Virus record (IMG/VR): IMGVR_UViG_3300022752_002753
Span: 1 to 31,660 of that record
From: a virus
Reading direction: 5' to 3' (one strand)
Length of the DNA stretch: 31,660 bases
Part shown: piece by piece, positions 1 through 31,660 of the stretch
Layout of the letters: each line of letters begins with the position of its first letter
How positions within the stretch are numbered: position 1 is the first letter of the stretch
The notes under the pieces: generated by a model
Seen by the model: only the letters and a program-made list of their open reading frames with translations
Databases searched by the model: none
Told to the model about the DNA's origin: nothing
Program-made: the position numbers and the translations under genes

Positions 1-3000
1 ATATTAGGAGAGGTAGGTTCAGGAAAATCTTCTTCGGTGCCTTTTGGAGAAAATACGTGGAAACCACCATCTGTCCTTCGAGAAGCATCTAGACTAATTG
101 CTTGAACTTCAGACCTACCACCTAGTAACACTACTTCAGACTCATTCACATTTTCGTTGTTGACTGTCAGCCCCATGCCAGTGCTTGCGGTAGAAAATAT
201 TTCTTCTACTGGAACAACTTTTTTAATTAAAGATGCCTTTTCACCTTCTCTACGAACGTTTACCATACTTGCAAAATATCTAGCAACACCAGTGCGAGTC
301 GACCAAGAAGCCAGGGGTCTAGAGTCAATGCTTACAGTGGTTTGATTGTCTAGGTCACCTACAGAATCTGGAAGATTCATCCCTCTGTAAACAAGAACTT
401 TTTTAATTCCAAGTTCTTTAAGTTTTTTCTGGGTGTACTCATACTGAGCACGAGCAATTGCTTTGTAGACTTTTTGCTGGCTAGGGTTGGTTATCGATGG
501 GTCATCGATTGTCCTACCTTGGAAACCTTGACTATGCGTGTTCTCTAACCCAAATTCATCTCTAGTAGCCTTCAGATACGCCATATTTAGAGTACTTGAA
601 TCAGCCCAACTATCTGAAATTCTGCCAATAGCGTTTCTCAAATATCTAGATGTTGCTTCTGGCTCTCCAACTAAAATATTAGAGTCATTCGATTTCTGTA
701 AATTTTTTAGTAACTCTTTAGCCTCTTCATAGGTAAATCGCTTTGGTAAGTAGTAACCATTTGGCTGTCTAATCTGAGTTAAATCTTTCCACTCTTTTGT
801 GCCGTAACGTAGGTACTTAGTCAAATTATTGAGATTACCATTTTTATCAATTATGTTTATCTCTCCGATAGTTTTTGTGCCAGTCCAAGGCTTGGAATTC
901 TCTGCCTTCCATAGCCCAGCCATGATGTCTTCATCGGTCAGCCCAGCATCCCTCATGCTTTGCTCTATAAATTCTCCTCTGTCTGAGGTGTCAATAGAAA
1001 ACTCACCGTCTTGTTTGAAGGTCTCTTGCAAAACAAGATTTCCAAACTCGGCGTCTGCATCCAAATTAAGTGGGTCGATTTCGCCATCTTCAGTAGGGAA
1101 TGATTCGTCGGCGGTGGCAATATTTCTTACCGACCTAGCAAAATTTGCACCAGCATTACTTAATTGCTTACTGTGGTAAATAGGCTGGTCAAAGTTATCA
1201 CGGGCAAATTCCAGCATTGCTGTTCCAATGCCCTCTCTTTGGAAAAATTCTTCAACACCAATCCAAGAAATTCCAGCAAGTGGAGTATCGCTATATTCTT
1301 TGTCATCAAATTCTGCATGAGATACTGTGTCTATATCATCTACGGAGTATCTAATGTTTCCATCTTCGTCATACTCGTAGTCAACTCCCTCGACTTCCAA
1401 CGTTCCTATCTCGCTGTAATTCTCGTCATAGGCAGTAATTGTTAGTCCGTTATAATAAACAGTTCCGTTTGACCGTGTTATTTTATTTTGCTCGTAAACT
1501 AAATCTATAATGTCGCCACTTTCAGTGACGTAACTTCCACGCCCCTCGATATTCTCAGAGGTGCTACCATCTACTCTTTTTGTGCTAGACACTACAGATG
1601 GCTTAGTGTCTGTGCTTAGTCTCTTTCTGACCTTTGCAACTTTTTGACTTACTCTTCTTTTTTCGCCAGTAGGTGTTACAGGGAAATCATCAACAAGTTC
1701 GCTTATGGAATTCTTTATCTCACGAGTTCTAGGAGAAGCCAAGAAACTTGAGTCACTATCAAAAGACTTAGTTTCGTTGATATTCTCAACTTTGATATCT
1801 TTAACTCTTTCTCCGAGTAGTTCTCTGACTTCTTCTAATTGCTCTTCTGAAGTTACATAAATTGCATCTACGTCATCTAGGGTTATTCTGCCCTGAGTGC
1901 TAGTTTGTACGTGTCTGTCATCGGTTCCTGGTGAGCCTACTCCAGAAATAGATATAAATGAACCGTTAGCGTTTCCAATCAATCCTGCCTTAATCATGGC
2001 TTCTTCATCTGTATCGCTCATACGCTGTGGAATTGCACCAGAATCCAAGGTGTCACCAATTGTATATGTGGTTCTATCTTTTACTGAATCTCTAAGTACA
2101 ATCTTGACATCGTTTTTATGCTTAGGATTTTTGATGCTGAGAATATCTTTCATAATCTGTCTAACAGAGTGCGGTGCAGCAAAGTCAGTCTCAAGCAGTG
2201 CTCTTCCAGTAGAAAAATCATCTGCAATAAATCCATTTGAAGGTAGAGATTCTTCTTTTTGAATAGCCTTTTTAAGTTTGTCATAGTCCATGTGGCTAAC
2301 TACTCTTCCACGAGACAGAGCCTTTGCAAGTTTTTCTTTTACAACTTTTGCATTTCCATTAAATCTTTTTCTCCAACCTGCACGTTGTCTAAGCACACTT
2401 TCAGATGCACCCTCAGGGTTGGTCGAAACATCAAGTAAGTGTTCAAGTCTAGACTTATCGTTGCCTCTTTGAACGTAATCTTTAATCTTAGTTACACTGT
2501 CTATTGCATATTTTCTTGCATCTTTTTTAGACAATCCAGAATCTATTGCTCTAAAGTAGAGGTGGTCATAAATTGCATCGCCATCTGCGTCATATTTAGG
2601 TTCGTACCCACCTAGGTTCTCGTCTTTATAACCGTGACGAGCAATGCTTCCTATGCCCTTCTGTCCACGTCGACGCTTTAATGTTTTTTCTGTTACAGGG
2701 AAATCTCCAACCAAAGAAACAATGTCTGAGTCCCTTAGGTCTAAACCTGTTGGGAAATCTTCATCTGCATTTTTCTTTTTATTTTGTGCACTTAGAGAGA
2801 AGGCTTCGCCCATGTCGCTTCTACTGCTTGAGTGGTAGATAGGTCTGTCAGAGTGCGAACGTGCAAACTCCAACATTGCTGTTGCTACTCCCTTACGTTG
2901 GTGCTCATCGTCTACTAATACTCCAACAATCACAGAGAATGGCTTAGATTCATCTACTTCACCGTGAACGTCCTTGGCAACTCCATGGGAATTCCAAGTT

Positions 3001-6000
3001 TTTCCACCAAATTCTGGTTCGCTCCACCAACTAAGCAAACCGCATGACTTGCCATCTTTATATACAGTCATGTAGCCAATTAATCTATCTTCAGCAGATT
3101 CTTGGGTAGTAAAAGTTTCTTTTATTTCAAACTCAAACTTTTCACCGCTAGGAGTGGTGTATTCGCCTCTAATCTTCCTGTAGTGCTCTTTTACACCATC
3201 TTCTTCTGAGTCAGATTCTTCTATATCTCCAACTGTCTTTATTCTTTTTGCTATTTCTTTAGACTTATCGGTCTTGCCAGCATAAGAGTTTTGGATTGCT
3301 TGCTGAGTCTCTTCTGGGAACTCTTCAAGCATGGTTAAGTTATTTTTATTTTGAACCGTGCGTGCAAACTCTTTACCCTGTGGGGTCAAGTCTGAGGAGT
3401 GATGAATAGGTGCAACCGAGTTTCTTCTAGCAAACTCCAACATTGCTGTTGCGACTCCACGTCTCTGATGGTCAGGGTTAACTGTAATGTAACCAATTGT
3501 TGCTGCAGTCTGAGACGGGTCATACAACTCTCTTGGGTACCAATTTGGGACTTCGTATTCGTTCCAGTTTCCATCGTAAAGTCTTAGAAGTTCTCTGTAC
3601 TCTAGACGACCAACCTTTTTACCATTTGAGTCATAAGCATAGATAGTTCCAGTTGGGCTTCCATTATCAAAAGTCTTTTGATGTAGTTCATACTTATTAC
3701 CATTTTCATCTGTATAAGTACCGTAATAATTTAAGTGGTAACCCTCGTGAGTTTCAGAATCACTGCTAATACGTTTGTTTATCTCTCTGCTCTTGTTGCT
3801 ACTAGGAACATACTTATAGCGATATTCTCCATTTTCTTCATACCATTCGCCACCACTTCCAGTGTCGTCGTCCTCAGCCTTATCAAAATCAATCGGGTCT
3901 CCCCACAAATCCAATTCCTCAGTCGGGAAGTTTTCATCAGTAGCAACTGGACTTTGTATTTTTCTAGCAAACATATCGCCAGCGTGTGTCCTAGCACTAC
4001 TGTGGAAAATAGGTCTATCGCTGTTCATCCTTGAGAACTCCAACATTGCAGTTGCAATTCCCCTACGTCTGTGGTTATCGTTCACTACCACCATGTCGAT
4101 TTTGCCAAATGGCTTATATTTATTTACTTCATCAAGATGAATATCTTCTGCAATCTCGTATTCTCGCCAACTTCTCTTATTTGTCTCAAGTTCGATACTA
4201 GAATTGGCGTCGCTGAAGTTTATTTCACCAATAGGGTAATCTCCATCTCTTTTGGTTATTTCACATTTACCCATCATCGATACGTAGTCGTCGTCTTCTT
4301 TGAAAAAGTCTTGAACTAATTTAATATCGTACTCTTCGCCACTTTCAGTGGTATATGTGCCCTCCCAAGTCTTTCGAGTTTGAAACTTACTAATTTCCTC
4401 TACTTTTGGCTCTTCAGATTTGTACTTTATTCTGCTTCTTACTTTTTTAGCAGCATCAGAATCTGAAGCAAATACTCTAGAAACTAGAGAATTGTAAGTA
4501 TCTGGAATATCTTCAAGAACGGAGAGGTCTTGTTTATTTTGTACAGCCCTCGCAAATCTTTTCCCATCTTCAAGAAGTTGGTGAGAGTGGTGAATTGGCA
4601 TAGAGGAACTCATCCTAGAGAATTCTAGAATTGCAGTTCCAACTCCCTTTCTAGTGTGCTCTTCGTCTACTTCAATCCAAGATATTGTTGCAAATGGTTT
4701 AGTAACGTCATATTTTGACTTGTCATACCAAAGTGGAACTTTGTCTGGATTCCAAATTTCTTCGCCAGTATAGTCTTGCACTTTATCTACTTCGTAGTAA
4801 TTTATAGTTCCAACATCTGTACCAGAGTCAGGGAAAGTTGTTACATCCACTCCACCGCCAAGACTTATGCCGTCGGCGTTGAAAGTTTCTCTGAAGTACA
4901 TCTTGTATATCGTTCCATCTGGTGCACGATAAATTGCCTGTCTAGTTACTGCCGTAAAGCCGTAATCATTTAACGTAGTTGTTACTGGCTCGGTTATGTC
5001 TTCAATTCTGCTTCTTACTTCTCTAGATTTTTGACTAGCATCTGGAGAGAAATCTTGGTCTTGTAGTTGCTGCGAGTTTGACACCATTCCAAGTTTTGGT
5101 GTGTTGTTTTTGCTTGAAGTACTTGTAGAGTTTTGAGAGTTGTCATATTTAAAATCGACTCTTTCAAAAACTGTTCCGTCTCGTGCTTGTCTTTCTTGAA
5201 GAGGTAGCGAACCTTTTCCACCCTCAAGCATGAAACCTAAAACAAAAGCAGTATTGTTGTCTCCAAATATTGCCTCTTCTGGAGTCATCTGACCGTTCTC
5301 TACTGCCTCCATAATGTGGTGGTTGTCTAGGGAGACAGTTCCACCACCAATCATCGATTCATAAGACATTGACCAAATTTCATAGTAGTCAAGTGGGTGA
5401 GGAGCATCATATTCTCTAGACATATAAATATTTCTAAAGTGGTCTATGATTCCTCTCTCATCGGCATCTGGATTTCCAGCGGTAGTGCTCTCAAAGAAAC
5501 CATCTGTTCTGTAGTTACCAAACTCATCCCTGTGTCTGGTTCTACCAGTCAGGAACTTCCACTCTGCTTCACGAATCTCAGGAATGGCAGCCTCCATAGC
5601 GTGCCCTAGTTCGTGAGTAGCAGTTTCTTCGTAACGGTCTAGCCCTCTAGTGTCACGATTGTTATTTACTGAAAGCCTGATTACAAAGTTTCCATCAACA
5701 ATTTGGAAGAATCCTCTTGCATCTATATCTCCATTGTGGTGGTTGTGGTCTAACTCAACGATTATTTTTCCTGCTGGTGTTCTACTCACCACACCAAGCA
5801 GTCTCTTTACCATCCAGTCTGGGTAGTTTGCTAGTGCCTTCTTCATTGCATTTTCAGCAGCAGCGGTTGCATCCAAATCTTCTGTTTGATGTTCTTCAAC
5901 TATGTGACCAGTACGGGAATTTAAAACTTCTACTGAAGTTAGAGTGTCTCTGACTTCGCAGACATCTTTACCGTCTCCGTTATAGAAACTTACACCTTGC

Positions 6001-9000
6001 TCTTCTAGGTATTTTTTGTACTCTTCACGAGAACCTCTAGATAACTCGGTCTCCATAAAGGAAAGTTCTGAAGCGACTTTTTTAGACCTGTTTTGAGCCT
6101 CTAATCCCTTGTTTAATGTTGCTAGTAGGTTAGGGTCTTTCTCGGTCTCAACAACTTGCTTTATGTTTGCCAAACTTAGGTAGGCTAACTCTGCTTCTCT
6201 TAATTGATTATTTACCGAGTCATTTATAAATTGCTCGTCACTCATTGGAGTGTCATTTTTTAGTGCTCCAGATAGAAGATTTCTACGAGTCCTTTGCTCT
6301 ATTAAACCTCTAGCACGCTCTTTTTCCCCTGTTTCCCATCTTCTCTTGAACTCTCTACGAAGTTCTTTTACCGCGGCAAACTTTATATCACGCTGACGAT
6401 TAAATTCAGTGGTGTGCTCCATAAACTTTTTAGCAAAATCTTTGCCAAATACTTTTTGCAGTCTTTTTAGTACTCTGCCTTTTACTTCTTTATCGTGACC
6501 TTCTACAGAACCTAGCCACTCATCAAATTCTTTAGCCTCTTCTTCAGTAGGAAGTAGAGTAGTGTTTCTGTGCCCATCCCGTGAGTGTCTAAATCCTTTT
6601 CCAAAATCACCTCTTAATTCATCTATACCTTCTCCAGTCTCAAGGATGTCTGGAGTTAGCGTTGGAGGTGGTGGTGCTTGTACTGGAGTAGTAGTAACTC
6701 TTCTTGGCTCAGATGATTCTTTTTTAGGAATATCTTTTTCAAAACTTGGATTACCCTTTAGACCTACTTCTCCATCAACTTCACGCTTAGGGGTTGCCTT
6801 AGCGTCTGGAGATGTTGCACCTAGTGTTTGTCTTGTAACACCAATGTGGTCGTTGTACTCATTACAAATTCTCAGAGCGTCTTCGTGGTCTAGGTCTACT
6901 ACAACACATTTAAGTTCTACTGGCTTGCCACCCTCCATCTGAGCAAGCAAAGCAGAAGCCCAGCGGTGGTGACCGTCAATTACATACCCATCACGAGTAA
7001 CATAAAGTACTTGGTCGTCCATCTTGAACTTTGCACGAAGTTCTGGAGAGAGCCAAGACTGCATAATTTTTCCAACGTTACCCATGTCCATTTCTGCTTG
7101 CACAGGGGTTAATTGGTCTGGTGTCATTACCTTAGGTTCAAACTTAATTCCAAGTTTTTCTAAAGTAGCCTCAAAATCTTTTTGGTCTTCAGGTGTTGTC
7201 AATTGAGGCATCTTGCCACGTTCTGCACCTAAGTTGTTGTTTAGGTAGTTGCTAGTACCAATCAACTTCATATTTGTTAGGTCAACACCCATGTTGCGAT
7301 ACTTACGAGTTACCGCTTTCATTTCATCTGGAGTTAGAGGCTCGCCGTTTTTGCTCTTAATAAAATTAAGTAGTTCTGTGGCACGCTCTTCGTTCAGGGC
7401 TGCTGGGTTGATTGCACGTCTTAAACGGTTTACTTGATTCCGCGGTAGACCTTCCAACTCGCTACTAAGTTCTCTAGCCAAGACTGACGCACCAATTGGA
7501 TTATCGTCTTGCCCAATAAAGTCTCTGTCCTTCATAGCAACAAGAACTGCTTGCAAACCAACTTCTTGGTCTACTTCAATAAACCCACCGTCATAAAGGA
7601 TTTCGTAAGCCTCTTGAGGGTCTGTTACTCCAGTTACTACCTCGTCTTTGCTTACTTCATTCAAGTCCCAGAAACCATCGTCGTGGTCAGGATGTAGGTC
7701 TGGTCTAGGGTCTGCTTCTCTACTGTATTCAGGAGTGAATTTTACTTCTCTACCTTCTCCGTCAAGAACCATGTGCTTATCTAAATCTCGGATACGCCTG
7801 TTCTTTGGAATCTTCTGAGAGTCCTGCAACTGAGCATCTGGAAATCTTCTGCCGTTTTCATCCACATACCACTCAAGCAGTGAAGGGTCTATTCTCTTGC
7901 CATCTGCACCTATGACATTAGAAACGTCTGGTATCTCGTGAATTTCACCATTTTCGTCAATGGTGGTAGGAACTCTCTCAGTTCCCTTCTTCTTAAAGAA
8001 GTCTAAAATCTTAGAGCGTTTACGCTCAGGTTGTGGTTCATTTTCAGGGATTACAGCCTTTACATTAGGCTCTCCCTTTCTTACGTTATTTTCTTCAGTT
8101 AAATATTTTGAAGCCTCTTTCAAAGCCTCTTCTTTAGTTCTAGAGGTTAGTACCTTAGAAGGCTTTAACTTGTTTTGGTCATCTTCGTCTTCGTAGATTT
8201 CTGTGACGTAGTTGCCCTTGTAGTCTTTGGTAATTCTTGCTCTAGCATCTTTACTATCTTTAGGAGTATAAAGAAGTCTTCCTTTTTCATCTTCTACAAA
8301 CTCGTCTGGAGTGACAACGTTGTCATCGGAGACGTGATACAAATCTGCTTGCTTTTTAAAGTTCTTTTTGGCTGGTCTATTCTTTGCAACCTTAGTTCTA
8401 GGTGAACTTAGTTCACTAGCCTCTGCCATCGCTTGGACATCTTCCCAGTCCTGAGCGTATCCAATTACGTCAGGCTGAATTCCAGCCTTTTGCTCTTCAA
8501 GGGAAGGCTGTCGTGTTACTTCAAATATTGGTTCTTCTGGGTCGATAGTTCTAGAACCACTCTCCAAGCCCCTCACTTCAACGCCATCTGAAACGTTTTT
8601 ATCCATGTCTGACTTAACAGCACTGTGCTTCTCTGGCTGGAATCTTCTTACTGTATATCCGCCATTACCATTTGCATTGTTCTTGCTTCTGTAAGTAGAG
8701 AAAGGTGTATCGCCTTCGGCTGGATTTACCTGCTCGAATACTCCCTTAGGGAAATCTCCGTCTGGAGCATCTCCCCACATCTTTCTTTCTTTTTTAGCGT
8801 CTACAGCCTTGTAACTCTTCTTATCAAACTTTTGTGCCGCTGCTTGGACATCGCCCCAACTTTGGTAGTAACCAATGAAGACGTTTTCTCCGTCTCCCCA
8901 CTTCTCTTTGTCGCTTGCAGTCGCTGGGTTACTAAATAATTCGTAAACAGGGTGCTTAGGGTCTATCTCACCGTTCTTGCCGATACCCTTAACTTCTACA

Positions 9001-10094
9001 TTGCCATCAGCAGTTTTATCTTTGAAAGATGGAATGTCATTAATGTTGTCGTACTGACGTAGGACGTATCCATCTGTAGAAATAAACTGCTTTTTGAAGG
9101 TAGCATTTTCATCCAATGGATTGGTGTCAACTGACCATCCATTTGGTGCGTCAATTTTTACTAGGCTTTTCTCATCTATTGAATAGCCTCTTGCATAGTC
9201 AGCAGACTTTGGTTTTCTAAATCCAAGTTTGCCAAACAGGTTGTTTATGTATGCCTTGACGCCAGCAACTGAACTTGTAGGCATTCTGTAAATGCCTGTA
9301 CCCAATACTGGGTCATCTATAAATTCAACGTCAAACGTGTTGGTGTCGGTGCCAGTTCCAACGAATCTACCGATTACAGAATGGATAAATCCATTTACCG
9401 ATTTGATGAAGGCTCTAGCACCTCCACCCATAAAGGCAAAGCGACCTAAACGGTCACGTCGTTGAAGTTTAGCCCTCGCCGAGCGTTCTAAAAAAGAGTT
9501 CCCCCCAGCAAATGGGTTAATTGCAGCGGTGATTGCAATTACCACATCCTTGGGGACATCCTCAACTTCTGCTGACTCTAAGCGAGTTACCAAATAGTTG
9601 TATTCAACGCTACCTGGCGAGGTTAGGCAGATTGAAGCAACAAGAGGTCTAAACTCTTCGCTTATTCTTGGGTCAGCCGAAATCCATTCACTCTTCAGCA
9701 AAGCCAAGGTTCTTTCTGAAACCTCGGTTGTGTCTGTAGAGAGAGGGTGTCCGATTGGGAGTAAATCAGTGTGTGCACTAGCAACTACTGGCTGGTGACC
9801 AGTAATTGCCATATTCAAGAAATCGTTTAGTTCTCTAGTAGCAGTAAATACTCTGTGTTGAATATCTGAAGACGCTACTGTCTTGAAAAGAGAACGCTCA
9901 ACGACGTCCATAGCAGTTCTCTTATTAACTCTTCGAGTTTCAGGAACGTCTTTGTTGGCTAACTCCAACATAGAGTCAATCATCTCGCTGAGAGTCTGCT
10001 CTGGAATATACTTTTCACCACCAATCTCGGTGGCTTGAACAGGTCGACCGAGCAGCCAGTTGACTGGGTTCTGTTCGTTATCTATTTCTGACAA
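1..10094 (-). CDS. Giant multidomain virion-type (polyvalent-like) protein; ParB-like, zincin, five GNAT modules, ART; 3' end outside window
   Basis: I translated the complement by hand from 10094 to the left edge and found no stop, so at least 3,364 codons are open. The start is TTG at 10094 with AAGGAAG four bases upstream, 9 bp after the Dps gene. Visible domains, in order: an N-terminal region with an RDRLGRFAFMGGG segment; a duplicated module (about residues 340-560); a ParB-type nuclease motif DGHHRW at residues 1040-1045; a charged helical stretch (about 1190-1350); a zincin motif HELGH at 1494-1498; GNAT-like modules with motif-A glycines at 1817, 2012, 2213, 2402 and 2955; and an ADP-ribosyltransferase-like domain (R3237, SWST 3263-3266, ESE 3318-3320). 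Position after portal suggests a capsid-associated protein, possibly injected with the DNA. This mix of effector domains fits the published polyvalent protein concept. Domain calls rest on motifs only; no MuF core was recognised. Confidence 0.85.
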   Translation of the reverse strand, partial: MSEIDNEQNPVNWLLGRPVQATEIGGEKYIPEQTLSEMIDSMLELANKDVPETRRVNKRTAMDVVERSLFKTVASSDIQHRVFTATRELNDFLNMAITGHQPVVASAHTDLLPIGHPLSTDTTEVSERTLALLKSEWISADPRISEEFRPLVASICLTSPGSVEYNYLVTRLESAEVEDVPKDVVIAITAAINPFAGGNSFLERSARAKLQRRDRLGRFAFMGGGARAFIKSVNGFIHSVIGRFVGTGTDTNTFDVEFIDDPVLGTGIYRMPTSSVAGVKAYINNLFGKLGFRKPKSADYARGYSIDEKSLVKIDAPNGWSVDTNPLDENATFKKQFISTDGYVLRQYDNINDIPSFKDKTADGNVEVKGIGKNGEIDPKHPVYELFSNPATASDKEKWGDGENVFIGYYQSWGDVQAAAQKFDKKSYKAVDAKKERKMWGDAPDGDFPKGVFEQVNPAEGDTPFSTYRSKNNANGNGGYTVRRFQPEKHSAVKSDMDKNVSDGVEVRGLESGSRTIDPEEPIFEVTRQPSLEEQKAGIQPDVIGYAQDWEDVQAMAEASELSSPRTKVAKNRPAKKNFKKQADLYHVSDDNVVTPDEFVEDEKGRLLYTPKDSKDARARITKDYKGNYVTEIYEDEDDQNKLKPSKVLTSRTKEEALKEASKYLTEENNVRKGEPNVKAVIPENEPQPERKRSKILDFFKKKGTERVPTTIDENGEIHEIPDVSNVIGADGKRIDPSLLEWYVDENGRRFPDAQLQDSQKIPKNRRIRDLDKHMVLDGEGREVKFTPEYSREADPRPDLHPDHDDGFWDLNEVSKDEVVTGVTDPQEAYEILYDGGFIEVDQEVGLQAVLVAMKDRDFIGQDDNPIGASVLARELSSELEGLPRNQVNRLRRAINPAALNEERATELLNFIKSKNGEPLTPDEMKAVTRKYRNMGVDLTNMKLIGTSNYLNNNLGAERGKMPQLTTPEDQKDFEATLEKLGIKFEPKVMTPDQLTPVQAEMDMGNVGKIMQSWLSPELRAKFKMDDQVLYVTRDGYVIDGHHRWASALLAQMEGGKPVELKCVVVDLDHEDALRICNEYNDHIGVTRQTLGATSPDAKATPKREVDGEVGLKGNPSFEKDIPKKESSEPRRVTTTPVQAPPPPTLTPDILETGEGIDELRGDFGKGFRHSRDGHRNTTLLPTEEEAKEFDEWLGSVEGHDKEVKGRVLKRLQKVFGKDFAKKFMEHTTEFNRQRDIKFAAVKELRREFKRRWETGEKERARGLIEQRTRRNLLSGALKNDTPMSDEQFINDSVNNQLREAELAYLSLANIKQVVETEKDPNLLATLNKGLEAQNRSKKVASELSFMETELSRGSREEYKKYLEEQGVSFYNGDGKDVCEVRDTLTSVEVLNSRTGHIVEEHQTEDLDATAAAENAMKKALANYPDWMVKRLLGVVSRTPAGKIIVELDHNHHNGDIDARGFFQIVDGNFVIRLSVNNNRDTRGLDRYEETATHELGHAMEAAIPEIREAEWKFLTGRTRHRDEFGNYRTDGFFESTTAGNPDADERGIIDHFRNIYMSREYDAPHPLDYYEIWSMSYESMIGGGTVSLDNHHIMEAVENGQMTPEEAIFGDNNTAFVLGFMLEGGKGSLPLQERQARDGTVFERVDFKYDNSQNSTSTSSKNNTPKLGMVSNSQQLQDQDFSPDASQKSREVRSRIEDITEPVTTTLNDYGFTAVTRQAIYRAPDGTIYKMYFRETFNADGISLGGGVDVTTFPDSGTDVGTINYYEVDKVQDYTGEEIWNPDKVPLWYDKSKYDVTKPFATISWIEVDEEHTRKGVGTAILEFSRMSSSMPIHHSHQLLEDGKRFARAVQNKQDLSVLEDIPDTYNSLVSRVFASDSDAAKKVRSRIKYKSEEPKVEEISKFQTRKTWEGTYTTESGEEYDIKLVQDFFKEDDDYVSMMGKCEITKRDGDYPIGEINFSDANSSIELETNKRSWREYEIAEDIHLDEVNKYKPFGKIDMVVVNDNHRRRGIATAMLEFSRMNSDRPIFHSSARTHAGDMFARKIQSPVATDENFPTEELDLWGDPIDFDKAEDDDTGSGGEWYEENGEYRYKYVPSSNKSREINKRISSDSETHEGYHLNYYGTYTDENGNKYELHQKTFDNGSPTGTIYAYDSNGKKVGRLEYRELLRLYDGNWNEYEVPNWYPRELYDPSQTAATIGYITVNPDHQRRGVATAMLEFARRNSVAPIHHSSDLTPQGKEFARTVQNKNNLTMLEEFPEETQQAIQNSYAGKTDKSKEIAKRIKTVGDIEESDSEEDGVKEHYRKIRGEYTTPSGEKFEFEIKETFTTQESAEDRLIGYMTVYKDGKSCGLLSWWSEPEFGGKTWNSHGVAKDVHGEVDESKPFSVIVGVLVDDEHQRKGVATAMLEFARSHSDRPIYHSSSRSDMGEAFSLSAQNKKKNADEDFPTGLDLRDSDIVSLVGDFPVTEKTLKRRRGQKGIGSIARHGYKDENLGGYEPKYDADGDAIYDHLYFRAIDSGLSKKDARKYAIDSVTKIKDYVQRGNDKSRLEHLLDVSTNPEGASESVLRQRAGWRKRFNGNAKVVKEKLAKALSRGRVVSHMDYDKLKKAIQKEESLPSNGFIADDFSTGRALLETDFAAPHSVRQIMKDILSIKNPKHKNDVKIVLRDSVKDRTTYTIGDTLDSGAIPQRMSDTDEEAMIKAGLIGNANGSFISISGVGSPGTDDRHVQTSTQGRITLDDVDAIYVTSEEQLEEVRELLGERVKDIKVENINETKSFDSDSSFLASPRTREIKNSISELVDDFPVTPTGEKRRVSQKVAKVRKRLSTDTKPSVVSSTKRVDGSTSENIEGRGSYVTESGDIIDLVYEQNKITRSNGTVYYNGLTITAYDENYSEIGTLEVEGVDYEYDEDGNIRYSVDDIDTVSHAEFDDKEYSDTPLAGISWIGVEEFFQREGIGTAMLEFARDNFDQPIYHSKQLSNAGANFARSVRNIATADESFPTEDGEIDPLNLDADAEFGNLVLQETFKQDGEFSIDTSDRGEFIEQSMRDAGLTDEDIMAGLWKAENSKPWTGTKTIGEINIIDKNGNLNNLTKYLRYGTKEWKDLTQIRQPNGYYLPKRFTYEEAKELLKNLQKSNDSNILVGEPEATSRYLRNAIGRISDSWADSSTLNMAYLKATRDEFGLENTHSQGFQGRTIDDPSITNPSQQKVYKAIARAQYEYTQKKLKELGIKKVLVYRGMNLPDSVGDLDNQTTVSIDSRPLASWSTRTGVARYFASMVNVRREGEKASLIKKVVPVEEIFSTASTGMGLTVNNENVNESEVVLLGGRSEVQAISLDASRRTDGGFHVFSPKGTEEDFPEPTSPN
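95..420 (-). other. ADP-ribosyltransferase-like domain of the giant protein
   Basis: The translated segment shows the three blocks of the R-S-E class of mono-ADP-ribosyltransferases in the right order: LVYRGM (Arg 3237), LASWSTRTGVARYF (Ser-Trp-Ser-Thr, 3263-3266) and NESEVVLLGG (Glu-Ser-Glu, 3318-3320, the ExE pair). About 80 residues separate the Arg and ExE blocks, which is compact but normal for this fold. The family transfers ADP-ribose from NAD to proteins; an ExE pair is usually linked to arginine modification. Target and activity are inference. It may be the C-terminal domain or be followed by more sequence beyond the window edge. Confidence 0.75.
1120..1560 (-). other. GNAT-like module 5 of the giant protein
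   Basis: Contains the acetyl-CoA-loop-like block QREGIGTAMLEFAR (Gly 2955), then QPIYHSKQLSNAGANFARSVRN. It starts with the module-opening pattern G-x-Y-x-T-x-S-G near 1550. It is separated from module 4 by about 350 residues of unrecognised sequence, unlike modules 1-4, which follow each other directly. Confidence 0.7.
2775..3185 (-). other. GNAT-like module 4 of the giant protein
   Basis: Opening pattern GEYTTPSGEKFEF, then the motif-A block HQRKGVATAMLEFAR (Gly 2402) and DRPIYHSSSRSDMGEAF. The R/Q-x-x-G-x-A/G pattern is the classical acetyl-CoA pyrophosphate-binding loop of GNAT enzymes. Confidence 0.72.
3345..3750 (-). other. GNAT-like module 3 of the giant protein
   Basis: Opening pattern GTYTDENGNKYEL, motif-A block HQRRGVATAMLEFAR (Gly 2213), then APIHHSSDLTPQGKEFAR. 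The conserved PI-x-H-S followed by T/S-x-x-G-x-x-F-A-R is shared by the modules. Confidence 0.72.
3950..4380 (-). other. GNAT-like module 2 of the giant protein
   Basis: Opening pattern GTYTTESGEEYDI, motif-A block HRRRGIATAMLEFSR (Gly 2012), then DRPIFHSSARTHAGDMFAR. About 195 residues from module 1 and 201 from module 3, so the array is near-periodic. Confidence 0.72.
4530..4980 (-). other. GNAT-like module 1 of the giant protein
   Basis: Motif-A block HTRKGVGTAILEFSR (Gly 1817), then MPIHHSHQLLEDGKRFARAVQNK. It is the first module after the zincin domain. Confidence 0.7.
5270..5900 (-). other. Zincin metallopeptidase-like domain of the giant protein
   Basis: The segment TATHELGHAMEAAIPE carries the HExxH zinc motif at residues 1494-1498; Glu 1495 would be the catalytic base. 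Acidic residues downstream (EIREAEWKFL, and later YEIWSMSYESM) could supply the third ligand. Preceding strands read like the upper strands of a zincin core. A role in virion protein processing or in attacking a host protein is inference. Confidence 0.7.
6860..7210 (-). other. ParB/sulfiredoxin-type nuclease-like domain of the giant protein
   Basis: The segment YVTRDGYVIDGHHRWASALL matches the ParB-like nuclease signature (D/N-G-x-H-R), here residues 1040-1045, in a strand-turn-helix setting, followed by KPVELKCVVVDLDHEDAL. Such domains recur in phage head-associated multidomain proteins. Confidence 0.7.
8405..9080 (-). repeat. Duplicated about 110-130-residue module inside the giant protein
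   Basis: Two copies share the same order of blocks. Copy 1 (about 9075-8800): YVLRQY, then GNVEVKGIGKNGEIDPKHPVYE, written here in parts, then VFIGYYQSWGDVQAAAQKF. Copy 2 (about 8660-8410): YTVRRF, then DGVEVRGLESGSRTIDPEEP, then VIGYAQDWEDVQAMAEAS. Function unknown; the similarity is visible by eye and suggests an ancient internal duplication. Confidence 0.6.
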
Positions 10095-10103
10095 CTTTCT
10101 TCC

Positions 10104-10613
10104 TTACATTAAGTTCGGTACGACTACAGTTGCATCGGCACCAATGGTTGTGCCAAGTTGCCACTTCCACTTCTGGTGCATATCGATACGCTCCGCTAGG
10201 AAGTTTGCTACTCCCTGCTGACGAGAATTGTTTGCAGTGTCAAATGTATCCATTAGGTAGGCAAGAACTTTTTCGTTAGCCTCGTACAAAGAAGAAGACA
10301 TCGCCATCGGGTCATAACCAACTGGTCTGGCTTCAATGCAACTAAGACTTAGGAAATCTTCTAGCAAGAATGGTGCATCGTATCCCAACTTGCGAAGGTT
10401 TTCTGCAAGAGGGTCGATTGCACCGTCTGCATCTTCATAAATCTTTTGGAAGAACTTGTGGAACTGAGTGAACTCTGCACCTCTAACATTCCAGTGGTAG
10501 CCGTGAGCGAGGAATTTAAAGATTACTGTGTCAGACAAGACACACATCAGTTGTGTTGCAAGGTCATCCTTTGAATTACCACCCTGCTGGGTTGATACTA
10601 CGTATTCGTTCAA
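10104..10613 (-). CDS. Dps/ferritin-like protein
   Basis: A 169-residue protein of the Dps family, which oxidises and stores iron and protects DNA. The diagnostic segment HGYHWNVRGAEFTQFH is followed by D67 and E71. Aligned by spacing to E. coli Dps, the ferroxidase ligands His40, His52, Asp67 and Glu71 are present, while the position of E. coli Asp67 is Gln56. Length matches the family. The start is TTG (10613), preceded by AGGAG that overlaps the portal stop codon, so translation is probably coupled to portal. Location between portal and the giant virion-type gene suggests late expression and perhaps packaging into the capsid; that is inference. Confidence 0.9.
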   Translation of the reverse strand: MNEYVVSTQQGGNSKDDLATQLMCVLSDTVIFKFLAHGYHWNVRGAEFTQFHKFFQKIYEDADGAIDPLAENLRKLGYDAPFLLEDFLSLSCIEARPVGYDPMAMSSSLYEANEKVLAYLMDTFDTANNSRQQGVANFLAERIDMHQKWKWQLGTTIGADATVVVPNLM

Positions 10614-10621
10614 TTTATCTC

Positions 10622-12463
10622 CTAGATATTAATTTGAGGTTCGGCTAGAGCAGGTGGAGCCTGTTCAGCAGGTTGGGTGGAAGGTTGCTCTGTTGGTGGA
10701 GCAGGTTCTGCTAGTGGTGGGGGAGTAGCAGGTTCTTCGGCTGGAGGAGCAGGTGCTTCACCTTCAGCAGGTGGCTGTCCACCTTGAAGCATTTCATTTA
10801 CACCTTCAGGAATCGGTGCAGCGGAGTTCTCCTGAGCAACCTGACGAACCTTAGCCATCACTTCTGGTGCAACAGCGTTTAGCATCGCTTCGGTAAGTTC
10901 AGGAGTGATGACACCCTTTTCAACAAGCAGACGTAGAGCCAACTCTGTTGGAGACGGAGCCTCTGACTCAGAGAATCCGTGGGTCTTACGCCAAGTCTCA
11001 AGGCTAATCGCCATCTTCTGGAATCCTGAATCTGCGTCCTGTGCACGGTCATTGCGAGTTGCAACAGCGGTTGGGTCGAACCAAACAACAATGCGGTCTA
11101 CTTCGCTTGGCTGGAATCCGTTAGCAAGTAGATATGGACGTAGATAAACAACAGTAAGAGCATCTGCAATCAAAAGCATTAGTGGCTCAATGTGAGCCTT
11201 GTAAAGTGATTCGTCAATCTGAACTGCGTTTGAGTACTTAACGTTTGCAAGACCAGTAACAATATCCTTAGGGACGTCGATACCTTGCATAATTCTTTCT
11301 AGAACTCTGTCAGAACGTTCTGCAAGTGCAGGGTCGAATGAACGCTCAAACTTGAACTGCTTGATTTTGTCACCTAGTTCGGCAGGTCCTCTAATAATTA
11401 GAGGAACAACCGCAGATGCTGAATCTTCATCTTTAATAGGAGTTGTCATCGCATCAATCAGTTGGTCTTCAAACTCGTCTTGTGCTTCTTCGGCAGTTGG
11501 CTCTGTATAGATACCATCTGCTTCATCGTAAGGATAGTTAGGGTCTGGGTTAGCAGCAACGCTCAAACCGTCAGGCAAGTACAAAGCACCTGCGTTAAGG
11601 CGTGAGCGAGCCGTAGCACGGAATGTTCTGTTAAGTAGTAGAAGTTCCGCACATAGGTCTAAAACACCGCGTAGGCTACTGTCAGCCTCTTCTGAGTAAC
11701 GTGGGTGAGCCTTCCAGATGCGACCAATGAAAGCACCTTTAGGAAGAACGATTGCACCATTTTTTGATGCAGAGTTGTTTCCTGTGCGAAGTTCTCGACG
11801 TGGAGAAATAACGTAGTTACCTTTTCCGTCTGTGTTCAGTTCATCAATAGAACGGATATCCCAAGACTCTGGAATTCCAGTACCAACACGAGCAGGAATC
11901 TGAGTTAGGTAGCACTCACCTGTAACCTGTAGGTTCAGTGCTGCATCCCTAAGAAGACCAGCCTGACCTCCGTATGCAGAATCAAGACGAGCCAACGCAC
12001 GTTCGGCAACTTCAATCAGACGTTCGTCTCCAGCCTCTGCGTTTCTAATTGGAGATGGAGCCTCTGATGGATTTGCAACTACTGCAGCGTATAGACGTAC
12101 ACGAGAAACAACGCTTGCAACTAAGTTGAAAGCGTACTTGACTTCACCGATTGCGTCATAGTATTCCCACGCTTCGGTTTGCCATGTGCTTGAGGCTGCA
12201 GCACGTCTGCTCTTGAAGGTCTCTGCTTCACCTCGGTCTCCAACTTTAATTTGTGCAGCCGCAGCGGTAAGTGGTCTAGGAGTATCGAAAGATGCTACGG
12301 GTGCACTATTAGGTTGAACGTTTAGGAAGACAGAGTTAGCAGGTAATCCAGACGGAGTGATTTTAGGAACAGATGCAGAGATTCTATTAGTCCCCTGAAT
12401 GCGAGGACGCGTAGAGTTTGATTGCTCTTTTTTAAAGATGCCCAAGGGACTCCTGCCAATCAA
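10622..12463 (-). CDS. Phage portal protein
   Basis: 613 residues, the usual size for a portal of a tailed phage. It would form the dodecameric ring at the capsid vertex through which DNA enters. Recognisable features are the early segment WEYYDAIGEVKYAFNLVASV, the helical MQGIDVPKDIVTGL segment, and the acidic, Pro/Ala-rich C-terminal tail (about residues 540-613), typical of actinophage portals. Gene order (membrane protein, portal, Dps, giant protein) is consistent. The ATG at 12463 overlaps the upstream stop in an ATGA junction, indicating translational coupling. Assigned by general resemblance and context rather than one catalytic motif. Confidence 0.85.
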   Translation of the reverse strand: MIGRSPLGIFKKEQSNSTRPRIQGTNRISASVPKITPSGLPANSVFLNVQPNSAPVASFDTPRPLTAAAAQIKVGDRGEAETFKSRRAAASSTWQTEAWEYYDAIGEVKYAFNLVASVVSRVRLYAAVVANPSEAPSPIRNAEAGDERLIEVAERALARLDSAYGGQAGLLRDAALNLQVTGECYLTQIPARVGTGIPESWDIRSIDELNTDGKGNYVISPRRELRTGNNSASKNGAIVLPKGAFIGRIWKAHPRYSEEADSSLRGVLDLCAELLLLNRTFRATARSRLNAGALYLPDGLSVAANPDPNYPYDEADGIYTEPTAEEAQDEFEDQLIDAMTTPIKDEDSASAVVPLIIRGPAELGDKIKQFKFERSFDPALAERSDRVLERIMQGIDVPKDIVTGLANVKYSNAVQIDESLYKAHIEPLMLLIADALTVVYLRPYLLANGFQPSEVDRIVVWFDPTAVATRNDRAQDADSGFQKMAISLETWRKTHGFSESEAPSPTELALRLLVEKGVITPELTEAMLNAVAPEVMAKVRQVAQENSAAPIPEGVNEMLQGGQPPAEGEAPAPPAEEPATPPPLAEPAPPTEQPSTQPAEQAPPALAEPQINI

Positions 12464-12753
12464 TTATCTAGTCGCGTGGAAATTAAGCCAGCAACTGCGG
12501 ATAATGCAAAAATTGAAGCAACGACCACAGTTGCTGTTGGAACTATTGTATAGCAAATCCCGATGGCTGATGCTGTCCAAATCGACATACACCACACGCA
12601 AGTCAGCAAGTAGCCTAGATACGTGCTTGGCGGATAACGTTTCCAAATTAAATTACGTAGCCACTCAAATATGTAGTCAACAACAATCAATCTTGCAAGC
12701 CTGAAAGTTGCTAGCGAAAGAATGACGAAATGAAGCAAAGAAATTTCTTCCAT
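12460..12753 (-). CDS. DUF1360-like small membrane protein
   Basis: 97 residues with two or three hydrophobic segments (about residues 8-22, 45-65 and 70-88). The N-terminal pattern LLHFVILSLATFRLARLIVVD followed by GYLLTCVWCMSIWTAS is what I associate with DUF1360 proteins: a TxRLxRL segment and a C-x-W-C-x-S/G-x-W motif. These occur in phages and in Gram-positive bacteria; function is not established. The ATG at 12753 has AAAGGAT five bases upstream. Stop overlaps the portal start. Confidence 0.65.
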   Translation of the reverse strand: MEEISLLHFVILSLATFRLARLIVVDYIFEWLRNLIWKRYPPSTYLGYLLTCVWCMSIWTASAIGICYTIVPTATVVVASIFALSAVAGLISTRLDN

Positions 12754-12754
12754 T

Positions 12755-13114
12755 TTATCCTTTAGTCGAAATCAGAGTTTTGTATGGATTCCAAGAACGT
12801 AGACGTGATGAACAACCACATCCGTTGTCTTTATAGAAGACCAACATCTTTCCAGTTATAGTTACAACTCTAGTCAAGTACTCAGGCTTTGCTCCGAGAT
12901 GTAGGTCAACGATTTTTTCTTGAAAAACAATCTGAGCACCTGTCGGTGAGTCCATCGCTATTACCAATGAGTCGTCTACAACCAAAACTCGACATACTTC
13001 TAGGTATGTAGCACCTTTATGTGGTGGACGTACTTCAATATCGTGGACGCTCTCGATAAAGTTCGCTGGAACAGCAACAACGTTGCATGGAAACAGGTCT
13101 TGTGAGATTTTCAA
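12755..13114 (-). CDS. Hypothetical phage protein with C-terminal CGCSSRLRSWNPY motif
   Basis: 119 residues, predominantly beta by composition. The tail KDNGCGCSSRLRSWNPY is a distinctive Cys-Gly-Cys block that could bind metal, but no function can be assigned. The start appears to be TTG at 13114, with AGGAAA nine bases upstream. It lies 1 bp before the DUF1360-like gene and 2 bp after the two-HTH gene, so it belongs to the same operon. Confidence 0.7.
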   Translation of the reverse strand: MKISQDLFPCNVVAVPANFIESVHDIEVRPPHKGATYLEVCRVLVVDDSLVIAMDSPTGAQIVFQEKIVDLHLGAKPEYLTRVVTITGKMLVFYKDNGCGCSSRLRSWNPYKTLISTKG

Positions 13115-13116
13115 TG

Positions 13117-13653
13117 CTATTTTCCTAGTCTTCTAGCCATTGCACGAAACGTTACTCCAGTTGCTCGTGCTAATTCGGCGATAGTTACGCCCTGTGAGTG
13201 CAAAAAAGTCGCTAATTCGGTCAATTCTTGGTTTGCAGAGCCTTGAAGTGAGGCTAAACCCATTCCAGAACGGTAATTTCGTGCTAAAGGGGCTAAATAT
13301 CGTAAACGTAGGGTGTCTGCCTCTGAAATACCTGGAGATAGTGGTTTTTTACGTTGATACCCCACTTTTTTAGGCAAATTGGAGGGAAAAACGAGTTTTT
13401 TGTCTATTTTGTGGGAAAAATCGCCATTTTTTACCCAATATTGGACTGTTGAACGCCTAATTGGCGGTGAAAACGCATTTCCGATGGCTTGAAGTGCCCA
13501 TCCAGCCTCGTAAAGTTGCTTTGCACGGCAATAAAGTTGCTTTTTTGACTTCTCAAGCGAGAGGAGGAGGTTAATTTCGCTCTCTGGCAACTCTTCTTCT
13601 CTTGCATAACGTCGACGCTCTTCCATAAAGTACACTTTAGCACGAATGTCCAA
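13117..13653 (-). CDS. Two-HTH DNA-binding protein, paralogous in plan to the small-terminase candidate
   Basis: 178 residues. An N-terminal helix-turn-helix lies at about 45-75 (LYEAGWALQAIGNAF ... STVQYWV) and a C-terminal one at about 150-175 (GVTIAELARATGVTFRAMAR). The same plan and the AGW-A/S-L-x-x-I-G/A-N-A block occur in the protein at 16706-17263. It is the first gene of the structural operon, directly downstream of the regulatory island. It may be a transcription regulator or a second terminase-small-like protein. The TTG start at 13653 has TAAGGA seven bases upstream; an in-frame ATG follows ten codons later. Confidence 0.75.
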   Translation of the reverse strand: MDIRAKVYFMEERRRYAREEELPESEINLLLSLEKSKKQLYCRAKQLYEAGWALQAIGNAFSPPIRRSTVQYWVKNGDFSHKIDKKLVFPSNLPKKVGYQRKKPLSPGISEADTLRLRYLAPLARNYRSGMGLASLQGSANQELTELATFLHSQGVTIAELARATGVTFRAMARRLGK

Positions 13654-13948
13654 TGCTTATATCCTTAGGGGAGTCCGAAATCTTCTGTACTGACGAGTAA
13701 AAATGATACATTAACGATTTTTGCCTTTGGCTTGCGAGTCGGAAGTCCTAGTATTTCAGCCCCTTCGTAATCGTTTCGTTATAATGATTTATAAACGGGA
13801 ACAGCATTATCGTTATCAATTTGTAATCTTTCATAATTGGGAACAAATAGCACATTTCCCCTGATTACTTGACATAACGTATCAAAACCACATACCACAG
13901 CACCACTTATGCCATAAAAAACTAGATAATTGCTATCCAACTACACAA

Positions 13949-13965
13949 TTGATAATGATTATCAA
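13949..13965. promoter_or_regulatory. Fur/Zur-family 7-1-7 operator candidate
   Basis: TTGATAATGATTATCAA is a perfect 8-1-8 inverted repeat. Its inner 15 bases match the classical Fur box TGATAATNATTATCA exactly; actinobacterial Zur boxes have closely similar form. It lies about 300 bp upstream of the structural operon start. No promoter can be tied to it with certainty, and AT-rich DNA makes chance matches more likely. Confidence 0.55.
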
Positions 13966-14201
13966 TAACTACAACACAATAATCAATCACATAGTCAATA
14001 AAAAAAAATAATTATTATTTAGTCATCAATCACAATAAAAAAATAATTTTTATAGTCATTACATAGATACATAACAAACAAGACACACAACTGACAAGAC
14101 TAAGTAGGTGAGATAGGAATAAGTAGAGATGACTAGGGGGATACCCCCCTGATACCTATGAATTGCAGGTATTTTTGAAAAACGACCCCCCTCTAAAAAG
14201 C

Positions 14202-14223
14202 CATAGAAGGCTCATAGAAGGCT
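14202..14223 (+). repeat. Tandem 11-bp duplication
   Basis: CATAGAAGGCT occurs twice head to tail (14202-14212 and 14213-14223), flanked on both sides by C-runs. A third partial AGAAGG follows at 14233. Function unknown. Confidence 0.7.
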
Positions 14224-14341
14224 CGACCCCCTAGAAGGTATAATCACAAAGGGACACCCCTGAAAGTCTATTATAGAACATTCTCGAAGGTCAATTTTTT
14301 TATCACTTTGTTATAAAAATTTAGGGTAATTGAGTAAAAAT

Positions 14342-14359
14342 TACACTAACAATAGTGTA
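14342..14359. promoter_or_regulatory. Inverted repeat overlapping a TATAAT
   Basis: TACACTA-acaa-TAGTGTA is a perfect 7-4-7 inverted repeat, and its right arm runs into TATAAT (14358-14363). It could be an operator over a promoter, but no good -35 box is visible at the right distance. Confidence 0.35.
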
Positions 14360-14410
14360 TAATAGACTACTGACAGACAGCATACTAAGCCTAACCGCAA
14401 TACCGCAAGC

Positions 14411-14497
14411 AATCGCCGATAAGTATTATTATGTAAAGTAATTGCCGATAAGTATTGTTATGTCAAGTAATCGCCGATAAGTATTATTATGTCAAGT
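14411..14497 (+). repeat. Three tandem 29-bp direct repeats (iteron-like)
   Basis: Copies span 14411-14439, 14440-14468 and 14469-14497 without spacers. Each contains GCCGATAAGTATT; copies differ at only a few positions (C/T near the start, A/G in the middle, A/C near the end). Such exact-period arrays are typical of iterons or of multimeric protein-binding sites (replication initiator, terminase small subunit, repressor). Which applies cannot be told from sequence. Confidence 0.85.
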
Positions 14498-14548
14498 AGC
14501 CATAGCCGTATAGGTATAGGCAGTAGGTATAATGCTAGACATTCCCAG

Positions 14549-14576
14549 TCTATCACATCGACACACAAAGTCAAGC
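14549..14576 (-). promoter_or_regulatory. Leftward promoter candidate upstream of the 29-bp repeats
   Basis: TTGACT (-35) and TAGACT (-10) on the minus strand with 16-bp spacing. Transcription would run leftward through the 29-bp repeats toward the structural operon, giving a leader of nearly 900 nt. Confidence 0.4.
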
Positions 14577-14640
14577 AATTACTATAACATAATGATAACA
14601 ATACCAACACCGCAATAGCAACTGAACCAACCCAACATAG

Positions 14641-14659
14641 TTAGGTAAGGCTTACCTAA
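14641..14659. promoter_or_regulatory. DtxR/IdeR iron-box match, upstream of phosphatase gene
   Basis: TTAGGTAAGGCTTACCTAA fits the published DtxR/IdeR consensus TWAGGTWAGSCTWACCTWA at all 19 positions. The dyad extends by one more base pair on each side (14640 G, 14660 C). It ends about 32 bp before the -35 box of the phosphatase promoter. IdeR boxes far upstream of a promoter are associated with activation and overlapping ones with repression; here the upstream position favours activation, but an unseen promoter is possible. Confidence 0.65.
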
Positions 14660-14691
14660 CCTGACCAGTCAAGAGCATTACCCGTATGTAG

Positions 14692-14720
14692 TTGCATTAC
14701 ATAAGACACTATGGTAAGAT
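14692..14720 (+). promoter_or_regulatory. Promoter of the phosphatase gene
   Basis: TTGCAT (14692-14697), 17 bp, TAAGAT (14715-14720) on the plus strand; predicted start near 14727, about 26 bases before the ATG. Confidence 0.6.
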
Positions 14721-14752
14721 TGAATTGAGACAACAAAAGGAAAGAAGACCCA

Positions 14753-15292
14753 ATGACAAAAAACAAAAGTCAACCAGACTATAAAGAATCGGTTGCCACT
14801 AACATACAAGACTATGACTATCCTAGAATACCGCTATGGTCAGAGATACTCCCGAACCTATGGCAAGGCGGAACATCTGACAATGACAAGGTAGGGGATA
14901 GGTCTATCAAACTACACATCCCAGACATCACTGCCAAAGACTTCGATAGTGTCTACACTTTCTACGCCTTTGCTAACCCAGTTGATTGGTTAGTTGAAGA
15001 ATACCGCTTTGGCTACTACGACTCACCAGATACAGACTTCCCTATTGGTAAGTTCAAGAAGATAGTTGAGATGGCTCACCGTGATTGGCAAGAGGGTAAG
15101 AGAGTTCTAATCCGTTGCCAAGCAGGTCTAAACAGGTCAGGTATTATTACTGCACTTGTGTTGATTAGAGAAGGCTACTCCGCAAGAGAAGCGATTGACC
15201 TAATGAGAGCAAAGAGACATAGCCTAGTTCTATTCAATGAGGACTTCGAGGATTGGCTACTAAGTCAGCCAGTAGAGTTTTGGAGAGGGTAA
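14753..15292 (+). CDS. Dual-specificity/tyrosine protein phosphatase-like protein
   Basis: 179 residues, about the size of a single dual-specificity phosphatase domain. The signature loop VLIRCQAGLNRSG carries the nucleophile Cys122 and the phosphate-binding Arg128 of the CX5R motif. The Asp-rich loop YYDSPDTDFP (90-96) is where the general acid normally lies. The C-terminal helix KRHSLVLFNEDFEDWL fits the fold. It would hydrolyse a phospho-tyrosine, phospho-serine/threonine or RNA 5' phosphate; the substrate is unknown. It is the only plus-strand gene here, inserted between the packaging and structural blocks and flanked by two DtxR/IdeR-type boxes, so it may be a moron gene under host iron control. 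AAAGGA lies 11 bases before the ATG. Confidence 0.85.
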   Translation: MTKNKSQPDYKESVATNIQDYDYPRIPLWSEILPNLWQGGTSDNDKVGDRSIKLHIPDITAKDFDSVYTFYAFANPVDWLVEEYRFGYYDSPDTDFPIGKFKKIVEMAHRDWQEGKRVLIRCQAGLNRSGIITALVLIREGYSAREAIDLMRAKRHSLVLFNEDFEDWLLSQPVEFWRG

Positions 15293-15308
15293 GGTTAGCC
15301 TTACCTAA
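15288..15308. promoter_or_regulatory. Second DtxR/IdeR-box match and hairpin at the convergent stop codons
   Basis: TAAGGTTAGCCTTACCTAA (15290-15308) also fits TWAGGTWAGSCTWACCTWA at all 19 positions. It covers the TAA stop of the phosphatase (15290-15292) and that of terL (15303-15301). The same bases form a 7-bp stem with a TTAG loop (15288-15305), so it could instead be a bidirectional transcription end point, although no U-run follows. Confidence 0.5.
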
Positions 15309-16692
15309 TCCGAAACAGACTGCCCTTTGAATCAGGTAATCTCCTAGCACCCATAGACTTAGCAGTAATCTTACCCCCAGTGAATCCAGCAGGGGGTTTG
15401 ATTAGTAGAGCCGTAAGAGCGTGGACTAGAGCATCCACTCGGTCAGGGGACTTACCCTCACCTGGAACCCAAGAGACCATCTGACTTTCCAAGTCAGCCA
15501 GATAACCTATGTGGTGAACACGACCTTGTTCATAAGCAAGGGTAATCGGTTCAGCACGTAGAGCCTTACCATACTTGCTATGCACTTCCAACACCTTGAT
15601 ACTAGGGTCAATGGTGTGGATAGCATTACGAACTAAAGCACCACCTTGATTGACTTCGGCTACAACAGGACATCCCCATTTGCGAGCCATAGCGACTACT
15701 CGGTTAGCCCATACATCAGGAGAGCCAAGCACGCTAGCGTCTTCCAACACCCAAGCATTACGCTTATACAAGTCTCTCTCACCGCTAGATGATACGACCA
15801 CAATTCCACACTCATCACGAGGGTTCTCTGCAACAGAAGGGTCAACCCCAATGATACGTAGAGGTGTGTTCAGTGGATACACTGACTCTCTACTATTCTC
15901 GATAACTTCGTCATTCCACAAAGCACCCTCGACACTATCCAACATTTCACCATAAAGTTCTTGTTGAGCGAGCCTAGTTCCAGCATAAACACCAGTAATA
16001 GCATCCAAGTAAGCAGTTGATAGGTTTCCAGAGTTGTCCAGTGTCGAACCTCGACTAATCACAACACGACCAGTGTTCTTAGCCTCATCCAACAACTTAT
16101 AAAGCAATGGAACACGCTTAGGGGTAGTGGTAATCATAATCTTAGGGTTAGCACCTAAACGAGTTCCAACACGCAAGTTATCAAAGGCAGTCATACCTGC
16201 AGCATCAGGTGTCTGTCTCCAAGCAGCAACCTCATCACCCCAAGCGTGTGTGAATTGAGGACCACGCAAGGAATCAGGTTCATCAGCAGTAAAGCAAGTT
16301 GCAGTATTGCCATTGGGCCAAGTTAGTCTTCTCTTAGATGGTTCGTATAATGGTCTCTCACTAGGAGGAGAGACGTTCATAATTCCAGACTCACCTTCAA
16401 CGATAACGTCTCGCACGTCCGCTGCTGTTCTAGCAACAAGAGCAAAGCGACGTTGACCAGTGTTAGCGTATTTGGCTTCTTCACGAACCCACTCTGCCGC
16501 TGCCCTTGTCTTACCAGCACCACGACCAGCCAGATACATCCAGATAGCCCAATCGCCTTCGGGTGCTTGCTGTTCAGGTCTTCCCCATACTGACCAATCC
16601 CAGAGCAATGTGTCAGGGTCAAAGCCAGATAGGAGAATCGCCCTCTCGTCATCAGGCAAGAGAGCGATTTGTTCCATAAGAGATTTAGCCAT
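15301..16692 (-). CDS. terL: Terminase large subunit
   Basis: 463 residues. The ATPase half has Walker A GRGAGKT (56-62), the coupling region, and Walker B HAWGDEVAAW (Asp153-Glu154). The nuclease half shows RIIGVDPS (Asp284), VVAEVNQGG (Glu346) and PDRVDALVHAL (Asp420), the expected RNase-H-fold acidic triad. It cuts concatemeric DNA and pumps it into the prohead through the portal. It is preceded by the small-terminase candidate with a 13-bp gap. No clear Shine-Dalgarno lies before the ATG; a strong palindrome sits in the junction instead. It converges on the phosphatase gene with 8 bp between stops. Confidence 0.95.
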   Translation of the reverse strand: MAKSLMEQIALLPDDERAILLSGFDPDTLLWDWSVWGRPEQQAPEGDWAIWMYLAGRGAGKTRAAAEWVREEAKYANTGQRRFALVARTAADVRDVIVEGESGIMNVSPPSERPLYEPSKRRLTWPNGNTATCFTADEPDSLRGPQFTHAWGDEVAAWRQTPDAAGMTAFDNLRVGTRLGANPKIMITTTPKRVPLLYKLLDEAKNTGRVVISRGSTLDNSGNLSTAYLDAITGVYAGTRLAQQELYGEMLDSVEGALWNDEVIENSRESVYPLNTPLRIIGVDPSVAENPRDECGIVVVSSSGERDLYKRNAWVLEDASVLGSPDVWANRVVAMARKWGCPVVAEVNQGGALVRNAIHTIDPSIKVLEVHSKYGKALRAEPITLAYEQGRVHHIGYLADLESQMVSWVPGEGKSPDRVDALVHALTALLIKPPAGFTGGKITAKSMGARRLPDSKGSLFRIR

Positions 16693-16701
16693 AAGGCTAT
16701 T

Positions 16702-16720
16702 GTATCTATTCGATAGATAC
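16702..16720. promoter_or_regulatory. Perfect 8-3-8 palindrome at the terS/terL junction
   Basis: GTATCTAT-TCG-ATAGATAC covers the last codons and stop of the terS-like gene and ends about 10 bp upstream of the terL ATG. In mRNA it would form a stable hairpin close to the terL initiation region; as DNA it could be a protein-binding dyad. Confidence 0.6.
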
Positions 16721-17263
16721 CCTATTCTTCGAGGAGATAGGTGTGTAGACCTTGCTATGTCCGTTATCGCTTGTCTTATAGCCGTAGCGAGCGAGACGGA
16801 ATCTAATAGCAGCGTGAGAGATACCTAGTCTCTTACCCAGTCTGTATAGTGGCACACCTTCGACAACGTGAGCGTGGTTCAGTAGTCGAACATACTCTTC
16901 GGCTTCAGCACGGAATCGCATAGCGTTAGAGCGAACCTGTTGAGCCATCGGTTGTAGTTCGAGTAATCTAGCCAGTGTTTCAGGGGAAGGCTCTACAAAC
17001 TCACGAGGTTTCTTTTCAGGGTAGGTAGGCGGTTGAGGGACAATGAAAGAATCATCCAACTTCACAACTGCCTCTTTAGACTCGGTTATGACCTGTCTAA
17101 TTCTTTCACGAGTGATACCGCACGCATTAGCGATGCTGTTTAGACTCCAACCAGCACTTCTAAGTTCTCTAATGTATTGATTTCTATCGTCCGTGTCTTG
17201 AATCACCAAGAACTTGACTCTAACCTCCTTAGGTAGAGTTAGGTTATGTTTTACCTGTTTCAT
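16706..17263 (-). CDS. Terminase small subunit candidate, two-HTH DNA-binding protein
   Basis: 185 residues. The N-terminal HTH is at about 29-57 (ELRSAGWSLNSIANACGITR, then a recognition helix), a Pro-rich linker at about 75-93, a helical core, and a second HTH at about 131-160 (PLYRLGKRLGISHAAIRFRL). Its place directly before terL and its DNA-binding domains suggest the packaging-site recognition subunit. The protein at 13117-13653 has the same two-HTH plan, so one of them may instead be a regulator. The ATG at 17263 has only a weak purine-rich upstream region (AGAAGAAAAG). Confidence 0.65.
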   Translation of the reverse strand: MKQVKHNLTLPKEVRVKFLVIQDTDDRNQYIRELRSAGWSLNSIANACGITRERIRQVITESKEAVVKLDDSFIVPQPPTYPEKKPREFVEPSPETLARLLELQPMAQQVRSNAMRFRAEAEEYVRLLNHAHVVEGVPLYRLGKRLGISHAAIRFRLARYGYKTSDNGHSKVYTPISSKNRVSIE

Positions 17264-17291
17264 TCTGTATTTTCTTTTCTTCTAGTTGTTA

Positions 17292-17468
17292 TTATTCTTT
17301 TTGTGCCAGTAAAGCAGACACAACCGCTGATAGACCCATAGCCATTGACAAAGCAATAGCATTTGGATTGATAATCGCTACTAAAATAGCAACTACTGAT
17401 AGCACGACTGCAAAAATAGCAGACCACACAAATTCACGCAATCGAATCACCCAAGTTGGTAGTCTCAT
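17292..17468 (-). CDS. Small two-helix membrane protein (58 aa)
   Basis: Starts RLPTWVIRLREFVWSAIFAV and has two hydrophobic segments (about 14-33 and 36-53) with a basic N-terminus and the end LLAQKE. The ATG overlaps the preceding TAA (TAATG), so it is translationally coupled in the HDAC-to-terL operon. Size and topology would suit a holin or other membrane accessory protein, but no specific family is recognised. Confidence 0.75.
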   Translation of the reverse strand: MRLPTWVIRLREFVWSAIFAVVLSVVAILVAIINPNAIALSMAMGLSAVVSALLAQKE

Positions 17469-17662
17469 TACTCACCACCCACATCTAGGTTGTTCTCGAA
17501 TCCGCAATCTTCACATTCAACATAAACTTCACTACTTCGGCTACTGCCAGTAGTAGTAATGTCTTTGTTGTTGTGTTGACAGTCCGCACACTCGAACGAG
17601 ACGGTTAGGCTGACTTCATCATCTCCATAACCACCTGTCTTCCAAGAATCGTAGTCAAACAT
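17468..17662 (-). CDS. Small zinc-ribbon-like protein (64 aa)
   Basis: Two CxxC knuckles, CADC (25-28) and CEDC (50-53), with acidic surroundings, suggest a zinc ribbon. The start overlaps the stop of the gene upstream by one base. Function unknown; could be an adaptor for a protein or nucleic-acid partner. Confidence 0.75.
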   Translation of the reverse strand: MFDYDSWKTGGYGDDEVSLTVSFECADCQHNNKDITTTGSSRSSEVYVECEDCGFENNLDVGGE

Positions 17663-17892
17663 TACTTCCAGTCCTCTCCGATTGCCTTCATCATTTCATT
17701 AGGACTTACCTTCAATGTCTGACATAGGCTAGCCATAGTTCCAGAAGGAATTTGGCGTTGTAGGTGAAAGTATCTACTAAGACTTGACTTCTGATAGCCG
17801 TTCTCATTAGCGAACTTGTTTAGGGACGTATAGCCCAGTTTGTTATACCTTGCTACAAACCAGTCCCAAGTTTTTTCTTCTTGCTTTTGCAT
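17662..17892 (-). CDS. Small XRE-type helix-turn-helix protein (76 aa)
   Basis: The segment SLNKFANENGYQKSSLSRYF followed by IPSGTMASLCQTLKVSPNEM has the five-helix layout of the lambda-repressor/XRE family. Likely a small DNA-binding regulator. It overlaps its neighbours by one base on each side in the same operon. Confidence 0.75.
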   Translation of the reverse strand: MQKQEEKTWDWFVARYNKLGYTSLNKFANENGYQKSSLSRYFHLQRQIPSGTMASLCQTLKVSPNEMMKAIGEDWK

Positions 17893-18101
17893 TAGTTCTT
17901 GCCCTTCTTATTCTTTGTGTCTTTGTTTTCTTTTTTAGGTGATACTACTCCGAGCAGTGGTTGAATCTCGCTGTCTTCATCCGTAGAGCCATACCAATCC
18001 TTACCACTTGACTTATCTATCTTGCGTTCAGTAAGTATGAGCAATAGGGAGATAAGAACTATCAAGCCCAGTGCAACTAATCCAGTTGTAATCAAATCCA
18101 T
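17892..18101 (-). CDS. Small single-pass membrane protein (69 aa)
   Basis: A hydrophobic helix at residues 4-23 (ITTGLVALGLIVLISLLLIL) is followed by a charged, Lys-rich cytoplasmic-type tail ending NKKGKN. Function unknown. One-base overlaps with both neighbours. Confidence 0.75.
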   Translation of the reverse strand: MDLITTGLVALGLIVLISLLLILTERKIDKSSGKDWYGSTDEDSEIQPLLGVVSPKKENKDTKNKKGKN

Positions 18102-18286
18102 TAGTTCACTACTCCTGTTTCTGTTCTCTTGTTCTGTTCAGCACCCTTTTTATAGGCTACGTCCCAAATCTGTCTTGCATTTACAACAGTGTAAATACTT
18201 ATGTCGTGCTTATCTGCATACTCCTGCACATCAGCAAACCACTCAAAGAACTCTCGTTCTCTTTCTTCATTGAACTTATCTAGCAT
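18101..18286 (-). CDS. Small hypothetical protein (61 aa)
   Basis: Acidic, helical and soluble (REFFEWFADVQEYADKH, IWDVAYKKGAEQ). No family recognised. The start overlaps the HDAC-like stop in a TAATG junction, showing coupling with it. Confidence 0.7.
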   Translation of the reverse strand: MLDKFNEEREREFFEWFADVQEYADKHDISIYTVVNARQIWDVAYKKGAEQNKRTETGVVN

Positions 18287-19257
18287 TACTTCACCGCCTT
18301 CCTTGTTTCGTTATAGATTTCAGATACAACAGTTGACCAAATCTTAGGCGTGTGTGTCTCTGCTTGATAGCCACCAGCACCACCGATAAGCACCCTGCCT
18401 TCAGTAAGTTTGTTAGCCAAGTCCGCAACTACTCGTGAAGCATACTTGTAGCCATCGTAGGTGTATTTCAACCCCCACCACTCGCCTTCGTGTCCATCTG
18501 CACCAGCAGCAAGGAGAATCACATCAGGCTGATATCTCTCAACCTTTTCTGCAATATCGTCAATAGCCCAAGCAAAGGCATCGTCCCCTTCGTCCTTCTG
18601 CAAGGCGTAGTTGTAGATATCCTTATCTTCAATCTGATACAGATAGTTGCCAGTCTGACCTCTGACCCAAGTGTCCGAGTGAGTTGGATATATTCCGTGT
18701 CCGTGAATCGAGAAGGTAGGGATACCAGAATCTTCTAGCAAGTTCTGAACTCCATCACCAGCGTTGACATCCCAGTCAATATAAACAGGTCTCAACCCAG
18801 CCTTCTGAAACTCTAGGGCAGCCCAAGCAAAGTCATTGAAGACACAGAAGCCTTCACTCCATCCGTGTTGAGCGTGGTGTTTTGCACCTTGTGGATTGAA
18901 TCCAATCTTGATATCACCTGCAATAATCTTTTCCGTAAGTCTCGCAGTTCCAGCAAACATTTGTAGTGCTACTTGACCGAGTTCAGTCTTGTTGCCAGTC
19001 CAATCATTGCTTATGCCTTCATCTAAGACCTCTGATACATAAACAGGTGAGTGTATGCTTTCCAGTCTCTCTCTATCACCAGAATCAACAGTTGGTTCTA
19101 TGACTACTACATCATCTCCAAGTGCTGATACCAGTTGCTCCGTAGCCAACTTCGCACGAATCGGCTTAGTCGGATGTGAGCCATCGCCAGAGCCGAGCAT
19201 CCATTTGAGGTAGTCGTCTCCGTAAGCGATATGTAATTTATCTTTGTTTTCCGTCAT
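18286..19257 (-). CDS. Histone-deacetylase/AcuC-superfamily hydrolase
   Basis: 323 residues, the size of a bacterial HDAC-like amidohydrolase that removes acetyl or related groups from lysine or polyamines. Visible are the paired active-site histidines (GAKHHAQHGWSEGFCVFND), the metal region YIDWDVNAGDGVQ, SIHGHGIYP, AAGADGHEGE (third zinc ligand Asp) and the GGAGGYQ tyrosine loop. In the usual D-x-D-x-H-H-G motif both histidines are replaced (V-N-A-G), so one canonical zinc ligand (His180 of human HDAC8) is Asn here. The enzyme may bind metal differently or be inactive. I chose the ATG at 19257, with AAAGGA five bases upstream. First gene of the operon leading to terL. Confidence 0.85.
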   Translation of the reverse strand: MTENKDKLHIAYGDDYLKWMLGSGDGSHPTKPIRAKLATEQLVSALGDDVVVIEPTVDSGDRERLESIHSPVYVSEVLDEGISNDWTGNKTELGQVALQMFAGTARLTEKIIAGDIKIGFNPQGAKHHAQHGWSEGFCVFNDFAWAALEFQKAGLRPVYIDWDVNAGDGVQNLLEDSGIPTFSIHGHGIYPTHSDTWVRGQTGNYLYQIEDKDIYNYALQKDEGDDAFAWAIDDIAEKVERYQPDVILLAAGADGHEGEWWGLKYTYDGYKYASRVVADLANKLTEGRVLIGGAGGYQAETHTPKIWSTVVSEIYNETRKAVK

Positions 19258-19285
19258 TTGTTTCCTTTTTTTCATTGTTTTTTCA

Positions 19286-19314
19286 AGTTTATCTGTTATT
19301 CACAGTTATGTCAA
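19286..19314 (-). promoter_or_regulatory. Promoter of the HDAC-to-terL operon
   Basis: TTGACA, 17 bp, TAAACT on the minus strand; predicted transcript start about 20-25 nt before the HDAC ATG. A copy of the dispersed GTGTGAAAAA element begins 8 bp upstream of the -35. Confidence 0.75.
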
Positions 19315-19321
19315 GATGGGG

Positions 19322-19349
19322 GTGTGGAAAATCCACTACCCCCTGAAAA
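19322..19349 (+). repeat. Dispersed two-part element, copy 1
   Basis: GTGTGGAAAA-N6-ACCCCCTGAAAA, plus orientation, just upstream of the minus-strand HDAC promoter. One mismatch (G for A) to the left half of the consensus. Confidence 0.7.
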
Positions 19350-19361
19350 TTCATAAGACTT

Positions 19362-19502
19362 TTAGCCTTCTTCATCTCCAAAGTGTTCAAGTCGTCTTCC
19401 GTGTCCTGAAAATAAGAACCGTAAGACAGATACAGCACCAATGAGTGCTAAAACGATTACTGCAAGGCTAAACCAGCCCAATCCAATCAACCAGTCGAGC
19501 AT
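19362..19502 (-). CDS. Small membrane protein (46 aa)
   Basis: Starts MLDWLIGLGWFSLAVIVLAL; one long hydrophobic helix (about 5-29), then a basic/acidic tail RRLEHFGDEEG. The ATG overlaps the preceding TAA (TAATG), so it is the last gene of a coupled three-gene set. No strong Shine-Dalgarno of its own. Family unknown. Confidence 0.7.
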   Translation of the reverse strand: MLDWLIGLGWFSLAVIVLALIGAVSVLRFLFSGHGRRLEHFGDEEG

Positions 19503-19657
19503 TAGAACAATCTGCCCTTCTGTCGCCTACCAGCACCCTTGAAATCGGCTTTTGCATACAACTTGTAAGACAGCCAATCCAATCTCTTGTATAGTCCGTA
19601 TAAGTGAAAGGCAGTCTTTCGGACTGCCCAATACATTGCCTGATAAAACAATCTCAA
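19502..19657 (-). CDS. Small basic protein (51 aa), TTG start
   Basis: The TTG at 19657 overlaps the TGA stop of the upstream gene (TTGA) and has AAGGAG seven bases before it; an in-frame ATG lies at codon 8. The product is very basic and aromatic (AFHLYGLYKRLDWLSYKLY, ending RRQKGRLF), possibly membrane-surface associated. Function unknown. Confidence 0.65.
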   Translation of the reverse strand: MRLFYQAMYWAVRKTAFHLYGLYKRLDWLSYKLYAKADFKGAGRRQKGRLF

Positions 19658-19824
19658 TCTCTTACTCCTTCTTCAATTAGGATAACTTTCCTATCGCCCG
19701 AAACTTGGATGTTCAATCCGTAGTTGGTGTTGTTTATGAAATGTATTCTTCGCTTGAATGCTGACCTACGACCAGCGATAAACATTAGAGCCATTGCAGG
19801 TATAACTGCCCAAAGTGCTATCAT
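19654..19824 (-). CDS. Small membrane-anchored protein (56 aa)
   Basis: N-terminal hydrophobic helix (IALWAVIPAMALMFIAG) followed by Arg-rich RRSAFKRR and a soluble tail. AAAGGA eight bases before the ATG. First gene of a three-gene coupled operon; the small membrane proteins would suit a lysis or membrane-modifying cassette, but this is inference. Confidence 0.7.
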   Translation of the reverse strand: MIALWAVIPAMALMFIAGRRSAFKRRIHFINNTNYGLNIQVSGDRKVILIEEGVRD

Positions 19825-19851
19825 CTTTTGTTTCCTTTCGTCTCTATAACC

Positions 19852-19880
19852 AGTTTATCGCTTATCGTAATGTTTGTCAA
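19852..19880 (-). promoter_or_regulatory. Promoter of the 19824-19362 operon
   Basis: TTGACA, 17 bp, TAAACT on the minus strand; the -35 overlaps the end of the preceding gene. Confidence 0.75.
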
Positions 19881-20116
19881 GCGTGTGCTATGTGGGTGTC
19901 TTCAAAGTCGCTTGACTCGGTGGTCTCCGTATTGCCAGTTTCCTCAAACTGGGTCAGCAATTTGCTAGTTGAGATAATCCAACTGTTGATTAGCAACTTA
20001 TCAACCCCAGAGTGGCTATTGTCGTGTTGCTCCTGTAATTTTGTTCGAGCGAACTCAATCAGCGACCTTGCAAATACAATCTCTTCGTCTGTGAATCCAA
20101 TTAGTGTCTTAGACAT
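19877..20116 (-). CDS. Hypothetical protein (79 aa)
   Basis: Starts MSKTLIGFTDEEIVFARSLI; helical, with an acidic/Thr-rich tail (FEETGNTETTESSDFED). Start chosen for AAGGGA six bases upstream. No family recognised. It has its own promoter. Confidence 0.75.
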   Translation of the reverse strand: MSKTLIGFTDEEIVFARSLIEFARTKLQEQHDNSHSGVDKLLINSWIISTSKLLTQFEETGNTETTESSDFEDTHIAHA

Positions 20117-20168
20117 AGTGTGTCCCTTCAATTTGTTATTTGTGTCCGTAGGAAGTCCCTACATAATT

Positions 20169-20197
20169 ATTATAACAGATTAGTCTATTGTTGGCAA
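20169..20197 (-). promoter_or_regulatory. Promoter of the gene at 19877-20116
   Basis: TTGCCA, 17 bp, TATAAT; overlaps the 3' end of the upstream gene. Confidence 0.75.
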
Positions 20198-20443
20198 CTT
20201 ACCCAAGCGTTTTGATAATTCAATTTCACTCTTTTTCAACAGTTCAGAATAAATCTCTTCGGCGTTCTCATTCAACTTAGATACAGCAAGGTAATGAATA
20301 GCGACAATAATGTTGAAGAGCGTGTCATCGGAAAAGTCATAGTCATTCTTGAAATCAAGAATCCTATTCTTTACTCCGTTATTGTAAGACTCCAAGAAAT
20401 CAGTAATCTCTCTTATTGTCATCTCATTTATTGACTTACTCAT
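20180..20443 (-). CDS. Hypothetical helical protein (87 aa)
   Basis: Starts MSKSINEMTIREITDFLESY; acidic, all-helical by composition, ending RLGKLPTID. The start at 20443 is preferred over upstream ATGs because GGAAGG lies five bases before it. A TACAAT -10 at 20475-20480 probably serves it. Function unknown. Confidence 0.75.
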   Translation of the reverse strand: MSKSINEMTIREITDFLESYNNGVKNRILDFKNDYDFSDDTLFNIIVAIHYLAVSKLNENAEEIYSELLKKSEIELSKRLGKLPTID

Positions 20444-20501
20444 AAAAGCCTTCCGTGCTATGTTGTATTTATTCATTGTAGCAGAAAAAATAATTGTTTC
20501 C

Positions 20502-20529
20502 GTGTGAAAAATCACATACCCTTGAATCT
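20502..20529 (+). repeat. Dispersed two-part element, copy 2
   Basis: GTGTGAAAAA-N6-ACCCTTGAAT, plus orientation; between a minus promoter and a plus-strand ATGTC promoter-like motif. Confidence 0.75.
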
Positions 20530-20542
20530 GACCTAAGTAAAA

Positions 20543-20571
20543 CCGTAATGTCAGGGGTTCTTGGTAAAATA
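20543..20571 (+). promoter_or_regulatory. Plus-strand ATGTC promoter-like motif facing a terminator
   Basis: CGTAATGTCAGGGGTTCTTG followed by GTAAAAT. It matches the ATGTC-type promoters but points rightward into the terminator of the convergent gene, so any transcript would be short. Confidence 0.4.
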
Positions 20572-20602
20572 AATCCCCCAGAAAAGCAGAAATCTGGGGG
20601 AA
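20570..20602. terminator. Rho-independent terminator
   Basis: 9-bp stem TCCCCCAGA/TCTGGGGGA, 10-nt loop, T-rich side on the minus strand. Ends the gene at 20616-21056. Confidence 0.85.
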
Positions 20603-20615
20603 ACTTATTTGGTGA

Positions 20616-21056
20616 TTAGAACTTCTTGATACAGACAGGACCTATCCCTTGCGAGACGCTATCTGGGTCTGTCAAGAACTTACCACAGACACAGCACAGC
20701 CCAGTAGCCATACCGAAAGCCTTAGCCTCTTCTAGGGTCATCTTATGTTCAGGCTTCAATCGGTAGATAGCACCGTTCTCATACTCCCAACCGCCAGAGA
20801 TAACTAACTTCTTAGCGTATAGGCGACCAGTTGATTGACTAGGTTGAACTCGATAGACATCACCGTTCTCGGTCTGATAGATACCAATCTCATTGGCGAA
20901 ATTCTGGCTCTTCGGAGACTTCAACAAGTTCTCAATAAGATTGCTTGCTTCCCTGCTCGATAGAGCAGATACCTCTACTTCATCATTCCAGATACGTTCG
21001 GTAAGTAGTCTCTCGATAAAACTAATTTGTTTTTCAGTTGCTTTGTTGATAATCAT
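20616..21056 (-). CDS. DUF6011-like phage protein (146 aa)
   Basis: N-terminal ATEKQISFIERLL segment, a central strand-rich repeat (GDVYRVQPSQSTGRLYAKKL and YENGAIYRLKPEH), and the C-terminal CCVCGKFLTDPDSVSQGIGP-C block. That Cys-rich end is typical of the DUF6011 zinc-binding tail of phage proteins. ATG at 21056 chosen because GGGAG lies six bases upstream; the TTG two codons earlier is too close. Function unknown. Confidence 0.75.
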   Translation of the reverse strand: MIINKATEKQISFIERLLTERIWNDEVEVSALSSREASNLIENLLKSPKSQNFANEIGIYQTENGDVYRVQPSQSTGRLYAKKLVISGGWEYENGAIYRLKPEHKMTLEEAKAFGMATGLCCVCGKFLTDPDSVSQGIGPVCIKKF

Positions 21057-21076
21057 AACCAACTCCCTTCAATTAC

Positions 21077-21106
21077 AGAATACTACAACCGACTGACATT
21101 TGTCAA
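21077..21106 (-). promoter_or_regulatory. ATGTC-type promoter of the DUF6011-like gene
   Basis: TTGACA, 18 bp beginning AATGTCAG, TATTCT. Confidence 0.7.
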
Positions 21107-21130
21107 GCCATTTCTTCCGTGTCTCGGCAT

Positions 21131-21163
21131 AAAAAAAGAGCCAGAGTGTCCAATCTCTGGCTC
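21131..21163. terminator. Rho-independent terminator
   Basis: 9-bp stem GAGCCAGAG/CTCTGGCTC, then seven T on the minus strand. Ends the 21854-21227 operon. Confidence 0.85.
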
Positions 21164-21226
21164 TCTATTTGTAGGGAGATGATTGCAAGTTAGCCACTTG
21201 CTAGTGGGGAGATTACTTACAATCTC

Positions 21227-21472
21227 CTAAGCCTTTTTCAATTCTGCAAGTCTGTTATTTACAGCCTCAAAAATTTTAGAGAATCCTAAAATCTGTTCAT
21301 TAGTTAGTTCAACAGCCTCTGGACTTCTTGCAATCTGTTCGGCTCTCTCTTGGATAACTTCAAGCACCTGTTGAAATCCATTAGTTGAAATTTGAAGAAC
21401 CTCTTTTAGTTCTTCTAAATTCAAAGATGGAATCTTGTCTATAACAGACTGATACGGTTTTTCATTTGACAT
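21227..21472 (-). CDS. Small helical protein (81 aa)
   Basis: Starts MSNEKPYQSVIDKIPSLNLE; all-helical with leucine spacing suggesting a coiled coil (about 20-75). AGGAAG upstream of the ATG. Third gene of a unit with two membrane proteins. Unknown function. Confidence 0.75.
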   Translation of the reverse strand: MSNEKPYQSVIDKIPSLNLEELKEVLQISTNGFQQVLEVIQERAEQIARSPEAVELTNEQILGFSKIFEAVNNRLAELKKA

Positions 21473-21474
21473 TT

Positions 21475-21648
21475 TTACTTCCTTCTCTTATCTAATTCAA
21501 CGAGAATAGCACCAAGTATTAGTATCAAACCCATACCGTTTCCAAGAACGAACGGTATAATCAGGTTCTCTTCCGAATTACTATCTAGTGCATAGAACCA
21601 ACCGATAGCAACTGAAAACATACCTAGCACAATCAACAACTGACTCAA
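21475..21648 (-). CDS. Small two-helix membrane protein (57 aa), TTG start
   Basis: The TTG at 21648 overlaps the upstream TGA, with AAGGTGG seven bases before it; this start is preferred over an ATG 13 codons earlier that lies inside the previous gene. Two hydrophobic segments (about 2-17 and 29-47) and the end DKRRK. Function unknown. Confidence 0.65.
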   Translation of the reverse strand: MSQLLIVLGMFSVAIGWFYALDSNSEENLIIPFVLGNGMGLILILGAILVELDKRRK

Positions 21649-21854
21649 CGCTTTACCACCTTTACTAATCCATCTACTACAAACCAAACTTCGACAATCA
21701 AACCGATAACCAATCCGATTGCAAATACTTCTTCGGCACTAGATGTTTGTCTTGCACCTAGACCAACTAGCAAGGCATAAAACAGTAGCCAAGCGACAGC
21801 AATCAGCGGAACTATTGCAACTCCGAGAATCGCTCTGTGAAATACATACTTCAT
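21645..21854 (-). CDS. Small two-helix membrane protein (69 aa)
   Basis: Hydrophobic segments at about 8-31 and 43-63, starting MKYVFHRAILGVAIVPLIAV. AAGGAG eight bases upstream. Translationally coupled to the next gene through a 4-base overlap. Unknown function. Confidence 0.75.
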   Translation of the reverse strand: MKYVFHRAILGVAIVPLIAVAWLLFYALLVGLGARQTSSAEEVFAIGLVIGLIVEVWFVVDGLVKVVKR

Positions 21855-21875
21855 CTTTTCATCTCCTTCATTTCC

Positions 21876-21904
21876 AGATTATCAAAAACAATTTCAATTG
21901 TCAA
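21876..21904 (-). promoter_or_regulatory. Promoter of the 21854-21227 operon
   Basis: TTGACA, 17 bp, TAATCT on the minus strand. Confidence 0.75.
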
Positions 21905-21921
21905 GGTTATCCGTAGCGATT

Positions 21922-22203
21922 CTAAGAAACCGTAGATAGAACTTCGCTAGTTTCAGAACTCACTACTTCATTATCCCAGCCAGCCATACGATAACCAGCC
22001 TCGATTACGATTTGGTGGATTGGAACTTTTAGACCGCTTGCAAGTGATTGCATAACAGCACTCGAAGGGTCTTTATGACCACGCTCAATCTCGGAGATGT
22101 AGCCAAGAGCAACGTGGGAACGCTTACTAAGTTGTCTAAGCGTTAGGTGTCTCTCGGTTCGCAACTCTCGGATAATGTCTCCGAAGGCAATCCTAAAATT
22201 CAT
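21922..22203 (-). CDS. ClgR-like XRE-family transcription regulator (93 aa)
   Basis: The HTH core GDIIRELRTERHLTLRQLSK, then VALGYISEIERGHKDPSS, closely follows the pattern of actinobacterial ClgR regulators (LR-x-x-S-x-x-A-x-V-S-L-G-Y-L-S-E-V-E-R-G). In hosts ClgR activates clp protease and stress genes. The phage copy could tune host proteolysis or phage promoters. Start at 22203 chosen for GAAGGA eight bases upstream; the reading frame is open further upstream, inside the preceding gene. The short Ser/Thr/Glu tail is unlike host ClgR. Confidence 0.75.
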   Translation of the reverse strand: MNFRIAFGDIIRELRTERHLTLRQLSKRSHVALGYISEIERGHKDPSSAVMQSLASGLKVPIHQIVIEAGYRMAGWDNEVVSSETSEVLSTVS

Positions 22204-22381
22204 TTTTGTATTCCTTCTTTTCGTCTTCATAAACTCTTTCAAGTTTCCAATCTCTAAGTGGGAATCCACTTACTCGGATACTCTTTATTTGCTTTTCCGC
22301 TTGTTTTTCAGTCTTGGCAGAGATAGAAACTACTTTCAACACTCCAAGTCCATCAACTCGGTATTCATAAGTATTAGCCAT
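22193..22381 (-). CDS. Hypothetical protein (62 aa)
   Basis: Starts MANTYEYRVDGLGVLKVVSI; strand-rich then a Lys/Glu-rich tail, with an EKQAEKQIKSIRV segment like small stress- or phage-associated single-domain proteins. Tandem ATGs at 22384 and 22381 follow GGGGGTG. It overlaps the preceding gene by 8 bases and the ClgR-like gene by 11. Confidence 0.65.
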   Translation of the reverse strand: MANTYEYRVDGLGVLKVVSISAKTEKQAEKQIKSIRVSGFPLRDWKLERVYEDEKKEYKNEF

Positions 22382-22652
22382 CATCTTCACCCCCAGAGAT
22401 GAACAGGTCTAGGTGAAAGTTCTTCACTACCGCAGAAGCAGGTGCTTCATTCTCTTCACGAAACTTTACTCCATAAGGTAGAGAGATTTTAGAATCTCCA
22501 TCTCCATCAGATACAAGTTTGATTGCCAATACGCTGACTGGAACTAAACTCTCTGGAACTGGTGGGTAGCAATTCATAGATAGATGTAGCCGAACCTTCT
22601 CTTCGATAGGTAGGTCGGTATTTACAATCTCTAATAGTTTTTGTATTCCCAT
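22374..22652 (-). CDS. Hypothetical protein (92 aa)
   Basis: Starts MGIQKLLEIVNTDLPIEEKV; soluble, Pro-rich centre (YPPVPESLVPVSVLAIKLV), acidic end GGEDDG. First gene of a three-gene overlapping unit ending in the ClgR-like regulator. No family recognised. Confidence 0.7.
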   Translation of the reverse strand: MGIQKLLEIVNTDLPIEEKVRLHLSMNCYPPVPESLVPVSVLAIKLVSDGDGDSKISLPYGVKFREENEAPASAVVKNFHLDLFISGGEDDG

Positions 22653-22693
22653 TGTCGGTGTCCTTTCGTCATTTCTTACACACTTACATTAGT

Positions 22694-22722
22694 AGTATAG
22701 CAGATTTACTCTGGACTTTCAA
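22694..22722 (-). promoter_or_regulatory. Promoter of the 22652-21922 unit
   Basis: TTGAAA, 17 bp, TATACT; the -35 overlaps the end of the upstream gene. Confidence 0.7.
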
Positions 22723-22924
22723 CCACTTCGGTTTCGTTAGTGGAGAGCCTTACAATTACTTTCGGACCTAAGTAGGTGGGCTTAGATGTAAGTTCTTCAA
22801 AGTAAGCAGGGAGTGCTTGTAGGTTCTGCTCAATGAACTCTCTTGTAGTGGAATCGTCCTTAGTGATTGGCGACTTATCTACTTCAAAGTCTAGTGATAC
22901 TCGAACCGTGAATTTTTCTGACAT
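22706..22924 (-). CDS. Hypothetical protein (72 aa)
   Basis: Starts MSEKFTVRVSLDFEVDKSPI; alternating strand pattern with acidic end. GAAGG seven bases before the ATG at 22924. It is read from a long leader of about 70 nt. Function unknown. Confidence 0.7.
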   Translation of the reverse strand: MSEKFTVRVSLDFEVDKSPITKDDSTTREFIEQNLQALPAYFEELTSKPTYLGPKVIVRLSTNETEVVESPE

Positions 22925-22998
22925 TGTGATACCTTCTTTCATTTATTATTTTACACTTTTTAGTTGTGAGTTATTTACCCACTAAGTGGCTTATTTAT

Positions 22999-23027
22999 AG
23001 TTTATCTGTAAAACTACACTATGTCAA
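22999..23027 (-). promoter_or_regulatory. Promoter of the gene at 22706-22924
   Basis: TTGACA, 17 bp, TAAACT. Confidence 0.75.
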
Positions 23028-23028
23028 G

Positions 23029-23052
23029 CAGGGGCGGCTTGGTTTTTCACCC
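23029..23052 (-). repeat. Dispersed two-part element, copy 3 (degenerate)
   Basis: On the minus strand GGGTGAAAAA-N6-CGCCCCTG, directly upstream of the -35 box. Mismatches at the T in GTGTG and in the A/CG before CCCC. Confidence 0.55.
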
Positions 23053-23065
23053 ACGCCCGACCAGG

Positions 23066-23097
23066 AAAAAGAAAAAGCCAGACACTTTCGTCTGGCT
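23066..23097. terminator. Rho-independent terminator
   Basis: 8-bp stem AGCCAGAC/GTCTGGCT, then a T-rich tract on the minus strand. Ends the NlpC/P60 gene. Confidence 0.85.
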
Positions 23098-23113
23098 CTT
23101 CCTTCGGTAAAGA

Positions 23114-23713
23114 TTATGGGGTTTCCAAAATCCGCACATAGACTATGCGACTACCTTCGTAGTTGGTTAATGGTTCTATTTCAGTTCCACCAAATCCACG
23201 ATTGGCATTTACAACTTTGTCTTTGCCAATGTAGATAGCAGAGTGGTAGAAAGATTCGTATCCCTTGTAGCCGAATAAAACAATGTCTCCGACTTTTGGA
23301 GTATCTACTCTTTCACCAACGTAGGCTTGCTTTGTTGCAGAGTGTGGTAATTCCACTCCCAACTGCTCGTAAGCCCATCTGACCATACCAGAGCAATCCC
23401 ACCCGTAAGGTGTTGAGCCAGAAAAGACATAAGGTGTCTTACCAACTCTTCTAAGTAAAGTCAGCACGACTTCATTTAGAGATTCTCTATTTGATTCCAA
23501 CCTAGCCTCACGTTTTGCAATTCTATCCAACATAGAAAGATTTGCTTGTATCGGTATAAGTTGTATTTCTAACGTCTCGACTTTCGTAGAGACAGTTTGT
23601 AGAGTTTCCACGCTCTTAGTCTTTGCTTCATTTGCTAACTGACTTGCTACCGCAGAAGATGTTGCACAACCCGTAAGTATCAAAGCCATTGTTATTGCTA
23701 GCAACCATTTCAT
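23114..23713 (-). CDS. NlpC/P60 cell-wall hydrolase lipoprotein (199 aa)
   Basis: A signal peptide with lipobox (MKWLLAITMALILTGCATSS, lipidated Cys at 15) is followed by a helical linker and a C-terminal NlpC/P60 domain. Catalytic residues are visible: Cys in YGWDCSGMVRWAYEQLG, His in YHSAIYIG, and the polar residue in NANRGFGG. The family cleaves peptide bonds in peptidoglycan stems. Start at 23713 fits the lipoprotein signal, with GGAAAGG/AGG upstream; the frame extends 25 codons further without a ribosome site. Surface-anchored wall hydrolases in phages may act in lysis or in blocking superinfection. Confidence 0.85.
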   Translation of the reverse strand: MKWLLAITMALILTGCATSSAVASQLANEAKTKSVETLQTVSTKVETLEIQLIPIQANLSMLDRIAKREARLESNRESLNEVVLTLLRRVGKTPYVFSGSTPYGWDCSGMVRWAYEQLGVELPHSATKQAYVGERVDTPKVGDIVLFGYKGYESFYHSAIYIGKDKVVNANRGFGGTEIEPLTNYEGSRIVYVRILETP

Positions 23714-23805
23714 TAGGCGACCTACCTTTCCAGAACTTTCGTTCTTATCTTTTCTTGGTCGTTGTTTGTTTTGGTTCTCCCAATACACTATTCAGTTATT
23801 CGTAA

Positions 23806-23824
23806 ATGATACCACTCATCGGTA
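23806..23824. promoter_or_regulatory. Inverted repeat in the NlpC/P60 leader
   Basis: GATACC-N7-GGTATC on either strand, just after the predicted transcript start; possible operator or leader hairpin. Confidence 0.4.
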
Positions 23825-23836
23825 TCTACATTTGTA

Positions 23837-23865
23837 ATTATAGTAGCGATTTTATCATCTGTCAA
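23837..23865 (-). promoter_or_regulatory. Perfect-consensus promoter of the NlpC/P60 gene
   Basis: TTGACA, 17 bp, TATAAT: full sigma70 consensus with optimal spacing, one of the strongest-looking promoters in the window. Suggests high or early expression. Confidence 0.85.
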
Positions 23866-24109
23866 GCGTTTTTGTATGCCCTATAAGGTTTAGAGCCATC
23901 TCAACATCAACAATCTTTATTACCGCAAGTGATTTGGAATAGTCTATGCTTCCTCCATCTTTATCACATAAGAACACAGCGGTTTCTTGTCTGTTGCTTA
24001 TGTTTTGACATAAGACAGCAACATAATCACCATTAGACAATCTAAAAGCAAAGCCAATCCTGTCTTCACTTGCGTAAATCATTTTGACTAACTCGGCTGG
24101 CTGATACAT
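23855..24109 (-). CDS. Hypothetical protein (84 aa)
   Basis: Starts MYQPAELVKMIYASEDRIGF; strand-rich middle with a possible core GDYVAVLCQN. No Shine-Dalgarno precedes the ATG, and a TATAGA-like -10 lies only about 8-13 bases upstream, so a leaderless transcript is possible, as is common in actinobacteria. Function unknown. Confidence 0.6.
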   Translation of the reverse strand: MYQPAELVKMIYASEDRIGFAFRLSNGDYVAVLCQNISNRQETAVFLCDKDGGSIDYSKSLAVIKIVDVEMALNLIGHTKTLDR

Positions 24110-24147
24110 ACGAAGAGTCTATACGAAATAGAAAAAAATCGTAGTCT

Positions 24148-24173
24148 GTGTGAAAAAAGAAGACCCCCTGATA
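24148..24173 (+). repeat. Dispersed two-part element, copy 4
   Basis: GTGTGAAAAA-N5-ACCCCCTGATAA, plus orientation. Confidence 0.75.
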
Positions 24174-24185
24174 AATAATAAAAAA

Positions 24186-24215
24186 TTGAAATGTCGGTGG
24201 CTCTTGGTAAAATGG
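24186..24215 (+). promoter_or_regulatory. Plus-strand ATGTC promoter-like motif
   Basis: TTGAAATGTCGGTGGCTCTT then GGTAAAAT: a -35/-10 pair with about 16-bp spacing, pointing right into the terminator at 24271-24305. A second similar motif follows at 24245-24270. Confidence 0.45.
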
Positions 24216-24270
24216 ATTTGGAACAAAAAAAGTTTTTCCGCAACCGAAATGTCGGTGGTTCGTGATAATG

Positions 24271-24305
24271 AAAATGCCCAGACAAAAGTCTAGGCATTTT
24301 TATTT
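24271..24305. terminator. Bidirectional Rho-independent terminator
   Basis: AAAATGCC/GGCATTTT stem with an inner AGAC/GTCT arm and T-runs on both sides. Ends the gene at 24313-24549 and any rightward transcript from the two plus-strand motifs. Confidence 0.8.
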
Positions 24306-24312
24306 ACCGAGT

Positions 24313-24549
24313 TCAGTAATCTACCGAAGGGGCGTTTCGCATTATCATCGAGATTGCGTCTGTGATTGCAACTTCTTCTGGTGTCTCGTATTCATTCACT
24401 ACCCACTCACCACTTCCGTTTTCATCTTCCACCCACACATCTCCATTGTCAAAGTTCATTGACACATCTGGTTCTACTGACCATTCCTTCGTCTGGGTAT
24501 CGTAGAGAACTATAAAGTGATACTGCTTTACTAATTCTTGTTCGCTCAT
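24313..24549 (-). CDS. Hypothetical acidic protein (78 aa)
   Basis: Starts MSEQELVKQYHFIVLYDTQT; acidic, with repeated strand segments (WSVEPDVSMNFDNGDVWVED). GGAGGTG five bases before the ATG is the strongest ribosome site in this region. The ATG overlaps the upstream TGA (ATGA). Confidence 0.75.
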   Translation of the reverse strand: MSEQELVKQYHFIVLYDTQTKEWSVEPDVSMNFDNGDVWVEDENGSGEWVVNEYETPEEVAITDAISMIMRNAPSVDY

Positions 24550-24656
24550 CTTTTCACCTCCGCTTCAAAAAATTCTTCTGCTTCAACAGGGCAAACTAAA
24601 TTTAGAGATACCAATTTGGAAAGCACATCAAAAATAATCTCTTGCTCTCTACTCAT
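24546..24656 (-). CDS. Very small protein (36 aa)
   Basis: Starts MSREQEIIFDVLSKLVSLNL and ends EFFEAEVKR. GAGGAG four bases before the ATG, an 8-base overlap with the gene before and an ATGA overlap with the gene after support it as a real coupled gene. Amphipathic helix; function unknown. Confidence 0.65.
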   Translation of the reverse strand: MSREQEIIFDVLSKLVSLNLVCPVEAEEFFEAEVKR

Positions 24657-24876
24657 TGTTCTCCTCTACGAAAGTCCTAAACTCATCGGCAACGTCTCTG
24701 CTAAATGAATCGGCGAGACTTGGATAGCGTTTCTGCGATTCAACGAACGCTTGCCAAAGTTCGTAAGAGATGGTCTCATCTTCGACAACATCATCAAATT
24801 CGATTGTCTGCCAAATTAGTTCCTCGTCTGGTTTGTAGTTTTCTTTTAGAAACTCTATTAGTTGGTCTCTGGTCAT
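24649..24876 (-). CDS. Hypothetical acidic protein (75 aa)
   Basis: Starts MTRDQLIEFLKENYKPDEEL; helical and acidic, ending FVEENNE. AAAGGAG five bases before the ATG. First gene of a three-gene unit. The LIEFLKENYKPDEEL-type opening is common in small phage proteins of unknown role. Confidence 0.75.
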   Translation of the reverse strand: MTRDQLIEFLKENYKPDEELIWQTIEFDDVVEDETISYELWQAFVESQKRYPSLADSFSRDVADEFRTFVEENNE

Positions 24877-24909
24877 TTTGTCTCCTTTCAAAAGACTTAT
24901 TACATTTCT

Positions 24910-24937
24910 ATTATACAGATTTTTTTATCTTATGCAA
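24910..24937 (-). promoter_or_regulatory. Promoter of the 24876-24313 unit
   Basis: TTGCAT, 16 bp, TATAAT. Confidence 0.7.
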
Positions 24938-25244
24938 GTTCATTTGTTTCCAATCTTGGAAAGTCATTTACGATTGCGTAAATAGAATTTATGTAATTCT
25001 TTGGAAACGCTTTTGCATAAGATTTCAAAAATTCCAAATCACTAATTTTTATTCTGTTTGAAATTTCAAAATTAGTAATCGGTGCAAGTAGTTCTTCTTC
25101 CCGAACGAAACAATTTACCAATCGGCGATTCTCATTCGGCTCTGGGTTGAAAGCCTCTATCACCGAAAGTGATAAGTATGGTTTGGAAGAATCAACTCTC
25201 TCTATCTCCACGTAAAAACTTCTAAAACTTTTACTGCTCGACAT
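24930..25244 (-). CDS. Hypothetical protein (104 aa)
   Basis: Starts MSSSKSFRSFYVEIERVDSS; mixed alpha/beta. The ATG lies inside the end of the gene upstream (14-base overlap) and has only a weak AAGAG, so it probably depends on translational coupling. Function unknown. Confidence 0.7.
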   Translation of the reverse strand: MSSSKSFRSFYVEIERVDSSKPYLSLSVIEAFNPEPNENRRLVNCFVREEELLAPITNFEISNRIKISDLEFLKSYAKAFPKNYINSIYAIVNDFPRLETNELA

Positions 25245-25395
25245 TTGGAACTCTTACTCTCTTCGGCACGATACGCCATTTGCGACCTGACCAAGAGACA
25301 ATTCCAATAACGTAATCTTCCGCTTCCTTCTTAGTTTCAAATTCGTAAGGGGCGAATCCCCTACCTTGAATCTCTACTAAATAAACTAATTTCAT
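25231..25395 (-). CDS. Small basic protein (54 aa)
   Basis: Starts MKLVYLVEIQGRGFAPYEFE; beta-alpha-beta pattern with KKEAEDYVIGIVSWSGRKWR and a basic end. AAGGAG nine bases before the ATG. It resembles small single-domain phage proteins that begin with a KxVYLVE strand; function unknown. Confidence 0.75.
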   Translation of the reverse strand: MKLVYLVEIQGRGFAPYEFETKKEAEDYVIGIVSWSGRKWRIVPKRVRVPNVEQ

Positions 25396-25396
25396 T

Positions 25397-25576
25397 TTAG
25401 TTTTCTCCTTCTTCTTCTTTATACATACTTAGATACAATTCCGCTTGACCACGTTCCCACTCATCGTGTTCTGGGCAATACTCTTGATTACCTTCACAGA
25501 TGTCGCAAAACGAATGGCAATCAAAACTTCCGTGATGTTTAGGACACTCTACTTTTTTGCAATCGCAATCACTCAT
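25397..25576 (-). CDS. Cys/His-rich small protein, zinc-binding candidate (59 aa)
   Basis: Starts MSDCDCKKVECPKHHGSFDC and continues HSFCDICEGNQEYCPEHDEW. At least eight Cys and four His suggest two zinc sites. AAGGAA eight bases before the ATG at 25576. Overlaps the upstream gene by 8 bases. Confidence 0.75.
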   Translation of the reverse strand: MSDCDCKKVECPKHHGSFDCHSFCDICEGNQEYCPEHDEWERGQAELYLSMYKEEEGEN

Positions 25577-25724
25577 TATTTTTTTCCTTCCCTTCTTCAA
25601 TAAGTTCTTGTAGTTCTTTATCAACTTCTTCATCAAAGAGCCACTTCAAAAACTTTTCTTCGTTTAGAATAATGAACTCCGCAAATTCTTTTGCTGACCA
25701 AGATTCATACTTTTTGTTTTCCAT
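25569..25724 (-). CDS. Small acidic helical protein (51 aa)
   Basis: Starts MENKKYESWSAKEFAEFIIL; strongly acidic amphipathic helices. AAGGAAG five bases before the ATG at 25724. First gene of a four-gene overlapping unit running to 24930. No clear promoter: the preceding 50 bp are mostly A/T. Confidence 0.7.
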   Translation of the reverse strand: MENKKYESWSAKEFAEFIILNEEKFLKWLFDEEVDKELQELIEEGKEKNNE

Positions 25725-25777
25725 TTTCACTTCCTTATTTTTTTGCCTACATAAATACAACCGAGTTTGGGGAAAAA

Positions 25778-26263
25778 TTATTCCCCAAGTTTTTCAATCC
25801 TCTTGACACCTTTGTCTCGAAGAGCGAACCAACCATACTTACCTTCGGCAAATCTCCACCAGACCTTCACAAGTTCGTAGCCCTTGCTTGCGTAGAACGC
25901 TTGCTTACGGGATAACTTTTCAGCAACCGAAACATTGACCCAAGATACAGAGCCATCTTCTTTTTCGATACGCCACACTTCGCCGAACTTGCCATTTACT
26001 ATTTTGGCATTGACCAAGTTGCCATCTAAATCAACCAAGCCCATCTCCCAATCGAGACCTTGATTACGGACAATCTCCAACTCTCTACGAATTTGACGGA
26101 TTAGTCCGTTGTGATAGACAGGCAAATCGTCTATGGATTGAGCCTCTGCTCGCAATCTGTCCTCGTCTGCTTGAACACGCACGATGTCTCTTTCGAGTTG
26201 AACTGCTAATTTTTCCCACTCTTCCACAGGAACTTCATCTTGATACCAAATCGAATTTTTCAT
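25778..26263 (-). CDS. Hypothetical protein (161 aa)
   Basis: N-terminal coiled coil (about 10-75, ERDIVRVQADEDRLRAEAQS), then a strand-rich C-terminal half with WRIEKEDGSVSWVNVSVAEK and KYGWFALRDKG. GGAGGAG five bases before the ATG at 26263. The C-terminal half reads like a small beta-barrel. No family recognised. Confidence 0.8.
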   Translation of the reverse strand: MKNSIWYQDEVPVEEWEKLAVQLERDIVRVQADEDRLRAEAQSIDDLPVYHNGLIRQIRRELEIVRNQGLDWEMGLVDLDGNLVNAKIVNGKFGEVWRIEKEDGSVSWVNVSVAEKLSRKQAFYASKGYELVKVWWRFAEGKYGWFALRDKGVKRIEKLGE

Positions 26264-26282
26264 ACTATCTCCTCCACTTCTA

Positions 26283-26311
26283 ATTATACGTCTATGCACC
26301 GACAAATGCAA
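26283..26311 (-). promoter_or_regulatory. ATGTC-type promoter of the gene at 25778-26263
   Basis: TTGCAT, 17 bp beginning TTGTCGGTG, TATAAT. Confidence 0.75.
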
Positions 26312-26354
26312 GTATCAAAACACAAAACATTTTAGAGGGCAACTTCTATTGGAT

Positions 26355-26382
26355 TTTTCAGGGGGGTAATCCTTTTTCACCC
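26355..26382 (-). repeat. Dispersed two-part element, copy 5
   Basis: On the minus strand GGGTGAAAAA-N6-CCCCCCTGAAAA, 44 bp upstream of the -35. Confidence 0.7.
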
Positions 26383-26406
26383 ACCCGCACGGAAAAAAGT
26401 GGTTGC

Positions 26407-26452
26407 AAAAATCCCCAAGCAACTCCAAAGCAGAAAGGAATCACTTGGGGAA
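26407..26452. terminator. Rho-independent terminator
   Basis: 8-bp stem TCCCCAAG/CTTGGGGA with a long loop holding an inner arm; T-run on the minus strand. Ends the gene at 26466-26663. Confidence 0.75.
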
Positions 26453-26465
26453 TCTTTTGTCTGGG

Positions 26466-26663
26466 CTACTCGACCTCAACCCATCGCATTACGACTTGAA
26501 GCAAATTGTCGTAATCGCCAGAAGTGGCTTCACGCATAAACTCCGCAACCTCTTCTTGGCTAGCACCGCCACGCTTCAAAGCCTTTTGGACACGACCTAG
26601 AATCGCAAAGGCGTTGCCATCTTCGCCGACCAACTTGACTTCTACATCAGGAAACTTGACCAT
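26466..26663 (-). CDS. Conserved small phage protein (65 aa)
   Basis: The sequence VEVKLVGEDGNAFAILGRVQ then KALKRGGASQEEVAEFMREA and TSGDYDNLL is a pattern I recognise from many phage and bacterial hypothetical proteins, always as a single small domain ending VMRWVEVE. Function unknown. Start at 26663 chosen for GAGGTGATT upstream. Its 27-base leader is identical to that of the gene at 26899-27192. Confidence 0.8.
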   Translation of the reverse strand: MVKFPDVEVKLVGEDGNAFAILGRVQKALKRGGASQEEVAEFMREATSGDYDNLLQVVMRWVEVE

Positions 26664-26693
26664 CTCAATCACCTCTCTCTCCCTCACGATTTC

Positions 26694-26723
26694 AGTATAG
26701 CAGGGGGGTATGACATTTGACAA
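26694..26723 (-). promoter_or_regulatory. ATGTC-type promoter of the gene at 26466-26663
   Basis: TTGTCA, 18 bp beginning AATGTCA, TATACT. Confidence 0.7.
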
Positions 26724-26788
26724 CATTTATAAAATGTGTCGCACCCAATCAAACGCACCAGACGAAAGTTCAATCTCGGTAGTTGCGT

Positions 26789-26815
26789 GTGTGAAAAATC
26801 ATAGACCCCTGAAAA
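26789..26815 (+). repeat. Dispersed two-part element, copy 6
   Basis: GTGTGAAAAA-N6-ACCCCTGAAAA, exact consensus, plus orientation. Confidence 0.8.
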
Positions 26816-26826
26816 AAGCATAAGAA

Positions 26827-26856
26827 ATCAAAATGTCGGTGGTCTGTGGTAAAGGA
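26827..26856 (+). promoter_or_regulatory. Plus-strand ATGTC promoter-like motif facing a terminator
   Basis: TCAAAATGTCGGTGGTCTGT then GGTAAAGG, pointing into the terminator at 26855-26885. Confidence 0.4.
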
Positions 26857-26885
26857 AAATCCCCAGAACTCTTGCTCTGGGGATT
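26855..26885. terminator. Rho-independent terminator
   Basis: 10-bp stem AATCCCCAGA/TCTGGGGATT. Ends the gene at 26899-27192. Confidence 0.75.
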
Positions 26886-26898
26886 CGGGGATTCGAAC

Positions 26899-27192
26899 TT
26901 AGACAGCACGAATAAAGTCATACTCGGCAACACGAACAACTGCCTCATAAGCCTCTGGGAACGATTCGGCAAGAACCTTCAAATCAGCGTGGCGGTTTGA
27001 ACCATTGACCAACTTGAAAGCAACAGCACCGCCAATCTTGGCGACCTTTGCCTCACCGAGAGCAGAACGGAGGATAACCTCTGCCTCTGCTTTTTTCGCT
27101 TTACCCTCTGCCTCCAACTGCTTACCAGCAACAAAGTCAGCGAGGGCTTTGCGAACTTCGGAACTAAATCCGACCTCAACAAAATCACTCAT
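26899..27192 (-). CDS. Hypothetical protein (97 aa)
   Basis: Starts MSDFVEVGFSSEVRKALADF; Ala/Glu/Lys-rich helices (GKQLEAEGKAKKAEAEVILR) then a globular end. Possibly a recombination or nucleic-acid accessory by size, but no motif supports that. Start at 27192 shares the identical 27-base leader with the gene at 26466-26663. Confidence 0.75.
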   Translation of the reverse strand: MSDFVEVGFSSEVRKALADFVAGKQLEAEGKAKKAEAEVILRSALGEAKVAKIGGAVAFKLVNGSNRHADLKVLAESFPEAYEAVVRVAEYDFIRAV

Positions 27193-27222
27193 CTCAATCA
27201 CCTCTCTCTCCCTCACAATTCT

Positions 27223-27251
27223 ATAATACAGCAACCCTCCGACATTTGCAA
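27223..27251 (-). promoter_or_regulatory. ATGTC-type promoter of the gene at 26899-27192
   Basis: TTGCAA, 17 bp beginning ATGTCGGAGGG, TATTAT. Confidence 0.75.
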
Positions 27252-27261
27252 TAGGACACGC

Positions 27262-27291
27262 ATAAAAAATAAACCCCCGAAAATCGGGGGT
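27262..27291. terminator. Rho-independent terminator
   Basis: 8-bp stem ACCCCCGA/TCGGGGGT, 3-nt loop, T-rich tail on the minus strand. Ends the gene at 27304-27447. Confidence 0.85.
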
Positions 27292-27303
27292 CTATCGGCA
27301 GGT

Positions 27304-27447
27304 CTATTCTGCCACAATCGAAGCAGAAGCAACGCCAGCGTGAGCCTGATTGAACTCATAAATGAATTCAATTGCAGATTCGTAGTCGGCAAACTTCGGA
27401 TACTCAACCGCAGGAGAGCCACTCCAAGCAATCTCTACAATAACCAT
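27304..27447 (-). CDS. Very small protein (47 aa)
   Basis: Starts MVIVEIAWSGSPAVEYPKFA; strand then helix (DYESAIEFIYEFNQAHAG). GGAGGAAGG upstream of the ATG at 27447. Own promoter and terminator support it as a gene. Function unknown. Confidence 0.75.
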   Translation of the reverse strand: MVIVEIAWSGSPAVEYPKFADYESAIEFIYEFNQAHAGVASASIVAE

Positions 27448-27469
27448 TTTATCACCTTCCTCCAATTTC

Positions 27470-27498
27470 AGAATACCATACCCCTCTGACATTTGCAA
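27470..27498 (-). promoter_or_regulatory. ATGTC-type promoter of the gene at 27304-27447
   Basis: TTGCAA, 17 bp beginning ATGTCAGAGGGG, TATTCT. A second ATGTC motif (GTCAAA, 17 bp, TAAGAT) lies upstream at 27523-27551. Confidence 0.75.
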
Positions 27499-27572
27499 GT
27501 AGGTAATCCGAACGAGTTTTGAATCTTAGCACTCACCCCTGACATTTTGACTTTCCAAATAAAACATAAGAA

Positions 27573-27600
27573 TTTTCAAGGGGTATCTACTTTTTCACAC
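27573..27600 (-). repeat. Dispersed two-part element, copy 7
   Basis: On the minus strand GTGTGAAAAA-N6-ACCCCTTGAAAA, exact consensus. Confidence 0.8.
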
Positions 27601-27625
27601 ACAGCGTTTTGATTTTTTCAATTAT

Positions 27626-27656
27626 AAAATAAACCCCTCACTTTCGCAAGGGGTTT
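27626..27656. terminator. Rho-independent terminator
   Basis: 7-bp stem AACCCCT/AGGGGTT; T-rich tail on the minus strand. Ends the gene at 27671-27862. Confidence 0.8.
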
Positions 27657-27670
27657 TGATTTGTTATCGT

Positions 27671-27862
27671 CTATTCCTCAACGACTTCAACTTGTAGAGA
27701 TTCATACTCTTCGTTGTATTTGACGAGACGAACTATGTCTTCTGATACTAACGACTTCATACTTCGTATCATCTGCTCTTCGTCTTTGCCTTCAAACAAA
27801 TCTTCGTGTTCGCCTTCTGGGTCGAACTCAAACACAAGACCAACTCTATAAATTTTTGCCAT
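27671..27862 (-). CDS. Small acidic protein (63 aa)
   Basis: Starts MAKIYRVGLVFEFDPEGEHE; a strand, an acidic loop and a helix, ending QVEVVEE. AAGGTGG eight bases before the ATG at 27862. Function unknown. Confidence 0.75.
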   Translation of the reverse strand: MAKIYRVGLVFEFDPEGEHEDLFEGKDEEQMIRSMKSLVSEDIVRLVKYNEEYESLQVEVVEE

Positions 27863-27885
27863 AACTTTCACCACCTTCCATTTTT

Positions 27886-27913
27886 ATAATACATCTAAGT
27901 TCCGACATTTCAA
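27886..27913 (-). promoter_or_regulatory. ATGTC-type promoter of the gene at 27671-27862
   Basis: TTGAAA, 16 bp beginning TGTCGG, TATTAT. Confidence 0.7.
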
Positions 27914-28120
27914 TTACAGCCAAGCCATCTCGATTGGGCTGGGGTCGAAGGGTTCGGTGTAATCCACTTCAACCTTCTCGACATAGGGGGAGTTTATCCT
28001 TTGTGGGGACAGACAACTAGGGCAGAGCAGTTCTCCTTCCTTAGTTAGCGATTGGTCTCCATAGAAACCATCACAATCGGCACAATCAAACACAAACACA
28101 AAATACTTTTTTCTTGGCAT
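27914..28120 (-). CDS. Small zinc-ribbon-like protein (68 aa)
   Basis: Two CxxC knuckles, DCADC (about 11-15) and CPSC (about 32-35), separated by a GDQSLTKEGELL loop, indicate a zinc ribbon. AAGGAG six bases before the ATG at 28120. Function unknown. Confidence 0.75.
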   Translation of the reverse strand: MPRKKYFVFVFDCADCDGFYGDQSLTKEGELLCPSCLSPQRINSPYVEKVEVDYTEPFDPSPIEMAWL

Positions 28121-28139
28121 TTCCATCTCCTTCAATTTC

Positions 28140-28168
28140 ATTATACAGATAGGGTCTGACATTTGTAA
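28140..28168 (-). promoter_or_regulatory. ATGTC-type promoter of the gene at 27914-28120
   Basis: TTACAA, 17 bp beginning ATGTCAGACCC, TATAAT. Confidence 0.75.
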
Positions 28169-28198
28169 TCGCAGATAATTACGGAAGTCTTATGCTAC

Positions 28199-28223
28199 AA
28201 ACCAGGAAGCACGGCTCCTGGTT
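28199..28223. other. 8-bp hairpin without T-run
   Basis: AACCAGGA-N8-TCCTGGTT, next to dispersed element copy 8 and not at a gene end. The left arm recurs as ACCAGGAAAAAG near 23060 and 30375. Confidence 0.5.
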
Positions 28224-28226
28224 AGC

Positions 28227-28254
28227 GTGTGAAAAACTTTATACCCCTTGATTT
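28227..28254 (+). repeat. Dispersed two-part element, copy 8
   Basis: GTGTGAAAAA-N6-ACCCCTTGATTT, plus orientation. Confidence 0.75.
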
Positions 28255-28258
28255 TTTT

Positions 28259-28288
28259 GAAAAAAAAACCGAGCGATTTCTCGCTCGG
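28259..28288. terminator. Rho-independent terminator
   Basis: 8-bp stem CCGAGCGA/TCGCTCGG, 4-nt loop, nine T on the minus strand. Ends the 286-aa gene. Confidence 0.9.
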
Positions 28289-28299
28289 CTCTGTTGTTT

Positions 28300-29160
28300 T
28301 TATGGTCGGTATTGTGGATTTGCCTGATACCACTTTTCAGTTTCTTTTCTAATCTTTGCAATCTTGGCTAAGGCTTTATTTCTAATCTCGGCACGCACGA
28401 CTTCGACTTCGACTTTACGCTTGAACGCTAATGCGACAATTACAGATTCCAATTCAGCCTTCTTATCTGGCAACTCTGAAACTCGGTGTTGGTATTCGCC
28501 ACCTTCTTCAATTTGAATTATCAAGCACGCTTCATCAACAGCCCAGATTTGAGCAGTTCGCTCTGTCTTGATTGTCTCTTTGTATGTTCCATAAACTCTG
28601 ACTTTTAGTTCAGTTCCATCTGGATTGACGATACCTTTTGCAACTCTCTTTGCTTCACGCTCGGCACGAGCAGATTCACGCTCGGCACGAGCCTTCACGA
28701 TAGCAGGGTCTTCAATCTGACACTTACGCATAAAGTATTCACTTGGAGCGTCTGGATAACAAACCGAACAAGCCTTCTCGCCAGCAAGACCAGCAATCTC
28801 CAAGTTGTCCTGACCTGACAATTGAGTAATCCAAACATAACGAGTTGTCGGGAAACAAGTTGAGCAGTTTGTAGATGAGTGTATGTGTCCATTACTATTT
28901 GAAACTAAGTAAGCACGAGACCAGCCCGAATACTTACCTTCAAGCACTCTAATCTTTTTCATAACTTCGCTTACTTCAAGAACCAGCCCACGAACTTCGG
29001 CTTCTGCCTTTTCCTTCTGGCTTTCATAATAACCACGCTCTTCATAGACTTTGATTGCTCGGCGTAGTCTGTCTATCTTGAACTCCAAGTCAGCCTTATC
29101 ACCATAGAACCCAGCCAGGGCGGTGTCAATCTCGACAGGCGTTTTCAAATCTTCAAACAT
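28300..29160 (-). CDS. Hypothetical phage protein with Cys/His cluster and coiled coil (286 aa)
   Basis: Largest gene of the right arm beyond 19.3 kb. An N-terminal coiled coil (about 25-85) is followed by a distinctive Cys/His block, HIHSSTNCSTCFPTTRYVWI then EKACSVCYPDAP (about 92-140), which looks like a zinc-binding treble-clef-type unit. An Arg/Glu-rich helix (KARAERESARAEREAKR) and a basic C-terminus follow. I have the impression that this HIHSSTNCSTC block recurs in actinophages, without known function. AAGGAG six bases before the ATG at 29160. Confidence 0.8.
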   Translation of the reverse strand: MFEDLKTPVEIDTALAGFYGDKADLEFKIDRLRRAIKVYEERGYYESQKEKAEAEVRGLVLEVSEVMKKIRVLEGKYSGWSRAYLVSNSNGHIHSSTNCSTCFPTTRYVWITQLSGQDNLEIAGLAGEKACSVCYPDAPSEYFMRKCQIEDPAIVKARAERESARAEREAKRVAKGIVNPDGTELKVRVYGTYKETIKTERTAQIWAVDEACLIIQIEEGGEYQHRVSELPDKKAELESVIVALAFKRKVEVEVVRAEIRNKALAKIAKIRKETEKWYQANPQYRP

Positions 29161-29179
29161 CTTTATCTCCTTCAATTTC

Positions 29180-29208
29180 AGTATAGCAACTAGGTCTGAC
29201 ATTTACAA
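29180..29208 (-). promoter_or_regulatory. ATGTC-type promoter of the 286-aa gene
   Basis: TTGTAA, 17 bp beginning ATGTCAGACC, TATACT. Confidence 0.75.
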
Positions 29209-29230
29209 GCACAATTCCAAAAATCTTTTT

Positions 29231-29258
29231 TTTTCAGGGGGTTAGGAATTTTTCACAC
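29231..29258 (-). repeat. Dispersed two-part element, copy 9
   Basis: On the minus strand GTGTGAAAAA-N6-ACCCCCTGAAAA, exact consensus. Confidence 0.8.
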
Positions 29259-29284
29259 GCACCCGTAAATTTTTTGTTGCGTAA

Positions 29285-29312
29285 GAAAAAACCCCCAGAT
29301 TTCTCTGGGGGA
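29285..29312. terminator. Rho-independent terminator
   Basis: 8-bp stem CCCCCAGA/TCTGGGGG, 4-nt loop, T-run on the minus strand. Ends the 128-aa gene. Confidence 0.88.
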
Positions 29313-29326
29313 TTTCCTGCTTTGAA

Positions 29327-29713
29327 TTACTCTGGGATTATTCCATCTGGGTATTCGGCAAACATAACTTCGGCTTGACCAATTGCTTCAACTAGGTCGT
29401 GATAAGGTTCGGAAAACCACTCTCTATCATTTATCGAATAGATTTCAAACCAAGCGTTATTCACCCAAGAAAACTCATTTTCTTCCTTCTTTGACCACTC
29501 TTCAAGGTCTTTGTCATTGTTGATTCCAAAGCGGTAAAGTTGGTCGGTGTATCTGATTACAACTCGGTCTTCGGTTTCATTGTTGGTAATGATTCGCATT
29601 TCACCATTACGCACTACAAAGAAAGGATTACCTTCGACAGCCCAGACTTCTTCGTGGTCGTTCTCCCAGACATAAAACGCTGGGTCTAGTTTGCTCTTAT
29701 CTATTTCTGTCAT
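29327..29713 (-). CDS. Hypothetical acidic protein (128 aa)
   Basis: Starts MTEIDKSKLDPAFYVWENDH; rich in Trp, Tyr and acidic residues, with strand repeats (VWAVEGNPFFVVRNGEMRII). AGGAG upstream; ATGA overlap with the gene before. Last gene of a three-gene unit. Function unknown. Confidence 0.78.
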   Translation of the reverse strand: MTEIDKSKLDPAFYVWENDHEEVWAVEGNPFFVVRNGEMRIITNNETEDRVVIRYTDQLYRFGINNDKDLEEWSKKEENEFSWVNNAWFEIYSINDREWFSEPYHDLVEAIGQAEVMFAEYPDGIIPE

Positions 29714-29883
29714 TTTGTCTCTCCTGTTATCATTTGAATTGGAACTGAAAGTCCTTTTGGATTATGCACTTCGCACTTTTGCGAATCGGCACACGGAACT
29801 AAAACTAACTTCGGTGGAACAATTCCCAGAGCAAACATTTCTGCTTGCTCGTGGTCGCCACTACGCTCTTGGAATCTGCTCAT
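29710..29883 (-). CDS. Hypothetical protein (57 aa)
   Basis: Starts MSRFQERSGDHEQAEMFALG and contains PPKLVLVPCADSQKCEVHNP, with two Cys and several His that could bind zinc. The ATG at 29883 overlaps the upstream TAA (TAATG). Coupled on both sides. Confidence 0.65.
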   Translation of the reverse strand: MSRFQERSGDHEQAEMFALGIVPPKLVLVPCADSQKCEVHNPKGLSVPIQMITGETK

Positions 29884-30098
29884 TAGATACGCCACGCCCC
29901 AAAGTCAAGGTCGCTTGCGAATCGGCGTGAATCACTCCAAGCCATCTCGCCATAAAAATACTTCTTCTTCTTTGACTTCTTATCTACAACTCTCCAATAG
30001 TCGTTCTCGAATCTTGCACTTCCAACCGCAACTTCGACTTCTGGACTTGAATAGACAACCTGCCAACTTCTTACTTCTTGAACACTTGGTCTCGCCAT
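29883..30098 (-). CDS. Hypothetical basic protein (71 aa)
   Basis: Starts MARPSVQEVRSWQVVYSSPE; strand-rich with a Lys cluster (DKKSKKKKYFYGEMAWSD). AAGGAG nine bases before the ATG at 30098. Function unknown. Confidence 0.72.
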   Translation of the reverse strand: MARPSVQEVRSWQVVYSSPEVEVAVGSARFENDYWRVVDKKSKKKKYFYGEMAWSDSRRFASDLDFGAWRI

Positions 30099-30120
30099 AA
30101 TTACCATCTCCTTCATTTTT

Positions 30121-30149
30121 ATACTATCGGCAACCACCGACATTTACCT
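30121..30149 (-). promoter_or_regulatory. ATGTC-type promoter of the 30098-29327 unit
   Basis: Weak -35 (AGGTAA), 17 bp beginning ATGTCGGTGGTTGCCGA, TAGTAT. The same spacer recurs upstream of the genes at 30513 (one base changed) and 31296 (identical), so it is conserved beyond the -35/-10 boxes. Confidence 0.6.
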
Positions 30150-30157
30150 TTTCAAGT

Positions 30158-30310
30158 TCAGGCTAACTTGAATACTTTTTTGAACTGACCAACAAACTTT
30201 TCGAACGCTTGCTTGCCCTTCTGCTCTCTTGCTACCTTTGCTTCCCATAACGCTCGGCGTTCGGCAACTGCTTCGGCAGAGAACCAGACTTCTCTTACTG
30301 ACTTTTCCAT
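30158..30310 (-). CDS. Small basic protein, paralog of 31108-31245 (50 aa)
   Basis: Starts MEKSVREVWFSAEAVAERRA and ends VGQFKKVFKLA. Clearly related to the protein at 31108-31245: both have WFSAEA-I/V-AER, a charged helix with EAK-I/V-AR, and the FKKVFK-L/F-A end. Probably a single amphipathic helix; function unknown. GGAAGGGG upstream of the ATG. Confidence 0.75.
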   Translation of the reverse strand: MEKSVREVWFSAEAVAERRALWEAKVAREQKGKQAFEKFVGQFKKVFKLA

Positions 30311-30332
30311 CTTCATCACCCCTTCCACTATT

Positions 30333-30361
30333 AGTATAGCAACCCCTACTGACATTTGCAA
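30333..30361 (-). promoter_or_regulatory. ATGTC-type promoter of the gene at 30158-30310
   Basis: TTGCAA, 17 bp beginning ATGTCAGTAGGGG, TATACT. Confidence 0.78.
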
Positions 30362-30424
30362 GATAAAAACTCTAACCAGGAAAAAGATTTTTCAGCCCAG
30401 CCCGGCAATTTTTTTGAGCGTGGT

Positions 30425-30451
30425 GTGTGAAAAAATCCCTACCCCTGAAAA
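30425..30451 (+). repeat. Dispersed two-part element, copy 10
   Basis: GTGTGAAAAA-N6-ACCCCTGAAAA, exact consensus, plus orientation. Confidence 0.8.
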
Positions 30452-30457
30452 AGGATT

Positions 30458-30490
30458 GAAAAAAAAAGCCGAGACTCGCTCGGCTCTTTT
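30458..30490. terminator. Bidirectional Rho-independent terminator
   Basis: 7-bp stem AGCCGAG/CTCGGCT with A-run on one side and T-run on the other, usable in both directions. Ends the 90-aa gene. Confidence 0.88.
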
Positions 30491-30515
30491 TTGTCGGTGG
30501 TTGGTTGTAAGATTA
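30488..30515 (+). promoter_or_regulatory. Plus-strand ATGTC-like promoter motif, antisense to the 90-aa gene end
   Basis: TTTTTTGTCGGTGGTTGGT then TGTAAGAT. Unlike the other plus-strand copies it lies beyond the terminator and would transcribe antisense to the gene at 30513-30785. Confidence 0.35.
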
Positions 30516-30785
30516 GTCCCAACCGAAACAGCCACAATAGAAATCATCTGTCGCTGAATCTGGTCTGCTCCTGAAAAACGGCAGACTTACTTTTGATTCG
30601 GTAGAACTTCCACAGCCATAAGAACAGGTCGCAATTCTACCTTCTAGGCTTGGCACTTCTTCCGCAACTTCGTAAGCCCCATCTACAATTCCAGCACAAG
30701 AAACACAGACCAACTTTTCAACGCCATCTTTGTCTCTGTAAGTTCCGCTTGCGGTATCTCCGCACTTCATAAGTTTTCGTTCCAT
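30513..30785 (-). CDS. Cys-rich small protein, zinc-binding candidate (90 aa)
   Basis: Cysteines in four groups: MKCGD, VCVSC, CSYGC and CGC near the end, suggesting two zinc sites. AAGGGAG five bases before the ATG at 30785. No family recognised. Confidence 0.75.
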   Translation of the reverse strand: MERKLMKCGDTASGTYRDKDGVEKLVCVSCAGIVDGAYEVAEEVPSLEGRIATCSYGCGSSTESKVSLPFFRSRPDSATDDFYCGCFGWD

Positions 30786-30807
30786 TTTGTCTCCCTTCGA
30801 CAATTTC

Positions 30808-30836
30808 ATAGTATCGGCAACTACCGACATTTACAT
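30808..30836 (-). promoter_or_regulatory. ATGTC-type promoter of the gene at 30513-30785
   Basis: ATGTAA, 17 bp beginning ATGTCGGTAGTTGCCGA, TACTAT. Confidence 0.65.
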
Positions 30837-31064
30837 CTGGAATAATTTTTCCCAACAAGTTCCGCAATAGCCACTCTTGAATCGCTCACGCTCGCTTGCA
30901 GTTAGGTTAGGAAAAGCGTTTTGAATCAATGCCCCATTGTTGTATGCGAACAACTCTTCGCCCTTTATCTCGGCGGTAAAAGTTTCATTACACATTGGAC
31001 AGGGTTTAGAAACCATTTCATAAACGCCTTCTGTCTTTTTTGTCAATCTCTCATAAGTAATCAT
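30831..31064 (-). CDS. Small zinc-finger-like protein (77 aa)
   Basis: Two knuckles, CPMC (about 22-25) and CGTC (about 67-70), flank an acidic/aromatic middle with FPNLTASERERFKSG. That spacing suggests a treble-clef or ribbon zinc site. AAGGAG five bases before the ATG. Confidence 0.78.
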   Translation of the reverse strand: MITYERLTKKTEGVYEMVSKPCPMCNETFTAEIKGEELFAYNNGALIQNAFPNLTASERERFKSGYCGTCWEKLFQM

Positions 31065-31082
31065 AGAATCTCCTTCATTTCT

Positions 31083-31111
31083 ATTGTATCGTATAAATAA
31101 CTTTTATTCAA
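31083..31111 (-). promoter_or_regulatory. Promoter of the gene at 30831-31064
   Basis: TTGAAT, 17 bp, TACAAT; lacks the ATGTC motif and overlaps the end of the upstream gene. Confidence 0.65.
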
Positions 31112-31245
31112 GCAAACTTGAATACTTTTTTGAAGAATCCAAAGAATCGAGCAACTCGCTCTTCATTCTTCTTGTCTCGTGCAATCTTCGCTTCATACTG
31201 AGCCTTACGCTCGGCAATCGCTTCCGCAGAAAACCAATCAGCCAT
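31108..31245 (-). CDS. Small basic protein, paralog of 30158-30310 (45 aa)
   Basis: Starts MADWFSAEAIAERKAQYEAK and ends FFGFFKKVFKFA. See the paralog for shared blocks. AAGGTGATGG upstream; an in-frame ATG two codons earlier is less well placed. Function unknown. Confidence 0.72.
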   Translation of the reverse strand: MADWFSAEAIAERKAQYEAKIARDKKNEERVARFFGFFKKVFKFA

Positions 31246-31269
31246 TTCCATCACCTTCCCTCCACTTTT

Positions 31270-31299
31270 ATTATTGCATACACTACTGACATCTGTCAA
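31270..31299 (-). promoter_or_regulatory. ATGTC-type promoter of the gene at 31108-31245
   Basis: TTGACA, about 18 bp beginning GATGTCAGTAG, AATAAT; overlaps the stop of the upstream gene. Confidence 0.6.
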
Positions 31300-31418
31300 T
31301 CGGCGTTGTTGATTAGTTGCTCTAAGTCAAACAGGGCTTCTTCTGCTGTTGTAGCCCCTTCGTGCCAATCGTTATAGATTGCCTTGATTGCCTTCGCTTC
31401 TTTATCTGTTAGTTCCAT
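31296..31418 (-). CDS. Very small acidic protein (40 aa)
   Basis: Starts MELTDKEAKAIKAIYNDWHE and ends EEALFDLEQLINNAD; two short helices. AAGGAA six bases before the ATG and its own ATGTC promoter support it. Function unknown. Confidence 0.68.
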   Translation of the reverse strand: MELTDKEAKAIKAIYNDWHEGATTAEEALFDLEQLINNAD

Positions 31419-31447
31419 TATTTTTTCCTTTCTCTCTCGACATTATT

Positions 31448-31476
31448 AGACTATCGGCAACCACCGACATTTGACT
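31448..31476 (-). promoter_or_regulatory. ATGTC-type promoter of the gene at 31296-31418
   Basis: AGTCAA, 17 bp beginning ATGTCGGTGGTTGCCGA, TAGTCT. Confidence 0.6.
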
Positions 31477-31533
31477 TATTACATAAACCAGCAACGCTTA
31501 TGCCACAGATGAGAAAGAAAATCTTTTCGACTT

Positions 31534-31560
31534 GTGTGAAAAACTAAGCACCCCTGAAAA
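31534..31560 (+). repeat. Dispersed two-part element, copy 11
   Basis: GTGTGAAAAA-N6-ACCCCTGAAAA, exact consensus, plus orientation. Confidence 0.8.
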
Positions 31561-31565
31561 TCGGT

Positions 31566-31594
31566 AAAAAAATTAGCCCCAATCTCTTAGGGCT
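31566..31594. terminator. Rho-independent terminator candidate
   Basis: AGCCC/GGGCT stem followed by a T-run on the minus strand, overlapping the stop of the partial gene at the right edge. Confidence 0.65.
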
Positions 31595-31660
31595 TGAATC
31601 TTTATTGTTCGGCGAGTTTTCAATCGGCGAGTTCTTTTATCGGCGTGCGTTCCATTTGCA
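31573..31660 (-). CDS. Partial CDS, C-terminal end only, basic protein
   Basis: One minus-strand frame is open from the right edge to TAA at 31575-31573 and reads HADKRTRRLKTRRTIKIQAL then RDWG. The strongly basic end and the terminator directly after it suggest a real 3' end. Too short to identify. Confidence 0.45.
   Translation of the reverse strand, partial: ANGTHADKRTRRLKTRRTIKIQALRDWG

Follow-up and report, generated by a model that had tools for sequence, protein, structure and literature searches.

Few features of the histone deacetylase (HDAC) fold are as conserved as its zinc ligands, and a phage open reading frame (ORF) in which one of them is replaced raises the question whether its product still is a metal-dependent enzyme and, if so, on which molecules it acts. 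The ORF is located in IMG/VR record IMGVR_UViG_3300022752_002753, a phage sequence of which positions 1-31,660 are referred to here as the window. The features of the protein itself are:

18286..19257, minus strand: HDAC-fold protein, 323 aa from the likely start (Pfam PF00850, AlphaFold2, VIA-align)
18763..18765, minus strand: codon of N171, which takes the place of the zinc-ligand His (H180 in HDAC8; sequence, alignments, site table)
18679..18681, minus strand: codon of H199, candidate replacement ligand (column-by-column comparison of motif states)

The longest frame (18286-19275, minus strand) encodes 329 aa from the first ATG, and all residues are numbered here according to this frame. 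The second ATG at 19257 is the likelier start, because it is directly preceded by the sequence AAGGAAA and because the aligned relatives begin there. The encoded protein matched Hist_deacetyl (PF00850) over residues 34-318 with an E value of 2.1e-43, and no family match was obtained in PHROGs, NCBIfam, or PADLOC. An AlphaFold2 model computed from 58 aligned sequences reached a pLDDT of 94.3 and resembled solved HDAC-fold proteins along its whole length in Foldseek searches; the best PDB match according to VIA-align was 5ji5 (Z 37.4, rmsd 2.0, 290 residues). The phage ORF is a full HDAC-fold protein, as it possesses the arginase/HDAC fold and a family profile spanning the whole domain, which characterize the zinc-dependent HDAC family (PF00850). 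It shares the whole-length fold (Z ~37) with the members of the HDAC/AcuC/HDAH superfamily such as HDAC6, HDAC8, Bordetella HDAH, and Burkholderia 5ji5, but has an identity of only 18-25% to the solved members.

The active-site motif of the protein reads D167-W-D169-V-N171-A172-G-D174-G. In alignments with HDAC6, N171 and A172 face the two His residues of DWDVHHG, the first of which is the zinc ligand (H180 of HDAC8), and N171 is encoded by AAC on the minus strand at positions 18763-18765 of the window. A preliminary description of this locus had stated that the zinc-ligand His is replaced by Asn with the His-His pair, the third-ligand Asp, and the Tyr retained; the replacement was confirmed by the HDAC6 alignments and the codon check, and the site table contains H133/H134, D260, and Y303 as well as D167, D169, and D174. 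The accompanying idea of an altered metal site or substrate holds up as far as sequence comparison can tell. HDACs bind zinc by Asp-x-His and a further Asp (D178, H180, and D267 in HDAC8), of which D169 and D260 are kept here, but the His is N171 throughout the lineage of the phage (21/21 sequences). Judged by its ligands the protein should not be called a zinc HDAC, although it may still work like one: the His-His dyad (H133, H134), the charge-relay Asp residues (D167, D174), the catalytic Tyr (Y303), and both Asp ligands are invariant in the same 21 sequences. A literature search found no HDAC with an Asn ligand.

The conservation of the substitution was assessed in two scans of viral contigs. 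The first retrieved 31 relatives with 57-83% identity, all of which read DWDVNAG, and its pattern set included VYIDWDVN, i.e., the motif itself. The second used only the patterns FNPQGAK and GFCVFND and no motif pattern, and recovered the same lineage together with more distant relatives, which removes the possibility that the Asn is an artefact of the search pattern. A sequencing error is ruled out by the 31 other phage loci in combination with this pattern-free rescan. The 66 dereplicated sequences comprised 30 with the state HHG, 15 with HAG, and 21 with NAG. The NAG state was seen only in phages of the window's lineage, where all 21 dereplicated relatives read DWDVNAG. HAG occurred in freshwater Microbacteriaceae and further actinobacteria, most of them represented by MAGs, as well as in a small number of phages, whereas HHG was the state of Nocardioides, of Microbacterium phage Magritte, and of other phages. 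The phage lineage with the NAG protein probably infects freshwater actinobacteria. Among annotated phage records, Magritte gp204 (OR553905) came closest, with 34% identity along its length, but it has the canonical DWDAHHGDG and is annotated as a hypothetical protein. Canonical HHG genes of the family were also observed on two contigs (L034, L035) whose viral origin is given only by their deposit label, Staphylococcus phage or Bacteriophage sp.

In the phylogenetic tree the HAG and NAG sequences formed one starred group as opposed to HHG; the free tree requires four state changes, and a single NAG clade was not rejected (AU p 0.337). The Asn substitution is fixed and maintained, because it is shared by all 21 dereplicated relatives of the lineage, pairwise dN/dS values to the window range from 0.07 to 0.14, and the lineage uses AAT as well as AAC for the Asn. 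In bacteria the distribution of the gene family is patchy. Of 398 genomes sampled from the family to which the Aurantimicrobium record belongs, 5 carried it, as did 8 of 67 genomes from the genus of the Rhodoluna record, and a phylum-wide sample queried with the Nocardioides relative gave 1/396, this one being the Aurantimicrobium record itself. One Microbacteriaceae MAG contig carries two tandem HDAC-family ORFs (L121:2726-4750).

The altered residue does not stand alone. In HDACs, the FPGTG loop lines the tunnel and comes after a tunnel-lining aromatic residue. This loop is replaced in HAG as well as NAG sequences and reads YP-T-HSDTW in the phage protein, where it carries H199. According to the column comparison by motif state, every NAG sequence (21/21) has H199 and none of the others does (0/45), and S200, W/F203, E141, and F188 also change along with the Asn. 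Since the loop follows the tunnel-lining aromatic in HDACs, H199 could reach the metal, and its strict co-conservation with the Asn makes a ligand swap from the N171 position to H199 possible. The preliminary description had regarded an alignment placing a different His as ligand as evidence against its reading; H199 is a candidate for such a ligand, and the Asn at the original position stands. The joint change of N171 and H199 may represent a single event on one branch.

Our favoured reading, to which we assign a probability of roughly 0.48, is a metal hydrolase with a re-tuned metal site that acts together with a dual-specificity phosphatase (DSP) in the processing of ADP-ribose or NAD derivatives. 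The HDAC-fold hydrolase would have remained intact, and its metal site would have been re-tuned in one actinophage lineage. The second His, which is not a ligand, would have disappeared first (HHG to HAG) and the zinc-ligand His afterwards (HAG to NAG), the latter together with the rebuilding of the active-site loop that carries the invariant H199. H199 may have taken over as ligand; otherwise N171 itself would bind the metal. A rather unlikely alternative is that the loss of the ligand His ended catalysis and left a pseudoenzyme, which would bind and sequester either a ligand or a target that is acetylated or ADP-ribosylated, and might for instance act as a decoy towards the system of the host. 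Pseudoenzymes usually lose catalytic residues, whereas here all the remaining ones, including the two Asp ligands, the His-His dyad, and the Tyr, have stayed invariant in 21/21 sequences, purifying selection is strong, and a new His arrived together with the Asn, all of which argues against this explanation. In its favour, the defining zinc ligand is absent from the whole NAG lineage, and the rebuilt loop (E141, F188, H199, S200, W203) suggests changed binding needs. Moreover, H151 of the Escherichia coli agmatinase, which belongs to the same superfamily, is taken here as the counterpart of the ligand position occupied by N171. The H151N exchange in this enzyme abolished its activity completely, as stated in the passage of PMC7313459 that cites Salas 2004, and this counts against the metal hydrolase.

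The proposed partnership with a phosphatase is based on the gene neighbourhood, which contains the following features:

14753..15292, plus strand: dual-specificity phosphatase of the rhodanese-phosphatase superfamily (Pfam DSPc, 4e-11), conserved partner of the HDAC gene
15301..16692, minus strand: terminase large subunit, terL (Pfam Terminase_6N/6C)
16706..17263, minus strand: terS-like HTH protein (PHROG terminase small subunit, 5e-6; synteny)
17292..17468, minus strand: 58-aa ORF, conserved downstream of the HDAC gene in most NAG phages (synteny)
17662..17892, minus strand: small ORF of 76 aa with homologues in related phages (homologue comparison)
18101..18286, minus strand: 61-aa ORF overlapping the HDAC stop (ORF list)
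19286..19314, minus strand: promoter-like site TTGACA-17-TAAACT upstream of the HDAC gene (pattern match, 10/12)
19450-19433: terminator-like hairpin upstream of the HDAC gene

The phosphatase has an intact C-x5-R motif (CQAGLNR). At 42 of the 44 HHG phage loci, the homologous gene overlaps the beginning of the HDAC gene or directly adjoins it, and the two remaining loci start at a contig edge. The NAG phages have it immediately beyond terL and on the other strand at nearly every locus with a long enough flank, L026/L062 being an exception, and no DSP gene was found near the HDAC gene of the HAG phages. Among the bacterial relatives, a DSP gene is located directly 3' of the HDAC gene in L115, L122, L124, and L126 and about 150 bases downstream of it in L116 and L119. 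The HDAC-DSP pairing has survived large sequence divergence and a rearrangement; a report of such a pair was not found in the literature. Many HHG phages have the HDAC gene directly upstream of terL, and in the NAG phages it precedes terS-terL. It may start a transcript, because a promoter-like site and a terminator-like hairpin precede it, and on these grounds the earlier suggestion that it heads an operon with the terS-like gene and terL is plausible. However, promoter-like matches were no more frequent in the region than in shuffled sequences, and several small genes intervene before terS and terL.

The surroundings of the bacterial relatives point to a possible substrate. The 16 bacterial loci, most of which are short and several truncated, contained according to Pfam a NrtR-like Nudix regulator (10/16, one of them weakly), a VWA protein (9/16), a separate DSP (8/16), an ARPP (6/16), an ADP-ribosylglycohydrolase-DSPc protein (4/16), and a Macro domain (1/16), in addition to HD and NT5C genes. 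In L116 and L117, the genes of the NrtR-like regulator, ARPP, ARG-DSPc, HDAC, and DSP form a single run (L116:1269-6633), which corresponds to the published ARG-centric layout, including its core genes, plus a HDAC gene. ARG-centric ADP-ribose-processing systems, which combine an ARG domain with a phosphatase, a Nudix or WYL regulator, and ARPP/chaperone genes, are predicted to counter viral ADP-ribosylation (PMC9503650, section 3.8). The bacterial relatives resemble these systems in their NrtR/Nudix regulator, ADP-ribosylglycohydrolase-phosphatase fusion, ARPP, VWA, HD, 5'-nucleotidase, and Macro genes, and the phage has kept the phosphatase partner, but a text search of the main text of PMC9503650 retrieved no mention of a HDAC in an ARG-centric role. 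Other bacterial loci lacked ARG within the stretch examined but kept NrtR, VWA, and DSP. None of the sought neighbour genes was found at the Aurantimicrobium locus (L114) or, within the stretch examined, beside the homologue from the Nocardioides sample (L165). The phages also differ from the ARG-centric systems: no ADP_ribosyl_GH or Macro domain was detected in 19 phage records, some of them fragments, and only the HDAC-DSP pair is shared. Two recurring uncharacterised proteins of 167 and 190 aa (L115:4326-4829 and 6513-7085), the former without a Pfam match, flank HDAC-DSP in several bacterial operons.

Because the HDAC-DSP pair occurs in bacterial operons with NrtR-like, ADP-ribosylglycohydrolase, ARPP, and Macro genes, we infer that the hydrolysis is linked to ADP-ribose or NAD. 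The HDAC-fold protein and the DSP phosphatase would constitute a two-enzyme module, in which the former may cleave an acyl or amide bond, either on a molecule derived from ADP-ribose or NAD or on a target that carries ADP-ribose, and the phosphatase would act in the same pathway; the phage might benefit by working against, or in place of, an ADP-ribose-processing response of the host. Against this reading count, besides the inactive agmatinase variant, the lack of ARG and Macro in the phages, the small number of bacterial loci, and the bare neighbourhood of L114. It is doubtful, yet conceivable, that these proteins make up a new HDAC-fold branch that acts with DSP on ADP-ribose- or NAD-derived substrates in host operons and the phages of these hosts, and that in one phage lineage the His ligand moved between loops, the H180 position becoming Asn and H199 being gained.

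The preliminary description had instead paired the protein, as an eraser of acetylation, with five GNAT modules of the same phage. These are located in the following region:

3..10094, minus strand: giant ORF of at least 3364 aa that continues beyond the window; GNAT-like repeats, ParB-like stretch, R-S-E motif at the C-terminus (Pfam/pattern matches)
10104-10613, minus strand: Ferritin-like/Dps gene adjoining the portal gene (Pfam Ferritin, PHROG DNA-binding protein)

All five GNAT matches turned out to be partial repeats that lie within this single ORF, which also contains a HELGH-type metalloprotease-like motif; only two of them exceed the family cut-off, and nothing was found that ties them to the HDAC gene. 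The writer/eraser pairing was therefore dropped, also because the conserved partner of the HDAC gene is a phosphatase and its bacterial relatives are found among ADP-ribose-processing genes, and a metal hydrolase of ADP-ribose or NAD derivatives is favoured over a chromatin-style eraser. Still less likely than a pseudoenzyme is an ordinary protein or polyamine deacetylase in which the Asn is merely tolerated as metal ligand and whose target may be an acetylated NrtR-type regulator or another host protein. Family and fold agree with such an activity, HDAC genes of the family adjoin NrtR-like genes, and in Mycobacterium smegmatis NrtR is under the control of lysine acetylation, which is unchanged by cobB deletion (PMC6800001). 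Furthermore, HDAC-fold proteins of giant viruses are active acetylpolyamine amidohydrolases (PMC9992855), a class characterized by a narrow active site formed in a dimer and by activity on acetylated polyamines; the only strong HDAC-fold matches in a viral structure library also were proteins of giant viruses. The giant-virus amidohydrolases have in common with the phage protein that a HDAC fold is encoded by a virus, but differ from its tailed-phage setting and its altered metal ligand. Three observations speak against an ordinary deacetylase: HAG and NAG sequences have another loop in place of the tunnel-lining FPGTG, the gene keeps company with a phosphatase and enzymes of ADP-ribose processing, and the neighbourhoods examined contained no recognisable acetyltransferase or polyamine gene. 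A sequence artefact or decaying gene with a meaningless Asn, for which nothing could be adduced beyond the single window, is refuted by conservation, namely by independent assemblies from many samples that carry the NAG gene, silent codon variation, and dN/dS values of ~0.1.

Further indications of ADP-ribose chemistry were found in the giant ORFs. The C-terminal R-S-E pattern in the window resembles ADP-ribosyltransferases and is common to three related phages, but this identity received no support from Pfam, a profile search against PDB sequences, or single-sequence AlphaFold2 (pLDDT 32). An ADP-ribosyltransferase domain (PF03496) was detected in giant ORFs of related phages, i.e., L159 (G860, record of L067), G850, G852, and G853; G860 exceeded the Pfam cut-off (E 3.7e-13), and the three others, which are the ones sharing the R-S-E pattern with the window, remained below it. 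These domains count in favour of the metal hydrolase acting on ADP-ribose or NAD derivatives. Freshwater phages with ADP-ribosyltransferases are known, and the enzymes have been interpreted as toxins against protists (PMC6802176). As an alternative, they may act in the bacterial host, where a HDAC-DSP module would matter.

The protein is a real and conserved HDAC-fold variant with an altered metal ligand. A naturally fixed His-to-Asn exchange in which the rest is kept would show how the metal centre of the HDAC fold can be rewired, and the connection with NrtR/ADP-ribosylglycohydrolase operons suggests that ADP-ribose systems have a HDAC-type component that has gone unrecognised. For the phage protein, the phosphatase partner and the ADP-ribose context are of more interest than acetylation.
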